Shown: positions 1 to 64,000 of the stretch, piece after piece
How positions within the stretch are numbered: position 1 is the first letter of the stretch
How the letters are laid out: each line of letters starts with the position of its first letter
Assembly: GCF_023023025.1 (NCBI RefSeq)
Contig: NZ_CP095481.1
Coordinates: 10,491,001 to 10,555,000 of the forward strand
Reading direction: 5' to 3'
Length of the DNA stretch: 64,000 bases
Source of the DNA: Amycolatopsis sp. WQ 127309
Lineage (GTDB): Bacteria > Actinomycetota > Actinomycetes > Mycobacteriales > Pseudonocardiaceae
The notes under the pieces: model-generated
Told to the model about the DNA's origin: nothing
The model's database searches: none
The model's input: only the letters and a program-made list of their open reading frames with translations
Made by a program: the position numbers and the translations under genes

Positions 1-1
1 C

Positions 2-487
2 CGGATCGTGGTGCACGTCGTCCGCTACGACCACCTGTGGTGGGCGGGGCACGACCCGGCGCGCGGCGTGCTGTGGCGCTGGACGCTCGACCCGGCGACC
101 GGCCGCGTCACCGAGGAACGGCTCGACGAGCGGCCCGCCGAGTTCCCCCGCATCGACGACCGGTTCGCCGGCTCCGACGTCCGGTTCGGGCACGTCACGC
201 AGGGCGGCCGCGACGGCGAGCAGAGCTTCCTGCGCCGCCACGACCTGCACACCGGCGGCGTCGAGCAGCACGTCTTCGCGCCCGGGCGCACCCCCGGCGA
301 GGCCGTGTTCGTCCCCGCCGCGGGCGGCGACGGCTGGCTGCTCACCTACGTCCACGACGCCGCCGAAGACCGCAGCGACCTCGTGGTCTTCGACGCCGGG
401 GACGTCGCCGCCGCGCCGGTCGCCGTCGTCCACCTGCCGCAGCGGGTGCCCGCGGGGTTCCACGGGAACTGGCTGCCGGACGCGTGA
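2..487 (+). CDS. Carotenoid oxygenase family protein, C-terminal part
   Basis: This is the 3' end of a gene entering from the left edge; the reading frame is open to base 2, so the internal GTG at position 8 is not a real start. The roughly 160 visible residues match the last beta-propeller blades of carotenoid cleavage / lignostilbene dioxygenases: an EFPRID segment, a GEAVFVP strand, then a WLLTYVHD strand and the ending VPAGFHGNW. The His in GFHGNW is, by family knowledge, one of the four iron-ligating histidines. These enzymes use Fe(II) and O2 to split a double bond in carotenoids or stilbenes. The substrate cannot be told from this fragment. Confidence 0.9.
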   Translation, partial: RIVVHVVRYDHLWWAGHDPARGVLWRWTLDPATGRVTEERLDERPAEFPRIDDRFAGSDVRFGHVTQGGRDGEQSFLRRHDLHTGGVEQHVFAPGRTPGEAVFVPAAGGDGWLLTYVHDAAEDRSDLVVFDAGDVAAAPVAVVHLPQRVPAGFHGNWLPDA

Positions 488-491
488 GGAC

Positions 492-1232
492 TCAGGCGAA
501 CTTGGTCTTGGGCCGCTCCTGCAGGACGTCGTCGACGTAGACGTCGACCTTCTCGTCGAGGAAGGCGACCAGCCCGGCGACGCGGGTGCTCTCCGGCAAC
601 GGCGTCGGGTAGCTCCAGGCGAGGTCCTCGTGCCCGGTCACCGAGAAGTACTCCGTCGCCCCCTTGTACGGGCAGTGCGTCACCGTCTGGGTCTTCTCGA
701 GCAGATCCATCCGGACGTCCACGCGCGGCAGGTAGTACCGGGTGGGCAGGTCGGTCTCGAACAGCAGGTGCGCGCGGACGGTGTCCGCGACGGTCACGCC
801 GCCGACCTCGATCCGGACGTGCCGCGAGCTGGGCAGGATGTCGACGCGGACCCCGGGATCGCGGGGGTGGGTGAAGATCTGCTCGTCCTCTTCGAACCAG
901 TCGAACGCGGCGAAGTCGAACCGCACGTGGCCGCGCAGCTCCTCGATGGGCGAATCCGGGTACTCCAGCGCGCCGTCCACCGCCTCGGACCCGGCAACCT
1001 TTATCGTCGACAGAACACCTTCTCCCCGGCTGGGCGAGTGCGACGTCCGCCCGGAGGGGGTGAGGAGGCCGCTCTCCACGTCCGCGCGTGGGAAGTAGTA
1101 CGTGGGGTAGTACGGGACTTCCCACACCAGGAGGGGGTGCACCGTGTCCGCGACGTTCCGCCCGCCGAGGAACACCCGTACCCGCTTCGCGCCTTGTGCC
1201 ACGCGGACCCGCCCGCGTACCGGAGTGCTCAT
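492..1232 (-). CDS. DUF427 protein with two DUF427 domains
   Basis: This 246-residue protein carries two copies of the small DUF427 beta-fold. The first is near residues 10-60 (RVRVFLGGRNVADTV, then PYYPTYYFPRADV). The second is near 125-200 (VRIEVGGVTVADTV, PTRYYLPRVDV, HCPYKGATEYFSV). The HCPYKG stretch is the family hallmark. The function of DUF427 is unknown; the two-domain form is common in actinomycetes. The ATG at 1232 was chosen because upstream codons read as low-complexity noise and MSTPVRGRV is a natural N-terminus. It converges on the carotenoid oxygenase gene with only 4 bases between the two stops. Confidence 0.9.
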   Translation of the reverse strand: MSTPVRGRVRVAQGAKRVRVFLGGRNVADTVHPLLVWEVPYYPTYYFPRADVESGLLTPSGRTSHSPSRGEGVLSTIKVAGSEAVDGALEYPDSPIEELRGHVRFDFAAFDWFEEDEQIFTHPRDPGVRVDILPSSRHVRIEVGGVTVADTVRAHLLFETDLPTRYYLPRVDVRMDLLEKTQTVTHCPYKGATEYFSVTGHEDLAWSYPTPLPESTRVAGLVAFLDEKVDVYVDDVLQERPKTKFA

Positions 1233-1333
1233 GGTCGGCTCAACGGACGGCCTTCCGGCGGAATTCCCGTCCCCGGCGGCGGCGCGGCGGTTAGGTTGGC
1301 AGTGAGCACGAGGACAACAGGAGGCGGGCACCG

Positions 1334-2533
1334 GTGGCCGGCGTAGAAATCCCCACGGTCGGCACCCCCGCCGGGATGCGGAAGATCAACCAGCGCGCGG
1401 TGCTGGACCTGCTGCGGCGCAGCGGCCCGGCGACGCGGCCGCAGGTCGCGAAGGACACCGGGCTCTCGAAGCCGACGGTCAGCCAGGCGCTGCTCGCGCT
1501 CGAGGCGGCCGGGCTGGCGCGCCCGACCGGGCACACCTCCACCGGCACCGGACGGTCCGCCGTGCTGTACGAAGCCGACCCGACCGCGGGGTACGTGCTG
1601 GGCGTCGACATCGGCCGCGAGCACATCCGCGTCGCCGTGTCGGACCTCGGCCGGACGCTCGTGGCGCGCCGCGACGAACGCAACTCCGCCCGCTCCGGCG
1701 CGACGCTGGTCGCCACGGTCGGCCGGATCGCGGCCGACGCCGTCGCCGAGGCGGGCCTGACGGCGGCCGACATCGTTGTCCGCGTCGTCGGCTCCCCCGG
1801 CGTCGCCGACCCGGACAAGCGCTGCTTCCGGCACGCGCCGAACCTGCCGGGCTGGGGCCGGGCCGGGCTGATCGACGACCTCGAGGCCGCGCTGGGCCCG
1901 GGCCTGGTGGTGGAGAACGACGCGAACCTCACCGCCGTCGGCGAAGGCGAAAGCGGCGCCGCGCGGGGTGTGGCGGTGTTCGGCTGCATCACGATCGGCA
2001 CCGGCGTCGGCATGGGCATCATGGTCGACGGCCGGGTGTTCCGCGGCGCCACCGGCGCGGCGGGCGAGATCGGCTACCTCCCGTACGGCCGCACCCGCGC
2101 GGCCGACTCCCCGGGCCTGCCGCCCACCCGCGGCCACCTCGAAGAGGCGACGGCGGCCCAGTCGGTCGTCCGCGGCGCCCGCGAACTCGGCCTGGGCACC
2201 GCGAAATCGGCCCGCGAGGTGTTCCGCCTGGCCCGCGAAGGCGACGAGCTCGCCCGCCGCGCGGTGGAGACGGAAGCGGATCGCCTGGCGTACACGGTGG
2301 CCTCGGTGGCGGCGGTGATCGACCCGGAACTGATCGTCCTGGGCGGCGGCATGGGCACGGCGGCCGACCTCCTGCTGGAACCGATCGACCGGGCCCTGCG
2401 CGCGTTCACGCCGTTGGTGCCGAAGGTGGTCCAGGGCGAACTGGGCGAAGACGCGGTCCTGACGGGCGCCATCAGCGTGGGCCTGCGGGCGGCCGAAGGC
2501 CTGGTCTTCGACCGCCGCGTGGGCGCGGCCTGA
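1334..2533 (+). CDS. ROK family transcriptional regulator
   Basis: A 399-residue ROK (NagC/XylR-type) protein: an N-terminal winged helix (about residues 15-75, RPQVAKDTGLSKPTVSQALLAL) followed by the actin-like sugar-kinase fold. VLGVDIGREHIRVAV is the first phosphate loop, VENDAN contains the usual catalytic-type Asp, and IGTGVGMGIMVDG plus GAAGEIGYLP are the second phosphate loop and hinge. The zinc motif CxCGxxGCxE that most ROK proteins carry after GEIG is absent; that stretch reads GRTRAADSPGLPPTRGHLEEA without any cysteine. The GTG start follows an AGGAGG site by about 10 bases. Such proteins usually repress sugar-uptake genes; the target is not evident here. Confidence 0.92.
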   Translation: MAGVEIPTVGTPAGMRKINQRAVLDLLRRSGPATRPQVAKDTGLSKPTVSQALLALEAAGLARPTGHTSTGTGRSAVLYEADPTAGYVLGVDIGREHIRVAVSDLGRTLVARRDERNSARSGATLVATVGRIAADAVAEAGLTAADIVVRVVGSPGVADPDKRCFRHAPNLPGWGRAGLIDDLEAALGPGLVVENDANLTAVGEGESGAARGVAVFGCITIGTGVGMGIMVDGRVFRGATGAAGEIGYLPYGRTRAADSPGLPPTRGHLEEATAAQSVVRGARELGLGTAKSAREVFRLAREGDELARRAVETEADRLAYTVASVAAVIDPELIVLGGGMGTAADLLLEPIDRALRAFTPLVPKVVQGELGEDAVLTGAISVGLRAAEGLVFDRRVGAA

Positions 2534-2593
2534 CTTTCGAGCCGTGAGGGGCACCGTGATCTCCGGGTCCCGGTGGTCCGCGGCCCCCGAGGT

Positions 2594-2612
2594 GATTACC
2601 TCCGGCGTAATC
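2594..2612. promoter_or_regulatory. Perfect 6-7-6 inverted repeat, candidate operator
   Basis: GATTAC, seven bases, then GTAATC, in the gap between the ROK gene and the SnoaL-like gene, about 26 bases before the latter's ATG. The arms are AT-rich against a GC-rich background, typical of a TetR- or MarR-type binding site. No dedicated regulator sits next to it. Confidence 0.4.
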
Positions 2613-2637
2613 GACGGCCGCCCGCGGAAAGCCGACC

Positions 2638-2973
2638 ATGGACGCCATGAGCGAAACCCGCGAAATCGTCGTCGACTGCCTCGAGAACCTGTTCGTGCAC
2701 AAGGACATCGACGCCGCGAAGGCCGTGCTGCACCCCGACTTCGTCACCCACAGCCCCGGCCTCCCCGCCGGCCGTGACGCGTTCGCCGAAGCCGTGGCGA
2801 ACTCGCCGCTGATGGGCGGGACCACGACGATCGAGCACGTCGTCGCCGAGGACGACCTCGTCGCGGTGCACCTGCGCGTGCAGCTCCCCGGGAGCAGCTA
2901 CGCCGTCGTCGACATCCTGCGCGTCGAAGACGGCCTGCTCGTGGAGCACTGGGACGTCAAGGAAGCCCGCTAG
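2638..2973 (+). CDS. SnoaL-like / NTF2-fold protein
   Basis: A 111-residue single-domain protein of the SnoaL-like polyketide cyclase superfamily. Visible pattern: an N-terminal helix pair (REIVVDCLENLFVHKDIDAAKAVLHPDFVTHSPG), the GRDAFAEAV helix, then beta strands TTIEHVVAEDDLVAVHLRV, SYAVVDILRVEDGLLVEHWDV. The C-terminal VEHWD motif is characteristic. Members range from cyclases and isomerases to ligand-binding proteins, so no reaction can be assigned. The ATG at 2638 has GGAAAG seven bases upstream; the ATG at 2647 is an alternative. Its stop codon shares a CTAG with the convergent thioesterase. Confidence 0.85.
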   Translation: MDAMSETREIVVDCLENLFVHKDIDAAKAVLHPDFVTHSPGLPAGRDAFAEAVANSPLMGGTTTIEHVVAEDDLVAVHLRVQLPGSSYAVVDILRVEDGLLVEHWDVKEAR

Positions 2974-3476
2974 CGCGTGATGACGCAGGTCCCCGACGCC
3001 GTCGCGAGCAGCTTGCCCTCGGCGTCGCGGATCTCGCCCTCGGCGAAGGCGATCCGCGAGCCCTCCTTCACGACGCGGCCGGTCGCACGGATCTCGCCGC
3101 GGCCCGCGTGGATCGCGCGCAGGTAGCTGACCTTGAGCTCCACCGACGAGTAGCCGACGCCCGCCGGCAGCGTCGAGTGCACGGCGCAGCCGACCACCGA
3201 GTCCAGCATCGTGGCCGCGACGCCGCCGTGGACCATGCCGATCGGGTTGTACATCGACTCGTCCGGCTCCAGGACCGCGACGACCTCGCCGTGGCCGATG
3301 CTTTCCCAGCGCAGCCCGAAGTGCGCGGCGATCGGCGGGCCGGGGATGCGGCCCTCGGCGATGGCCGTCAGGTACTCGAAGCCGGACATCGTGCGGCCGA
3401 GCCGGGCGGTCGGCAGCGGGTCCTGCCAGGTGATGGTCTTCGAGCTGGTCCCGGCCTCGGCGGCGACATCGGTCAT
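2970..3476 (-). CDS. PaaI family thioesterase (hotdog fold)
   Basis: A 168-residue hotdog-fold acyl-CoA thioesterase of the PaaI/YigI type. The catalytic region NPIGMVHGGVAATMLDSVVGCAV (about residues 79-101) has the HGG loop and the following helix with an acidic residue (Asp in LDS) expected for PaaI-type enzymes. It is followed by YSSVELKVSYLRAI and GRGEIRATGRVV strands. It would hydrolyse a CoA thioester, possibly a phenylacetate-related or general salvage substrate. The 30 bases upstream include CAAGCGTCTTAATTCG, resembling the site upstream of the F420 oxidoreductase near 10345. Confidence 0.9.
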   Translation of the reverse strand: MTDVAAEAGTSSKTITWQDPLPTARLGRTMSGFEYLTAIAEGRIPGPPIAAHFGLRWESIGHGEVVAVLEPDESMYNPIGMVHGGVAATMLDSVVGCAVHSTLPAGVGYSSVELKVSYLRAIHAGRGEIRATGRVVKEGSRIAFAEGEIRDAEGKLLATASGTCVITR

Positions 3477-3610
3477 CTGGACTCCTCGGGCGAGCGGACT
3501 ATGACAAGCGTCTTAATTCGACAGCGTCGTCCGAACCCCCGGCAGCGTCAAGCGGCGCGTGACCCAGGCCACCGGTGGTCCGCCCGGACCCCAGGTGGAA
3601 TCATCCGGGG

Positions 3611-3985
3611 GTGAGCACCGACCCCGGCCGCAAGCTGATCGACCCGGAGCGGGTGGCCGCGGCGGCCGACGGGCTCGGCGACCGCGCCGTCATCGCCGAA
3701 TGGGCCCAGCGCTTCTCCGTCGTCGCCGACCCCTCGCGGCTCGCGCTGCTCGTCTCGATCCACTACGCGCGGGAGATCAGCGTCACCGACCTGGCCGCGG
3801 TCACGGGCATGACGGACACCGCGGTTTCGCAGGCCCTGCGGCTGCTGCGGGCGCACGGGCTGGTCACCACGCAGCGCACCGGCCGGGTGGTGCGCTACCG
3901 GCTCGCCGACGCCACCGTGCACGAACTCATCCATCGGGTGCGACCGCACCCCGAAGAGCCCGCGAACCCCGGCGATGACCGGTAG
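3611..3985 (+). CDS. ArsR/SmtB family transcriptional regulator
   Basis: A 124-residue winged-helix regulator. The core DPSRLALLVSIHYAREISVTDLAAVTGMTDTAVSQALRLLRAHGLVTTQRTGRVVRYRLAD is the ArsR fold with its recognition helix. It has no cysteine, so a thiol metal site is excluded. In the last helix, LADATVHELIHRVRPHPEE lines up with the alpha-5 zinc/nickel site of SmtB/NmtR: Asp, His and Glu are in register and one ligand (Thr) is missing. The GTG at 3611 was chosen over an upstream GTG because VSTDPGRKLIDPE matches the family N-terminus. It is followed after 9 bases by the phosphoglucomutase gene and probably regulates that operon. Confidence 0.88.
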   Translation: MSTDPGRKLIDPERVAAAADGLGDRAVIAEWAQRFSVVADPSRLALLVSIHYAREISVTDLAAVTGMTDTAVSQALRLLRAHGLVTTQRTGRVVRYRLADATVHELIHRVRPHPEEPANPGDDR

Positions 3986-3994
3986 CGTGCGGGC

Positions 3995-4723
3995 ATGACG
4001 GGATTGCCGGAAACCATCACCGCGTGCCTATTCGACCTCGACGGGGTGCTGACCGGAACTGCGGTTCTCCACCGTGAGGCCTGGAAACGGACATTCGACG
4101 AATATCTGCGCGCCCGCGACGGCGCCGGGTTCCAGGAGTTCACGGACAAGGACTACGCGACCTATGTGGACGGCCGCCCCCGCGCCGACGGGGTGCGGGA
4201 ATTCCTGAAGTCGCGCGGGATCGAGCTGCCGGAAGGCGATCCGGACGACGCGGTCGACGCCCCGACCGTCAACGGCGTGGGCAACCGCAAGAACGAGCTG
4301 GTGCTGAAGATCATCGACGAACGCGGAGTGAGCCCCTACCCCGGCTCGATCCGCTACCTCGAAGCGGTCAAGGCCGCCGGGCTCCGGATCGCCGTCGTGA
4401 CGTCGTCGGCGAACGGCGCCAAGGTGCTCGACGCGGGTGACCTGAGCAAATACATCGAGGCCCGCGTCGACGGCCTCACCATCCGGGAGCAGCACCTCAA
4501 GGGCAAGCCCGCGCCGGACTCGTTCCTGGCCGGCGCCGAAGCCCTCGGGGTCGAACCCGAACACGCCGCCGTGTTCGAGGACGCCCAGTCCGGCGTCCAG
4601 GCGGGCAAGGCGGGCGGGTTCGGGTACGTCGTCGGCGTCAACCGGGCCGACCAGGCCGAAGAACTGCGCGCGCACGGCGCCGACGTCGTCGTCGACGACC
4701 TCGCCGAACTGCTGGAGGACTGA
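3995..4723 (+). CDS. Beta-phosphoglucomutase family HAD hydrolase
   Basis: A 242-residue HAD protein. Motif I is [10 protein letters not shown] with the nucleophile and acid/base aspartates, motif II is VVTSS, the motif III Lys lies in [11 protein letters not shown], and motif IV is [17 protein letters not shown]. The cap region includes [13 protein letters not shown], as in beta-PGM. By family, it interconverts beta-glucose 1-phosphate and glucose 6-phosphate. The GH65 phosphorylase starts on the base after its stop codon, so the two are surely co-translated: the phosphorylase would release beta-glucose 1-phosphate and this enzyme would pass it to glycolysis. The same pair occurs in M. tuberculosis (Rv3400/Rv3401). 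Confidence 0.92.
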
Positions 4724-7126
4724 ATGAGCGACGAACCACGCGGGTACGAGTGCTCGCCGTGGGAACTGCGGTGGCGCGGCATGGACGTCGACGCCCTGCA
4801 GCGCACCGAATCGGCCTTCGCGGTGTCGAACGGCCACATCGGGCTGCGCGGCACGCTCGAGGAAGCCGAGCCGCGCGGCCTGCCCGGCACCTACCTCAAC
4901 GGCTTCTACGAGGAGCACGGGCTCCCGTACGCCGAGGCGGGCTACGGCTACCCCGAAGAGGGCCAGACCGTCGTCAACGTGACCGACGGCAAGATCATCC
5001 GGCTGCTGGTCGAGGACGAGCCGCTCGACATGCGCTACGGCGCGGCGACCGCGCACGACCGGGTGCTCGACTTCCGCCGCGGCACGCTGACCCGGACGAC
5101 CGAGTGGTCCTCGCCCACCGGGCGCCGGGTCCGCGTGCGCACCGAGCGGATGGTGTCGTTCACCCAGCGCGCGATCGCCGCGATCCGCTACGAGGTCGAG
5201 CCGCTCGACGAGGACCTGCAGCTGGTCGTGCAGTCCGACCTGCTGGCCAACGAGCCGATCGAGTCCGACACCCGGGACCCGCGGGTGGCCGCGGCGCTGG
5301 AGTCGCCGCTGGTGGGCGAGTTCCACCGCGCCACCGACTACAACGCCGTGCTGGTGCACCAGACGCGGCGCTCCGGGCTGCGGATGGCCGCGGCCATGGA
5401 CCACAAGATCGAGGTGGACGACGGGATCCGCGCCCGGATCCACTCCGAAGAGGACCTCGCGCGGCTCACCGTCGCGGTCGACGTCCCCAAGGGCGGGCGG
5501 CTGCGGATCACGAAGTTCCTCGCCTACGGCTGGTCGGCGCAGCGCTCGGTGCCGGCGCTGCGCTCGCAGGTCGAGGCCGCGCTGGCCGGGGCCCGGCAGA
5601 CCACCTGGAAGGGCCTGCTCACCGAGCAGCGCGAGTTCCTCGACGAGTTCTGGGCCACCTCGGACATCGAGATCGACGGTGATCCCGAGCTGCAGCAGGC
5701 CGTCCGGTTCGCGCTGTTCCACCTGCTGCAGGCCGGTGCTCGCGGGGAAAGCCGCGCGGTCGCGGGCAAGGGCCTCACCGGCCCGGGTTACGACGGCCAC
5801 GCGTTCTGGGACACCGAGTCGTTCGTACTGCCGGTGCTCACCTACACGATGCCGGACGCGGCCCGCGACGCGCTGCGCTGGCGGCACTCCACAATGGACA
5901 AAGCCAGGGAACGCGCGCACCAGCTGGGCCTGCGCGGCGCGGCGTTCCCGTGGCGCTCGATCAACGGCGCCGAGTGCTCGGCCTACTGGCCGGCCGGCAC
6001 GGCGGCGTTCCACGTCAGCGCGGACATCGCCGACGCCGTGCTGCGCTACCTCAACGCGACCGGCGACGAGGAGTTCGAGCGCAACTACGGCGTCGAGCTT
6101 CTGCTGGAAACCGCGCGGCTGTGGGCATCGCTGGGCCACCACGACCGGCACGGCGCGTTCCGCATCGACGGCGTCACCGGGCCGGACGAGTACTCGGCGG
6201 TGGCGGACAACAACGTCTACACGAACCTGATGGCGCGCCGGAACCTGCTGGCGGCCGCGGCGTCGTGCGAGCGGCACCCCGACATCGCGGCCCACTTCGA
6301 GGTCGACACCGTCGAGCTCGACACGTGGCGCGCCGCCGCCGCGGCGATGTACCTGCCCTACGACCAGGAGCTCGGCGTGCACCCGCAGTCGGAGGGGTTT
6401 CTCGACCACGACGAGTGGGACTACGAGGGCACCGACATGGCGCACTACCCGCTGCTGCTGCACTTCCCGTACTTCGACCTCTACCGCAAGCAGGTCGTGA
6501 AGCAGGCGGACCTCGTGCTGGCCCTGCACATGTGCGGGGACTCGTTCAGCATGGAGGAGAAGGCGCGCAACTTCGCCTACTACGAGGCCCGCACGGTGCG
6601 GGACTCCTCGCTGTCGGCGGGCACGCAGGCCGTGGTGGCGGCCGAGGTGGGCCACCTGGAGCTGGCCTACGACTACCTCGCCGAGGCCGCGCTGACCGAC
6701 CTGCACGACGTGCACAACAACGTCCGCAACGGCCTGCACATGGCGTCGCTGGCCGGGGCGTGGCAGGGCGCGGTGGCCGGGTTCGGCGGGCTGCGCGACC
6801 ACGGCGGCGTGCTGGCGTTCGCGCCGCGGCTGCCGCCGCAGCTGGACCGGATCACCTTCCGGCTGATGTTCCGCGGCACGCGGTTCCAGGTCGAGATCGA
6901 TCCCGACCAGGCCACCTACCACGTGCTGGCCGGCGAGCCGCTGCAGGTGCTGCACCACGGCGAGCGCGTCACGGTCACCGTCGAGCCCCAGCGGTTCGCG
7001 ATCCCGAAGATCGACGCGGGCGACCCGCCGCACCAGCCGCCGGGCCGCGCCCCGATGCGGCGCGACACGTCGAAGCTGCGTCAGTTCGAGGAGCCGTCCA
7101 ACCCGATCACCGCCGAAGGGCGCTGA
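4724..7126 (+). CDS. Glycoside hydrolase family 65 (disaccharide phosphorylase type)
   Basis: An 800-residue GH65 protein of full length for the maltose/trehalose/kojibiose phosphorylase group. The N-terminal super-beta-sandwich begins with ESAFAVSNGHIGLRGTLEE. The (alpha/alpha)6 catalytic barrel has GHAFWDTESFVLPVL and AFPWRSINGAEC. The general acid is Glu489 in VTGPDEYSAVADNNVYTN. The C-terminal part has the jelly-roll strands. It inverts an alpha-linked disaccharide with phosphate to beta-glucose 1-phosphate; which disaccharide is not readable from sequence. A hydrolase activity is possible in this family. A GGAGGA lies just upstream, inside the preceding gene. Confidence 0.93.
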   Translation: MSDEPRGYECSPWELRWRGMDVDALQRTESAFAVSNGHIGLRGTLEEAEPRGLPGTYLNGFYEEHGLPYAEAGYGYPEEGQTVVNVTDGKIIRLLVEDEPLDMRYGAATAHDRVLDFRRGTLTRTTEWSSPTGRRVRVRTERMVSFTQRAIAAIRYEVEPLDEDLQLVVQSDLLANEPIESDTRDPRVAAALESPLVGEFHRATDYNAVLVHQTRRSGLRMAAAMDHKIEVDDGIRARIHSEEDLARLTVAVDVPKGGRLRITKFLAYGWSAQRSVPALRSQVEAALAGARQTTWKGLLTEQREFLDEFWATSDIEIDGDPELQQAVRFALFHLLQAGARGESRAVAGKGLTGPGYDGHAFWDTESFVLPVLTYTMPDAARDALRWRHSTMDKARERAHQLGLRGAAFPWRSINGAECSAYWPAGTAAFHVSADIADAVLRYLNATGDEEFERNYGVELLLETARLWASLGHHDRHGAFRIDGVTGPDEYSAVADNNVYTNLMARRNLLAAAASCERHPDIAAHFEVDTVELDTWRAAAAAMYLPYDQELGVHPQSEGFLDHDEWDYEGTDMAHYPLLLHFPYFDLYRKQVVKQADLVLALHMCGDSFSMEEKARNFAYYEARTVRDSSLSAGTQAVVAAEVGHLELAYDYLAEAALTDLHDVHNNVRNGLHMASLAGAWQGAVAGFGGLRDHGGVLAFAPRLPPQLDRITFRLMFRGTRFQVEIDPDQATYHVLAGEPLQVLHHGERVTVTVEPQRFAIPKIDAGDPPHQPPGRAPMRRDTSKLRQFEEPSNPITAEGR

Positions 7127-7142
7127 AGGGCGCTGACCTCGA

Positions 7143-7201
7143 AAGTCCGTGAATGCCACATCGAGGGACCACTCGTCCCTGGATGTGGCATTCACGGACT
7201 T
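7143..7201. repeat. Long palindrome (20-bp arms), likely terminator and repeat-family member
   Basis: The arm AAGTCCGTGAATGCCACATC (7143-7162) is exactly complementary to 7182-7201. Inside, AGGGAC and GTCCCT form six more pairs after one G-G mismatch, leaving a 5-base loop. It lies 16 bases beyond the GH65 stop and about 10 bases beyond the convergent small acidic ORF, so it can terminate both. The outer core CCGTGAA(T/G)GCC recurs in the palindrome after ftsZ at 38262-38312. Confidence 0.85.
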
Positions 7202-7211
7202 CGGCGGCCGG

Positions 7212-7394
7212 TCACTGCGGGAGGTCGCTCACCGCGTCCCGGCCGGGTGGGTCCGGGATCTCCTCGGTGCCGGCCGGCTTGACGTCCGGGTCCGGCGTGG
7301 TGGGCACGTCGTGCGTCAGCTGCCCCGCCGTGGGCAGCTTGAGGAGCTCGTCGTCTTCGTCGTCCTTGCCGTGGGACCGCTGCGTTTGGCTCAT
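7212..7394 (-). CDS. Small acidic hypothetical protein (60 aa)
   Basis: This 60-residue ORF encodes a hydrophilic, acidic, proline-rich peptide (MSQTQRSHGKDDEDDELLKL, then PTAGQLTHDVPTTPDPDVKP) with no membrane segment and no recognised domain. It is probably disordered. It is accepted as a gene because it fills the gap between the palindrome and the Ppx gene, uses an ATG preceded by GGAAGG, and has actinobacterial third-position GC bias. The function is unknown. A longer reading in another frame over the same bases (to 7530) looks spurious. Confidence 0.55.
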   Translation of the reverse strand: MSQTQRSHGKDDEDDELLKLPTAGQLTHDVPTTPDPDVKPAGTEEIPDPPGRDAVSDLPQ

Positions 7395-7444
7395 ACCTTC
7401 CGGGATACCCGGTTTTCCCGGCCACGACCAGGGGACGGCGGGAT

Positions 7445-8428
7445 TCAGGCGACCTGCACCCGGCCGCGGCGGCCACCGCGGCGGTGGCCCTTGACGGCGT
7501 CGTCGCGCAGGGAGAGCAGCAGGCCGTCACGCGTGGACCAGGGGCAGATCGTCACCTGGCCGCCGGCGACGCTCAGCAGGGCCTCGGCCACGATCGCGCC
7601 CGCCAGGGCCTGGTGGGCGCGGTTGCGGGAAATGCCCGGCAGCTCGGCCCGCTTCGACGTCGGCATCGCGGCCAGCCGCGGGATGCAGGCGCGCAGGTCG
7701 TCGAGCCGCAGGTCGCGGGACTTGCCCGGCCGGGCACCCGCGAGCCGCGCGAGCTGCTGCAGGACCTTCGAACAGCCGACCGTGCGGTGGCCCGCGATGT
7801 CCGCGGCGCCCAGCACGGCGGTGGCCTGGTCCAGCGCGTACGCGCGCAACGCCTTCACCTGCTTGCCCGAGACGCGCTCGGTCGGCAGCCAGTCGCGGGT
7901 CAGGGAGCGCGCGCCCATCGGCAGCGACTTCGCGAACGTGGCCTGCTCGCCGCAGCCCGCCGCGAGCTCCACCGTGCCGCCGCCGATGTCGAGGATCAGC
8001 AGCGGCCCGGCCTTCGGGCCGTACCAGCGGCGCGCGGCCAGGTAGGCCAGCTCGGCCTCGCGGCGGCCGGACAGGAACTGCAGCTCGACGCCGGTTTCGC
8101 CGGCGACGTGCCGGACGACGTCGGCCGAGTTGACCGCGTCGCGAATGGACGACGTCGCCAGTGGGTACACACTGCTGACACCGTGGCGGTAGGCGGTGGT
8201 CATGCCGGCCGCGACGGCGGCGGTCACCGAAGCGATACCGCGGGCGGTCAGCCGGCCGCGGGCGTCGAGCTCGCGGTCCAGGCGCAGGCGCGTCTGGTGG
8301 TTGAGCACCGGCGCGAGGGACGCGCCGGCGACCGGCACCACCACCAGCCGGGCGCTGAACGATCCGACGTCCAGCACGCCCACTGTGCCCGCTTCCGGCT
8401 CTTCAATTTTCCGCACAGCTCGGCGCAC
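7445..8428 (-). CDS. Ppx/GppA family exopolyphosphatase-type protein
   Basis: A 327-residue member of the Ppx/GppA phosphatase family, close in length to M. tuberculosis Rv0496 (328 aa). Actin-like ATPase motifs are visible: GVLDVGSFSARLVVV (phosphate loop 1, near residue 16), YPLATSSIRDAVNS (the family ATSA(I/V)R motif), LSGRREAELAY, and LLILDIGGGTVELAAG (phosphate loop 2). Family enzymes hydrolyse terminal phosphates of polyphosphate or pppGpp. The GTG at 8428 was chosen because GGAAG precedes it; the extra 35 codons upstream look like the intergenic region. It diverges from the sortase-like gene across about 240 bases without other features. Confidence 0.9.
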   Translation of the reverse strand: MRRAVRKIEEPEAGTVGVLDVGSFSARLVVVPVAGASLAPVLNHQTRLRLDRELDARGRLTARGIASVTAAVAAGMTTAYRHGVSSVYPLATSSIRDAVNSADVVRHVAGETGVELQFLSGRREAELAYLAARRWYGPKAGPLLILDIGGGTVELAAGCGEQATFAKSLPMGARSLTRDWLPTERVSGKQVKALRAYALDQATAVLGAADIAGHRTVGCSKVLQQLARLAGARPGKSRDLRLDDLRACIPRLAAMPTSKRAELPGISRNRAHQALAGAIVAEALLSVAGGQVTICPWSTRDGLLLSLRDDAVKGHRRGGRRGRVQVA

Positions 8429-8667
8429 CTCACTTCCGCCTGGTGAATATCCCCAGTCCGACCGGTCGAAACCAGTTATTTTGGCGGATCTCCCCTCACG
8501 GTGCCGGACATTGACGCATTTTGCCGCTCTCAACGGGCCTTTCTGACGCGCAGATCACAGGCAGATAACCCAATCGAGTGAACCTCGACACCACTGGACA
8601 CGATTCGGTAACGCCACTCAGCGGATCGCGACTGTTGAGACATCGAACAGGTGTGGAGCAGGCGAAC

Positions 8668-9270
8668 GTGAGCGAACGGCGATCCGAACTCGTGCGACCA
8701 GCCGGCGTGGTGCTCGCCGTGGTGGCCGGGCTCGTCGGCGTCCTCGTCGGCGTCACCCTCGTGCTCACCCCGGACACCTCGCTGCCCGCCGGCGCCCCGG
8801 ACCCGGGCCGCCCCGCCGCGGTGCCGTCCGGCGCCCCGCCGGCCGGGCTGCGGATCCCCGACCTCCACCAGACGCTCGACCACATCGTCGACCTCGGCCG
8901 GGTCGCCGGCGGCCGCCGCGAGCAGCCCGGCACGGCGTACGGCGTCGGCTGGTTCGCCGACGGCCCGGCGCCGGGCAGCCCGGGCGTCGCGGTGCTGTCC
9001 GGGCACTCCGGCTTCGGCTACGCGAACGGCGCGTTCGCCGGCCTCGGCACCCTGATGCCCGGCGCGGAGATCGTGGTGCGCGACGAAACCGGCCACGACA
9101 CCAGCTTCGCCGTCCGCCACACGGCGGTCTTCCCGCCCAACGAGCCGGACAGCACGCTCATCGCCCCGGAGGGCACCGGGCCCGAATTGCGCCTGATCAC
9201 CAGCGACGGGACGTTCGACAGCGCCGGCGTCACCAGCCGGCGCGTCGCCGTCTACGCCGTGCCCAGCTGA
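8668..9270 (+). CDS. Class F sortase-like protein lacking the catalytic Cys
   Basis: A 200-residue protein with a cytoplasmic stub, one membrane helix (GVVLAVVAGLVGVLVGVTLVL, split here as residues about 10-30), a Pro/Ala linker, and a class F sortase domain. The catalytic His is present in LSGHSGF (His113), and the Arg of the end strand is present in TSRRVAVYA (Arg191/192). The catalytic Cys, which follows LxLIT in this family, is Ser179 (LITSDGTFD, codon AGC). The domain is otherwise complete and shows no frameshift. It may be non-catalytic, or a Ser-based transpeptidase or esterase. The GTG at 8668 has a GGAG about 9 bases upstream; GTGs at 8578 and 8653 are alternatives. Confidence 0.82.
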   Translation: MSERRSELVRPAGVVLAVVAGLVGVLVGVTLVLTPDTSLPAGAPDPGRPAAVPSGAPPAGLRIPDLHQTLDHIVDLGRVAGGRREQPGTAYGVGWFADGPAPGSPGVAVLSGHSGFGYANGAFAGLGTLMPGAEIVVRDETGHDTSFAVRHTAVFPPNEPDSTLIAPEGTGPELRLITSDGTFDSAGVTSRRVAVYAVPS

Positions 9271-9280
9271 GCGCGCGGGG

Positions 9281-10321
9281 TCAGCCGATCAGCTCGCGCA
9301 GCTGCGACACCGCCGCCACCCGGCCTTCGCGGCCCGGCTGCAGCGGGTTGACGATCACCGTCGTCGCGCCCGCCTCGGCGAACGCGGCCAGCCGCTCCTT
9401 CACGTAGCCCGCCGGGCCGACCAGGGAGATCGCGCGCAGCAGCTCCAGCGGGACCGCGGCCGCGGCCTCCGCCTTCTTGCCGTCGAGGTAGAGGTCCTGG
9501 ATCAGCTTCGCCTCGGCCTCGTAGCCGTAGCGGCAGGCGAGGTCGTTGTAGAAGTTCTTGCCCCGGGCGCCCATCCCGCCGACGTAGAGGGCCACCACCG
9601 GGCGCACGTGGTCCAGCAGCGCCTCGACGTCGTCGCCGATCGCCAGCGCGACCGTGACGTAGGTGTCCAGCTCGCCCAGCGCCGGGTCGCGCTTCGCCTG
9701 GCCCTCGGCCAGGGACGCGCCCCAGACGTCGGCGGCCTTCTCGGGGTGGAAGAAGATCGGCTGCCAGCCTTCGGCGATCTCGGCCGTGAGCGCGACGTTC
9801 TTCGGCCCGATCGAGGCCAGCAGCACCGGGATCCGCTCGCGCACCGGGTGGTTGATCAGCTTGAGCGGCTTGCCGAGGCCGGAACCCTGCTCGGGCGGCA
9901 GCGGGATCGTGTAGTGCTTGCCCTCGTGGACGACGCGCTCGCGGCGCCAGACCTGGCGGCAGACCTCGACGATCTCGCGGGTGCGGCCCAGCGGCGCGTC
10001 GTACTTCACGCCGTGGAAGCCCTCGATGACCTGCGGGCCGGAGGCGCCGAGGCCGAGGACGAAGCGGCCGTCGGAGACGAAGTCGAGCCCGGCGGCGGTC
10101 ATCGCGGTCAGGGTCGGCGTGCGCGTGTAGATCTGGAAGATCCCGGACGCGAGCTGCACACGCTCGGTCTTCGCGGCGAGGTAGCCGAGCTGGCTGACGG
10201 CGTCGAACGAGTACGCCTCCGGCACGAAGACGATGTCGAGGCCGGCTTTCTCCAGTTCGACGACGTCGGCGACGCTGTCGGCGAAGCCTCCGGAGTAGCT
10301 GACCGCGGTCCCGATCTTCAT
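9281..10321 (-). CDS. LLM class F420-dependent oxidoreductase
   Basis: A 346-residue luciferase-like TIM-barrel oxidoreductase of the TIGR03559 group (M. tuberculosis Rv3520c-like). Visible features: MKIGTAVSYSGGFADSVADV at the start, LDIVFVPEAYSFDAVSQLGYLAAKT, the substrate/cofactor strand GRFVLGLGASGPQVIEGFHG, and IPVLLASIGPKNVALTAEIAEGW. Family members use the deazaflavin F420. The natural substrate is unknown. The start has GAGGACGTCC upstream. A palindromic AAGCGCTT lies about 25 bases before the ATG. Confidence 0.9.
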   Translation of the reverse strand: MKIGTAVSYSGGFADSVADVVELEKAGLDIVFVPEAYSFDAVSQLGYLAAKTERVQLASGIFQIYTRTPTLTAMTAAGLDFVSDGRFVLGLGASGPQVIEGFHGVKYDAPLGRTREIVEVCRQVWRRERVVHEGKHYTIPLPPEQGSGLGKPLKLINHPVRERIPVLLASIGPKNVALTAEIAEGWQPIFFHPEKAADVWGASLAEGQAKRDPALGELDTYVTVALAIGDDVEALLDHVRPVVALYVGGMGARGKNFYNDLACRYGYEAEAKLIQDLYLDGKKAEAAAAVPLELLRAISLVGPAGYVKERLAAFAEAGATTVIVNPLQPGREGRVAAVSQLRELIG

Positions 10322-10339
10322 GGACGTCCTCCTGTGGTG

Positions 10340-10353
10340 AGCAAGCGCTTAGT
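10340..10353. promoter_or_regulatory. Candidate TetR-type operator before the F420 oxidoreductase
   Basis: Read on the minus strand, ACTAAGCGCTTGCT contains the perfect palindrome AAGCGCTT. It differs at one position from the KstR2 operator consensus of mycobacteria (AnCAAGnnCTTGnT). It lies 18 bases upstream of the start codon, where it would block transcription. No TetR gene is adjacent. Confidence 0.4.
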
Positions 10354-10360
10354 TCGGATG

Positions 10361-11305
10361 TTACCGGCCGGTCAGCGTGCGGACCACCAGCTCCGCCGAC
10401 GCGCCGGCCCCGAGCGTCGTGCCGGCGTACCGGACGTCGGCGCCGAACGTGCCGGCCGGCGGGTCGTCCCGGACGGTGATCCACACCGTGACCATCAGCA
10501 GCCAGCGCACGATCAGGTAGCCGAACAGCAGGACGCCGACGAGCGTGCCGAACGTCGCGACGGCCGGTGAGCGCCCGAGCAGGTGCAGGTAGAGGCCGCC
10601 GGCCTGCTGGATCGCGCCGAGCCCGACGGCGGCGGCCCCGGCCGGGCGCAGCGTCGAGCGCAGCGGCAGTGCCCGGCGCGGCAGCCGGGCCAGGCACCAG
10701 GCGATGACCAGCCAGTTCGCCGCCAGCCCGAGCAGGAGCGAGCCCGCGACGAGCACGACGTGCGCGAAGCCGCCGGTCAGGCCGATCACCTCGAGCAGCC
10801 ACGCGCCGGCCGCGCCGGTGAGCGACGCGAGGCCGAAGGAGACGGCCATCGCGATCCCGACGCCGGCGAGCGCCACGACGTCGGCGGCGATGCCGCGCAG
10901 CAGCGGCCGCGGGGTGCGTTCCTGGCCGAGCATCGCGGTGACGGCGTCGCGGACGTTGCTGATCCAGCTCCAGCCCGAGTAGACCGCGACGGCCAGCGCG
11001 AGGATCCCGATCCGCCCGCGTTCGCCGACGACGGTGTGCACGACGTTCGTGACCTGCCCGCCCAGCTCGGGCGGCAGCGAGGCGGCGATGACCCGGTCGA
11101 GTTCGGCGAACAGCAGCCGGTCGCCGGCCAGCACGAACCCGGCCACCGAGACGGCCACCATGATCAGCGGCACCAGCGCCAAGAGGCTGAAGAACGTCAT
11201 CGCGGCGGCGTAGTGGTCACCGTCGCGTTCCCGGTACCGCGCCAGGGTCGCCCCGGCCCGCCGGAACGGCCTGCTCACGACGGCCTTCACCGCTCCACGT
11301 TGCAC
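10361..11305 (-). CDS. YihY/virulence factor BrkB family membrane protein
   Basis: A 314-residue integral membrane protein of the YihY/BrkB (YhjD) family. The signature DGDHYAAAMTFFSLLALVPL is at residues about 28-47, followed by helices around residues 48-65, 93-112, 135-160, 163-185, 190-205 and 240-275. The YSGWSWISNVRDAVTAML segment is also diagnostic. In mycobacteria a relative (YhjD) is linked to inner-membrane lipid or lipooligosaccharide export; the role here is inferred only. It starts with GTG. Its upstream side is the 21-bp repeat array. Confidence 0.9.
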   Translation of the reverse strand: MQRGAVKAVVSRPFRRAGATLARYRERDGDHYAAAMTFFSLLALVPLIMVAVSVAGFVLAGDRLLFAELDRVIAASLPPELGGQVTNVVHTVVGERGRIGILALAVAVYSGWSWISNVRDAVTAMLGQERTPRPLLRGIAADVVALAGVGIAMAVSFGLASLTGAAGAWLLEVIGLTGGFAHVVLVAGSLLLGLAANWLVIAWCLARLPRRALPLRSTLRPAGAAAVGLGAIQQAGGLYLHLLGRSPAVATFGTLVGVLLFGYLIVRWLLMVTVWITVRDDPPAGTFGADVRYAGTTLGAGASAELVVRTLTGR

Positions 11306-11367
11306 GCGCCGACCCTCTCATCCGCAGGTGTCCCCCGCAGTCCGGACACCCCCGCCGGGGGATCGTC

Positions 11368-11577
11368 ACGCCCCAACCCGAATCTCGCGTCCCCCAGCCC
11401 GCAACTCACGTGATCAGGCCCGTAACCCGCGTGATTCGGGCCGGATCTCGCGTGATCCTGGCCGGAACTCGCGTGATCCTGGCCGGAACTCGCGAGTTCC
11501 GGGTCCAATCACGCGAGTCACGTCTCTGATCACGCGAGTTCCGGGTTCGGTCACGCGGGTGACGGGTTCGGGGTCAG
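11368..11577. repeat. Ten-unit 21-bp repeat array, six direct plus four inverted
   Basis: The interval divides exactly into ten 21-base units. Units 1-6 (11368-11493) follow the pattern GTGATC..GGCCGGAACTCGC; units 5 and 6 (11452-11472, 11473-11493) are identical. At 11493/11494 the orientation flips, and four units read GAGTTCCGGGT..ATCACGC to 11577, reaching the stop codon of fumarylacetoacetase. The array is therefore a large imperfect mirror palindrome. ORFs across it (for example 11287-11508 minus) are only translations of the repeat. Confidence 0.85.
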
Positions 11578-12779
11578 GTGGGGACTACGGTGCCTCGGAC
11601 TTCGCCGAAGCCGATGCGGGTGCCGTTCGGGCCGGGGGCCGTTGCGGTGATCGCGACTTCGTCGCCGTCCTCCAGGAAGGTGCGGGTGGTTCCGTCGGGC
11701 AGCTCGAACGGTTCGCGGCCGCCCCAGGACAGTTCCAGCAGCGAGCCCCGCTGGTGCGGCTCCGGGCCCGTCACCGTGCCCGACGCGTACAGGTCGCCCG
11801 TGCGCAGGCTCGCGCCGTTGACCGTCAGGTGGGCCAGCTGCTGGGCCGCGTTCCAGTACTGCGTGGCGAACGGCGGGCTCGACACCAGGTGGCCGTTGAG
11901 CCGGACCTCCATCGCCAGGTCCAGGCCCCACTTCTCGCTGGTGCGCAGGTACTCGAACGGCTCCGGGTCCTGCGGCGGGCCGGCGACGCGGGCGTGCTCC
12001 AGCGCGTCGAGCGGGACGATCCACGGCGACACCGACGTCGCGAACGACTTGGCCAGGAACGGGCCCAGCGGCTGGTACTCCCACGCCTGCAGGTCGCGGG
12101 CCGACCAGTCGTTGACCAGGCAGACGCCGAACACGTGCGCCGCGAAGTCCTCTGTGGACACCGGAGTGCCCAGCGTGGACGGGACGCCGACGACGAAGCC
12201 CACCTCCGCCTCGATGTCCAGCCGCTGCGACGGGCCGAACGCCGGCGCGTCGGCGTTGCGTGGCTTGCGCTGGCCGTTCGGGCGGACGACCGGGGTGCCC
12301 GACGCGACCACCGTGCCGGCCCGGCCGTGGTAGCCGATCGGCAGGTGCTTCCAGTTCGGCGGCAGCTCGACCGCGTCGGGCCGGAAGATCTTGCCCGCGT
12401 TGAGCGCGTGGTGCTCGCTGGAGTAGAAGTCGACGTAGTCCGCGACCTCGATCGCCAGGTGCGTGGTCACCTCGGTCAGCGGCACCAGGTGCGGCCGCAG
12501 CTGATCGGCGTACCGCGGCTCGGTCAGCCACTCCCGGACGCTCTCGCGCACCTCCCGCCACGTCGCCGGCCCGGCGGCCAGCAGCGGGTTCAGCACCCCG
12601 GACGTCAGCAGCGGCGCGAACGACGCCGCCGTCTCCGCCGCCGCGGCCGTCAGGTCCAGCACCCGGTCGCCGACCGGCACGCCGATCCGGCGCTCGGGCG
12701 CCCCGCCCACGGAGAACACGCCGTAGGGCAGGTTGTCCAAGCCGAACGGCGTGTCGTCGGCGAGTTCGAGCCAGGTCAC
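11574..12779 (-). CDS. fahA: Fumarylacetoacetase
   Basis: A 401-residue fumarylacetoacetate hydrolase, the last step of tyrosine/homogentisate breakdown, giving fumarate and acetoacetate. The N-terminal SH3-like domain begins TWLELADDTPFGLDNLPYGVFS. The C-terminal FAH fold carries DYVDFYSSEHHALNAGKIFRP, with the metal-binding Asp and catalytic His, then IEAEVGFVVG (two metal-ligand glutamates), VNDWSARDLQAWEYQPLGPFLAKSF (metal Asp, catalytic Arg and Lys) and YASGTVTGPEPHQRGSLLEL. The second of two GTGs (12779) was chosen because GAGGAG sits six bases before it and homologues start TWxEL. It begins 2 bases after the DUF885 stop, so the two are probably one operon. No other tyrosine-pathway genes are in the window. 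Confidence 0.95.
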   Translation of the reverse strand: MTWLELADDTPFGLDNLPYGVFSVGGAPERRIGVPVGDRVLDLTAAAAETAASFAPLLTSGVLNPLLAAGPATWREVRESVREWLTEPRYADQLRPHLVPLTEVTTHLAIEVADYVDFYSSEHHALNAGKIFRPDAVELPPNWKHLPIGYHGRAGTVVASGTPVVRPNGQRKPRNADAPAFGPSQRLDIEAEVGFVVGVPSTLGTPVSTEDFAAHVFGVCLVNDWSARDLQAWEYQPLGPFLAKSFATSVSPWIVPLDALEHARVAGPPQDPEPFEYLRTSEKWGLDLAMEVRLNGHLVSSPPFATQYWNAAQQLAHLTVNGASLRTGDLYASGTVTGPEPHQRGSLLELSWGGREPFELPDGTTRTFLEDGDEVAITATAPGPNGTRIGFGEVRGTVVPT

Positions 12780-12781
12780 GG

Positions 12782-15700
12782 TCACTCCTCGTCCCGGGCG
12801 GCGCGCGCGGCCACCCAATCGGCGACGGCGGTGGCGAGCACCGGGAGCGGGAGCGTCCCGTTGCCGAGCACGACGTCGTGGAACTCGCGGATGTCGAACG
12901 CCTCGCCCAGCGCCTGCTCGGCTTCGGCCCGCAGCCGCTGGATCTCCAGCCGCCCGACCATGTACCCGAGCGCCTGGCCCGGGTTCGCGGCGTAGCGGTC
13001 GATCTCCGCCTCGATCTCGAGCTGAGCCATCGGCGTGTGCTCGACGAGGTAGTCGACGGCCTGCTGCCGGCTCCAGCCGAGCGCGTGCAGCCCGGTGTCG
13101 ACGACCAGCCGGCCGGCCCGCATCGAGTCCTGCGTCAGCATGCCCAGCCGCGAGACGTCGTCGGAGTAGAGCCCCATCTCGTCCGCGAGCCGCTCGGCGT
13201 ACAGGCCCCAGCCCTCGGCGTACGCGTTGACGTGCGCGATGATCCGCAGCAGCGGCAGCCCGGTGAGCTCCTGGGCGAGGCACAGCTGGAAGTGGTGCCC
13301 CGGCACGGCTTCGTGGAACGCGATCGCCTCGCTGGTGAACCGCGGGCGCTTCTCGGCCTCGTGGGTGTTGGCGTAGTAGACGCCCGGCCGGGTCCCGTCG
13401 AGCGAAGGCTCCAGGTAGTACGCGATCGTGCCGCTCGTCGCCTCCGCCTCGGGCACCGGCGCGACGCCGCACTGCTGCGCCGGGACCCGCGAGAACCAGT
13501 GCGGCGCCACGGCTTCCGCGCGCGTGATGGCCGTGCGCGCGGCTTCCAGCAGCTCCTCGCCGTCGCGCCAGCGCAGCGCGGGATCGGTCCGGATCCGGTC
13601 GAAGATCTCAGCGAGATCCTTGGTGCCGAACAGCTTCCCGCCCAGCTCGCGGTACTCCCCCGCGAGCCGCTCGATCAGCGCCAGGCCGGTGTCGTGCAGG
13701 TCCTGCGCCGTGCGCTCGGTCGTCGTCTCCGCGCGGATCAGCGCCGCGTAGCGCTCGGCCCCGCCGGGCAGCTGCCCGATGCCCGCGGACGTCTCGGGCC
13801 GGGCCGCCGACGTGACCTCGTCGGCCAGGAACGCGCGGTAGCGCTCGTAGGCCGGGCGGACGACCTCGGCGAGCAGCCGGTCACGCTCGGCCTCGAAGCC
13901 GTCGAGCGCGTACGGCGGTGTCACCTTCAGCGGGTCCTTCGCCGGCGCGCCGAGATACCGCTCGACGTAACCGATCCCGATGCGCACCAGGAACTCCGGC
14001 GGCACGAAGCCCTCGGCGACGGCGGCGCGCTGACGCGTGATCAACGCGTCGAGGTAGTCCCCGATGCCGGCGAGCCGGCTGAGGTAGCCGCGCACCTTCG
14101 GTTCGTCGTCCAGCACCGTCTGCGGCAGGTAGAGCAGCAGTTCCAGGGCGGGCGCGGCGAGCCCGTCGCTGACCGCGACGTCGGACCGGCGGGAGTCGAT
14201 CACGTCGATCTCGGTCTTCGCCTGCGAGACCACGACTTCCCGGGTGATTCGCGTGGCGGCCGGCAGGCCGGTGACGTCGAGTGCCCCGGCCCGCGCGGCG
14301 ATGTCCGCGTACCGGGCCCGGAAGCGGGCCTCGGCCTCGGCGCTCTGGTCGGCCAGCTTGTCGTGGTCGCCGGGCAGGCCGAACACCGACGGGAAGACCG
14401 GCTGCCGCTCGAAGTTCACCGCGACCAGCTCGTCGGCGAGGCTGTCCGGGGTGTCCCCGGCGCTGCCCGCCGCCACCCAGTCCGCGACGACCTTGGCCAG
14501 CGCCGTCAGCGGCAGCATCCCGTGGCCCAGCACGACTTCGTGGAACCCGCGGATGTCGAACCGCTCACCCAGCGCCTGCTCGGCCTCCGCGCGCAGCCGC
14601 TGGATCTCCAGCCGTCCGACCATGTAGCCGAGCGCCTGCCCCGGCCACGCCGTGTAGCGGTCGACCTCGGCTTCGATCTCGAGCCGCGCCATCGGCGTGT
14701 GCTCGACGAGGAAGTCGATCGCCCGCTGCCGGCTCCAGCCCAGCGCGTGCAGCCCGGTGTCGACGACCAGCCGGCCCGCGCGCATCGAGTCCTGCGTCAG
14801 CATGCCGAAGCGCGAGACGTCGTCGGAGTACAGCCCCATCTCGTCCGCGAGCCGCTCGGTGTAGAGCCCCCAGCCCTCGGCGTAGGCGTTGAACATGCCG
14901 ATCCGCCGCAGCAGCGGCAGCTCCCGCAGTTCCTGAGCCAGGCTGAGCTGGAAGTGGTGCCCAGGAACGGCTTCGTGGAACGCGATCGCCTCGCTGGTGA
15001 ACCGCGGGCGCTTGTCCGCCTCGTACGTGTTCGCGTAGTACGTGCCCGGCCGGGACCCGTCGAGCGACGGCTGCAGGTAGTAGGCGATCGTGCCGCTCGC
15101 CGCGTCCGCCTCGGGGACCGGCGCGACCTCGCACTTCTCCGCCGGGACGCGCGAGAACCACTGCGGGGCCACGGCTTCCGCCCGGGCGATGGCGTCGCGG
15201 GCGCCGGCGAGCAGCTCGTCGCCGTCGCGCCAGCGCAGGGCCGGGTCGGTGCGCAGCCGCTCGAAGATCCCGGCGAGGTCGGTGGTGCCGAAGACCTTCC
15301 CGCCCAGCTCGCGGTACTCGCCGGCGAGCTGTTCGATCAGCGCGAGGCCGGTGTCGTGCAGGTCCTGCGCGGTGCGCTCGGTCGTCGTCTCCGCGCGGAT
15401 CATCGCGGCGTACCGCTCGGCGCCGCCCGGGACGTGGCCGATGCCCGGCGCCGTTTCGGGCCGCCCGGCCGGTTCGACCTCGGTGCGCAGGAAGTCGCGG
15501 TAGCGCGCGTACGCCGGGTGGACGACCTCGGCGAGCAGCCGGTCGCGCTCGGCCGCGAAGCCGTCGACCGCCGCGGCCGTGTCCGCCTTCAACGGGTCGC
15601 CGTCCGGCGAACCGAGGTAGCGGTCGATGTACTCGACACCGACCCGGGCGAGGTGGGCCGGCGGCACCAGGCCGTCGGCGAGGCTTTCGCGCTGCCGCTC

Positions 15701-17773
15701 GGTGAGCTCCGCGAGGAACGGCTCGATCGCGGCGAGCCGGGCGAGGTAGCCGCGCGCCTTCTTCTCGTCGTCCAGCTTGTAGAAGGGCAGCTGCATGAGC
15801 AGGCCGAGCGCGGGCGAGGTGAAGCCGGTGCTGACCGCGATGTCGGTCATCCGCGAGGCGAGCCGATCGGCCTCGACCTCGGCGGAGGCGACGATGACCT
15901 CGCGCGTCACGGCCTCTTCCGGCGTCAGCTCCCCGGCCGGCATGGCCCGGGCCCGCGCGGCGAGCGCGGTGTAGGCCGCGCGGAAGTGCTCCTGGCCTGC
16001 CCGGGTCTGGTCGGCGAGCCGGTCGTGGTCCCCGGGCAGGCCGAGCACCGACGGGGCCAGCGGGTCGTGCTCGAACATCAGCGCGACGAACTCGTCGGCC
16101 AGGGCGCCGACGGTGTCGCCGTGCCCGGCCACCCACTCGTCGACGACCGACGCGAGCACCGACAGCGGCAGCGCGCCGCCGGCCAGCACGACGTCGTGGA
16201 ACGCGCGGATGTCGAACCGGGTGCCCAGCCGCCGCTCGGCGGCCGCGCGGATGCCCTGGATCTCCAGCCGCCCCACCATGTACGCCAGGGCCTGGCCCGG
16301 CCACGCGATGTAGCGGTCGACCTCGGCCTCGATCTCGACGCGCGCCATCGGCGTGTGCTCGACCAGGTAGTCGACCGCCTGCTGCCGGCTCCAGCCCAGC
16401 GCGTGCAGCCCGGTGTCGACGACCAGCCGGCCCGCGCGCATCGAGTCGCCGGCGAGCATGCCGAGCCGGGCGACGTCGTCGGAGTAGAGGCCCATCTCGT
16501 CGGCGAGCCGCTCGCTGTAGAGGCCCCAGCCTTCGGTGTAGGCCGTGAAGTCGCCGATGCGCCGCAGCAGCGGCAGATCGGTCAGGCCGAGCGCGGTGCT
16601 GAGCTGGAAGTGGTGGCCGGGCACGGCTTCATGGAACGCCGTCGTCTCCGCCGTGTGCCGGAGCCGCTCGGTGGCCTCGTAGGTGTTCGCGAAGTAGATG
16701 CCCGGCCGGGAGCCGTCGGTCGCCGGGTGGATGTAGTACGCCATGGGCGCGCCGGGCGCGGCGTCCTCCGGGACCGCCTCGACCGTCCACGGCTGCGGCG
16801 GGATCCGGCCGAACCACTTCGGCGCCTCGGCGTCGGCCCGGGTGATGGCCGCGCGGGCCGTCTCCAGCAGCTCTTCGCCGCTGGTCCAGCGCAACGCGGG
16901 GTCGGTGCGCAGGCGCTCGAAGATCTCGGCGAGGTCGCCGGTGCCGAACACCTTGGCGCCCAGCTCGCGGTACTCGACGGCGAGCGCGGCGATGATGTCC
17001 AGGCCGGTCTGGTGCAGCTCGGCCGGAGCGCGGTCGGTGGTGGTGTGGAGCCGGGCCTGCCGCGCGTAGATCTCCTCGCCCCGCGGCAGCCACGACACGC
17101 CGGGCCGGTCGTCCGGGCGGCCGTGCGGCGCCACCTCGGTGACCAGGAACTCGCGGTACCCGGCGAAGGCCGGGCGGACGACGTCGGCGAGCAGCTCGTC
17201 ACGCCGGCGCGCGAACTCGTCGTCCGGCGCGGGCTGGCGGCGCAGCGGGTCGGCGGCCGGGTCGGCGAGGTAGCGGTCCACGTGCGCGACAGCGGACTCG
17301 ACCAGGCGGGCCACCGGCGTCAGGCCGTCGGCGAGGCCCTCGGTGTGCCGCCGCGCGGCCTGGCGCAGGAACTCCGGCACCGCGGCGAGCCGCCCCAGCT
17401 GGGCTTCGGCGGCCGCCCCCGCGGTCACGGACGTCATCGGCAGCGCGGTGAGCAGCATGGCCGCCGGACCGGTGAACATGTCCGTCACGGTGAACTCGGC
17501 CAGCCGGGAGTCGATCGCCGCGATCCGGTCTTCCGCCGACGTGATCAGGACCTCACGGGTGACGCGGTCTTCGGCCGACAGCCCGGCCGGGTCCAGCGCG
17601 CGGGCGCGCTCGGCGAACGCCGCGAGCCGGGTGCGGTGGGCCTGTTCGGCGGCGGCCGTGACGTCCGGCAGCCCGGGCTCCGCCGGGCGCGTGCCCAGCA
17701 GCGCGGGCATCAGCGGATCGGCGGCGTACAGGGCTTCGACGAACTCGTCGGCGAGTTCGGTGACCGCGGTCAT
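12782..17773 (-). CDS. Triple DUF885 metallohydrolase-like protein (1663 aa)
   Basis: One uninterrupted ORF containing three complete DUF885 units in tandem, about residues 1-554, 555-1107 and 1108-1663. Each has the metallopeptidase-like motif FHEAVPGHHFQ (first His at 381, 933 and 1487, that is 552 and 554 residues apart). Each also has the following EGWGLYxERLADEMGLYSDD, DSMRAGRLVVDTGLHALGWS and PGQALxYMVGRLEIQ blocks. Ordinary DUF885 proteins are single units of about 550-600 residues, so this is three enzymes in one chain. Units 2 and 3 resemble each other more than unit 1. No signal peptide or linker is evident. DUF885 members are predicted zinc hydrolases/peptidases of unknown substrate. 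It lies just upstream of fumarylacetoacetase in the same direction. Confidence 0.93.
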   Translation of the reverse strand: MTAVTELADEFVEALYAADPLMPALLGTRPAEPGLPDVTAAAEQAHRTRLAAFAERARALDPAGLSAEDRVTREVLITSAEDRIAAIDSRLAEFTVTDMFTGPAAMLLTALPMTSVTAGAAAEAQLGRLAAVPEFLRQAARRHTEGLADGLTPVARLVESAVAHVDRYLADPAADPLRRQPAPDDEFARRRDELLADVVRPAFAGYREFLVTEVAPHGRPDDRPGVSWLPRGEEIYARQARLHTTTDRAPAELHQTGLDIIAALAVEYRELGAKVFGTGDLAEIFERLRTDPALRWTSGEELLETARAAITRADAEAPKWFGRIPPQPWTVEAVPEDAAPGAPMAYYIHPATDGSRPGIYFANTYEATERLRHTAETTAFHEAVPGHHFQLSTALGLTDLPLLRRIGDFTAYTEGWGLYSERLADEMGLYSDDVARLGMLAGDSMRAGRLVVDTGLHALGWSRQQAVDYLVEHTPMARVEIEAEVDRYIAWPGQALAYMVGRLEIQGIRAAAERRLGTRFDIRAFHDVVLAGGALPLSVLASVVDEWVAGHGDTVGALADEFVALMFEHDPLAPSVLGLPGDHDRLADQTRAGQEHFRAAYTALAARARAMPAGELTPEEAVTREVIVASAEVEADRLASRMTDIAVSTGFTSPALGLLMQLPFYKLDDEKKARGYLARLAAIEPFLAELTERQRESLADGLVPPAHLARVGVEYIDRYLGSPDGDPLKADTAAAVDGFAAERDRLLAEVVHPAYARYRDFLRTEVEPAGRPETAPGIGHVPGGAERYAAMIRAETTTERTAQDLHDTGLALIEQLAGEYRELGGKVFGTTDLAGIFERLRTDPALRWRDGDELLAGARDAIARAEAVAPQWFSRVPAEKCEVAPVPEADAASGTIAYYLQPSLDGSRPGTYYANTYEADKRPRFTSEAIAFHEAVPGHHFQLSLAQELRELPLLRRIGMFNAYAEGWGLYTERLADEMGLYSDDVSRFGMLTQDSMRAGRLVVDTGLHALGWSRQRAIDFLVEHTPMARLEIEAEVDRYTAWPGQALGYMVGRLEIQRLRAEAEQALGERFDIRGFHEVVLGHGMLPLTALAKVVADWVAAGSAGDTPDSLADELVAVNFERQPVFPSVFGLPGDHDKLADQSAEAEARFRARYADIAARAGALDVTGLPAATRITREVVVSQAKTEIDVIDSRRSDVAVSDGLAAPALELLLYLPQTVLDDEPKVRGYLSRLAGIGDYLDALITRQRAAVAEGFVPPEFLVRIGIGYVERYLGAPAKDPLKVTPPYALDGFEAERDRLLAEVVRPAYERYRAFLADEVTSAARPETSAGIGQLPGGAERYAALIRAETTTERTAQDLHDTGLALIERLAGEYRELGGKLFGTKDLAEIFDRIRTDPALRWRDGEELLEAARTAITRAEAVAPHWFSRVPAQQCGVAPVPEAEATSGTIAYYLEPSLDGTRPGVYYANTHEAEKRPRFTSEAIAFHEAVPGHHFQLCLAQELTGLPLLRIIAHVNAYAEGWGLYAERLADEMGLYSDDVSRLGMLTQDSMRAGRLVVDTGLHALGWSRQQAVDYLVEHTPMAQLEIEAEIDRYAANPGQALGYMVGRLEIQRLRAEAEQALGEAFDIREFHDVVLGNGTLPLPVLATAVADWVAARAARDEE

Positions 17774-17907
17774 GGGCAGGACCCCCAGCGTCGATGGTGT
17801 GCTCGTTCGCGACCCTAACGGAGATCACCGACAGGAACGCGCGCTCGCCGCCCGGGGGCGGACGGCCTTCGACGCGACCGGACGGGCGAGGCGGTAGCGT
17901 GCACCGA

Positions 17908-18924
17908 GTGGCTGTGACCGATCCCGTGGATACCCGCCTGCTCGCCGCGCTCGCCGAGCTGGGCAAGGCGGCCGTGCACGAGCTCGCGGCCAAGGTCGGC
18001 ATGGATCCCCGCGAAGTCGCCTACCGGCTGGTCGCGCTGTCCGGCAGCGGGCTGCCGCTGCTCGTCGGCGTCGAAAGCGACCCGAACGGGCTGCGCGCGG
18101 CCATCGCGGGGTCGCCGCCGTCGTGGGCGAACCGGCCACCCGGCTCGCAGCAGTTCCCGGCCCAGGCCCCGCCGTCGCAGCCGGTGCCGATGCCACCGCC
18201 GAACGCGCAAGGGGCGCCCTCGGGCCCGTACAACGTCCAAGGCGCGCCGTCCGGGCCGTACAACGTCCAAGGTGCGCCCTCAGGGCCGTACAACGTCCAA
18301 GGTGCGCCCTCGGGGCCGTACAACGTCCAGGGCACGCCGTCCGGGCGCTACCCCGGGCCGCCGCCCCGGCCACCACAGCAGCAGCAGTTCGCCCCGCCAC
18401 CCCCGGCGCGGCCCGACCCCGTGGTGAGCACGTGGGGCGTGCCGCAGACGGCGTCGTGGGCCCGCGGCGACGAGCCCGCGCGCCCGGCCGGCGCGCCCGG
18501 CGGCAAGAAGGGCCGGCTCGGCGAGGTCATGGAGACCCAGGGCCTGGAGGGCGAGCAGCTGACGGTGCAGCTGCTCGAGGTCCAGGACCCGGCGGACTTC
18601 CTGTTCGGCGCGGCCGGCTACCGCCTGGAGGAGGGCGAGCGCTCGGTGGTCGTCCACACGGAGATCACCAACCGCGGCGCGATCCCGTTCGCGTCCCTGC
18701 CGGACAACTACCTCGAGCTGCTCACCGTCGACGGCAGGACGATCGGCAAGGCCCCGGTGTCGCTGACCTCGCGGCCGCCGCACAAGATCGGCGTCAAACC
18801 GGGCGAAACCCTGGGCGGCCACACGGTGTACGTCCTGCCGGACACGACCCGGGTGGTTTCCGTCCGCTGGAGCCCGCGGCCGGAACCGGACGAGCGCACC
18901 GTGATCTGGTCGATCGAGGACTAG
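17908..18924 (+). CDS. Winged-helix (AsnC-type) protein with decapeptide repeats
   Basis: A 338-residue protein with three parts. Residues about 5-65 are an AsnC-type winged helix ([20 protein letters not shown], then [17 protein letters not shown]). Residues about 65-210 are a Pro/Gly/Gln-rich low-complexity linker with four perfect copies of [10 protein letters not shown] and a fifth partial one. Residues about 225-338 form a beta-rich domain ([46 protein letters not shown]) that resembles Ig-like DUF4352-type domains. There is no signal peptide or membrane helix. The GTG at 17908 gives [12 protein letters not shown], the natural domain start. It is divergent from the DUF885 gene and converges on rluD with overlapping stop codons. 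The function is unknown. Confidence 0.8.
18211..18345 (+). repeat. In-frame 30-bp tandem repeats (4.5 copies)
   Basis: Four successive 30-base units at 18211, 18241, 18271 and 18301 encode [10 protein letters not shown], and a half unit follows. The units differ only at silent third positions, so the peptide is conserved while the DNA has drifted. This suggests selection on the protein repeat. Confidence 0.9.
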
Positions 18925-19850
18925 TAGCTCTCGTCCTGCAGGATCTTGAGGGCGTTGGCCAGGTCGTCCGGGTACTCCGACTCGAACTGGACCCAGCGGC
19001 CGTCCGACGGGTGGGCGAAACCGAGTGTCTTGGCGTGCAGCCACTGGCGGTTCAGCCCCAGCTTGCGGGCCAGCACCGGATCCGCGCCGTACGTCAGGTC
19101 GCCGACGCACGGGTGCTTCAACGCCGAGAAGTGGACGCGGATCTGGTGCGTCCGCCCGGTTTCGAGCTTGATGTGCGCCAGGGACGCGGCGCGGAACGCC
19201 TCGACGACCTCGTAGTGCGTCACGCTCGGGCGGCCGCCCTGGACCACCGCGAACTTGTAGTCGTGGCGGGGGTGGCGGTCGATCGGGGCGTCGATGGTGC
19301 CGCGCGTCGGGTCCGGGTGGCCCTGGACGATCGCGTGGTAGCCCTTGTCGACCGTGCGTTCCTTGAACGCGCGCTTCAGCACGGTGTACGCGTGCTCGCT
19401 CTTGGCCACTACCATCACGCCGGTGGTACCCGCGTCGAGCCGGTGCACGACGCCCTGGCGCTCGGCCGCGCCGGACGTCGCGATGCGCAGGCCCGCCGCG
19501 GCGAGGCCGCCGACCACCGTCGGGCCGGTCCAGCCCGGGCTCGGGTGCACGGCGACGCCGACCGGCTTCGAGATCACCACGATGTCGTCGTCGTCGTGCA
19601 GGATCCGCATGCCTTCGACCGGCGCGGCGACGACCTCCACCGGGTTTGCCGGCTCGGGCAGCGTGACCTCCAGCAGCCCGCCCGCGGCGAGCCGGTCAGA
19701 CTTGCCCGCCGGGTGGCCGTCGAGCAGCACGTCGCCGGACTCGGCCAGCTCGGCGACGACCGTGCGGGACAGCCCGAGCATCTTGGCGAGGCCGGCGTCG
19801 ACCCGCATCCCGTCGAGCCCGTCGGGCACCGGGAGCATCCGCGAGCTCAC
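18921..19850 (-). CDS. rluD: RluA family pseudouridine synthase (RluD type)
   Basis: A 309-residue pseudouridine synthase with an N-terminal S4 RNA-binding domain (about residues 15-70, [20 protein letters not shown]). The catalytic domain has the active-site Asp in [20 protein letters not shown]. Later motifs are [27 protein letters not shown] and [11 protein letters not shown]. RluD modifies helix 69 of 23S rRNA. The GTG start overlaps the lspA stop by 4 bases (GTGA), the order also found in mycobacteria (lspA then the RluD-like gene), so the two are translationally coupled. Confidence 0.93.
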
Positions 19851-20518
19851 GCCTGGTCCTCCTGCTGGGTTTCCGCGGCCGGTTCGGCCTGCTTCTTGTC
19901 CTTGGCCTTGTCCTTGGTCGACGTGCCGTCGTAGTCCTTGCCCAGCAGGGACAGCAGCACGATCAGCGCGCCGCCGACGCAGATCGCCGAGTCGGCGATG
20001 TTGAAGATCGCGAAGCCCTTGCCGTTCGGGGCGAACGCCGAGATGAAGTCGACGACGTGGCCCTGCAGCCCGCCGGGCGCGCGGAAGATCCGGTCGGTGA
20101 GGTTGCCCAGCGCGCCGGCCAGCACCAGGCCGAGGCCGATCGCCCAGCCGATCGAGCGCAGCCGCCGCGAGATCCAGATGATCGCGATGACGACGGCGAG
20201 CGCGACCAGCGCCAGCACCCACGTCATGCCGGTGGCCATCGAGAACGCGGCACCCGGGTTGCGGATCACCTGCAGGTAGATCAGGCCGCCGAGGATCCGG
20301 ACCGGCTCCTTGCCTTCCAGGTTGGCGGTGACCAGGTTCTTCGTGATCAGGTCGATCGCCCAGAGCACCACCGCGACGGCGAACACCCAGCCCACCCGGC
20401 GCTTCGGCAGCGTCGCCGCCGTCGCCGCCGGGGTTTCCGGCGTCTCCTGGACGGGCTCGGGCACCGCCTCGGCGGCGGCGTCGGTGTCGGGTTCTCCAGC
20501 GCTGGACTCGGTGCTCAC
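19847..20518 (-). CDS. lspA: Lipoprotein signal peptidase
   Basis: A 223-residue signal peptidase II, longer than E. coli LspA because of an acidic Ala/Pro/Glu N-terminal tail (about 38 residues) and a charged Lys/Glu tail at the C-terminus. Four membrane helices are visible. The catalytic aspartates lie in GNLTDRIFR and [12 protein letters not shown], and NPGAAFSM is the conserved periplasmic loop. It cleaves prolipoproteins after diacylglyceryl transfer. GTG starts at 20518 and 20533 are both possible; 20518 gives [11 protein letters not shown]. Confidence 0.94.
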
Positions 20519-20539
20519 CGGTCCATTGTCCACGCCTGG

Positions 20540-21366
20540 TCAGGGTGCCCCGGCGGCAGTGTCGCGGGGACGCCGCAGGAGGACCGCGAACGCGGCGGCG
20601 AACAGCACCCCCGCCGCGCTCGGCGCCCCGGTCACCGGCGTCGAGAACACCAGGCTGACCAGCGCGAACACCAAGGCGACGGCCACCAGGAACCAGCTGC
20701 GCTCGTACGCCGCCGTCACCAGCGTGACGACCGCCATCACGAGCTGGGCGAACCCCGGCGGGAACCAGAGACGCCGTCCCTCCCCCATCGGGGCACGAGA
20801 GCGGCGAACGCCCCGGCCACGAGCACGGTCGCGGAGAGCAGCGCCCCCGGCAGGTCCGCGATCACCACGGCCACCGCGCCGGCGGCCACGGCCACCGCGA
20901 GCACCAGCGGACTGCGTTCGTACCAGGCGACCAGCGCGAGCCCGAGCGTCGCCAGGAGGGGGCCGCGGGTGGCCGCGTCGAGACCGAACTGGCTGAACAG
21001 CAGCAGGTCCAGCACCGGGACGGCGAGCACGACGGCGGCGATCGACGTCACCACCGCCCTCGCGCGCAGCCCGCCCGCAACGGCGTAGGAGACCACGATG
21101 GCGAGGAACGCCGCGATGAGCGCGTACTGCCACGCCGGGCCGGCGCCGCCGGTGTAGGCCACGACGGTGTCATCGAGGCTGAGGAACCGCGCTTCGGTGC
21201 CGTAACCGTCGATCGTCAAGCCGAACAGGCCCACGTAGCCGGCGGTCGCCGGCGGCAACCGCGCCGTCAGTTCCGCGGTGACGGCCGACCGGTGGAACAG
21301 TTCGGCCGTCACCAGGACCAGTTCCGCTAAACCCGGCAACGCCAACGGAATCCACTGCCGCCCCAT
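20540..21366 (-). pseudogene. Multi-pass membrane protein gene split by a -1 frameshift
   Basis: The 5' part reads in one frame from 21366 to about 20790: several hydrophobic helices, then [16 protein letters not shown]. It then runs into a non-hydrophobic tail ending at 20737. The continuation is in a neighbouring frame: [20 protein letters not shown], more helices, and a stop at 20540. One extra C in the CCCC run near 20787-20791 would join the halves as [12 protein letters not shown]. The two halves share the internal repeat AYERSxxLVAVA, supporting one original protein of about 275 residues. It is either a real mutation or a sequence error. The family is not recognised. It directly precedes lspA. 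Confidence 0.75.
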
Positions 21367-21382
21367 CGGCCCAGGCTAACGC

Positions 21383-22726
21383 TCAGCAGAACGGCGGCAG
21401 CTCCCGCGGGTCGCCGACCGGGGCCCAGCGGCCGCCCGCCTTCGTGTACCCCCAGCGCGCGCCGCGGGCGACGATCTGGCGCAGCGCCAGCAGCACGCGA
21501 TCCACGTGCTCCTCGGTGCTGCCCAGGCCGAGGCTGACGCGCACCGCCTGCTGCCCTTCACCGCCCGTGACGCCGATCAGGCGCTTGGCCGCGATGTGGG
21601 CGCAGAAGGCGCCGTCGCGGACGCCGATGCCGTACTCCGCCGAGAGAACCGCCGCGAGCCAGCCGGGGTCGAAACCGGCGACGACGAAGCTGACCGTGCC
21701 GACGCGGTCGACCGGCGCGTCGAACAACCGCAGCTCGGAGCAGCCCGGGATGCCCTCGAGGCCCTTGCGCAGCCGGACGAGCAGGGCCTGCTCGTGCGCT
21801 TCGACGGCGGCCCAGTTCCGGCTCAGGGTTTCGCAGGCGACGCCGAGCGCGTACACGCCGACGGTGTTGGGCGAACCGGCTTCGTGCCGCTCCGGGCCGG
21901 TGTTCCAGACGACGGCGTCCTCGGTGACGAGCTTGGTCGCCCCGCCGCCGGCGAGGTACGGGCGGGCGGCGCGCAGCCAGTCGGCGCGGCCGATCAGCGC
22001 GCCCGCGCCGAAGGGCGCGTACAGCTTGTGGCCGGAGAGGGCGACGTAGTCGACGTCCAGGTCCTGCATCGCGATCCTGCGGTGCGGCGCGAGCTGGGCG
22101 GCGTCGAGGGCGATGCGGGCGCCGTGCCGGCGGGCCACCGCGGCGATCTCCGCCACCGGAAGCAGCTCACCGGTCACATTGGACGCTCCGGTGAGGACCA
22201 CCAAACGCGGCCCCTGCGGGGATTCCGCGAGGGCTTCGTCCACAGCGGACACTGCAGCGAGCCGGGTGCGCGGGGTCGGCAGGCGCCGGACGTTCGGCCC
22301 CTGCCACGGCAGCAGCGCGGCGTGGTGCTCGGTGTCGAACACGATCACCGCGGTGCGCGGCGGGAGGCTGCGGGCGAGCAGGTTGAAGGAGTCGGTGGTG
22401 TTGCGGGTGAACACGACCGTGTCGGTCCGGCGCGCGCCGACGAAGCTGCGCAGCGTGGCGCGGGTGCGCTCGTAGAGCTTGGTGGAGACCTGCGAGGCGA
22501 AGCCCGCGCCGCGGTGGACGCTGGCGTACCAGGGCAGGAACTCGTCGACGGCCACGCGGACGGCGTCGAGACAGGGCGCGCTGGCCGCGTGGTCGAGATT
22601 GGCGTAGCCGATGTCTCCGCCGGTGACGAGCGGAACTCGCAGCGAGGCACCAGCGACCGTGGGAATACCTTGCGACGCAAGGGTTTCCTGGGTCTGTGTG
22701 CTGGTGCGGTCGATGGCGAGAGTCAT
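21383..22726 (-). CDS. Class V aminotransferase, cysteine desulfurase-like
   Basis: A 447-residue PLP enzyme of the class V fold. Motifs: YANLDHAASAPCLDAVRVAV at the start, the TRNTTDSFNLL loop, DTEHHAALLPW (His stacking on PLP), ARIALDAAQLAPH (Asp binding the pyridine N), and Lys in YVALSGHKLYAPFGAGALIG (PLP lysine). A Cys occurs in VRDGAFCAH, matching the RxGxxCAxP active loop of NifS/SufS desulfurases. It probably acts on a sulfur amino acid, in line with the SAM riboswitch on its leader. The ATG at 22726 has a strong GAGGAGG site; reading further upstream would translate the riboswitch. Confidence 0.9.
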   Translation of the reverse strand: MTLAIDRTSTQTQETLASQGIPTVAGASLRVPLVTGGDIGYANLDHAASAPCLDAVRVAVDEFLPWYASVHRGAGFASQVSTKLYERTRATLRSFVGARRTDTVVFTRNTTDSFNLLARSLPPRTAVIVFDTEHHAALLPWQGPNVRRLPTPRTRLAAVSAVDEALAESPQGPRLVVLTGASNVTGELLPVAEIAAVARRHGARIALDAAQLAPHRRIAMQDLDVDYVALSGHKLYAPFGAGALIGRADWLRAARPYLAGGGATKLVTEDAVVWNTGPERHEAGSPNTVGVYALGVACETLSRNWAAVEAHEQALLVRLRKGLEGIPGCSELRLFDAPVDRVGTVSFVVAGFDPGWLAAVLSAEYGIGVRDGAFCAHIAAKRLIGVTGGEGQQAVRVSLGLGSTEEHVDRVLLALRQIVARGARWGYTKAGGRWAPVGDPRELPPFC

Positions 22727-22774
22727 CGTTAGCCTCCTCGGCGTTCCGGGGGGCCCCGGCGAGGGGCCCGCGCT

Positions 22775-22880
22775 TGCCGGTCGCACGGCGCGACCGGCCC
22801 GGTCTTCACCCGGGGCACCCCACCGCGGTAGGAGGGTTGCCGGCCAGCAAGCCGGGGCTTGACGCTGGCACTCATGACCT
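22775..22880 (-). ncRNA. SAM-IV-type riboswitch
   Basis: The minus-strand leader of the aminotransferase gene begins with GGTCATGAGTGCCAGCG, then GGCTTGCTGGCCGGCAACC, then CGCGGTGGGGTGCCCCGG and GTGAAGACC. These are the conserved blocks of the actinobacterial SAM-IV aptamer (SAM-I-like core with its own P4/pseudoknot arrangement), which I recognise from memory. GGTC and GACC close the basal stem. Two hairpins follow: GGTCGC/GCGACC, and GGGCCCC-TCGCC-GGGGCCC, the latter about 14 bases before the ribosome site, so control is probably by terminator or site occlusion. High SAM should lower expression. Confidence 0.88.
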
Positions 22881-22972
22881 GATTCAAAAGGTAACCGAGA
22901 ATCGGCGTGACGACCAGCCCCCACAGCACATTCTGAGACACCGACCACAAGTCGAGCAGGAATGGAGAAGCG

Positions 22973-23623
22973 TCAGGGCTTCGCGCGGAAACGGCCCGGG
23001 AGCTGCGTCACGGCGTGGTCCGAGAGGTGCGTGGCGGTGCCGGTGTACTGGTCCGCGCCCGCCGTGAACAGCCAGCCGCCCAACGTCTTCCCGTCGATCG
23101 GCTCGCCGTGCGCCGCCGCGACGGTCGTCGAGACCTGGCTGTAGGCGAGACCGTCCCAGTCGGCGGCGTCCGGCAGCGTCCACAGTGTGAAGTGCACGTG
23201 GGCCCCGGTGCTGCTGCCACCACACGGCAGGGCGTTGCCGGTCGAGCCGAGCACGTCGCCGGCCTCGACCTGCTCACCGTCGGTGACCTTGATGCCTTCC
23301 ATGTGGTAGTACCCGGTGCGCCACCCGCCGGCGTGGTCGATGGTCACCCAGTCGCCGCCCGCGCAGTGCTGCAGGTGCACGGTCCCGGCCAGCGGCGCCC
23401 GCACGGTCTTGTCGGCCGGGCTGAGGTCGAGGGCGTTCTCCACGCCGGTGCTGCCGTCGTCGGAGTGGATGCCGGCGGAGTACACCTGCTGGCCGGCCTT
23501 GAACGGCAGCGCCAGCACCGGAAAGGGCCCCACCTCGGCAGCCGCCCCCGGAGCGGCGGCGAGCCCCACACCCAGGACGATCCCCGCGACCAGCCCGGCC
23601 CCACACACGTATCGCTTCGTCAC
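22973..23623 (-). CDS. Secreted M23 family peptidase
   Basis: A 216-residue secreted protein. The signal peptide is VTKRYVCGAGLVAGIVLGVG, followed by LAAAPGAAAEV with AAA as a likely cleavage site. The LasA/M23-type domain has a first His/Asp region IHSDDGSTGVENALDLSPAD, the TVHLQHCAGGDWVTIDHAGG strand pair, and HVHFTLW (the HxH zinc motif). M23 enzymes cut peptidoglycan cross-bridges. The GTG at 23623 has GAGGAG about 8 bases upstream. Confidence 0.87.
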   Translation of the reverse strand: MTKRYVCGAGLVAGIVLGVGLAAAPGAAAEVGPFPVLALPFKAGQQVYSAGIHSDDGSTGVENALDLSPADKTVRAPLAGTVHLQHCAGGDWVTIDHAGGWRTGYYHMEGIKVTDGEQVEAGDVLGSTGNALPCGGSSTGAHVHFTLWTLPDAADWDGLAYSQVSTTVAAAHGEPIDGKTLGGWLFTAGADQYTGTATHLSDHAVTQLPGRFRAKP

Positions 23624-23888
23624 CCGGCGTACTCCTCTGGCTCTACGTTCACCCATTCGAGGTAATGAATGGAGCGCAGAGTAAGCCAAAAGAGGGAACG
23701 CGGGGAAGATCAGGTGAGGTTTTTGTGAGGATCACTCACCCTCGCGGGAGAAGATCACCAGGTCGACGCGAAGAGCGGACAGGCACCGGACAACCGCCCG
23801 GCCCGAACGCAGCCCCCACCACTCCCTGGGGGGCGTCCCCTGTCCAGTCTACCGCCACTGACCTGCAAAAACGTGAGTGCCGGAAATC

Positions 23889-23916
23889 TGTGGACAACTG
23901 AAGTGGATGTGGACAA
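23889..23916. promoter_or_regulatory. Two tandem DnaA-box sequences
   Basis: TGTGGACAA occurs at 23889-23897 and again at 23908-23916, same orientation, 19 bases apart. Its complement TTGTCCACA is the actinobacterial DnaA-box consensus. I saw no other exact copy in the window. Confidence 0.5.
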
Positions 23917-23952
23917 CTCGCGCCCGGCCGGGCTCGCGACCGCCGAGCGCAG

Positions 23953-24303
23953 CAGACGGCACGGTGGCTAGGTGGGCAACCCGCGATCGACGCCGCGCTA
24001 GCAGCAAGCGAGCCGACGCGGACGGCCCGGCGGCGAGGCCGAGCCGAGTGGACACGGTTCCGCCCAACCCGCGAGCGACCAGCGGCCCGATTCGCCGCGC
24101 CAACGAGCCCAGCGGACGGCGCGATGACCAAGCGGGCAACCCGCGATCGGCCCCGCTCACCGCAAAGCCGACGCAGGCGGCATGGCGACCAAGCGGGCCA
24201 CCCGCCGATCGACCCCACTCGCCTCAAGCAAGCCCAGCGGACGGCACGGTGGCCCAAGCAGGCAACCTGCGATCAGCCCCCGCTCACCTCAAGCAAGCCG
24301 ACG
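23953..24303. repeat. Degenerate 62-66-bp tandem repeats
   Basis: At least four copies (23953-24018, 24113-24174, 24175-24236, 24238-24303) share CGGACGGCACGGTGRCCAAG, then GCGGGCAACCCGCGATCG, then CCCCGCTCACC and AAGCCGACG. A more diverged copy lies between the first two. GGGCAACCCGCGATCG is the best kept part. Confidence 0.65.
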
Positions 24304-24445
24304 CGGCGACACACCGGCGAGACCGCGCATCCGATCAGCCACGACCCGCAGGCAACCCAGCGGCCCGACCCCGACCACCAGCCGACCCAGCGGGCGACAC
24401 CGCTGCGAGACAGAGCGGACGCCAGCCGGCAAACCGCGAACCGCG

Positions 24446-25924
<1,479 letters not shown>

Positions 25925-26021
25925 GCCGCCTCCCTCCCGAGTGCTGTGGGGCCCTCAGAATAGTGAAGCGGCCGGGTTAACTCCTTCGTGTACCACTGGG
26001 ACGAGTCGGACAACCGGTGTG

Positions 26022-26702
26022 TTAAGGCCGGAGCAACGCCAGATCGACGCCGAGCGCGGCGAACGGTTTCTCAGCCGCGGGCAGCACCTTCACCGCGCGA
26101 TGGCCTTCGGCGGCGACCCAGCCGGCGTCGACGGCCTTGCCGAGCAACGCCGCGGGCAGCGACCCGGCGAGGTGATCGCGGCGCTCCGTCCAATCCAGAC
26201 AGTCGCGCAGCAGGGCGCGCCGCCCGTCCGGCACCGGCACGCCCAGCTCGGCGAGCACCTCCTGGCCGCGGCCGGTCAGCGTCAGCCCGGCGTCGGTGCT
26301 GACCAGCCCGGCGGCGAGCATGCCGTCACGCAGCGCGACGCCGACCTGCCCGGCCAGGTGGTCGTAGCAGGTGCGCGCGAACCCGAGCCGCCGCACCCGC
26401 ACCGACGACCTGAGCCCGGTCACCGGCCGGTGCTCGGCGTGCTGGGCCAGGTGCTCGATCAGCTCGGCGACGCGCGGGTCGGCGATCCGGACGTAACTGG
26501 CCCGCCCCTGCTTCACGCGGGCGACGAACCCGGCGCCGACCAGCCGAGTGACGTGCTCACTCGCCGTCGACAGCGCGATCCCGGCCGCCTTGGCCAGCTC
26601 GCCGACCGTCCACGCCCGCCCGTCCAGCAGGACGAGGCACATGGTGGCGCGGCTCGGGTCGGCGAGCACCGCGGCCACCTCCGCCAGCGCGATCGTCTCC
26701 AT
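26022..26702 (-). CDS. ArsR family winged-helix regulator, two-domain type
   Basis: A 226-residue regulator. The N-terminal winged helix is LAEVAAVLADPSRATMCLVL, then GRAWTVGELAKAAGIALSTASEHVTRLVGAGFVARVKQG. A second domain starts at FARTCYDHLAGQVGVALRDGMLAAGL and ends CLDWTERRDHLAGSLPAALL and GWV. This is the common actinobacterial ArsR type that lacks a metal site. A decayed relative of the same architecture is at 33640-34025 in this window. It lies between the antiporter and the penicillin-binding protein gene, all on the same strand, so either could be a target. Confidence 0.88.
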   Translation of the reverse strand: METIALAEVAAVLADPSRATMCLVLLDGRAWTVGELAKAAGIALSTASEHVTRLVGAGFVARVKQGRASYVRIADPRVAELIEHLAQHAEHRPVTGLRSSVRVRRLGFARTCYDHLAGQVGVALRDGMLAAGLVSTDAGLTLTGRGQEVLAELGVPVPDGRRALLRDCLDWTERRDHLAGSLPAALLGKAVDAGWVAAEGHRAVKVLPAAEKPFAALGVDLALLRP

Positions 26703-26745
26703 GTCCCCACGGTACGACCCGCCGGCTTCGGTGGCCGCCGAAGCG

Positions 26746-28374
26746 TCAGACGCCCTTGAGGAACTTCGCGGCCAGCTGGACGGCCGGTCCCGAGTCGTTC
26801 GAGTTCTCCAGGACGACGGCGAAGGCGACGTTCCCGCGGTAGCCGACGAACCAGCCGGTGGCCTGCTGCCCGTCGCCGAACTGGGCGGTGCCGGTCTTGC
26901 CGAACACGCTCCCGGCGCCCGCCGCCGCCTTGCCGGTGCCGCTGGTGACGACCGCGCGCATCATCTTCCGGACCTCGCCCAGCACGGACGCGGGCGGCGG
27001 CGAGTACCCCTTGACGACGACGGTGTCGAGGTCGTGCCACAGCTTCGGGGTGATCGCCTTGCCGCTCGCGACCGTCGCGGCCATCATCGCGCCGCCGAGC
27101 GCGCTGGCCTGGATCCGGCCCTGGCCGAACCCGTCCTCGACCTGCTCGTCCTTGCTCGCCGCGGGCTCGACCTTGCCGAGCTCGGTCTTGAGGCCCGGGA
27201 TCTCGTAGTCGGCGTTGAGGCCCAGCTCGTTCGCCGCTTTCACGAGCCCGTCCGCGGGCAGGTTCAGCGCGAGCTGACCGAACGTGGTGTTGCAGGAGCG
27301 CGCGAACGCCGTCTGCAGGTTCGTCGCGCCCAGCTCGAAGCCCTCGTTCTTGACCGTGCGCGTGCCGATCGTCGCGACGCCGGGGCAGTCGACCGGCGAG
27401 GCCGCGTTGAGGCCGCTCTGCTGGATCGCCGCGACCGAAGTGGCGATCTTGAACGACGACCCCGGCTCGTACAGCCCGTTCAGGGCCTTCGGCGAGAGGC
27501 CGGCGGCCGCGTTCTGCGCGACGGCGAGGATGTCGCCCGAGCCTGAGTCGAGCGCGACGAGCATCGCGGATCCGGAGTAGCCGTCGACCGCGGCTTGCGC
27601 GGACTGCTGCGCGCCCACGCTCAAGCTCGACGTCAGCGGCTTCGCGCCCTCGTCCGACGCCTTCCCGAAGAGCGTCTCCAGGTTCTTGCCGCCGGTGTCG
27701 GTGCGGACGACCGCGAACCCGGTGCCCGCCGCGGCCGTGGCCTGGCCGAGCAACGCGGACCGCAGCAGCGGCGCCGGGTTGCCGTCGGCCGGGCGCAGGC
27801 CGCCGGCCCCGCTGATGATCAGCGGCTTGCCGTCGCGGTCGGCGACGGCGGTGCTGTCCTGGACGGCCGTGCTGATCGCCAGCCGCTGGCCCGCTTCGAG
27901 CTTCGGGTGCAGCAGCGCCGGCGCCCAGTGCACGAGCCACTTGCCGCCGGCCTGGGCCAGCGTGAACGGCACGTCGTAGGACCAGACCTGACGATCCTTC
28001 AGCGTCCAGGCCAGGTGGTAGGTCCCGCTCGTCTGCTTCGCCCCGGCCGGGGTCGGCTGCAGCACGGTCAGCTTCGCGGACAGCGCCGACGGCTGGAGCG
28101 TGTTGCGCGCGTCCCGCAGCGCCACCGCCGCCGCCGTGTTGTCGTCGGTCAGCCGGGCCGCGGCGTCTGGGTTGTTCTCGGCGAAATCCTGCAGGTACTC
28201 GGTGATCGCCGAGTTCGGGTCGAGCGCGCCGGGGCTTTCGACGGCCGTCTCACCCGGGCCGGCGGCCGCTTCGGGCGCACTCCCGCTGTTCAACAGGAAG
28301 AACGCCGCCACCACGACCGCGACCACCGCCAGCGCGCCGCCGATGAGAATGCCGCGTTTTCTGCCAGGACTCAT
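26746..28374 (-). CDS. Penicillin-binding protein with MecA_N domain (class B type)
   Basis: A 542-residue cell-wall transpeptidase. An N-terminal membrane anchor (GILIGGALAVVAVVVAAFFL) is followed by an NTF2-like MecA_N domain (about residues 50-150), a dimerisation region, and a transpeptidase domain. Active-site motifs: YEPGSSFKIATS (SxxK), SCNTTFGQLAL (SxN) and FGKTGTAQFG (KTG). It resembles M. tuberculosis Rv2864c (PbpLipo), but the N-terminus lacks a clear lipobox, so it is read here as membrane-anchored. It forms peptide cross-links in peptidoglycan. It lies downstream of ileS but is separated from it by a strong hairpin. Confidence 0.92.
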   Translation of the reverse strand: MSPGRKRGILIGGALAVVAVVVAAFFLLNSGSAPEAAAGPGETAVESPGALDPNSAITEYLQDFAENNPDAAARLTDDNTAAAVALRDARNTLQPSALSAKLTVLQPTPAGAKQTSGTYHLAWTLKDRQVWSYDVPFTLAQAGGKWLVHWAPALLHPKLEAGQRLAISTAVQDSTAVADRDGKPLIISGAGGLRPADGNPAPLLRSALLGQATAAAGTGFAVVRTDTGGKNLETLFGKASDEGAKPLTSSLSVGAQQSAQAAVDGYSGSAMLVALDSGSGDILAVAQNAAAGLSPKALNGLYEPGSSFKIATSVAAIQQSGLNAASPVDCPGVATIGTRTVKNEGFELGATNLQTAFARSCNTTFGQLALNLPADGLVKAANELGLNADYEIPGLKTELGKVEPAASKDEQVEDGFGQGRIQASALGGAMMAATVASGKAITPKLWHDLDTVVVKGYSPPPASVLGEVRKMMRAVVTSGTGKAAAGAGSVFGKTGTAQFGDGQQATGWFVGYRGNVAFAVVLENSNDSGPAVQLAAKFLKGV

Positions 28375-28457
28375 TTCTCGCGTACCCCTCCCCCGTGCGC
28401 GCCTCCCGCGCGCACAAGGGCCCAGCTTGCCGATTCCCGGCCCTTTCGGGTGAGAAA

Positions 28458-28502
28458 GCGACCGGCCCGAAACCGATTCGTGATCGGTTCCGGGCCGGTC
28501 GC
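28458..28502 (-). terminator. Hairpin terminator after ileS
   Basis: A 20-pair stem (GCGACCGGCCCGAAACCGAT at 28458-28477 with 28483-28502, one G-T type mismatch) and a 5-base loop begins 4 bases after the ileS stop codon. There is no U-tract, as usual in actinobacteria. Confidence 0.8.
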
Positions 28503-28506
28503 CGCC

Positions 28507-31500
28507 TCAGGCCTTGGCGACCGAGACGGTCACCTTCGTGCCGTCACCGACCGTCCCGGCGAAGCCCTCGGCCACCGGGCCGTGGGTCACCGACGTCGCC
28601 AGCGTCTCCGAGGCGAGGAACTTCTCGTGCCGCGTAGCCGCTTCGACGACGTCGTCGGGCGCGTCAATTCCGAGCGCGATCCGGTCGGCGACGTCGAGGC
28701 CGGCGTCTCGGCGGGCCTGCTGCACGACCCGGACCAGGTCGCGGACCAGGCCTTCGGCCGCCAGGTCCGGCGTCACCTCGGTGTCGATCAGCACCAGCCC
28801 CGAGCCGCCGGGCAGCTCGGCCGCCGCGCCGCCGCCCTTGGCGACCAGCCGCCGGTCGAACTCGCCTTCCTGCAGCTCGATCCCGGCCGCGACGACCTTG
28901 CCGCCCTGCAGCGACCAGTCCCCCGCCTTGACCGCCTTGATCACCGTCTGGACGTCCTTGCCCAGCCGCGGCCCGGCGGCGCGCGCGTTCACCGCGACCT
29001 CGAACCCGCCGTGCGCGGCGACGTCGGCGGTCAGCTCGACCGCCTTGACGTTCACCTCGTCGCGCAGGATGTCGGCGAAGGCGCCCAGCGACTCGGCGTC
29101 GTCGGCCGCCACGACCAGCGACGACAGCGGCAGCCGCACGCGCAGCTTGTTGCTCTTGCGCAGCGACAGCGCCGACGACGCCACCTGCCGGACCCGGTCC
29201 ATCGCCGTCACCAGCGCCGCGTCCGCGGGCAGGTCGAGCGCGTTCGGCCAGTCGCTCAGGTGCACCGAGCGGCCGCCGGTGAGCCCGCGCCAGACCACCT
29301 CGGTGGTCAGCGGCAGCAGCGGCGCCGCGACCCGCGACGTCACCTCCAGGACCGTGTGCAGCGTGTCGATCGCGTCCTGATCGCCCGCCCAGAAGCGATC
29401 GCGGGAGCGCCGGACGTACCAGTTGGTCAGGGTCTCCAGGAAGTCCCGGACGGTCTGGCACGCGCCCGCGACGTCGTAGTGGTCCATCGCGGACTCGACG
29501 TCGGTGACCAGCTCGTGCGTCTTCGCCAGCACGTACCGGTCGAGGACGTGCGGGGAATCGGTGCGCCACTTGCCTTCCACGCCCTCGGCGTTCGCGTACA
29601 GCGCGAGGAAGTAGTACGAGTTCCACAGCGGCAGCACGGCCTGGCGGACGGCGTCGCGGATGCCCTTGTCGGTGACGACCAGGTTGCCGCCGCGCAGGAT
29701 CGGGCTCGCCATCAGGTACCAGCGCATGGCGTCGGAGCCGTCGCGCTCGAAGACCTCGTTGACGTCCGGGTAGTTGCGCAGCGACTTGGACATCTTCGCG
29801 CCGTCGGAGCCCAGCACGATGCCGTGCGAGACGCAGGTGCGGAACGCCGGGCGGTCGAACAGCGCCGTGGCCAGCACGTGCAGCAGGTAGAACCAGCCGC
29901 GGGTCTGGCCGATGTACTCGACGATGAAGTCGCTCGGGTAGTGGTGCTCGAACCACTCGGCGTTCTCGAACGGGTAATGCACCTGGGCGTAGGGCATCGA
30001 GCCCGAGTCGAACCAGACGTCCAGGACGTCCGGGACGCGGCGCATGGTGGACGCGCCCGTCGGGTCGTCCGGGTTCGGCCGGGTCAGCTCGTCGATGTGG
30101 GGCCGGTGCAGGTTGTCCAGCCGCACGCCGAAGTCGGCCTCCAGCTCGTCGAGCGAGCCGTAGACGTCGGTGCGCGGGTGGGCCGGGTCGTCCGACTGCC
30201 ACACCGGGATCGGCGTGCCCCAGTAACGGTTGCGCGAGACCGACCAGTCGCGCGCGTTCTCCAGCCACTTGCCGAACTGGCCGTCCTTGACGTTCTCCGG
30301 GTACCAGGTGATCTGCTGGTTGAGCTCGACCATCCGGTCCTTGAACTGCGTCACCGCGACGAACCACGACGACACCGCGCGGTAGATCAGCGGGTTCCGG
30401 CAGCGCCAGCAGTGCGGGTAGGAGTGGTCGTAGGTCTCGTGGCGCAGCAGCACGGAACCCTGCTGCCCGGCCGAACCCGTGCCGTTCTTGAGGTCGCGGA
30501 CGATGTTCGGGTTGGCGTCGAACACCTGCTGCCCGGCGTAGTCGGGCACGGTGTCGTCGAACTTGCCGTGCGCGTCGACCGGCGTGACCGGCGGGATCCC
30601 GGCGGCGTCGGTGACGGCCTTGTCCTCTTCACCGTAGGCGGGCGCGATGTGCACGACGCCGGTGCCGTCGTCGGTGGTGACGTAGTCGGCCGCCAGCACG
30701 CGGTGCGCGTTCTCGGTGCCGGTGAAGTACGGGAACGGTGGTGCGTAACGGTTCCCGAGCAGCTGCGCGCCGGCGTAGCGCGCGACGACCGCCGGTTCCT
30801 CGCCGAGCTCACGCGCGTACGCGGCGACGCGCGCTTCGGCGAGCAGGAACCGCTTGCCGGGGAAGTTCTCGCTCTCCACGACGACGTACTGCACCTCGGG
30901 GTGCACCGCGGTGGCGAGGTTCGACGGCAGCGTCCAGGGCGTGGTCGTCCAGATCAGCAGGTAGGTGCCGTCGAGCTCGTTGTCGTTGCCTTCCATCCGG
31001 AACCCGACGGTGACGGCCGGGTCCTGGCGGTTGCGGTAGACGTCGGCGTCCATGCCCAGCTCGTGGTTGGACAGCGGCGTCGCGTCGCGCCAGCAGTAGG
31101 GCAGGACGCGGTAGCCCTCGTAGACGAGTCCCTTGTCCCACAGGCGTTTGAACGCCCACAGCACCGACTCCATGTAGGTGACGTCGAGCGTCTTGTAGTC
31201 GTTGTCGAAGTCGACCCAGCGCGCCTGGCGGGTGACGTAGTCGCGCCACTCGCCGGTGTAGCGCAGCACGGACTCGCGCGAAGCCTCGTTGAACTTCGCG
31301 ATGCCCATCTCTTCGATCTCGGACGTCTCGGTGATGCCGAGCTGGCGCATCGCCTCGAGCTCGGCGGGCAGGCCGTGGGTGTCCCAGCCGAAGCGGCGCT
31401 CGACCTTGCGGCCCTTCATCGTCTGGTAGCGCGGCACCAGGTCCTTGACGTACCCGGTGAGCAGGTGGCCGTAGTGCGGCAGGCCGTTGGCGAACGGCGG

Positions 31501-31674
31501 GCCGTCGTAGAAGACGTACTCGTTGTCACCGTGCTCGCCGGCGGGGCGCGCGTCGATGCTCGCCTGGAACGTCCGGTCGCTCTCCCAGTAGGCGAGGACG
31601 TGGGTCTCCAGCTCGGGGAAGGACGGCTGCGACGGCACTCCGGCGCTGTCGCCGAGCTTGGCCTGGGGGTACAT
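28507..31674 (-). CDS. ileS: Isoleucine--tRNA ligase
   Basis: A 1055-residue class I synthetase of full length. The HIGH motif appears as HYGH in [18 protein letters not shown], and KMSKS is in [14 protein letters not shown]. An editing domain (CP1) with [11 protein letters not shown] lies between, and the C-terminal anticodon-binding region is complete. The [12 protein letters not shown] version is that of the eukaryote-like IleRS group (the type often naturally tolerant to mupirocin), rather than the common bacterial type. It is preceded by a T-box leader with an Ile specifier and has a GAGGAG site about 8 bases before the ATG. Confidence 0.97.
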
Positions 31675-31704
31675 CCGGGTGCTCCTCGGTTCGTCACTCT
31701 CGTA

Positions 31705-31898
31705 CGGACGACCGGCTCCCGGTCACCCACACGGGGACGAGACGCCTTCCGGCGTTCCGCGGTACCACCCCGCTTGCCCGGCGATGAAGGCTGCCGGGCC
31801 GCTCGTTCCACGGCTGTCACGGGCCGCACCCGTCCGATTCTACTGCGAGCGGTGAGGCTCGGTTCTTCCGGAAGCTCCCCGGTGATGGCCGGATCGAC
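31705..31898 (-). ncRNA. T-box leader of ileS (isoleucine specifier)
   Basis: On the minus strand, AGCGGGGTGGTACCGCGG (31757-31774) is the classic T-box, including the TGG that pairs with the tRNA acceptor end. Further 5', GGCCATCACCGGGGAGC carries an ATC specifier at 31884-31886, matching tRNA-Ile. After the T-box come a GGAACGCC/GGCGT stem and GC-rich stems leading to the ribosome site. There is no U-tract terminator, so control is probably at translation initiation, as described for actinobacterial ileS T-boxes. Uncharged tRNA-Ile would raise IleRS synthesis. Confidence 0.92.
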
Positions 31899-31904
31899 GC
31901 TGTG

Positions 31905-31932
31905 CTGATACCAGGTTAACCGCTCCGCGCAA
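31905..31932 (-). promoter_or_regulatory. Likely ileS promoter
   Basis: TTGCGC (31927-31932) and TATCAG (31905-31910) with a 16-base spacer lie just upstream of the T-box leader. This predicts a transcript start near 31898. Confidence 0.5.
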
Positions 31933-32047
31933 CCGGGTTGTCACGAGGGCCGCCGCCGGAAATGAAGACGCCTTCGCGGACGCGTCGCCGTTAGCATCGC
32001 CGGGCGCCGCTTTTCGGTGTGCAGCGGGCGAAACACGGGGGACGTTC

Positions 32048-33616
32048 ATGGATTTGTCCGGCGCGGAGCTGGTCGACCTCGCCGCGCGCGAGTCCTTGCT
32101 GGGCCGGGCCACCGACGCGATCTGGGCCCGGTTCGACGAGCTGTGTCCCGAGCCCACCGGCGAGCTGCTGGCGCTGCGGCTGATGGCGGCGGCGAACCGC
32201 GACGACCCGGCTGCCGCGTCGCGAGACCTGGAGCGGGCCGCCGCGGTGGCCGAGGAGGCGGGCAACGCCGTGCTGGCCGAGTCGGCACGGGGCGCCCGGC
32301 TCCTGCTGCTCGCGCCGGCGGCCGCCGAGACCGCGCTCGAAGCCGTCGCCGACCGGGTGGCAGCGCTCGGCGACGCCGAAGGACACAGCTTCGCCTTGCT
32401 GCGGCTGGCCACCGCGCACTTCGCGCGGCAGGACTTCCCGGGCGCCCGGGAGGTCCTCGACCGCGCCGAGACCCCCATCCACGCGACCGGCAGACCCGAG
32501 CTGGCCGGGCTGTGGCTGGCCCGCCAGGCGGTCCTGTCCGCCAACCTGGGCGACCTTCCGCGGGCGATCGAGCTGGCCACGGAGGCCGCGGCGCGCTACA
32601 CCGAAGCCGGGTCCCCGGAACGCACCGCGCACGCCCGGCTGCTGGCCGCGCGGTTCCGCCGGAGCCAGGGCGACGTCGAAGGCGCGTTCGCCGCCACCAC
32701 CGGCATCGACGCCGGCACGGACCTGGGCATCCAGGCCCAGGTCAGCCGGCTCCGGGGGAAGCTGGCCCGGCGACTGGACCGCCCGGAAGACGCGATCGCG
32801 GCGTTCCACTCGGCGATCACGGACTTCACCGCGGCGGGCAAGCCGGTCGACGCGGCCGCCACCCGCGTCGACCTCGCACGGGTGTACCTGGACCTCGACC
32901 GCCCGGAGGACGCGGCGGCGGCCGTCACCGACGCGGAGCCGGTACTGGCCCGGGCCGGAGCCGGGCGGGACCTCGCGAACGGCCGGATGCTGCTGGGCCA
33001 CGCGTATCGCGCTCTCGGCCGCCCGGAGCAGGCTTTGGCGTTGTTCGGTGCGGCGGCCGAGTACTTCGCCGTCGCCTCGCCGGCCGTCGCGGGCGAGGTG
33101 AGGGAGGCGCTGGCGGACGTCCTCACCGAGCTGGACCGCGACGCCGAAGCGGCGGCCGAGTACACCCGAGCGGCGGGGCACTTCGAGCAAGCAGGCCTGA
33201 AGTCATCCGAACTCCGCACACTGCGGCGAGCGCTGCTGTCCTGGCTCCGGGACGGCGACGCCGACCGGACGCTGACGGCGCTGGCCACCGCGGACGCGGC
33301 CGAGCCGGACCCCGCGGACCCGGACGCGGCGTGGGAGCGCGCGATGACCACGTTCGACGGCGCCCGAGTGCTGTCGGACCTGGGCCACCCGGCGGCGGCC
33401 TACACCCGAGCGACCACAGCGGCGGCCGAGCTGCGCGCGATCGACGCGACCCCGATGATCGCCGTGGCGGAGTTCCTGTGTGGACAGTTGCTGGTCGAAC
33501 TCGGAAAGTTCGCCGAGGCCCGGGAAAAGCTGACCGAGACACTGGCCCTGCTGCCGGACCACGCGAGCCGCAAGCGGAGGGATGTCGAGGCGCTGCTGGC
33601 GGAACTGCCGGACTAG
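32048..33616 (+). CDS. TPR-repeat protein
   Basis: A 522-residue all-helical protein made of tetratricopeptide-like repeats. Repeated Ala/Leu helix pairs include ARQDFPGAREVLDRAETP, NLGDLPRAIELATEAAARY, RLDRPEDAIAAFHSAITDF, DLDRPEDAAAAVTDAEPVL and ALGRPEQALALFGAAAEYF. The end is GKFAEAREKLTETLALLPD. There is no signal peptide, membrane helix or enzyme motif. It is a likely cytoplasmic scaffold or protein-interaction module; partners are unknown. It starts at ATG after ACGGGGGAC. It is divergent from ileS and followed by a regulator pseudogene. Confidence 0.85.
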   Translation: MDLSGAELVDLAARESLLGRATDAIWARFDELCPEPTGELLALRLMAAANRDDPAAASRDLERAAAVAEEAGNAVLAESARGARLLLLAPAAAETALEAVADRVAALGDAEGHSFALLRLATAHFARQDFPGAREVLDRAETPIHATGRPELAGLWLARQAVLSANLGDLPRAIELATEAAARYTEAGSPERTAHARLLAARFRRSQGDVEGAFAATTGIDAGTDLGIQAQVSRLRGKLARRLDRPEDAIAAFHSAITDFTAAGKPVDAAATRVDLARVYLDLDRPEDAAAAVTDAEPVLARAGAGRDLANGRMLLGHAYRALGRPEQALALFGAAAEYFAVASPAVAGEVREALADVLTELDRDAEAAAEYTRAAGHFEQAGLKSSELRTLRRALLSWLRDGDADRTLTALATADAAEPDPADPDAAWERAMTTFDGARVLSDLGHPAAAYTRATTAAAELRAIDATPMIAVAEFLCGQLLVELGKFAEAREKLTETLALLPDHASRKRRDVEALLAELPD

Positions 33617-33639
33617 GACACAGCCTCCCGGGTTCGCAC

Positions 33640-34025
33640 GCCGGCCGGCGTCACGAGGATTGCCGTCAGCCACAGGGCCGCCGAGCTGCTGGAGACGCTC
33701 GCCCGGTTCTCGCCGGCCCAGCCGGCGACGTTGGCGCGGCGGCGAGGACGTGCCACGTCCACCTCGCGGGACGGCTCGGGGTCGCCGTCACCTCGGCGCT
33801 GCCGGCCCGGGGCGCACTGGCTACCGTGGACGGTGAGCGGACCACGCGCAGGCGACCGGATTTCGGCTTCCCTGCGCGAACACCCGTACACGCTGGGTTC
33901 CCGAGCCGCCGTCGTCGCGACGCGGTTCGTGGACACGGGCTGGGTGACCCGCCGGGGCCCGGGCGCACCGCGCGCTGCGCTTGACGCCGGCAGGCGAGCG
34001 GGCGCTCGAAACCTGCCTCGGCGTG
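33640..34025 (+). pseudogene. Decayed ArsR-type winged-helix regulator
   Basis: No single frame is open, but pieces in three frames follow the order of the two-domain ArsR protein at 26022-26702. First comes VSHRAAELLETLARFSPAQP. Then, in another frame, CHVHLAGRLGVAVTSALPAR aligns with CYDHLAGQVGVALRDGMLAA. Near the end, VDTGWVTRRGPG and LRLTPAGERALETCLGV recall the family C-terminus. Its N-terminal helix-turn-helix is missing, removed at or before the TPR gene. Several frameshifts and deletions are implied. Confidence 0.6.
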
Positions 34026-34026
34026 G

Positions 34027-34689
34027 TCAGCGGTGCGCGGCCACCAGCGTCGCGTCCGGGGCACAGCGAGCACACGGGGTGAAGCCCAGCTGCCGGGCTT
34101 CGCCGATGCCGATGGGAATGGTGTCGCGAGCGCCGACCCACGTGCAGCCGCGGACGTGGTAGCGGGGGTGCTCGTCGACGACGACGACCTCGTCCTCGAG
34201 GTCGGCCAGCAACGCGATGTCCGCGTCCGACGTCGATTCCTCACCGGGTTCGGCGTCGTCGGGCTGTTTTTCCGCCACGGAAGCCGCGGACGCGGCCGTG
34301 GCGGCGGAAGCAGCGGGTGCCTCAGGAGACTCGGAAGTCTCGGCGGCGGGTTCTTCGGTGACGTCGGGTTCGGGCGTGTCGGCCGGATCTCCCAGCTCAC
34401 CGGCGGCGGGAATGAGGACGGTTTGGTCCTCGCCGACCGGTTTCTCCGGCTCCTTGAACAGGCTCGGCTGTGCGTCGGACGCCGGCTCCGAAGGCTCGAC
34501 GACGGAAGCAGGCGCGGCGGCGGGCGTCGCGGATCGCCGGCGACGGCGCAGCCAGTCGACGACGAGGATCACCCCGGCGAGCACCGAGAGGCCGATGGAA
34601 ACCCACGCCCACAGCGAAGAAGCCGTGATGAGCGCGGAGACGAGCAACCCCAGAGCCGCCAGTACCAGTACCAGCACGATGTAGAGCAC
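34027..34689 (-). CDS. Membrane protein with C-terminal Ada-like Cys motif
   Basis: A 220-residue protein: two N-terminal membrane helices (YIVLVLVLAALGLLVSALIT and LWAWVSIGLSVLAGVILVV), a basic stop RRRRRS, and a long acidic Ala/Pro/Glu disordered region (about residues 55-165). It ends in a small conserved domain YHVRGCTWVGAR..IPIGIGEARQLGFTPCARCAPD. The pattern H-x3-C..EA-x3-GF-x-PC-x2-C resembles the Ada-type zinc-binding module, so a metal site facing the cytoplasm is plausible. It lies downstream of divIVA, beyond a terminator hairpin, a position where actinobacteria often keep an uncharacterised membrane gene. Confidence 0.75.
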   Translation of the reverse strand: MLYIVLVLVLAALGLLVSALITASSLWAWVSIGLSVLAGVILVVDWLRRRRRSATPAAAPASVVEPSEPASDAQPSLFKEPEKPVGEDQTVLIPAAGELGDPADTPEPDVTEEPAAETSESPEAPAASAATAASAASVAEKQPDDAEPGEESTSDADIALLADLEDEVVVVDEHPRYHVRGCTWVGARDTIPIGIGEARQLGFTPCARCAPDATLVAAHR

Positions 34690-34771
34690 GGTGAATTACA
34701 GCATGAACGGGCCGGGTTCGGTCCACGACCCGCCCACGTGCGGTACCGGATCGACTCCTGACCGTGGCAGA

Positions 34772-34810
34772 ACCCCGCCGGCGCCGCAGAACTGCCGGCG
34801 CCGGCGGGGT
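34772..34810 (-). terminator. Hairpin terminator after divIVA
   Basis: ACCCCGCCGGCGCCG (34772-34786) pairs perfectly with 34796-34810 over 15 bases with a 9-base loop, 14 bases beyond the divIVA stop codon. It marks the end of the ftsZ-to-divIVA gene group. Confidence 0.8.
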
Positions 34811-34823
34811 GTGCCCGGAGAAA

Positions 34824-35672
34824 TCAGCCCGCTTCGGCCCGGGGGCCGAACGAGTAGCCCTGGCCGCCGCTCGACGATCCGGACGACTGCCCGGAGTTCG
34901 AGGAAGCCGAGGCCGGTGCGGCGGAGCCGCGGTCGTCGAGCTCGCGCAGCTGGGACTCGAGGAACCCGCGCAACCTCGTGCGGTACTCCCGCTCGATGGT
35001 GCGCAGCTCTTCGATCTTCTTGCCCAGCCCGCCCTTCTCGGAGTTCAGGCTGTTCATCGTCTCGGTGTACTTGCGCTGCGACTCGCGTTCCAGCGTGGTG
35101 GCCTTGTCGCGCGCCTGGCGCTCCAACGTCTCCGCACGGGTCCGCGCGTCGTTCAGCATCGTGTCGACGCGCGTGCGCGCCTCGTTGACCATCGAGTCGG
35201 ACTTCGCCCGGGCGTCCGAGAGCAGCTGCTCGGACTTGGTGCGGGCCTCGGCCAGCATCCCGTCGGACTCGGTCTTCGCCTCGGCGGTCAGCCGGTCGGC
35301 CATCTCCTGGGCGAGCCCGAGGACCTTGGCCGCCTGCACGTTGGGCTCGCCGCTGTCGGCCACCATCGAGTGGGCCTGGGTCTGCTCCATCGCGGACGCC
35401 GGCGGCGGCACCGGCGCGAGACGCCGGGACGGCTCTTCCCGCATCGGGGGCTGTGCGGATTTCGCGCTGTCGAGCTCACTACGAGTCGATTCGAGCTCGG
35501 CGTCGAGCTGCTCCATCTGCTGGCGCAGCTCGTTGTTGTCCTCGATCAAGCGGGCCAGCTCGGTCTCCACCAAGTCGAGGAACGCGTCCACCTCGTCCTC
35601 GTTGTAGCCCCTCTTGCCGATGGGCGGCTTGCTGAACGCGACGTTATGCACGTCAGCGGGGGTCAACGACAT
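34824..35672 (-). CDS. divIVA: DivIVA domain protein (Wag31)
   Basis: A 282-residue polar-growth scaffold. The N-terminal DivIVA signature [20 protein letters not shown], then [21 protein letters not shown], is followed by a Pro/Ala linker and a long coiled coil (about residues 110-235) rich in Glu, Lys, Arg and Ala. The C-terminus is Ser/Gly-rich. Wag31 gathers at the cell poles by membrane curvature and directs apical wall synthesis in mycolata-type actinobacteria. It is the last gene of the dcw segment. Confidence 0.95.
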
Positions 35673-35724
35673 CAGATCACCTCACGCACTCCATGGCCTG
35701 CAGGGTCCACCCAAGTCTCCCCGA

Positions 35725-36009
35725 TCAACTTGGAGTCGCCAGTTGCATCGCGAAGAACACAACCAACAGCAGAACCATAATCGATAAGTCCAGTCCGACG
35801 CCGCCGATCCGCACCATCGGGATGATTCGCCTGAACAGGCGAACCGGCGGGTCCGTCACTGTGTAGATGGTCTCGAGCGTCACCGCAACCCCTCCGGCCG
35901 GGTGCCACTCCCGTGCAAAGGTGCGGACGAGTTCGACCACGATACGTGCCGTCAGCAACAGCCAAAACGCGAACAGCACGTACCAGACGACCAGCCACAC
36001 AGCTTCCAC
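35725..36009 (-). CDS. YggT family membrane protein
   Basis: A 94-residue protein with two membrane helices (VVWYVLFAFWLLLTARIVVEL and LSIMVLLLVVFFAMQLA). Between them is the family loop DPPVRLFRRIIPMVRIGGVGLDLS. It corresponds to Rv2146c of M. tuberculosis, which sits between sepF and wag31 as here. Its role is unclear; it is often linked to division or osmotic stress. The 106 bases between it and the sepF stop show no clear feature. Confidence 0.92.
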   Translation of the reverse strand: MEAVWLVVWYVLFAFWLLLTARIVVELVRTFAREWHPAGGVAVTLETIYTVTDPPVRLFRRIIPMVRIGGVGLDLSIMVLLLVVFFAMQLATPS

Positions 36010-36115
36010 GTACCTACTCTAACCGGGCGTCCACGTCGAAGACGCAGTTGAGGGGGTCGACGCGGCATCGGGTCGACAAAATCACGTTTGCTTGCGCTCA
36101 GCGGTCCGCGCGACT

Positions 36116-36715
36116 TCAGCCGCGCAGAAACAATCCGCCCTCGGCAATCCGCCGGCGGTCCTCCGCGGTCACGTCCACATCGGGCGGTGAGAGAAGGAAC
36201 ACCTTGTTGGTGACCTTGTCCATCGACCCGCGCAGCGCGAAAGCGAGCCCGGCGGCGAAGTCCACGAGCCGCTTGGCGTCCGCGTTGTCCATCTCGGTGA
36301 GGTTCATGATCACCGGGATGCCCTCGCGGTAGTGCTCGCCGATGGCGCGCGCTTCCGCGTAGCTCGTCGGGTGCAGCGTCGTGATCCGGCTCAAGGGGTC
36401 ACGCACCGGCTGGCGCACGACCGGCTCGGTGACCGGTCGCAGGCGCGCCACGGGCTCCGGCTGCCGGTCCATGGCGAGCGCGCCGTGGACCGCGGGCTCC
36501 GACCCGGGCACGGAGCGTGAACGGGCTCGGCTGACGGGCTCGTCGTACGTGTCCTCGCTGTCGCGGTACCGTGAGCGCGACCGAGGAGCAGGCTCCTCGT
36601 AGGAGTCGTACTCGTCGTCCGCGTAGCCGCGTCGATAATCTTCTTCGACGTCGTAACCGTCGTCGTCAGCGGGCACCATCCCGAAGTAGGCCTTCAGCTT
36701 CTGCAGCGCGCTCAT
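36116..36715 (-). CDS. sepF: Cell division protein SepF
   Basis: A 199-residue SepF. The N-terminal amphipathic membrane-binding helix [13 protein letters not shown] is followed by a Tyr/Asp/Glu/Arg-rich linker (about residues 15-105). The SepF core follows: [40 protein letters not shown] and [13 protein letters not shown]. SepF tethers FtsZ filaments to the membrane and is the FtsA substitute in actinobacteria. The ATG at 36715 was chosen over one 33 bases upstream because [12 protein letters not shown] is the family start and GGGAGAG precedes it. Confidence 0.96.
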
Positions 36716-36812
36716 GCCTCTCCCTAGCCCTAGCCGCTCCCGCACCAACGCTTCTCCACGCCGTCAGTGCCCCGTATGGACGACCACTAAACGTGACCGG
36801 CACACGAGCTCC

Positions 36813-37541
36813 CTACGGCGAGGCTAAACCGCGCCCGCCGAGCAGTGCGGTTCCGACACGCACACAGGTTGAGCCGTGCGTGATCGCCTGCTCGAGATCA
36901 TGGCTCATCCCGGCGGAGACTTCTGCGGCATTCGGGTGATCTTTTCGGAGGCTTTCCGCCGCGCGGGCGAGCTTCTCGAAGGCTTCCCCGGGATCGGCGC
37001 CGAGCGGCGCGACGGCCATCAGGCCACGAAACCGCAGTTCACCCGTGTGAGTTACGTGCTCGGCGAGCGCCGCGAGCTCGCCGAGCGGGCAGCCGCCGCG
37101 CTCGGTGTCGTCGTCGAGGCTCGCCTGGATCAGGACGTCGAGCGGTTCGTCACGTTTACCGGCGTAACGCGCGGTGTGCACGGCCTTGGCGAGCGCGTCG
37201 GCGAGCCGGGCCGAGTCGAGCGACTGCACTTCGTGCGCCCACTCCACCACGGACCGGGCCTTGTTCCGCTGCAGCCGGCCGACCATGTGCCACCGCAGCG
37301 CGGAGCCGGGGCGCAGTTCGGCGACCTCGGCCGCCTTCGGCCCGGCCTCCTGGTCGCGGTTCTCGCCGACGTGGGTGACGCCGAGGTCGGCGAGCAGCGC
37401 GGCGTCCGACGCCGGGAAGGTCTTGGTCACGGCGATCAGCCGGACCTCGTCGCGGGCCCGCCCGGCGGCGCGGCAGGCAGCCGCGATCCGCTCCTCGACC
37501 TCCGCCAGGTTCGCGGCCAGCTCGGCCTTGCGGTCGGTCAT
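36813..37541 (-). CDS. YggS family PLP homeostasis protein
   Basis: A 242-residue PLP-binding TIM-barrel protein (PLPBP). The PLP lysine is in LIAVTKTFPAS (about residue 40), with GENRDQEAGPKAAEV, WHMVGRLQRNKAR and FRGLMAVAP as further family motifs. SAGMSHDLEQAI and RVGTALLG bind the phosphate. It buffers PLP and keeps amino-acid pools balanced; it has no known catalytic turnover. The start overlaps the pgeF stop by 4 bases (ATGA). Confidence 0.94.
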   Translation of the reverse strand: MTDRKAELAANLAEVEERIAAACRAAGRARDEVRLIAVTKTFPASDAALLADLGVTHVGENRDQEAGPKAAEVAELRPGSALRWHMVGRLQRNKARSVVEWAHEVQSLDSARLADALAKAVHTARYAGKRDEPLDVLIQASLDDDTERGGCPLGELAALAEHVTHTGELRFRGLMAVAPLGADPGEAFEKLARAAESLRKDHPNAAEVSAGMSHDLEQAITHGSTCVRVGTALLGGRGLASP

Positions 37542-38242
37542 GCCTCGATCCAGGTGATGCCGGCGAGCCGCCCGGTCGTCCCGTCGCGCCGGTAGCTGAA
37601 GAGCGTCTTGTCCTCGTTCGTGCACCGCGGGTCGACGCCGATCTTGCCGACGCCCAGGCCGGCGAGCTGCTGCCAGAGCCCGGCGCGCAGGTCGAGACCG
37701 GGCGTGCCCTTGCGGGTCTTGCAGGCGGTGCCGGGGACGTGCTTCTCGACGTCGGCGGCCATCGCGGCCGGCACCTCGTAGCAGTCGCCGCAGATCGCCG
37801 GGCCCAGCAGCGCTTCGATCCGCTGCGGCTCGGCGCCCGCGTCCCGCATCGCCGCCACGGCGGCCGGGACGACGCCGACCCGGGTGCCGACGCGGCCCGC
37901 GTGCACCGCCGCGACCACCCCGGCCTCGGCGTCGGCCAGCAGGATCGGGACGCAGTCGGCGACGAGCACCACCAGCGCGACGCCCGGCGTCGCGGTCACC
38001 AGCGCGTCGGTCGCCTCGGCGGCGCCGGTCTCCGAGCCGTCCACAGTGGTCGCCGTCCGGCCGTGGACCTGCTCCATCCAGGCCAGCTTGTCCTCGGCCA
38101 GGCCCAGCTCGGCCGCGAGCCGCTTGCGGTTCGCGTAGACGTCACCGTCGTCGTCGCCGACGTGGTCCCCCAGGTTGAACGTGTCGTACGGCGGCCGTGA
38201 CGCGCCACCCGCCCTGGTCGTGACCACTCGCCGAACCCGCAT
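37538..38242 (-). CDS. pgeF: Polyphenol oxidase / multicopper-type YlmD (PgeF)
   Basis: A 234-residue protein of the DUF152/laccase-domain family. The metal-binding residues appear in MEQVHGRTA, VVLVADCVPILLAD and GVVAAVHAGRVGT (His, Cys, His), with LGPAICGDCYEVP following. In E. coli the homologue removes misincorporated L-Ser-type muropeptide precursors, so its place after ftsZ suits peptidoglycan quality control. The usual HAGxxG Trp/Gly is Arg-Val here (HAGRVG). The ATG at 38242 has GGAGGATGGCACC before it. Confidence 0.92.
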   Translation of the reverse strand: MRVRRVVTTRAGGASRPPYDTFNLGDHVGDDDGDVYANRKRLAAELGLAEDKLAWMEQVHGRTATTVDGSETGAAEATDALVTATPGVALVVLVADCVPILLADAEAGVVAAVHAGRVGTRVGVVPAAVAAMRDAGAEPQRIEALLGPAICGDCYEVPAAMAADVEKHVPGTACKTRKGTPGLDLRAGLWQQLAGLGVGKIGVDPRCTNEDKTLFSYRRDGTTGRLAGITWIEA

Positions 38243-38261
38243 GGTGCCATCCTCCCAAACG

Positions 38262-38312
38262 CCGTGAAGGCCTCCTTCCCGGCCTTTAGAGCCGGTAAGG
38301 AGGCCTTCACGG
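38262..38312. repeat. Palindrome after ftsZ, likely terminator and repeat-family member
   Basis: CCGTGAAGGCCTCCTT (38262-38277) pairs exactly with 38297-38312; after one mismatch CCGGC/GCCGG adds five pairs around the loop CTTTAGA. It starts 11 bases beyond the ftsZ stop. The outer core CCGTGAAGGCC matches the palindrome at 7143-7201 except at one position. Confidence 0.85.
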
Positions 38313-38322
38313 ACCACAGTTT

Positions 38323-39627
38323 CTAGCGCCGCATGAACGGCGGCACGTCGACCTCGTCGTCCGACGGGTCGTCGTGCACCGGCATGGCGCGCCCGGGCAG
38401 GCTGCCCTGGGTCGCGTTGGAGCCCATCGGCGAGTAGCCACGCGAACCGCCACCGGGCTGCGGGAGCCCGCCGGTGTTCTGGCCGCCGGCCGACGGCAGC
38501 GGCGTGTGCGACCGCGGCGGCGCGACCGGGTAGCCCGAGCCCGAAGCGGACGGCACCGGGGTGGCCCCCGACGGCGGTCCCTGCTGGTTCGAGACCTGCC
38601 CGGCCGAGGCCGACGCCGTGCCCGCGCCCTGGCGCGAACCGGAGCCGAAGGTCGACGGGTCGAGCTTCTTGTGGGTCGGCGCGCCGGCGTCGAAGCCGGC
38701 CGCGATCACCGTGACGCGCACCTCGTCGCCGAGCGAGTCGTCGATGATCGTGCCGAAGATGATGTTCGCGTCCGGGTGCGCGGACTCCTGCACCAGCGAC
38801 GCCGCTTCGTTGATTTCGAACAGGCCCAGATCCGAACCACCCGCGATCGAAAGCAGTGCGCCGTGCGCACCATCCATGGAGGCTTCGAGGAGGGGCGAGT
38901 TGATCGCCTTCTCCGCGGCCTGGATGGCTCTGCCTTCACCGCGTGCGCTCCCTATACCCATCAGGGCGGAGCCCGCGCCGGACATGACGCTCTTGACGTC
39001 GGCGAAGTCGAGGTTGATCAGGCCCGGGGTGGTGATCAGGTCGGTGATGCCCTGGACACCGGAGAGCAGCACCTCGTCCGCGGAGCGGAACGCGTCCATC
39101 AGCGAGACGCCGATGTCGCCGAGCTGCAGCAGCCGGTCGTTCGGGATCACGATGAGGGTGTCGCACTCGTTGCGCAACGACTGGATGCCGTCTTCGGCCT
39201 GCTTGCCGCGGCGCTTGCCCTCGAAGGTGAACGGGCGCGTCACGACGCCGATGGTCAGCGCGCCCAGCTTGCGGGCGATCTGCGCCACGACCGGGGCGCC
39301 ACCGGTACCGGTGCCACCGCCTTCGCCGGCCGTCACGAACACCATGTCGGCGCCCTTGATGACCTCTTCGATCTCTTCACGGTGGTCTTCGGCGGCCTTC
39401 TGGCCGACCTCGGGGGCGGCGCCCGCGCCGAGGCCACGGGTCAGCTCGCGGCCGATGTCCAGCTTGACGTCGGCGTCGGACATGAGCAGTGCCTGGGCGT
39501 CGGTGTTCACCGCGATGAACTCGACACCCTTGAGGCCGACCTCGATCATGCGGTTCACGGCGTTCACGCCGCCACCGCCGATGCCGACCACCTTGATCAC
39601 CGCAAGGTAGTTGTGCGGGGGCGTCAT
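38323..39627 (-). CDS. ftsZ: Cell division protein FtsZ
   Basis: A 434-residue tubulin-like GTPase. The GTP-binding loop is [20 protein letters not shown], with the N-terminal [18 protein letters not shown]. The synergy loop is [15 protein letters not shown] with [14 protein letters not shown] before it. A long Gly/Ser/Pro linker (about residues 320-415) leads to the C-terminal peptide [12 protein letters not shown] that binds SepF and FtsW. It builds the division ring. In most relatives it directly follows ftsQ; here they are 11.4 kb apart. Confidence 0.98.
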
Positions 39628-39679
39628 CGAAGTCCGCCTTCCTGATCGTTGTGCCCGTACAGCCCGCCGGCCGGTGATC

Positions 39680-39717
39680 AACTCTCAACCTAAACCCCAG
39701 ATTGAGAGTTATGTCAA
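39680..39717 (-). promoter_or_regulatory. ftsZ promoter with embedded inverted repeat
   Basis: On the minus strand, TTGACA (39712-39717) is followed by a possible -10 (TTTAGG after 17 bases or TAGGTT after 19). Between and over them lies AACTCTCAA-N13-TTGAGAGTT, a perfect 9-base inverted repeat (39680-39688 and 39702-39710), placed so that a dimeric protein bound there would block the promoter. It is about 53 bases upstream of the ATG. Confidence 0.6.
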
Positions 39718-39880
39718 CCGCCGACGTTAGGCAGGACGGTAGGCACCAGGCAGGCTCTAATCCAGTAGGCACGCCGTGTGTCGCAAAGGTGTTTTGCCAC
39801 AACACGTTCGTGCGCGCAAGAGCGAGGAGCCGGAAGCGGCCCCCGCGCGGGGTCTGCTATGGCTCGCGAAACGACCCCGA

Positions 39881-40645
39881 TCAGGCGGGCGCGGGCATGC
39901 TCATGAGGACGTCCGTGGGCGCCCCGCTGGGCGATCCACCGGCCTGCTCGAGGCTCACCGCGACCTTGTCGGCGCTGCCCACGCCGTCCGCCACGACCAG
40001 CCCGCTGTCGGCCGCGATCACGCCGGCCGAACGCGGCGCTTCGGTGCCGGTGAGCAGCCAGGCCTGGTAGACCTTGCCGTCCGGCTGCGACGGCAGGCCG
40101 GCGTCCATCACCATCAGGCGGTTCTGGGACCGGGACAGCACGACCGTCACGCCGCCGCCGGTCGGTGCCTCGCCGTGGCCGGTCTTCGCGTCCGGCGCCG
40201 ACAGCAGCGCCGCCACCGGCGCGTACCGCGCCTGGGCCTGGTCGAGCTGCGTCTGCGCGGTCTGCAGCTCCTGCTGCTGGGTCAGCGCGATCCCGCCGAA
40301 CACCCCGCCCGCGGCGAGCCCGACGACGGCCGCGGCGGCCGCCGTGAACACCGCCCAGCGCGGGGCGCGCCCGGAACGGCGGCTCCGCTCGGCCGAGCCG
40401 GGCCGCGTCCGCGGCGGCAGCTGCCGGGTGGCGTGCATGGCCGTCATGACGCGGTCCTTGAACTCCGGCGGCGGCTCTTCGGCCATCGCCACGCCCAGCC
40501 GGGCCGCGGTCGCGCGCAGCTCGGCGACCTCCTGCGCGCACGACTCGCACTGTTCGAGGTGGCGGGAGAACTCCGCGCGCTCGATGTCCGACACGGCGTC
40601 GAGCGCGAACGCCCCCGCCAGCGTGTGCATCTCCGGTGTGCTCAC
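39881..40645 (-). CDS. rskA: Anti-sigma-K factor RskA
   Basis: A 254-residue single-pass protein. The cytoplasmic N-terminal part has the zinc anti-sigma motif FSRHLEQCESCAQEVAEL (His-x3-Cys-x2-Cys) and the TMHTL-type start. The membrane helix is WAVFTAAAAAVVGLAAGGVF. The extracytoplasmic RskA domain (about residues 120-254) has SRSQNRLMVMDAGLPSQPDG, VYQAWLLTG and ending VAVSLEQAGGSPSGAPT. It holds SigK inactive until cut by membrane proteases. The GTG start overlaps the sigK stop (GTGA). The 253 bases between its end and ftsZ hold the ftsZ promoter and otherwise nothing clear. Confidence 0.95.
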   Translation of the reverse strand: MSTPEMHTLAGAFALDAVSDIERAEFSRHLEQCESCAQEVAELRATAARLGVAMAEEPPPEFKDRVMTAMHATRQLPPRTRPGSAERSRRSGRAPRWAVFTAAAAAVVGLAAGGVFGGIALTQQQELQTAQTQLDQAQARYAPVAALLSAPDAKTGHGEAPTGGGVTVVLSRSQNRLMVMDAGLPSQPDGKVYQAWLLTGTEAPRSAGVIAADSGLVVADGVGSADKVAVSLEQAGGSPSGAPTDVLMSMPAPA

Positions 40646-41256
40646 GCGGTCACCCCCAAACAGTCCCGCAGGCGGATCAGGCCGTCCCGCAACCGCGTCT
40701 TGATCGTTCCTTGCGGCGTCGACAGCACTTCGGCCACCTCGCGATAGGTGTAGCCCTGGTAGTAGGCCAGCAGCACGGACTCGCGCTGCAGGTCGGTCAG
40801 GAAGGACAGGCACCGGCGGACCTGGGAGCGTTCCAGGCTCGCGGTGACGGATTCGGCCACCTCGTCGAACGGGCGGCCGCGGGCGGCTTCGAAGGTCGCC
40901 TTCTGCTCGCGCTCGGTGCTGGCGCGCGCCGAGCGGACGCGGTCGACGGCGCGGCGGTGCGCCAGCGTCATCGCCCAGTTCAGCGCGGAGCCCTTCTCGG
41001 GCGAGTAGCGCGTCGCGGTGCGCCAGAGCTCGACGAGCACCTCTTGGGCGACCTCTTCGGACTGCGCGGAGTCGCGCACGATCCGGCGGACGAGCCCGAA
41101 GATCGGCCCGGAGAACTGGTCGTAGAGCAGCTCGAACGCCCGCTCGTCGCCCTTGGCGACGCGCACCATCAGCTCTTCGGCGCTGGGGCCGGCCTGCCCC
41201 TCGGGTTCGTCCGCGGGCACGGGGGCCATGTGGCGCTGGCGAGCCGCCTCATCCAT
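40642..41256 (-). CDS. sigK: ECF RNA polymerase sigma factor SigK
   Basis: A 204-residue group IV sigma factor. Region 2 is FELLYDQFSGPIFGLVRRIV, then SEEVAQEVLVELWRTATRY and NWAMTLAHRRAVDRVRSA. Region 4 is LQRESVLLAYYQGYTYREVAEVLSTPQGTIKTRLRDGLIRL. The match to mycobacterial SigK rests on the fused rskA partner and shared neighbours. Its start overlaps the end of the DUF1365 gene by 8 bases, so it belongs to an operon starting at 43248 and can be autoregulated through the shared promoter. Confidence 0.95.
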   Translation of the reverse strand: MDEAARQRHMAPVPADEPEGQAGPSAEELMVRVAKGDERAFELLYDQFSGPIFGLVRRIVRDSAQSEEVAQEVLVELWRTATRYSPEKGSALNWAMTLAHRRAVDRVRSARASTEREQKATFEAARGRPFDEVAESVTASLERSQVRRCLSFLTDLQRESVLLAYYQGYTYREVAEVLSTPQGTIKTRLRDGLIRLRDCLGVTA

Positions 41257-41980
41257 GCAGCTGTCCTCCGGCGTTCTGCGGGGTGCGCGGGATGACCGGC
41301 GCCTTCCGCAGCCACAGGGCGATCCCGTGGCGGCGGATCAGCGCGGACACCCGCTGCGGCAGCAGGGGCCGGGCCAGGACCAGCCGGGCCAGCCACCGCG
41401 GGCTCGCCGGGCGGCGAACTCCCCGAAGCGTAGCGACCAGCGGTGTGGTGCCCCCACGGCGCAACGCCACCGTGAGGTCGAGCAACGCTTCCGGGTGGGG
41501 CAGGCGCATCCGGTACTCGCCGTCCATCTCCTGGAACGGCGAGACGTAGAACTCCTTTTCCGCGCGCGCGAGCCCGGCCTCGTCCGGGTGCAGCAGGTAG
41601 GCGTGCCGGCCGCCGTAGGTGTTGTGCACCTCGGCGACGACGCACTCGAGCGTGCCGTCGGGACCGTGGCACCAGTAGACGCTGATCGGGTTGAACACGT
41701 ACCCGAGCACGCGCGCGGCGGCCAGCATCACGACCTTGCCGCCGCGCAGGTCCACCCCGCGCTCCGCGAGCCACCCGTCGAGCTTCTCCCGGATCCCCCG
41801 GTCGTCGCCGGCCACGAAGTGGTCGCGGCGGTCGAAACCGGCGAACGGGCGCGCCCACCACGGCAACCGCGGCGGCGCGTCGAGGTCGACCAGCCACAGG
41901 TACACGCGGTGCGCGAAGGCGTGCGGCGGGTCGATCCGGCGCACGTGCGCGACGGTGGCGTCGTAGAGCGCGGTCGTCAC
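41249..41980 (-). CDS. DUF1365 family protein
   Basis: A 243-residue protein of DUF1365. Typical stretches: HVRRIDPPHAFAHRVYLWLV, VMLAAARVLGYVFNPISVYW, VVAEVHNTYGGRHAYLL, and EFYVSPFQEMDGEYRMRLP. The function is not established, but the family accompanies cyclopropane synthase-like methyltransferases and flavin amine oxidases in many bacteria, including Rv0448c beside sigK in M. tuberculosis. The start (GTG) overlaps the flavoprotein stop by 4 bases. Confidence 0.93.
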   Translation of the reverse strand: MTTALYDATVAHVRRIDPPHAFAHRVYLWLVDLDAPPRLPWWARPFAGFDRRDHFVAGDDRGIREKLDGWLAERGVDLRGGKVVMLAAARVLGYVFNPISVYWCHGPDGTLECVVAEVHNTYGGRHAYLLHPDEAGLARAEKEFYVSPFQEMDGEYRMRLPHPEALLDLTVALRRGGTTPLVATLRGVRRPASPRWLARLVLARPLLPQRVSALIRRHGIALWLRKAPVIPRTPQNAGGQLHG

Positions 41981-43248
41981 CAGGTGACCCCCAGGGTTTC
42001 GGCGGCCCGCGCCCCGGAGGCGCAGCCGTCTTCGTGGAAGCCCCAGCCGTGGTAGGCGCCGGCGTAGGCGATCACGCCGTCGTTCAGCTCGGGCAGCCGC
42101 CGTTGCGCCGCAACGGCTTCCGGCGTGTAGACCGGGTGCTCGTAGCGCATCTTGGCGACCAGCCCGGTGCGGCCCGTGCCCTCGCCCGGGTTGAGCGTGA
42201 CGACGTACCCGGTCGGCTCGTCCAGCCGCATCAGGCGGTTCATGTCGTAGCTGACCTGGACCGCGCCGGTCGGGGCGCCGCACTCGGGGGCCCGGTAGTT
42301 CCAGCCCGCGCGGGCGTCGGCCAGCGACGGCAGCACGCTGGTGTCGGTGTGCAGCCAGGCCTCGTTCTCCGAGTAGCGGAACGCGCCGAGCACGTCGCGT
42401 TCGGTGCCGGACGGGTTGGCCAGCAAGGAAAGCGCCTGATCCGCGTGCGTGGCGATGACGACCCGGTCGACGCGGTGCGGGGTGTCGGCGTCGTCGCGGA
42501 TCTCGACGCCGCCGCCCGCGGTCCGCAGCACCGACCGCACCGGCGTCGACAGGTGCACGGCGGTGAGCTGCTTGGCCGCGCGTTCGACGTATTCGCGGGA
42601 GCCGCCGACGACCGTCCGCCAGGCGGGCGAGTTCTTGACGCTCAGCATGCCGTGGTTGCGGAGGAACTCGAACAGGTAGCGCGCCGGGTACCGCAGGGTG
42701 TCGCTGCGGTCGGCGGACCAGACCGTCGAGACCACCGGCAGCATGAAGTGGTCGACGAAGTAGCGGGAGTAGCCGCCGATGGCGAGGAACGCGCCGAGCG
42801 TCACATCACCGGCGTCCTTCGCCTCCAGCAGCCGCTTCGCGTGGCGGTGGAACCGCTTCACCTCGGCGAGCATGCGGACGTAGCGCGGGCGGACGACGTT
42901 GCCGCGCTGGGCGAACAGCCCGGGCAGCCCCTTCGCGCCGGCGTACTGCAGGCCGCAGCCGTCGCAGCGGATGCTCATCGACATCTCGGTGTCGCGCGTC
43001 TGCACGCCGAGCTCGCCGAACAGCCGCAGCAGCGTCGGGTAGGTGCGCTCGTTGTGGACGATGAACCCGGAGTCCACGCCGATGGTGCCGCCGTGGGCGC
43101 TGGGCACGTCGTGGGTGTGCGCGTGCCCGCCCAGCCGGTCGTCGGCCTCGAACAGCAGGACCTCGTACTTGCGTTGCAGCAGGTAGGCGGCAGTCAGTCC
43201 GGCCACCCCGCTGCCGATGACGGCGATGCGTTCTCCCGTGATCTCCAC
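41977..43248 (-). CDS. FAD-dependent amine oxidase family protein
   Basis: A 423-residue flavoprotein. The Rossmann start RIAVIGSGVAGLTAAYLLQR binds FAD, with E in LLFEADDRLGGHAHT and the amine-oxidase loop following. Further blocks: DSGFIVHNERTYPTLLRLF, YFVDHFMLPVVSTVWSAD, VVIATHADQALSLL and GVIAYAGAYHGWGFHEDGC. It corresponds to Rv0449c next to ufaA1 and sigK in M. tuberculosis, and probably reduces or otherwise processes the methylated acyl chain made by the divergent methyltransferase. The GTG start is 7 bases from the predicted -10, so the mRNA may be leaderless. Confidence 0.92.
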   Translation of the reverse strand: MEITGERIAVIGSGVAGLTAAYLLQRKYEVLLFEADDRLGGHAHTHDVPSAHGGTIGVDSGFIVHNERTYPTLLRLFGELGVQTRDTEMSMSIRCDGCGLQYAGAKGLPGLFAQRGNVVRPRYVRMLAEVKRFHRHAKRLLEAKDAGDVTLGAFLAIGGYSRYFVDHFMLPVVSTVWSADRSDTLRYPARYLFEFLRNHGMLSVKNSPAWRTVVGGSREYVERAAKQLTAVHLSTPVRSVLRTAGGGVEIRDDADTPHRVDRVVIATHADQALSLLANPSGTERDVLGAFRYSENEAWLHTDTSVLPSLADARAGWNYRAPECGAPTGAVQVSYDMNRLMRLDEPTGYVVTLNPGEGTGRTGLVAKMRYEHPVYTPEAVAAQRRLPELNDGVIAYAGAYHGWGFHEDGCASGARAAETLGVTW

Positions 43249-43254
43249 ACCGGT

Positions 43255-43283
43255 ACTTCGCCGCCGCCGCCGATGTGGATTGG
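43255..43283 (-). promoter_or_regulatory. Predicted SigK promoter, minus direction
   Basis: Minus strand CCAATCC (43277-43283), 16 bases, then CGAAGT (43255-43260). The GTG of the flavoprotein begins 6 bases later, at 43248. It resembles the M. tuberculosis SigK consensus (CCATCC, CCGAAT). It would drive flavoprotein, DUF1365, sigK and rskA. Confidence 0.65.
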
Positions 43284-43295
43284 ATGAGCGCGGCA

Positions 43296-43324
43296 CCAAT
43301 CCACCGCGCAGCAGGGAGCGAATC
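43296..43324 (+). promoter_or_regulatory. Predicted SigK promoter, plus direction
   Basis: CCAATCC (43296-43302), exactly 16 bases, then CGAATC (43319-43324); the ATG of the methyltransferase is 6 bases further. Same -35, spacer length and -10 core as the divergent site, supporting a single sigma factor for both. Confidence 0.65.
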
Positions 43325-43330
43325 CCGGAC

Positions 43331-44602
43331 ATGCCGAACAGCACCGCGCACCGCCTCGCCTCGTTCGCCGAAAAGCTCCTCGGCGGGCAGCTCCCCATCG
43401 GCCTCCGGACGTGGGACGGAACCCGCGCCGGACCAGTGGACGCGCCCACCGTGGTGCTGCGCAACCGCCGCGCCCTCCGCCACCTGCTCTTCGCGCCGGG
43501 TGAGCTGGGTCTCGCCCGCGCCTACGTCACCGGTGACCTCGACGTCGAAGGCGATCTCGCCGACGGCTTCCGCCGCATCTGGTCCCTCACCCGCGCGGGT
43601 GAGCTCAAGCGGGTGAAGCTGGGCCCGCGCGAGTGGGCGGAGGCCGCCAAGCTCGCCGGTGCGCTCGGCGTCATCGGCCTGCCCCCGAAGCCGCCCGTCG
43701 AAGAGGCCCGGCTGTCCGGGAAGCTGCACAGCCTGCTGCGCGACAAGTCCGCCATCGCCCACCACTACGATCTGGGCAACGCCTTCTACCAGCTGCTGCT
43801 GGACGACTCGATGGCCTACTCCAGCGCGTACTTCACCTCCGACGAGCCGGGCTACGGCCTGGCGGAGGCGCAGTCCGACAAGCTGGAGATGATCTGCCGC
43901 AAGCTGGGCCTGCGCCCGGGCATGCGGCTGCTCGACGTCGGCTGCGGCTGGGGCTCGCTGCTGGTCCACGCGGCCAAGCACCACGGCGTGCACGCCGTCG
44001 GCATCACGCTCTCGGCCGAGCAGCTGCAGCACATCCGCGGCCGGCTCGCCCAGCACGACCTCGAAGACCGCGTCGAGGTGCGGCGCCAGGACTACCGCGA
44101 GCTGCCGGACGCGCCGTTCGACGCGGTGGCGTCGATCGAGATGGGCGAGCACGTCGGGGAGGTCAACTACCCGACCTACGCCGCGACGCTGCACAAGATG
44201 GTCAAGCCCGGCGGGCGCGTGCTGATCCAGCAGATGTCCCGCGGGAACGTCGCCCCGGGCGGCGGCGCGTTCATCGAGCGCTACATCGCGCCCGACATGA
44301 CCATGCGCCCGGTCGGCCGGACCGTCGAACACCTCGAAACCGCCGGCCTCGAGGTGCGTGACGTCCACGCGATGCGCGAGCACTACGTCTGGACGGTACG
44401 GGCCTGGGCCGACACCCTGGAGGAGAACTGGGCCGACGTCGTCGCGCTCATCGGGGAGTCCGGCGCGCGGGTCTGGCGCCTCTACCTGGTGGGCGGGGCG
44501 CTGGCGTTCGAGGAGAACCGGATGGGTGTGGACCAGATCCTGAGCGTGCGACCGGACGCCGGCGGCGTCAGCGGCATGCCGGCGACCCGGGAGTGGAACT
44601 GA
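43331..44602 (+). CDS. ufaA1: Cyclopropane-fatty-acyl-phospholipid synthase family methyltransferase (UfaA1-like)
   Basis: A 423-residue SAM-dependent methyltransferase. An N-terminal lipid-binding region (VLRNRRALRHLLFAPGELGL) precedes the Rossmann fold. SAM motif I is MRLLDVGCGWGSLLVHAAK. AIAHHYDLGNAFYQLLLDDSMAYSSAYF, VASIEMGEHVGEVNY and RPVGRTVEHLETAGLEVRDV are hallmarks of CFA synthases. It adds a methylene or methyl group to unsaturated acyl chains of phospholipids. In M. tuberculosis the homologue beside sigK (Rv0447c) is linked to tuberculostearic acid. The next gene overlaps by 1 base (TGATG). Confidence 0.94.
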   Translation: MPNSTAHRLASFAEKLLGGQLPIGLRTWDGTRAGPVDAPTVVLRNRRALRHLLFAPGELGLARAYVTGDLDVEGDLADGFRRIWSLTRAGELKRVKLGPREWAEAAKLAGALGVIGLPPKPPVEEARLSGKLHSLLRDKSAIAHHYDLGNAFYQLLLDDSMAYSSAYFTSDEPGYGLAEAQSDKLEMICRKLGLRPGMRLLDVGCGWGSLLVHAAKHHGVHAVGITLSAEQLQHIRGRLAQHDLEDRVEVRRQDYRELPDAPFDAVASIEMGEHVGEVNYPTYAATLHKMVKPGGRVLIQQMSRGNVAPGGGAFIERYIAPDMTMRPVGRTVEHLETAGLEVRDVHAMREHYVWTVRAWADTLEENWADVVALIGESGARVWRLYLVGGALAFEENRMGVDQILSVRPDAGGVSGMPATREWN

Positions 44603-45378
44603 TGCCCCTGGGCGGCACGTTGCTGGTCACCGCCGGCGTCACGGTCGTGGCGGTGGTGGTGACCTTCGGGATCGCGCGGGCGCGCAAGCGCTACGACACG
44701 ATCGACACGTTCTGGGGGCTCGGCTTCGCGATCGTCGCGCTGGCCGCGTTCCCGTTCGGCGACGGGCCGCTGCCGCTGCGGCTGGTGGTGACGGCGCTGA
44801 CCGTCGTCTGGGGCGTGCGCCTCTCGACGCACCTGCACCTGCGCAACCACAAGCTGCCGGAGGACCCGCGGTACGTGCGGATGGCCAGGAAGGCGTCGCC
44901 GGCGAAGATGTTCGTGCGCGTGTACCTGGTGCAGGCCGTGGTGCTGTACTTCGTGTCACTGCCGGTGCAGTTCGCGCAGTACGGCACGGACATCGGCGTG
45001 CTGGGCTGGCTAGGCGTCGCCGTGTGGCTGGTCGGATTCGCCTTCGAGACGGCAGGCGACGACCAGCTGCGCCGCTTCAAGGCCGACCCCGGCAACCAGG
45101 GCAAGGTGCTCGACACCGGGCTCTGGCGCTACACGCGGCACCCGAACTACTTCGGCGACGCGTGCGTCTGGTGGGGCCTGTACCTCCTGGCGTGCTCGAC
45201 GTGGCCGGGCGCGCTGACGATCCTCTCCCCGATCGCGATGACCTACACCCTGGCCCGCGGTACGGGGAAACCGTTGCTGGAGAAGGGAATGGCCCGCACG
45301 CGCCCGGCGTACGCCCACTACGTCGAGCGCACCAGCGGGTTCTTCCCCCTGCCCCCCAAGCGCGTCACTCCCCCGTGA
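44602..45378 (+). CDS. DUF1295 family membrane protein
   Basis: A 258-residue integral membrane protein of DUF1295 (steroid 5-alpha-reductase / isoprenylcysteine methyltransferase-like fold). Helices lie at about residues 5-25, 37-52, 60-75, 105-125 and 135-155. The conserved C-terminal block is DDQLRRFKADPGNQGKVLDT, then GLWRYTRHPNYFGDACVWWG and MARTRPAYAHYVERTSGFFP. RHPNYFG is the NADPH/SAM-binding-like motif of the fold. It is coupled to ufaA1 and corresponds to Rv0446c. It may reduce the methylene intermediate made by the methyltransferase; this is inference. Confidence 0.92.
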   Translation: MPLGGTLLVTAGVTVVAVVVTFGIARARKRYDTIDTFWGLGFAIVALAAFPFGDGPLPLRLVVTALTVVWGVRLSTHLHLRNHKLPEDPRYVRMARKASPAKMFVRVYLVQAVVLYFVSLPVQFAQYGTDIGVLGWLGVAVWLVGFAFETAGDDQLRRFKADPGNQGKVLDTGLWRYTRHPNYFGDACVWWGLYLLACSTWPGALTILSPIAMTYTLARGTGKPLLEKGMARTRPAYAHYVERTSGFFPLPPKRVTPP

Positions 45379-45871
45379 GCCCGTCGGTCAGCTCGCGCAG
45401 CACGTCGAGGTGGCCGACGTGCCGGGCCGTCTCCTCGATCATGTGCGCGACGACCCAGCGGACGTTGAACGTCTCGTCCTTGTGCGTCACCTCGTCCGCG
45501 AGGTCGTGCTGCGCGACGATCTCGCGGCTGCGGACGCACTGCGTTTCGTAGCCGGCGAGCAGCTGCTCCACCGTCGCCTCGGGCGCGACCCGGAACTCCG
45601 CGTCCGGGTCCAGCTCCAGCTTCTCCTCCCAGGTGTCCGGTTCACCGTCGACGACCACGGCGAACCAGTACCACTCGTTGAGCGTGAGGTGCGCGAGCAG
45701 CCCGGCGACGGTCGTCAGCTCGCTCGGCAGGTGGACCCGCCGGGCCTGCTCGGGGCTCAGCCCGCCGCTCTTCCAGGCGACGGTGGCGCGGTGGTAGTCG
45801 AGCAGGCTGGTGAGGATCTCCCGCTCGCCGCCGGTGAGCGGGATCTTCGGGCGGTCCGGTCGTTCGGTCAT
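45365..45871 (-). CDS. DinB / DUF664 family protein
   Basis: A 168-residue four-helix-bundle protein of the DinB superfamily (DUF664). Its blocks: REILTSLLDYHRATVAWKSG, LPSELTTVAGLLAHLTLNEW and TFNVRWVVAHMIEETARHVG, then HLDVLRELTDG. The histidines in LLAHLT, VAHMI and RHVGHLD form the usual metal site. Mycothiol-dependent enzymes of this superfamily are common in actinobacteria, but the substrate is not evident. It converges on DUF1295 with a 14-base overlap and is divergent from ohrR. Confidence 0.88.
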   Translation of the reverse strand: MTERPDRPKIPLTGGEREILTSLLDYHRATVAWKSGGLSPEQARRVHLPSELTTVAGLLAHLTLNEWYWFAVVVDGEPDTWEEKLELDPDAEFRVAPEATVEQLLAGYETQCVRSREIVAQHDLADEVTHKDETFNVRWVVAHMIEETARHVGHLDVLRELTDGLTGE

Positions 45872-45920
45872 GGCCGGGGACTCTGCCAGAAGGGTCCGAC
45901 ACTTTCGCGGGCCGAATACC

Positions 45921-45949
45921 TTGCGCACGATGTAATCGTGGGCTAGGTT
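45921..45949 (+). promoter_or_regulatory. Candidate promoter with OhrR operator
   Basis: TTGCGC (45921-45926), 17 bases, then TAGGTT (45944-45949); the GTG start follows 7 bases later, so the mRNA may be leaderless. Between them CACGAT-GTA-ATCGTG (45926-45940) is a perfect inverted repeat, extended by GC pairs, and is a likely binding site for the regulator encoded just downstream. Confidence 0.5.
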
Positions 45950-45956
45950 TGCGGAC

Positions 45957-46415
45957 GTGCCGGATGAGTTCTCGTTGGACGAGCAAGCCTGCTTCGCGCT
46001 GTACGCGGCGTCCCGGGCCGTGACGGACACGTACCGTCCCCTGCTCGGCGAGCTGGGCCTCACGTACCCGCAGTACCTGGTGCTGCTGGTGCTGTGGGAG
46101 TCCGGCGACCGGCCGGTCAAGGAGATCGGCGAACGGCTGCACCTGGACTACGGCACGCTTTCCCCGCTGCTCAAACGACTCGAGGCCAACGGACTGGTGA
46201 CGCGGACGCGGCGGCCCGCCGACGAACGCACCGTGGTGGTCGGCCTGACCGAGGAGGGCCGGTCGATGCGCGAGCGCGCCACCGGCGTCCCCCCGGCCAT
46301 CGGCTGCGCACTGGGCCTCGACGACACCGAGCGGCGACAGCTGATCGAAACCCTGCGGCGGTTGACGGCGTCAGCCGCCGCCTACCCACCTGGAGGCACC
46401 CATGCCCAGCCGTGA
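45957..46415 (+). CDS. ohrR: MarR family regulator, OhrR type
   Basis: A 152-residue winged-helix regulator. FSLDEQACFALYAASRAVTD carries the N-terminal peroxide-sensing Cys (Cys12 region) typical of OhrR, with Tyr residues that hydrogen-bond it. The winged helix is PVKEIGERLHLDYGTLSPLL, then KRLEANGLVTRTRRPADERTVVVGLTEEG. On oxidation of the Cys it releases its operator. The osmC-type gene overlaps its end by 14 bases and is the expected target. Confidence 0.92.
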   Translation: MPDEFSLDEQACFALYAASRAVTDTYRPLLGELGLTYPQYLVLLVLWESGDRPVKEIGERLHLDYGTLSPLLKRLEANGLVTRTRRPADERTVVVGLTEEGRSMRERATGVPPAIGCALGLDDTERRQLIETLRRLTASAAAYPPGGTHAQP

Positions 46416-46836
46416 CGCGACCACCCACTGGACCGGCGGACTGCAGAAGGGGAAGGGCGAGGTCACGCTGGACTCGTCCAACGCCGGCACGTTCTCCGTC
46501 TCGTTCCCGACCCGCGCGGGCAACCCCGACGGCCAGACGAGCCCCGAAGAGCTCATCGCCGCGGCGCACTCGTCGTGCCTCGCGATGAACCTGTCGGGCG
46601 TGCTGGAGGCCGAGAAGCTGACGGCGGACTCGATCGACGTCAGCGCGGAGGTCACCCTCGGCCCGGCCGCCGGCGGCGGCTTCGAGATCAGCGGCATCGC
46701 GATCACCCTGCGCGCGGCACTGCCCGGCGTGAGCGCGGAGAAGTTCGCGGAGTACGCGGAGACGGCGGAGAAGACGTGCCCGGTGTCGAAGGCCCTCGCG
46801 GGCACGACGATCACCCTGGACGCGGCACTGGTCTGA
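46402..46836 (+). CDS. osmC: OsmC family peroxidase
   Basis: A 144-residue thiol peroxidase of the OsmC subfamily. The two catalytic cysteines lie in LIAAAHSSCLAMNLSGVLE and AEKTCPVSKAL, and the start HWTGGLQKGKGEVTLDS is like E. coli OsmC rather than Ohr. It reduces organic hydroperoxides, probably with lipoyl or other dithiol reductants. The gene overlaps ohrR, giving the usual regulator-plus-peroxidase pair. Confidence 0.93.
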   Translation: MPSRDATTHWTGGLQKGKGEVTLDSSNAGTFSVSFPTRAGNPDGQTSPEELIAAAHSSCLAMNLSGVLEAEKLTADSIDVSAEVTLGPAAGGGFEISGIAITLRAALPGVSAEKFAEYAETAEKTCPVSKALAGTTITLDAALV

Positions 46837-46884
46837 GGTTTCAGCGCAACGGCCGTCCCGCTCCGGCAGGGCGGCCGTTCGCCG

Positions 46885-47433
46885 TCAGTGGGCGGCTTTG
46901 GCTCGATAAGTCGACTTCTTCGCCTGGTTCCCGCAGACGTCCATCGAGCACCACCGGCGCGTTCCCGGCCTCGACGTGTCCAGGAACAGTGCCCCGCACC
47001 GCGCGCCCGCGCAGTGGCGGATCCGGTCGAACGCCGGGGAGGTCACCAGGTCCAGGGCGTCGCGGGCCAGCACCGAGAACATCGCCGACGCGGGATCCCC
47101 GGCGCGCCAGCGGAGTTCGCCCGACGGGGTCAGCGCCGGCGCCGGGACCGGCGACGCCGCGAAGCGGTTCAGGCGCTGACGGGTCGCCGGGCGGCACGAG
47201 ACGGCGCCGTCCGAGACCAGTTCGTGGATCGCCTCGCGCAGCACCCGGGCGTCGCGGACCGAAGCGTCCGACGGCACGACGGCCTCTCCGAACTTGCCGA
47301 ACTCCTCGATCCACGCACGCCAGGAAGCGCCGTCCGGCAGCTCCTCCGTAGCATCGGACGTGCCGCGATACCGCAGCGTGCGCACGAAATCGAGGCACAA
47401 CCTGCCCGCGCCCGACCGGAACCGCTCTGTCAT
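46885..47433 (-). CDS. CGNR zinc-finger (ABATE) regulator
   Basis: A 182-residue protein. The N-terminal ABATE domain begins FRSGAGRLCLDFVRTLRYRG. The C-terminal CGNR zinc finger is IRHCAGARCGALFLDTSRPG, then TRRWCSMDVCGNQAKKSTYR, with four cysteines and the motif C-G-N-Q in place of CGNR. Such proteins are stress-linked putative transcription regulators. The ATG at 47433 was preferred to that at 47442. It is divergent from an MFS exporter over an 18-base inverted repeat, so it probably represses that exporter and itself. Confidence 0.9.
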   Translation of the reverse strand: MTERFRSGAGRLCLDFVRTLRYRGTSDATEELPDGASWRAWIEEFGKFGEAVVPSDASVRDARVLREAIHELVSDGAVSCRPATRQRLNRFAASPVPAPALTPSGELRWRAGDPASAMFSVLARDALDLVTSPAFDRIRHCAGARCGALFLDTSRPGTRRWCSMDVCGNQAKKSTYRAKAAH

Positions 47434-47446
47434 GCACGTCACCGTA

Positions 47447-47503
47447 CCTCGGGAACCGGTTTGACTGGTACCGTCCGGGAACCGATCAAACCGGTTCCCG
47501 AGG
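47447..47503. promoter_or_regulatory. 18-bp perfect inverted repeat between CGNR regulator and MFS gene
   Basis: CCTCGGGAACCGGTTTGA (47447-47464) is exactly complementary to 47486-47503, with a 21-base spacer that holds another GGGAACCG half-site. Each arm includes the small palindrome AACCGGTT. It covers the whole gap between the two genes. Confidence 0.8.
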
Positions 47504-47510
47504 GGTGACG

Positions 47511-48686
47511 ATGACCGAGACGAAGCCGCAGCAGGAAGCGCCGCCCGGCTGGCTGGTGCTGTTGCTGGCCGTCTCCTGTGGACTGACGGTCGCCAACCTG
47601 TACTACGCCCAGCCGCTGCTCGCCGAGCTGCGGCACACCTTCGGGGTCGGCGAGGCCGCCGCCGGCGGGATCGTCACCGCGACGCAGATCGGGTACGCCG
47701 CGGGCATGCTCCTGCTCGTCCCGCTCGGCGACCGGCTGGAGAACCGCACGCTCGTCTCGAGCCTGCTCGCCGTCACCTGCGCGGGGCTCGTCGTCACCGG
47801 CTTCGCACCCGGGTTCGCCGTGCTGCTGCTGGCTTCCCTGCTCGTCGGGGCGACGTCGGTGGTCGTGCAGATCCTCATCCCGTTCGCCGCCGACCTGGCC
47901 CCCGACGCCATCCGCGGGCGGATCGTCGGGCGCGTGGTGAGCGGGCTCGTGTTCGGCATCCTGCTCTCGCGCGTGATCGCCAGCCTGCTCGCGGAGGTCA
48001 CCAGCTGGCGCGTGGTGTTCCTCATCTCCGCCGTGGCGATGGCCGTGCTCGCCGTCGTGCTGCGGTTCAGCCTGCCGAAGCGGGCACCCAAGACCGACGT
48101 CGGCTACGGGCGGCTGATCCGCTCGACCCTGGCGATGGTGCGGAAACACCCCGCGCTGCGCCACCGCGCGCTCTTCCAGTCGGCGATGTACGGCGCGTTC
48201 AGCGCCTTCTGGACGACGATCGCGTTCGTGCTGACGGCCCCGCCGTTCAACTACTCCCAGCTGGGCGTCGGCCTGTTCGCCCTGGCCGGCGCCGGTGGCG
48301 CGCTGATCGCCCCGCTCGCCGGGCGCTGGGCCGACCATGGGCACGGCCGCCGGCTCACCACGACCGCGTTCATCGTGTGCGCGGCCGCGTTCGCGGTCGC
48401 CGGGCTCGGCGCGCACAGCGTCGTCCTGCTGGCCATCGCCGCGATCGCGATCGACGCGGCGGTGCAGGCCACCCTGGTCGTCGGCCAGCACACGATCTAC
48501 CAGCTCGACCCGTCGGCGCGCGCCCGGATCAACAGCATCTACCTGGCGACGTTCTTCGTCGGCGGCGCCATCGGTTCGCAGGCCGGCTCGATCGCCTACC
48601 ACCTCGGCGGCTGGACGGCGGTCGCCGTGTTCGCCGGGGTGCTGCCGCTGCTCGCCCTGGCCGGGATGACGCGCACCCGGCGCTGA
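47511..48686 (+). CDS. MFS transporter
   Basis: A 391-residue 12-helix transporter of the major facilitator superfamily. The N-half has LTVANLYYAQPLLAELRHTF and the loop 2-3 motif LVPLGDRLENRTLVS (G-D-R-L). The second half begins around RHRALFQSAMYGAFSAFWTT and has the equivalent loop GRWADHGHGRRLTT. It resembles the drug/sugar efflux type. Substrate is unknown. ATG at 47511 has GAGGGG 6 bases upstream; a GTG at 47505 is an alternative. Control by the divergent CGNR protein is inferred. Confidence 0.92.
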   Translation: MTETKPQQEAPPGWLVLLLAVSCGLTVANLYYAQPLLAELRHTFGVGEAAAGGIVTATQIGYAAGMLLLVPLGDRLENRTLVSSLLAVTCAGLVVTGFAPGFAVLLLASLLVGATSVVVQILIPFAADLAPDAIRGRIVGRVVSGLVFGILLSRVIASLLAEVTSWRVVFLISAVAMAVLAVVLRFSLPKRAPKTDVGYGRLIRSTLAMVRKHPALRHRALFQSAMYGAFSAFWTTIAFVLTAPPFNYSQLGVGLFALAGAGGALIAPLAGRWADHGHGRRLTTTAFIVCAAAFAVAGLGAHSVVLLAIAAIAIDAAVQATLVVGQHTIYQLDPSARARINSIYLATFFVGGAIGSQAGSIAYHLGGWTAVAVFAGVLPLLALAGMTRTRR

Positions 48687-48801
48687 CGCAAAGTCACCGC
48701 AGCCCGGCGAATTCCCCCGTTCTTGTCAGCGCATGGCCGCTGTCCGGGTATCGCGAAACTGCTACCGTACGCCCTTGGGCTGCTACCCAGGGGAGCGATC
48801 C

Positions 48802-49785
48802 ATGACCCTCGCGGACCTCGGGCTCGACGCCACCGCCGAGCGCGCGTACCGCCATTGCCTGCGGGACAAGACGATGACCGCCGCCGGTCTCGCCGAAGCC
48901 CTGCACCTCGACCGCGCGGAAACCGCCGGGATCGTCCGCGAGCTCGTCCGGCTCGGGCTGGTCCGGCAGGTCGACGCGCAGACGTTCGAGGGGCTCGACC
49001 CGGCGATCGCCCTGGAGAACCTGATCTCGCTCGAGATCGCCCGGCTGCGGGACCAGGTCGGCCGGCTCGACGCGTGCCGGAGCCGGATCGGCCCGCTGTA
49101 CGAGGACTTCACCGCCGCCGCGCCGCGCGGGACCCGGCCGGACGTCCAGCACGTCCAGGGTCTCGACCGCGTCCGGGAGAAGCTCGACGAGCTGGCCTTC
49201 TTCGCCCGCAGGGAAATCATGGGCCTGCAGCCGAGCGGACCGTGGAGCCCCGAGACGATTTCGGCCGCCCGGCCGCTCGACCTGCGCTGCCTGCGCCGCG
49301 GCGTCCGGATGCGCACGGTGGTGCGGGCCGAGATCCTCGACGACGAGCGGACCCGGTCGTACCTGCTCGACCTGTGCGCGCACGGCGCCGAGGTCCGCAC
49401 GGCCGAAGGCGGCCGGCTCGAACGGCTGATCCTGTTCGACCGCACGGTCTTCGTCGCCCCGATCGACGCCGAGGACAGCAAACGCGGCGCCGTCGTCGTG
49501 TCGCGGCCGGGGCAGGTCGCGAACATGGTGAGCCTGTTCGAACGCGTCTGGCGGCAGGCGACGCCGGTGGGCGCCGCCGACCCGACCGCGCGCGCCGGCT
49601 TGAGCACCACCGAGAAGCAGGTGCTGGCGATCCTCTGCCAAGCGGACAAGGACGAGCTCGGCGCGCGCGAGATGGGCGTGTCGGTGCGGACGTTCCGCAA
49701 GCACGTCGCCGACGTGATGGCCAAACTCGGTGCGGCCAACCGGTTCCAGACCGCGTTGCTCGCCAAGGAACGCGGCTGGATCTGA
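48802..49785 (+). CDS. TrmB-type/LuxR-type helix-turn-helix regulator
   Basis: A 327-residue regulator with two DNA-binding parts. The N-terminal TrmB-like winged helix is ADLGLDATAERAYRHCLRDK, then TMTAAGLAEALHLDRAETAGIVRELVRLGLV. A middle PLD-like domain (about residues 100-250) includes RREIMGLQPSGPW and LFDRTVFVAPID. The C-terminal LuxR helix-turn-helix is STTEKQVLAILCQADKDELG, then AREMGVSVRTFRKHVADVMAKLGA. This architecture is common in actinomycetes, often near secondary-metabolite genes; no such genes are here. ATG follows a GGGGAGC site. Confidence 0.9.
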   Translation: MTLADLGLDATAERAYRHCLRDKTMTAAGLAEALHLDRAETAGIVRELVRLGLVRQVDAQTFEGLDPAIALENLISLEIARLRDQVGRLDACRSRIGPLYEDFTAAAPRGTRPDVQHVQGLDRVREKLDELAFFARREIMGLQPSGPWSPETISAARPLDLRCLRRGVRMRTVVRAEILDDERTRSYLLDLCAHGAEVRTAEGGRLERLILFDRTVFVAPIDAEDSKRGAVVVSRPGQVANMVSLFERVWRQATPVGAADPTARAGLSTTEKQVLAILCQADKDELGAREMGVSVRTFRKHVADVMAKLGAANRFQTALLAKERGWI

Positions 49786-49795
49786 GCGGGTTCCG

Positions 49796-50620
49796 TCAGG
49801 CGAAGTGCTCCCGGCGCGCGGCGACCCACTCGGCGTAGGTCGTTCCCGGGCGCCCCAGCAGTTCTTCGACGACGCCGGTCGGCACCTCCGGGGTGCGCGT
49901 GGTCGCTTCGAAGCCGGTCAGCAGCCAGCCGGCGACCTCTTCCGGGACGCCGAAGCCGAGCCACCGCGCGCGTTGCTCGCCGGGAGTCAGCTCGCGGAAC
50001 CGGATCTCCTTGCCCAGCACGGCTTCGAGCGTCGCGACCTGCCAGCGCAGGCTGATCGCTTCGGGTCCACTGAGGACATAGGTGGCGCCGACGTGCCCGC
50101 CGGTGGTCAGCACGCGCGCGGCTACCGCGGCGATGTCACCGAGGTCGATCGGGGTCTGCGTCGAGTCGCCGTAGGCCATGGCGACCTCGCCCCCGCGCAC
50201 CATGCCGGCCCAGTCGAGGGTGTTGTTCATGAAGGACCCGGGCCGCAGGAAGGTCCGCGCGAACCCGGCCCGCTCGACCGCCGCTTCGACGGCGGCGTAG
50301 GCGTTGCCGCTGGAGGCCGCGTGCCCATCGCCGATGCTGCTGCCGGACAGCGCGACGACCCGCTCGATGCCCGCGCCGGCCGCCAGCTCGCAGAACCGCC
50401 GCACGGTCCGCGCCATCGGAGCCAGGTACACGGCGTCGACGCCCTTCAGCGGCACCTCGTCCGGTCTGGCCAGGGAGCCGACGACCACCTCGGCCTCCTC
50501 CGGGAGGGCAGCCCGCCCGGGATCGACGGTCAGCGCGCGCACGTCCGCACCGGCCGCCAGCAGCTCGTCCACGACCAGCCGTCCGACGCTGCCGGTCGCG
50601 CCGGTCACCAGGATCGTCAT
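49796..50620 (-). CDS. NmrA / NAD(P)-binding SDR family protein
   Basis: A 274-residue atypical short-chain dehydrogenase. ILVTGATGSVGRLVVDELLA is the NAD(P)-binding glycine motif. Later features: VDAVYLAP, VVALSGSSIGDGH, and LRPGSFMNNTLDWAGMVR. The usual catalytic Tyr-x3-Lys is absent (YAAVEAAVERAG), as in NmrA-like sensor or reductase proteins. The closest recognisable relatives are azoreductase/NmrA-type YtfG proteins. It is transcribed from a promoter covered by a TetR-like operator. Confidence 0.9.
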   Translation of the reverse strand: MTILVTGATGSVGRLVVDELLAAGADVRALTVDPGRAALPEEAEVVVGSLARPDEVPLKGVDAVYLAPMARTVRRFCELAAGAGIERVVALSGSSIGDGHAASSGNAYAAVEAAVERAGFARTFLRPGSFMNNTLDWAGMVRGGEVAMAYGDSTQTPIDLGDIAAVAARVLTTGGHVGATYVLSGPEAISLRWQVATLEAVLGKEIRFRELTPGEQRARWLGFGVPEEVAGWLLTGFEATTRTPEVPTGVVEELLGRPGTTYAEWVAARREHFA

Positions 50621-50632
50621 GATGCCCTCCTC

Positions 50633-50672
50633 GTTCTCGTATGCCGTACGAGATCGTACGGCATACGAGAAC
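50633..50672. promoter_or_regulatory. 40-bp near-perfect palindromic operator, TetR style
   Basis: GTTCTCGTATGCCGTACGA (50633-50651) is exactly complementary to 50654-50672, with two central bases. Each arm contains the smaller TCGTA-N5-TACGA palindrome, as in operators that bind two TetR dimers. It lies 13 bases upstream of the NmrA-type gene. No tetR gene is in sight. Confidence 0.75.
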
Positions 50673-50984
50673 TCAGGGCACAGGGTTTGCCTGGATCAGC
50701 GAGAGGACGTCAGTGCCGACGGGGCCACTTGAACGGCCACGACGGACGCACGGCGCGAACCAGGATCGCGAGGTCGCGGAGCCCTTTGGTGTCTCCGGTC
50801 TTGTGCACGATGAAGCCGCGAGGCCGAGCACGGCGATGAAGGCGACGAGCAGACGCCCCAAGACAAGCAGGAGGCCGCGGGTGCCGCTCGGTGCTGATGG
50901 CCAACTCAACGCAAGTGGTGGGCAGTGCTTCTGGGCGCTCCCCGTTCGGGGCACACGAGTTCCGGGGAAGGGATCCAGCGGAAA
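50673..50984. other. Gap after ftsQ, with a possible gene remnant
   Basis: About 310 bases with no convincing gene. On the minus strand near 50713-50815, VHKTGDTKGLRDLAILVRAV resembles the start of a domain seen in large LuxR/AfsR-type regulators (DTKGLRDLAVLL), and it ends soon after. It may be a gene remnant. Confidence 0.35.
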
Positions 50985-51827
50985 TCAGGACGTGATCGTC
51001 GGCAGTTCGGGTGCCGCGACGTCGTAGACCTTGCCCTCTTGGGTGAGCAGCGCCGCCAGGACCTTGGCCTTGCGGTCCGTCTGCTCCGCGGTCCCCCAGC
51101 GGACGATCTTGCCGCTCGACAGCGTGAACTCCACGCTCGCCGGGGTCTTGGCCGTCGCCGTTGTCACCTGCTTCAGCAGCTGCTCCGGGATCACGCCGAG
51201 GACCGCCGTCACCGCCCGGGTCACCGGGTCGTCCGCCGAGACCTTGGGCAGCTTCAGCTCCGGCAGGCCCGCCGGGCGGGCCGGGACCGTCTTGAAGACG
51301 ACGCCGCCGTCGTCGACCAGGTGGACGCCGTCGCCGCCCGGGCCGCTGTCGAAGAACGCGATCGCCGTGCGCTCGGTCACCGTGATGTCGACCGTGTTCG
51401 GCCACGAGCGCGACACCTCGACCGTGGCGATGCCCGGCATGCCCGCCACCCGGTCGCGGATCTCGTCGGTGCTCAGCCGCAGCAGGGGCTTGTCGAGCGG
51501 GACCGCGGCCATCGCGCGGATCTGGTCGGCCGTCACCGTGCGCGAGCCCGTCACCGAGACGTCCTTCGCGCCGAGCATCGAGCTGAAGAACAGCAGGTAG
51601 ACCAGCGCGATCAACGTCAGCACGCTCAGCAGCGCTACCCAGCGGCGCCGGATCTCGACGCGCCGGTTCGGGCGGGTGGCGCGGGCCCGGGCCTGCGGCC
51701 GCGTGGCGGTGGCGCGGGTCCGGCGGCGTTCCTCTTCGGACCGCCGGCCGCGCCGCTCCCGGGCCAGGGCAGCGCGATCCCGCTCGTCCTCTTCGGACGG
51801 ACGGCGGCGCTGGCTGGTCGAACTCAT
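50985..51827 (-). CDS. ftsQ: Cell division protein FtsQ
   Basis: A 280-residue bitopic protein. A highly charged cytoplasmic tail (about 60 residues, Arg/Glu-rich) is followed by one membrane helix WVALLSVLTLIALVYLLFF, the POTRA domain (KDVSVTGSRTVTADQIRAMA, then GIATVEVSRSWPNTVDITVTERTAIAF) and the beta domain. It bridges FtsL/FtsB to the later division proteins. It starts 4 bases after the murC stop. In most actinobacteria ftsZ follows at once; here the dcw cluster breaks after it. Confidence 0.95.
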   Translation of the reverse strand: MSSTSQRRRPSEEDERDRAALARERRGRRSEEERRRTRATATRPQARARATRPNRRVEIRRRWVALLSVLTLIALVYLLFFSSMLGAKDVSVTGSRTVTADQIRAMAAVPLDKPLLRLSTDEIRDRVAGMPGIATVEVSRSWPNTVDITVTERTAIAFFDSGPGGDGVHLVDDGGVVFKTVPARPAGLPELKLPKVSADDPVTRAVTAVLGVIPEQLLKQVTTATAKTPASVEFTLSSGKIVRWGTAEQTDRKAKVLAALLTQEGKVYDVAAPELPTITS

Positions 51828-51831
51828 GGCG

Positions 51832-53229
51832 TCAGCGCTTGTCCAGCTCGGCGAGGATCTCCGGGCCCAGCTGCGTGACGTCGCCGGCGCCCATGGTGAC
51901 GACGAGGTCGTGGCCCTTCACCAGCCCGGCGACCAGTCCGGCCGCGACGTCGAAGGCGGGCTCGTAGTGCACCGGCACCGTCACCGCGTCCGCGATCAAC
52001 GCGCCGTTGACGCCCGGCTCCGGCTCTTCGCGCGCGCCGTAGACGTCCAGCACGACCACCTCGTCCGCCAGGGACAAAGCCGAAGCGAACTCCGCCGAGA
52101 ACAGCTTGGTCCGCGAGTACAGGTGCGGCTGGAACACGACGACGACCCGGCCGGTCCCGGCCGCGGTCCGCACCGCGCGCAGCTGCGCGGCCACCTCGGT
52201 CGGGTGGTGGGCGTAGTCGTCGTAGACGCGGACGTCGCCGGAGCGGCCCTTGAACTCGAACCGGCGGCGCACACCGCCGAACGCGGCGAGCCCGTCGGCC
52301 AGCTCGGCCGCGGGGGCACCCAGCTCGAGCCCGGCGAGCAGCGCGGCGATCGCGTTGAGCGCCATGTGCTCCCCCGGCACCGCGACCCGGACGGACAGCT
52401 CCGCACCGTCCAGGGCCAGGCGGACGACGCCGCCGTCCGGGGCCGGCGTGTAGCCGAGGATGCGGGCGTCGCCCTCACCGGTGACCGTGCGGCCGTAGCG
52501 CCGGACGCGGACGCCCTGCTCCGCGGCCTGGTCGCCCAGCTCGTCGGCCGCGGGGTCGTCACCGCAGACGATCAGCAGCCCGCCCGGCACGATCCGGCCG
52601 ACGAACTCGGTGAACACCTTGGTGTAGGCCTCGGCGGTGCCGTGGTGGTCCAGGTGGTCCGGCTCGACGTTGGTCACGACCGCGACCGACGGCGAGTAGG
52701 TCAGGAACGAGCCGTCGCTCTCGTCGGCTTCGGCGACGAAGACGCCGCCCTCACCGTGGTGGGCGTTGGCGCCGGACTCGTTGAGGTCGCCGCCGATGGC
52801 GAACGACGGGTCGAGCCGGCAGTGCTGCAGCGCCACGGTGAGCATCGACGTCGTCGACGTCTTGCCGTGCGTGCCCGCGATGCAGGCGACGCGGTGGCCT
52901 GCCATCAGACCGGCCAGCGCCTGCGCCCGGTGCAGCACCGGGATCCCGGCGGCGCGGGCCGCGGCCAGCTCGGGGTTGGTCTCCTTGATCGCCGTCGAGA
53001 CGACGACCGCGGACGGCGGCTCGGCCAAAGCGGAGATGTTCGCAGCGCTCTGGCCGATGAACAGCTCGGCACCCTGGGCCCGCAGCGACAGCAGCGCGCG
53101 GGACTCCTTGGCGTCCGAACCGGACACGAAAGCCCCGCGGGCCAGCAGGATCCGCGCGATCCCGGACATGCCGGCGCCGCCGATCCCGATCAGGTGCGCG
53201 CGACGCAGTTCTTCGGGGAGCTCAGGCAC
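51832..53229 (-). CDS. murC: UDP-N-acetylmuramate--L-alanine ligase
   Basis: A 465-residue Mur ligase. The N-terminal Rossmann part is [20 protein letters not shown], the ATP loop [17 protein letters not shown], and the central [13 protein letters not shown] with [11 protein letters not shown]. The C-terminal domain has [18 protein letters not shown]. It adds L-Ala to UDP-MurNAc in the cytoplasm. The GTG start at 53229 overlaps the murG stop by 8 bases. Confidence 0.97.
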
Positions 53230-54346
53230 CTGCGGCCTCCAGGACGATCTTGGCGAGCAGCTCGTCGGCCTCGCGGTGGCCCATGCCGACCGCGGCGGCA
53301 CCCATCTTCGCGACCCGGTCGGCGTCGACGGTCAGCGGGACGACCAGCTCGGCGACCTTCGCCGCGGTGAGGTCGGCGTCCTCGACCATCAGCGCCGCGC
53401 CGGCCGTGACGGCGGGGCGGGCGTTGGTCGCCTGCTCGCCGTTGCCGATCGGCAGCGGGACGAACACCGCGGGCAGCCCGACCGAGGTCACTTCGGCGAC
53501 GGTCATCGCGCCGGAGCGGCAGATCGCGACGTCGGCCGCCGCGTAGGCCAGGTCCATCCGCTCCAGGTAGGGCACCGGCACGTACGCCGGCTTGCCCGGG
53601 AACTCCTGCACGACCAGGGTGTTCTTCGGGCCGTGCGCGTGCAGCACGCCGATGCCGGCGTCGGCCAGCTCCTTCGCCGCGCCGGACACCGCGCTGTTGA
53701 TCGACTGCGCGCCCTGCGAGCCGCCGAACACCAGCAGCGTCGGCGCGTCCGGGTCCAGCCCGAAGTACTCACGGGCCTCGGCGCGCAGCGCGGCGCGGTC
53801 GAGCGAGGTGATCGACCGCCGCAGCGGGATCCCGACGACCTCGGCCTTGGGCAGCGGCGTGCCGGGGACGGCGACCGCGACGCGCGCGGCGAACCGCGCG
53901 CCGACCTTGTTCGCCAGGCCCGGCGACTGGTTGGCCTCGTGCACGACGATCGGGGTGCGCCCGCGCGCGGCTAGGTAGGCCGGGAGGGCGACGTACCCGC
54001 CGAAGCCGACGACGACGTCCGCGCCGACCCGCTCCAGCACCTCGCGGGTCCTGCGCACCGAGTCGCGGACCTTCAGGGGCAGCCGCAGCAGCTCCGGCGT
54101 GGGCTTGCGGGGCAGCGGGACCGGCGGGATCAGCTCGAGGGCGTACCCGCGGGCCGGGACGAGTTTGTTCTCCAAACCGCGCTCGGTGCCGAGCGCGACC
54201 ACCGTCGCGTCCGGGCGCAGCCGCATGACGGCGTCGGCCAGGGCGAGGGCGGGTTCGATGTGTCCTGCGGTGCCACCACCGGCGACCACGACCACGGGCG
54301 CTTTGCCCGCGACGGTTCGCTCGGTTCCCTTGACGGGCTTACTCAC
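53222..54346 (-). CDS. murG: UDP-GlcNAc--lipid I N-acetylglucosaminyltransferase
   Basis: A 374-residue GT-B glycosyltransferase. [23 protein letters not shown] is the first glycine loop, then [34 protein letters not shown] and [36 protein letters not shown] binds UDP-GlcNAc. It turns lipid I into lipid II at the inner face of the membrane. The GTG at 54346 overlaps the ftsW stop by 4 bases; a TTG one codon before is an alternative. Confidence 0.97.
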
Positions 54347-55848
54347 CAATGACCTCTCCGGTTCGCGGTACTCCGGGTACCACGGCTCGCTGTTGTCCGC
54401 GCGGCCCCGCGAGACGTGGCCGTGCTCGTCCGTGCCGCGCTGCGGCGCACCGGCTCGCGGACCGACTTGCGCCGTTCCTGCGCCGGGGCGGGCCGCGCCG
54501 CACGGGGCGCGGGCCTGGCCGCCTTCGCCCCGGCGCGTGCCGCCCCCTTGCGCGTGGCGGGCGGGCGGTACGGGTCGGGCGCGGGCAGCCGCAGCAGACG
54601 CCCGAATTTACCCGGCCCCTGTGTCCGCAGCGCGGCCACCGCCTCCGGTTCGTGCCGGGCGGCGTTCGCGAGCACGCCCATGATGAGCATGGTGATCACC
54701 AGCGAGGTGCCGCCGTAGGAGATCAGCGGCAGCGTGACGCCGGTGACCGGCAGCAGGCCGACGACGTAGCCGATGTTGATGCCGGCCTGCGCCACGAGGA
54801 ACACGGTCAGCGTGCCGGAGACGATCCGGATCCACGGGTCGATGTTGCGGGTGGCGATCCGCAGGCCCACGACGGCGACCCCGCCGAACAGGGCGAGCAC
54901 GACGACGCAGCCGACCAGCCCGAGCTCCTCGCCGATCAGGGCGAAGATGAAGTCGTTCTGCACGTTCGGCAGGTAGCCCCAGTTGGACGCGCCCTGGCCG
55001 AGGCCCTTGCCCAGGAAGCCGCCGTCGGCGAGCGCCAGCTTGGCCTGGTTGGCCTGGAAGCCGGCGGCGCTGGTGTCGGGGTCCGGCGAGAGGAACGACA
55101 TGACGCGCGCGAGGCGGTAGGGCGCGATCAGCGCCAGCACGAGGACGCCGGCCAGGCCGCCCGCGAGGATGACGCCGAACAGCCGTTTCGGCGCGCCGGC
55201 GAACCACAGCAGAGCCAGCAGCACCACGGCCAGGGTGACCGTGCCGCCCAGGTCGGGCTGCAGCATGACCAGGGCGAACATCAGCAGCGCGATCGGCACC
55301 ACGGGCACCAGCAGGTGCCGCCACTGGTGGATCACGTTGTACTTGATCACCAGGATGTGCGCGCCCCAGAACGCGAGCGCGACCTTCGCGGCCTCGACCG
55401 GCTGGAAGGTGAAGTCGCCGATCCGGAACCAGCCCTGCGAGCCGTTCACGGTCGACCCCAGCGGGGTCAGCACCAGGACCAGCAGGCCGAGGCAGACGAC
55501 CGTGGCGGTGGCCGACATCCGCCGGATCCGCTCGAGCTTGACCCGCATGCCCACCCAGAACACGACGCCGCCGAGCGCGACGAAGACCAGGTGCTTGGTG
55601 AACAGCGCGTACACGCCGCTGCCGGTCTTCGGGTCGTACGAGCCGACCGACGACGCCGAGAGCACCATGACGATGCCGATCACGGTGAGCACGCCGGTCA
55701 GGGCGAGCACGAGGTGGAAGGACGCCAGCGGGCGCGAGAGCCACGCGGTCAGCGCGGTCCGGAAGACGACGAAGCCGCTCTCCTTGCGCTCCCGGCGCGG
55801 CCGCTTCGGCGGTGGCTGCCGCTTCTTGGCCTGCTCAACTGCCGTCAC
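54343..55848 (-). CDS. ftsW: Lipid II polymerase FtsW
   Basis: A 501-residue SEDS protein with 10 membrane helices. Key stretches: [47 protein letters not shown], and [20 protein letters not shown] with the conserved loop. It polymerises septal glycan with FtsI. The C-terminus carries an unusually long basic tail (about 90 residues, Arg/Ala/Thr/Ser-rich) after helix 10; mycobacterial FtsW also has a tail that contacts FtsZ. The start overlaps murD by 14 bases. Confidence 0.96.
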
Positions 55849-57241
55849 TCGGCGCCCCCGCTGCGTCGTCGTGGAGGACGCGCACCGCGGCGGCGAACGC
55901 GTCGCCGCGCTCGCCGTAACCCGTGAACATGTCCAACGACGCCGCGGCGGGTGCGAGCAGCACCACGTCACCTGGCCGGGCCATCGCGCTGGCCGCACTC
56001 ACCGCCGCAGTCATGGGTTCATGGTCACCCGGATGGAGGCTGTTCACCGGGACATCCGGCGCGTGTCGCGCAACCGCGGCGGCGATCACGGGTGAATCCA
56101 CCCCGAGTAGCACAACTCCGCGCAGGCGGCCCGCGATGCTGCTCACCAGTTCGTCCACCGAGGCGCCCTTGAGCTGGCCGCCGGCGATCCACACGATGCT
56201 CTCGTGCGCGCGCAGCGACCCGGCGGCCGCGTGCGGGTTGGTCGCCTTCGAGTCGTTGACGTACCGGATGCCGGCGACCTCGGCGACCTCGACGGCCCGG
56301 TGCGGCGCCGGCTGGTAGCCGCGCAGGCCCTTGAGCACGGCGTCGGGCGTGACGCCGTGGGCGCGGGCCAGCGCGGCCGCGGCCAGCGCGTTCGAGACGT
56401 TGTGCGGGCCGGCCGGGCGGACGTCGGCGATCGTGGCCAGCTCCTCGGCGCTGACCGCCGGGTCGGCGGTGAAGGCGCGGTCGACCAGCAGGTCCTCGAC
56501 CAGGCCGAGCTCGCCGGCGAACGGCGTGTCCAGCCGGAACGCGACGCGGCGGGCACTCTGCGGCGCGTGCTCGTCGGCGATCCGCTTCGACCACTCGTCG
56601 TCGGCGTTGTGCACCACGACCTTGGCGTTGGCGTACGCGCGGCCCTTGGCGGCGCCGTAGTCGTCCATCGAGCCGTGCCAGTCGATGTGGTCCTCGGCGA
56701 GGTTCAGCACGACCGCGGCGTCCGGCGCGAGGGTCGAGGACCAGTGCAGCTGGAAGCTCGACAGCTCCACGGCCAGCACGGTGTACCCGGCCTGCACGGC
56801 GTCGAGCGCCGCGTAGCCGATGTTCCCGCAGGCCACGGCGTGGGCGCCGGCGGCCCGCAGGATCGACTCGAGCATGCCCGCGGTGGTCGTCTTGCCGTTG
56901 GTGCCGGTGATGACCAGCCACGACGGCGGGTGCTCGCGCAGCTGCCCGACCCGCCAGGCCAGCTCGACGTCGCCGATCACCTCGACGCCCGCCTCGGCCG
57001 CGGCCACCAGCAGCGGCGACGTCGGGCGCCAGCCGGGGCTGGTGACGACGAGGACGACGTCGGACGGCGGCTCGGCCAGCCCGGGCACCAGCTCGGCGCC
57101 CAGGCCGTCCAGCTCGGCCAGGCGCTCGGCGTTGCCGTCCGTGACGGTGACGCGCGCGCCCAGCTCGACCAGCACGGGAACGATCGACTTGCCGGTCACA
57201 CCGGCACCGGCGACCAGGACGTGACGACCGTCGATCTGCAC
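55835..57241 (-). CDS. murD: UDP-N-acetylmuramoylalanine--D-glutamate ligase
   Basis: A 468-residue Mur ligase. The N-terminal domain HVLVAGAGVTGKSIVPVLVE, ATP loop SWLVITGTNGKTTTAGMLES, and NLAEDHIDWHGSMDDYGAAK with the metal-binding His are present. The C-terminal domain has YVNDSKATNPHAAAGSLRA and the Lys/Ser loop. It adds D-Glu. It ends 14 bases inside ftsW, and mraY ends one base before its start. Confidence 0.97.
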   Translation of the reverse strand: MQIDGRHVLVAGAGVTGKSIVPVLVELGARVTVTDGNAERLAELDGLGAELVPGLAEPPSDVVLVVTSPGWRPTSPLLVAAAEAGVEVIGDVELAWRVGQLREHPPSWLVITGTNGKTTTAGMLESILRAAGAHAVACGNIGYAALDAVQAGYTVLAVELSSFQLHWSSTLAPDAAVVLNLAEDHIDWHGSMDDYGAAKGRAYANAKVVVHNADDEWSKRIADEHAPQSARRVAFRLDTPFAGELGLVEDLLVDRAFTADPAVSAEELATIADVRPAGPHNVSNALAAAALARAHGVTPDAVLKGLRGYQPAPHRAVEVAEVAGIRYVNDSKATNPHAAAGSLRAHESIVWIAGGQLKGASVDELVSSIAGRLRGVVLLGVDSPVIAAAVARHAPDVPVNSLHPGDHEPMTAAVSAASAMARPGDVVLLAPAAASLDMFTGYGERGDAFAAAVRVLHDDAAGAPSDGS

Positions 57242-57242
57242 G

Positions 57243-58319
57243 TCAGCCCCCGAGCTGCTCGGAGTAGAACAGGCCGAGGCCGAACATGCAGCAGATCGCC
57301 GACAACAGCCAGAACCGGATGATCACCGTGGTTTCGGCCCAGCCGGCCAGTTCGAAGTGGTGGTGGAAGGGGGCCATCCGGAACAGTCTTCGCCGGGTGG
57401 TCCGGAACACCGCGATCTGCGCGACCACCGAGATCATCTCGACCATGAACAGGCCGCCGATGACGATGGCGAGCAGCTCGGTGCGGGTGGTCATCGACAG
57501 CCCGGCGACCAGGCCGCCGAGGGCCAGCGAGCCGGTGTCGCCCATGAAGATCTTCGCCGGGGCCGCGTTCCACCAGAGGAACCCGACGCACGCGCCGGCC
57601 GCCGCCGCGGCGACCACCGCCAGGTCGAGTGGATCGCGGACGTCGTAACAGGCGGCCGCCGGGCCGTTCGCGCAGGAGAGCCGCTCCTGCCAGAACGAGA
57701 TGACCACGTAGGTGGCCAGCACCATCGCCGCCGCGCCGCCGGCCAGGCCGTCGAGGCCGTCGGTGAAGTTCACCGCGTTCGACCAGCCGGAGATCACGAT
57801 GTAGCAGAAGATCACGAAGATCACCGACGGGAAGGTGATCAGCGCGAGGTCACGGGCGTAGGAGAGGCTCTCCGACGCCGGCGTGATGCCCTGCTCGTTC
57901 GGGAAGTTCAGGGCCAGGACCGCGAAGGCGATGGTGACGACGAGCTGGCCGACCAGCTTCGCGGTCTTGTTCAGCCCGAGGTTGCGCTGCTTGCGGATCT
58001 TGATGAAGTCGTCGAGGAACCCGACGACGCCCAGGCCGACCGCGAGCATCAGCACGAGCAGCCCGGAGACCGTCGGCGCGCCGCTGCGGGCGTTGAACAT
58101 CCAGTTGATCAGGTGCGCGGCGAAGTACCCGACGACCATCGCGATGATGATCGCGACACCGCCCATGGTCGGGGTACCGCGCTTGGACTTGTGTCCCTGG
58201 GGGCCTTCCTCGCGGATCTCCTGGCCGAAGCCCTGCCGGGAGAAGACCCGGATCAGGTAGGGCGTGAGCAGGATGGAGACCAGCAGGCCCGCAGCGGCCG
58301 CGATCAGGATGCTGATCAC
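57243..58319 (-). CDS. mraY: Phospho-N-acetylmuramoyl-pentapeptide-transferase
   Basis: A 358-residue, 10-helix enzyme. [20 protein letters not shown] is the first cytoplasmic loop, [22 protein letters not shown] the catalytic Asp pair, and [12 protein letters not shown] and [12 protein letters not shown] further active-site loops, ending [18 protein letters not shown] (HHH motif). It links phospho-MurNAc-pentapeptide to undecaprenyl phosphate, giving lipid I. The ATG overlaps the murF stop by 4 bases (ATGA). Confidence 0.98.
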
Positions 58320-59821
58320 GCGTCACCACCGTTCGAGCGTTCTCGGTTGTCTTGGGGGGAGTTCCCGGGGTCGAGCAGAGCTTCGGCCACCCGCCAGAGA
58401 CCGGCGGCTTTGGAGGCCTTGACCAGCACCACGTCCCCGGGACGGAGCTGATCATGCAGCAGGGCGGCGGCGGCCTCGACGTCGGGTACCAGCTTCGCTT
58501 CCTCGCCCCAGGAGCCCTCCTGGGTGGCCCCCTGGTGCATGGCCGCCGCCTCGGGGCCGATCACGACGAGCTTGGCGATGTTGAGCCGCACGACGAGCCG
58601 GCCGATCTCGTCGTGCGCGGGGATCGTGTCCGCGCCGAGCTCGCCCATCACGCCGAGCACGGCCCAGGACCGGCGGCCGCTCTCGCGCGTCATCGCCGCC
58701 AGGGCCTTCAGGCCGGCCCGCATCGACTCGGGGTTGGCGTTGAACGAGTCGTTGAGGACCGTGACGCCGTCGGCGCGCGTGACGACCTCCATGCGCCGCG
58801 CGGACCGCCGTTCGAGCGACGACAGCCCGGCGGCGATCGCCGCCGGGGTCGCGCCCAGTTCGAGGGCGACCGCCGCGGCGGACAGCGCGTTGCCGACGTG
58901 GTGCTCGCCGTGCAGCGGGAGCGTGACGTCGGCGTCGCCGGCCGGGGTGACCAGCCGGAAGGACGCGCGGGCCTCGTCGTCGAGGGTGATGCGCTCCGCG
59001 CGGATGTGGGCGGAGGCGGTCTCGCCGACGAACACCACGCGGGCCTTCGTCCGGCTCGCCATGGCCGCGACCAGCGGGTCGTCCAGGTTGAGGACCGCGA
59101 CGCCGTCTTCGGGCAGCGCCTCGACCAGCTCACCCTTGGTCTTCGCGATGCCTTCGCGGGAACCGAACTCGCCGACGTGCGCGGAGCCGACGTTGAGCAC
59201 CACGCCGATCTTCGGCGGGGCGATCTCGGCGAGGTGGGCGATGTGGCCCGGCCCGCGCGCGGACAGCTCCAGCACCAGGTGCCGGGTGCTCGCGTCGGCC
59301 CGCAGGGCGGTCCAGGGGTGGCCCAGCTCGTTGTTGAACGACCCGGGCGGCGCGACCGTCGGGCCGAGCGGTTCGAGCAGCTGCGCGATGACGTCCTTGG
59401 TGGACGTCTTGCCCGACGAGCCGGTGACGCCGACGACGGTCAGATTTCCTTCGGCCAGGCGCTGCACGACGTAGCGGGCGAGCTTCGCGAGCGCGCCCAG
59501 CACCGCCGCGCCGGAGCCGTCCTGGTCGCCGGTCAGCGCGACCGACCGCTCGTGGGCTTCCCCCGCCGCCAGTGGAGGCACGACGATCGCGGGCGCGTCG
59601 ACCTCCCGGGCGGCCAGCACGGCGACGGCACCGGACTCGACGGCCTGCGCCGCGAAGTCGTGGCCGTCGACCTTCTCCCCCGGCAGGGCGACGAACAGGC
59701 CGCCGGGGACGAGCTTCCGGGTGTCGAACTCCACGCTGCCGGTCACCTGGGCGCCCGGGTCGGCGCGGTGCAGCCGGCCGCCGACGACGTCGGCGATCTC
59801 GGCCAGGCTGAGCACGATCAC
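58316..59821 (-). CDS. murF: UDP-MurNAc-tripeptide--D-Ala-D-Ala ligase
   Basis: A 501-residue Mur ligase. The start [20 protein letters not shown] is the typical MurF N-domain, [20 protein letters not shown] the ATP loop, and [20 protein letters not shown] the central part. [18 protein letters not shown] is the C-terminal substrate loop. It completes the UDP-MurNAc-pentapeptide. The GTG start at 59821 overlaps the murE stop (GTGTGA). Confidence 0.97.
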
Positions 59822-61404
59822 ACACTCACCTCGAGTTTGTTGCGGATGGCCGCGGCCAGCTCGTCGCGGTCGGAGAACGGGTGCACGACGCCGCCGGCCT
59901 CCTGGCCGGTCTCGTGCCCCTTGCCGGCGAGGAAGACGATGTCGCCCGGGCCGGCGAGCGCGACGGCGCGCGCGATGGCCTCGCGGCGGTCGCCGATCTC
60001 GGCGATCTCGCCGCCTTCGGCCGGGCCGACGCCCCGGGCGCCGGCCAGCATCGCCGCGCGGATGGCCGCGGGGTCCTCGGAGCGCGGGTTGTCGTCGGTG
60101 ACGATCAGGATGTCGCTGCGGCGGGCCGCCGCCTCGCCCATCATCGGGCGCTTCGCGGTGTCCCGGTCGCCGCCGCAGCCGAGCACGGTGATGATCCGGC
60201 CGTCGGTGCGGGCACGCAGCGCGTCCAGGCCCTGGGCGACCGCGGCCGGCTTGTGGGCGTAGTCGACGACGGCGGTGAACTCCTGGCCGACGTGGACGCG
60301 CTCCATCCGGCCCGGCACCTGCACCCGGGCGAGCCCGGCGACGATGTGCTCCAGGCCGACCCCGGCGGTGCTCAGGATCGCGGCGGCGAGCACGGCGTTG
60401 GCGACGTTGAACTCGCCCGGCAGCGGGATCCGGGCGGGCGCGCTGACGCCGTCCGGGCCGTGCAGGGTGAACGTCTGCTCGCCGTGCGGGGTGGCTTCGA
60501 GGTCGGTGGCCTTCCACGCGGCGTCGGTGCCGGGATCCGTGGTCACGGTGACCGTCTGCGGCGTGAGCAGGGCCTGTCCCCACGCGCTGTCGACCACGAC
60601 GACCTCGGTGGTCGAGCGGCCGTCGAACAGCAGCGCCTTCGCGGCGAAGTACTCCTGCATGTCCTTGTGGAAGTCCAGGTGGTCCTGGGAGAGGTTGGTG
60701 AACGCGCCGACGGTGAACCGGGTGCCGTTGGCCCGGCCGAGCGCGAGCGCGTGGCTGGAGACCTCCATCGCCACGTGCGTCACGCCGCGCTCCAGCATCA
60801 CCGCGAGCAGCGCCTGCAGGTCCGGGGCCTCCGGCGTGGTGAACCCGCTGACCAGGCGTTCGCCGGCGATCCGGGTCTCGACCGTGCCGATCATGCCGGT
60901 GGTCAGCCCGGCGGCCTCGAGCCCGGCGTCGACCAGGTAGGACGTCGTGGTCTTGCCGGAGGTGCCGGTGACGCCGAGCACGGACAGCCGCAGCGACGGC
61001 TCGCCGTAGATCCAGGCGGCGATCTCGCCGAGGGCGGCGCGCGGGTCGGCGTGCACGAGGATCGGGACGCCGGCGTCGCGCAGCGCGGGCCGCTCGGCGC
61101 CCGCGGCGTCGGTGAGGACGGCGACGGCCCCGGCGGCGACGGCCTGGTCGCTGAAGTCGGCGCCGTGCGCGCGGGCGCCGGGCAGCGCGGCGAACAGGTC
61201 GCCGGGCAGCACGTGCTGGGCCCGCAGCGTGGTGCCGGTGACGGTGAGGTCGGCGGCGTCGGGCGAGCCGGCGATCAGGCGGGCGTCCGCCCTGGCGAGC
61301 AGCGTCGCCAGCGGGACCGGGACGATGCGCGCCGGGCGCGGCGGTGCGGGGACCGCTTTCACCGGGCTTTCCGGCACCGGGGAACTGGACGAGGACACGG
61401 ACAC
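59818..61404 (-). CDS. murE: UDP-MurNAc-L-Ala-D-Glu--meso-DAP ligase
   Basis: A 528-residue Mur ligase. LSVLGVTGTSGKTTTSYLVD is the ATP loop, then FTTPEAPDLQALLA, MEVSSHALALGRANG and NLSQDHLDFHKDMQEYFAAK. DDNPRSEDPAAIR carries the DNPR motif that selects meso-diaminopimelate over lysine. The GTG at 61404 is a proposed start; an in-frame ATG at 61476 would add 24 residues reaching into the region with the hairpin. It is separated from ftsI by that hairpin. Confidence 0.95.
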   Translation of the reverse strand: MSVSSSSSPVPESPVKAVPAPPRPARIVPVPLATLLARADARLIAGSPDAADLTVTGTTLRAQHVLPGDLFAALPGARAHGADFSDQAVAAGAVAVLTDAAGAERPALRDAGVPILVHADPRAALGEIAAWIYGEPSLRLSVLGVTGTSGKTTTSYLVDAGLEAAGLTTGMIGTVETRIAGERLVSGFTTPEAPDLQALLAVMLERGVTHVAMEVSSHALALGRANGTRFTVGAFTNLSQDHLDFHKDMQEYFAAKALLFDGRSTTEVVVVDSAWGQALLTPQTVTVTTDPGTDAAWKATDLEATPHGEQTFTLHGPDGVSAPARIPLPGEFNVANAVLAAAILSTAGVGLEHIVAGLARVQVPGRMERVHVGQEFTAVVDYAHKPAAVAQGLDALRARTDGRIITVLGCGGDRDTAKRPMMGEAAARRSDILIVTDDNPRSEDPAAIRAAMLAGARGVGPAEGGEIAEIGDRREAIARAVALAGPGDIVFLAGKGHETGQEAGGVVHPFSDRDELAAAIRNKLEVSV

Positions 61405-61545
61405 GGCCAAGAGGCTACCGGCGGCCGGTTCGGGGGCCCGCACGCGGTACGGCGATTGCGTGCGCGCCCGGCACATGTGCTAGACGCGCCGGCAGACCCT
61501 CTTGCGGCGCAACAGTTTCCCGCACGCGCGGGGCCGATGTGGACG

Positions 61546-61602
61546 GTGAGCACGGAAAAGCCCCCTCACCGCGGTGAGGGGGCTTTCACAGACCGTGCTC
61601 AC
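61546..61602 (-). terminator. Nested hairpin between ftsI and murE
   Basis: An inner stem AAAGCCCCCTCACC (61557-61570) with 61573-61586 is enclosed by GTGAGCACGG (61546-61555) with 61593-61602. The outer right arm overlaps the ftsI stop codon. It looks like an intrinsic terminator, so murE may need its own promoter or readthrough. Confidence 0.75.
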
Positions 61603-63524
61603 GGTTCGATGAGCGGGACCTCCGGCGCCGGGCCGTCGGACAGCGGGATCTGGAACCGCTGCGTCAGGTACGAGGCGATGGTGTGGAACAGCGGCGCGGC
61701 GGAGTGGCCCACCGGCAGCGTGGTGTCCGGCGCGTCCAGCCGGATGCCGACGACGAACCGCGGGTGGTCGGCGGGCAGGATGCCGGCGAAGGTGATGTTG
61801 TAGAGGTGGTCGCTGTAGGCCTTCGTCCGCGGGTCGACCTGCTGGCCGGTGCCGGTCTTGCCGGAGATCTGGTACCCCTCGACCGCCGCCGTCGGCGCGG
61901 TGCCCTTCTGCAGGCCCTTGCCGTTCTGCGCGACCGCGCGCATCATGTCGCGCACCGTCTTCGCCGTCGGCGCGGGAACCACCTGCACCGACTTCGGCGC
62001 CGGCTCGGGCACCGTGGTGCCGTCCGGGTTCACCTTCGCCTTGACGATCCGCGGTTCGACGCGCAGGCCGTCGTTCGCGATCGCCTGGTACATCCCGGCC
62101 ATCTGCAGCACGGTCATCGACAGGCCCTGCCCGATCGGCAGGTTGCCGAACGTGGTCGCCGACCACTGGCTCTGCGCCGGCACCACACCCGCGCTCTCGC
62201 CGGGCAGGCCGACGCCGGTGCGCTGGCCGAGCCCGAACTTCTTGAGCAGGTCCGAGTAGCGGTCCGGGCCGATCTTCTGCGCCAGCAGCAGCGTGCCGAT
62301 GTTGGACGACTTGGCGAAGATCCCGGCGGTGGTGAAGTTCTGCGTGCCGTGGGTCCAGGCGTCGTGCACCGTCTTGTCGGCGATCTGCAGCGCGCCGGGC
62401 ACCGCGGTGGTCGACTCCGGCGTCGCGACGCCGTACTCGATCGCCCCGGTGGCGGTGACGATCTTGTTCACCGAGCCGGGTTCGAACGGCGTGGTGACCG
62501 CGGGGTTGGCCAGGTCGTCGGTCGTCCAGGTCGACTGGTCGTTGGGGTCGAACGACTTGTCGTTGGCCAGCGCGTAGACCTCGCCGGTCTTCGCGTCCAC
62601 GACCACGGCCTGCCCGCCCTTGGCGTGCGACTGCTGGACGTAGTCCGTCAGCTGCCGCTGCACCTCGTACTGCAGGTCGGAGTCGATGGTCAGCTCGAGG
62701 TCGGACCCCGGGACGGCGGCCTGCAGGTCGCGCTCGGTGCCCGGGATGACGACGTTGTCGCTGCCGTTCTTGGTGTTGACCAGCATCCGCCCCGGCGTAC
62801 CCGCCAGGTCGTTGTCGCGGACCAGCTCCAGCCCGACGAGGCCGTGCAGGTTGTGCTTGGAGACGTCCGGGTCGTCGGAGCGCCAGTTCGCGGCGCCGAC
62901 GATGTTGGAGGCGAGGCTGCCGCCCGGGTACTCGCGCAGCGCGCGCTTCTCGACGCCGATCCAGGGGAACTGCTTGACGATGTCGGCGGCGACCGACGGC
63001 TCGACGTTGTTCTCGAGGTAGGTGAAGGACGCCTGCTTGTGGAACAGGTCCAGCAGCTGCTGCTCGGTGAGCTGGCTCGGCACCTTCGCGGCGATGTACT
63101 TCGCGGCCGCGCCGGTCTCGGTGTCGAACGTCTTCTTCGTGCCGGGGGTCTTCACGGCCAGGTCGTCCATGCTCTTGTGGAACGCCTTGAGGTTCACCGA
63201 CAGCGTGCGGACCTCGACGCTGAACGCCAGCTTGGCGCCGTTGCGGTCCACAATGGACCCGCGCTGGGCCGGGATGTCGATGGTCTGGGTGCGCTGCTTC
63301 TCCGCGGCCAGCGACAGCTCGCCGGCCTCGAACCACTGCACCTGCACCAGTTTCGCGCCCGCGACGACGAGCACGGCGACCAGGATGAGGCGCACCGCGG
63401 AGAACCGGCTGCGGTGGCCGCCGTTGCCCCGGCTCGCGGCCGCGCTCCGGGTCCCGGCGGCGTAGGTCCGCCGCGCGCTGCCCGCGTTGCGCGCCCGGGC
63501 CTGACCGCCCCGGCTCGCGGCCAT
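61599..63524 (-). CDS. ftsI: Septal peptidoglycan transpeptidase FtsI (PbpB type)
   Basis: A 641-residue class B penicillin-binding protein. An Arg/Ala-rich cytoplasmic tail of about 45 residues and the membrane helix LILVAVLVVAGAKLVQV are followed by the dimerisation domain (DIPAQRGSIVDRNGAKLAFS) and the transpeptidase domain. Motifs: FEPGSVNKIVTAT (SxxK), AKSSNIGTLLL (SxN), ISGKTGTGQQ (KTG). No PASTA domain is seen. It cross-links septal wall with FtsW. ATG at 63524 gives a 1-base overlap (TGATG) with the upstream gene; a GTG one codon earlier is possible. Confidence 0.96.
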   Translation of the reverse strand: MAASRGGQARARNAGSARRTYAAGTRSAAASRGNGGHRSRFSAVRLILVAVLVVAGAKLVQVQWFEAGELSLAAEKQRTQTIDIPAQRGSIVDRNGAKLAFSVEVRTLSVNLKAFHKSMDDLAVKTPGTKKTFDTETGAAAKYIAAKVPSQLTEQQLLDLFHKQASFTYLENNVEPSVAADIVKQFPWIGVEKRALREYPGGSLASNIVGAANWRSDDPDVSKHNLHGLVGLELVRDNDLAGTPGRMLVNTKNGSDNVVIPGTERDLQAAVPGSDLELTIDSDLQYEVQRQLTDYVQQSHAKGGQAVVVDAKTGEVYALANDKSFDPNDQSTWTTDDLANPAVTTPFEPGSVNKIVTATGAIEYGVATPESTTAVPGALQIADKTVHDAWTHGTQNFTTAGIFAKSSNIGTLLLAQKIGPDRYSDLLKKFGLGQRTGVGLPGESAGVVPAQSQWSATTFGNLPIGQGLSMTVLQMAGMYQAIANDGLRVEPRIVKAKVNPDGTTVPEPAPKSVQVVPAPTAKTVRDMMRAVAQNGKGLQKGTAPTAAVEGYQISGKTGTGQQVDPRTKAYSDHLYNITFAGILPADHPRFVVGIRLDAPDTTLPVGHSAAPLFHTIASYLTQRFQIPLSDGPAPEVPLIEP

Positions 63525-64000
63525 CACTGGCCCCCGGGCTGGGCCGGCGGCGGCGCCGGCTGGTCTTCGGCGGGCACCGCGGGCTGGTCACCCTCGATCG
63601 GCGCGCCCTGCTGCGACTGCGTGCCCGCGGCGGGGGCGGCCGGCGGCGCGGCCGGCACCGCCGGGGTGTCCGCCTTGGCCTTCTTGGGCTCGCCGACCAG
63701 CGACGTCTTCCCGTCGGGCCCGACGAGGATCCGCGCCGGGTCGCCACCGGGCACCATGCCCAGCTGCTGGGCCGCGGGGGCCAGCGACGCGGGCGACTCG
63801 GCCTTGGCGACGTCGCGCTGCAGCTGCTCCTTCGTCTCCGCCAGGTTCGAGTTGGTGGTGCGCAGCTGCTCGAGGCGGTAGGAGTCGGCGATCGCCTGCG
63901 TGGTCAGCCACAGCGTGGTCGCCACGCCGGCGGCCAGCAGCGCCATCATGAGCAGCACGAACGACGCCCGCGACTTCGGCAGCCGGAGCTTCAGCTTGGG
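63524..64000 (-). CDS. FtsL-like septum protein, N-terminus beyond the window
   Basis: The last 158 residues of a small bitopic division protein run off the right edge. Basic residues PKLKLRLPKSRASFV precede a membrane helix LLMMALLAAGVATTLWLTTQ, then a coiled-coil stretch (DSYRLEQLRTTNSNLAETKE, LQRDVAKAESPASLAPAAQQ) and LGMVPG. This is the FtsL/FtsB-like layout usual just upstream of ftsI. A Pro/Ala/Gln-rich disordered tail of about 60 residues ends the protein. It helps recruit FtsW and FtsI. Confidence 0.9.
   Translation of the reverse strand, partial: PKLKLRLPKSRASFVLLMMALLAAGVATTLWLTTQAIADSYRLEQLRTTNSNLAETKEQLQRDVAKAESPASLAPAAQQLGMVPGGDPARILVGPDGKTSLVGEPKKAKADTPAVPAAPPAAPAAGTQSQQGAPIEGDQPAVPAEDQPAPPPAQPGGQ

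Follow-up and report, generated by a model that had tools for sequence, protein, structure and literature searches.

A three-unit DUF885 protein of Amycolatopsis belongs to a series of chains with two, three and four units

Results

The window, meaning the whole stretch of 64,000 nucleotides of Amycolatopsis sp. WQ 127309 that was analysed, contains on its minus strand a long gene for a DUF885 protein, with a neighbour on each side:

11574..12785, minus strand: fumarylacetoacetase (FAH) gene (TIGR01266, 444 bits, cut-off 375.3)
12782..17773, minus strand: DUF885 protein of three units, 1663 aa (open reading frame, three matches to Pfam PF05960)
12785..14440, minus strand: unit 3, residues 1112-1663, most likely type B2 (domain borders; placed with unit 3 of four-unit proteins)
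13292..13315, minus strand: HEAVPGHH of unit 3, residues 1487-1494
14441..16102, minus strand: unit 2, residues 558-1111, type B1 (domain borders, tree, AF2 model)
14954..14977, minus strand: HEAVPGHH of unit 2, residues 933-940
16103..17755, minus strand: unit 1, residues 7-557, type A (domain borders; clade A in the trees)
16532..16534, minus strand: Glu 414 of EGW in unit 1, candidate third metal ligand (invariant in 298/298 units)
16610..16633, minus strand: HEAVPGHH of unit 1, residues 381-388
17914..18924, plus strand: divergent AsnC-type HTH gene (PF13404, 29.9 bits, cut-off 27; putative start)

The DUF885 reading frame starts with ATG, has no internal stop, and encodes 1663 aa. A sequence-only reading had described it as three full DUF885 units in one chain, and the Pfam model agrees: PF05960 matched the whole chain in three stretches (1536 bits), units 1 to 3 scored 520.8, 517.9 and 517.3 bits (cut-off 32.4), and each match spans at least positions 5-531 of the 532-position model. 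At an E-value of 1e-3, no Pfam family other than DUF885 was found in the chain, M2 (ACE) included. The motif positions given by that reading, 381, 933 and 1487, are those of the H of HEAVPGHH, the preceding F lying one residue earlier, and the counterparts of Glu 414 are E966 in unit 2 and E1520 in unit 3. Since identity to unit 3 is 72% for unit 2 and 57% for unit 1, the statement that units 2 and 3 are nearest to each other also holds. In DNA, the best-conserved 300 nt of the copies are 81-86% alike (14-19% different). No frameshift or stop was found at the unit borders. The host genome carries two more DUF885 genes elsewhere, each with a single unit.

To see how common such chains are, one DUF885 locus was taken per same-genus genome (n = 35) and its reading frames were read. 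Two fused units were found at 23 loci and four at 7, while two separate adjacent genes were present at 3, three separate adjacent genes at 1, and a single unit, cut by the contig end, at 1 (G011); none of the 35 had three fused units. A search of relatives with the PF05960 model gave a match in at least 56 of 60, and when a junction-spanning query was run against 150 genomes of the family, the uninterrupted full-length matches among those listed were all from the same genus. Two loci of other genera in the family look different: in one (G161, L172) a TGA with an ATG directly after it separates two units, and in the other (G200, L173) three DUF885 units adjoin, each overlap being 4 nt.

Triples were found in a protein collection, searched with a method that scored only the candidates with most words in common. 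At E up to 1e-100, 60 proteins were retrieved, of which 53 were of the Amycolatopsis type (39 labelled Amycolatopsis): 17 had four units, 19 three (including P0018), 16 two, and 1 was partial. The other 7 include one three-unit chytrid protein and three two-unit proteins. The named near relatives are Amycolatopsis, both among the best 80 of 579 matches and in the collection. Two more searches (one listed 120 of 600 hits, 98 of them new) brought the set P0054-P0173 to 120 proteins; among these listed matches, 48 carried a single HE motif, 68 carried two, 3 carried three and 1 carried four. Those with two include the chytrid proteins P0064-P0067, animal proteins from Solemya velum, Mya arenaria and Armadillidium vulgare, and one Steroidobacteraceae protein; tandem DUF885 units also occur in metagenome proteins. 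The Armadillidium entry bears the source label UNVERIFIED_CONTAM. In the three-motif class, P0062, a chytrid protein, has about four units, one of which (unit 2) lacks the motif, possibly through a gene-model error.

We conclude that the three-unit form is real, but is one step in a wider series of two, three and four units. The earlier statement that DUF885 proteins are known only as single units was wrong, because the collection holds many others: 18 further three-unit, 17 four-unit and 16 two-unit clusters, besides the 68 two-motif proteins among the 120 matches listed in the set P0054-P0173. With 18 other three-unit clusters, the triple form is not unique either, an outcome that the sequence-only reading had itself named as refuting it. 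Tandem DUF885 units are not mentioned in the parts that we saw of four papers that name DUF885 or PF05960 (PMC12572635, PMC11479980, PMC3188802, PMC8478523). Within this portion of the literature the three-headed architecture thus appears undescribed; as a family member the protein is ordinary. Records for Amycolatopsis kentuckyensis disagree, with four units in L076 (NRRL B-24129) and three in P0027, from a strain difference or a naming problem.

Conservation of the sites was then assessed at 20 conserved positions in 298 units, drawn from 106 loci among which some genomes occur twice. Eighteen of them, including H376, E377, H382, E409, R444, D448, H452, R482 and H521, are identical in all 298 units. 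In HEAVPGHH the H, E, P, G and H are always kept; the last H (H383) is kept in 297 units, the exception being P0041 unit 1, which reads HEAVPGHP. The remaining position, G488, is G in 253 units and A in 45. The conserved columns of the alignment include HE-x4-H(H), EGW and RLVVDTGxH, and E409, downstream of the motif, is a candidate third ligand. Median NG86 omega values for units 1 to 4 of the four-unit loci were 0.29, 0.18, 0.25 and 0.26 (78 pairs). In the two-unit loci they were 0.16 and 0.15, from 55 pairs, and when units 1 to 3 of the window were compared with four-unit loci they were 0.44, 0.24 and 0.29. These values indicate that each unit type is under purifying selection. With 18 of 20 positions invariant and all medians below 0.5, the view of one chain with three intact-looking sites and no decay is upheld. 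Between A and B units (defined below), 7 sites, including one gap, differ while being fixed at 90% within each group, whereas B1, B2 and B3 of 31 four-unit loci differ pairwise at 27-52 such sites, a few of them gaps. Conservation, omega and group-specific sites together are what separately kept, diverged units would show.

Unit 2 (residues 558-1110) was modelled with AF2 at a pLDDT of 96.2. The predicted fold matches the solved DUF885 structures and, more weakly, M32, M3 and ACE (M2) peptidases; identity between the unit and M32/M3 proteins is 8-15%. When the PDB was searched by sequence profile for M32/M2 (12 sequences, E up to 10), only the three DUF885 entries were convincing. The solved proteins 3o0y, 3iuk and 3u24 are single units of 562-609 residues, whereas the window chain has three. 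M32 carboxypeptidases and M3 oligoendopeptidases are likewise single units and have the HExxH spacing, unlike the HEx4H of the window units. Somatic ACE (M2) belongs to another family, and was likened to the window chain for its multi-headed architecture; ACE has two heads and HExxH, while the DUF885 chains have HEx4H, two to four units in series and, by eye, no signal peptide. Clan MA (gluzincin) zinc metallopeptidases are characterised by HExxH, according to the part of PMC12572635 that we saw; this motif is absent from our set, all 298 units having HExxxxH instead. The same part of that paper predicts zinc binding and peptide hydrolysis for another DUF885 protein. A function for DUF885 was not found in the portions seen of the literature on the family, and a search on the PDB codes of the solved structures gave nothing relevant.

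The origin of the chain was examined with a tree of 244 units, in which identical units were used once, and P0015 (truncated first unit) and P0037 (partial) were left out, as in the other trees. Amycolatopsis-type units fall into two old groups: A, comprising the first units, and B, comprising every later one. The separate placement of the three window units proposed earlier as a check puts unit 1 in A and units 2 and 3 in B. The split is also found in trees of the N-terminal and C-terminal parts. Gene conversion between A and B was considered and rejected, as the two stay apart in trees of residues 1-230 and 330-545. The three units of the chytrid protein Boothiomyces P0054 group together with a support of 100, suggesting an independent multiplication (this is the only multi-unit chytrid protein in the tree); chytrid and animal multi-unit proteins also have two to four units per chain.

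When the family encodes A and B as separate genes, a putative start codon of B overlaps the stop of A (ATGA or GTGA) at 12 of 13 junctions. In a further set of 20 family genomes the 4-nt overlap was present at 20 of 21 junctions, giving 26 of 28 distinct junctions overall, since 6 of these genomes coincide with contigs of named loci; the starts were read from the sequence. L095, L096, L102, L104 and L118 were left out of this count and of the A + B tree, because they come from other taxa or, as in L102 (Amycolatopsis jejuensis), are another pair, 41% identical and 830 nt apart. Stop/start overlaps of 4 nt normally couple translation, and A and B are therefore probably made together.

In a tree of concatenated A + B1 (101 rows), the fused forms are united in a single clade (SH-aLRT 97) that excludes the separate forms, and for this reason A and B apparently fused once. 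In the tree of N-terminal halves, contrary to a single fusion, the A units of G013 and G021, which are separate genes, go with a fused clade (support 93). At the junction, fused proteins read WVAGHGDTV..LAxEF where separate B proteins begin MSEV..LADE; the linker looks like the former leader of B brought into frame. Linkers of a similar kind, GDT-type or DT-type, join one B to the next, which would be expected had B multiplied after the fusion.

Triples of two kinds could be distinguished. Amycolatopsis proteins with two or four units occupy the same chromosomal place and have the same unit types as the window protein, and are its direct relatives. Unit 3 of the window protein falls with the third unit of four-unit proteins and not with their fourth (SH-aLRT 99). 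Of the 19 three-unit clusters in the 244-unit tree, 14 have a third unit that goes with the fourth unit (B3) of four-unit proteins; P0018-P0020 go with the window (B2), and P0035 and P0036 stand apart. Synonymous distances concur: against 13 four-unit loci, median dS was 0.298 for unit 1, 0.344 for unit 2, and 0.345 for unit 3 compared with the third unit, versus 0.453 with the fourth; comparison with the third units of three further triples gave 0.433-0.446. AU tests on which unit the window lost gave no decision (p 0.30 and 0.325). Most likely, then, the window protein is A-B1-B2 and most other triples are A-B1-B3. The tail of window unit 3 (WVAARAARDEE) resembles that of a fourth unit, as would be expected if recombination near the conserved 3′ end had removed one unit. 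Further three-unit states that look independent are those of P0035 and P0036 and, as three separate genes, of G032.

Among the neighbours, the FAH gene had been proposed to form an operon with the DUF885 gene. This stands for the window, where its putative GTG start (12785-12783) overlaps the DUF885 stop, another GTG lying 6 nt on at 12779-12777; it does not stand for the system at large. FAH is downstream at 16 of the 35 same-genus loci and absent beside the units at 19. Over 61 loci (at least 3 genomes counted twice), it adjoins the units at 28, namely every one of the 19 where at least three units occur and 9 of the 42 with fewer. Because it accompanies the units at these 28 loci only, we place FAH outside the core system, as a lineage-specific partner. 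Around the units of the 35 loci, hits were obtained for LspA (31), RluD (32), the divergent HTH gene (34), an LLM oxidoreductase (31) and a Ppx/GppA protein (32).

Discussion

The locus is best read as encoding a cytosolic multi-headed metallopeptidase that arose by an A-B fusion followed by multiplication of B, the window holding a likely A-B1-B2 form; we give this whole reading a probability of about 0.65. The protein itself is most likely a zinc oligopeptidase that resembles two-headed ACE in architecture, peptidase activity being inferred from fold and motif. Each unit would be a complete DUF885 fold with its own HEx4H...E site, hydrolysing short peptides. A and B may form a fixed pair packed against each other, the units, having diverged, may prefer different peptides, and the chain as a whole could shorten peptides for amino-acid salvage, a role that would fit both the divergent AsnC-type HTH neighbour and the lineage's FAH of tyrosine breakdown. 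As to history, comparison shows that adjacent A and B genes with a 4-nt overlap, probably co-produced, are usual in the family; in the main Amycolatopsis group the two apparently became one chain, multiplication of B within it produced A-B1-B2-B3, and in-frame losses later removed single units, leaving in the window most likely A-B1-B2.

DUF885 is widespread, and the locus offers, in close relatives, a natural series from two overlapping genes to two, three and four fused units with sites intact. It thus becomes testable why peptidases, ACE among them, turn multi-headed, and by what route overlapping genes come to be fused and their domains then multiplied. That chytrids, animals and metagenome proteins also have tandem forms suggests an advantage that recurs.

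The strongest competitor, although we hold it to be unlikely, is that only dosage matters: units equal in specificity would simply provide more active sites per messenger. Nearly all the conserved positions checked are indeed common to the units, and only 7 sites, one a gap, set A apart from B at 90% in each group. However, unit types hold their identity across species in whole-unit and half trees, and 27-52 group-specific sites tell B1, B2 and B3 apart. An extension of the multi-headed peptidase reading is speculative and a little harder to credit: A-B would be an obligate pair frozen by fusion, B1-B3 would extend a rod of non-equivalent centres passing peptides between sites, and the whole would be a modular bacterial ACE-like peptidase whose number of heads evolves by in-frame recombination.

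That one or two units are catalytic, and the rest scaffolds or allosteric partners comparable to pseudo-enzyme copies, seems improbable. Window unit 1 does have the highest omega, P0041 unit 1 retains only the first H of the HH pair, and the motif is missing from one chytrid unit, maybe through an erroneous gene model; yet 18 of the 20 positions checked are intact in every one of the 298 units, and median omega stays below 0.5 for every unit type. Still less probable is a hydrolase that acts on small molecules instead of peptides, for example together with FAH in the breakdown of aromatic compounds. The FAH overlap, and the presence of FAH wherever three or more units occur, are in its favour, but at the 19 same-genus loci without FAH the other neighbours are mostly kept, and the nearest folds after DUF885 itself are peptidases. 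Nor did we find specific support for the "multi-step hydrolase" suggested by the sequence-only reading.

A polyprotein cut into single units after translation would agree with the separate unit proteins of other genera and with the short GDT-type linker at the unit borders, but that linker is a few residues only with helices on either side, which makes the idea very hard to sustain. Finally, tandem repeats are in principle error-prone, but an assembly artefact can be practically dismissed because the host genome is a single contig (11.13 Mb, completeness 100, contamination 2.3), the copies have diverged and the layout recurs in other genomes, as in P0018 (1662 aa, 98% identical, on an 11.06 Mb contig), a cluster that may include the window's own protein.

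Some minor observations may provide leads. A single DUF885 gene of Streptomyces scabies, SCAB_1391, had its expression assayed beside PchE-like and salicylate synthase genes, according to the part of PMC11479980 that we saw, which is a possible functional lead. In P0058 and P0060, DUF885 is fused to methylaspartate ammonia-lyase and to DUF2891, possibly hints at function or gene-call errors. In the window, the divergent AsnC-type HTH gene contains a run of 30-bp coding repeats (18202-18351), and an array of about five 21-bp repeats lies at 11378-11524, between the FAH and BrkB-like genes.
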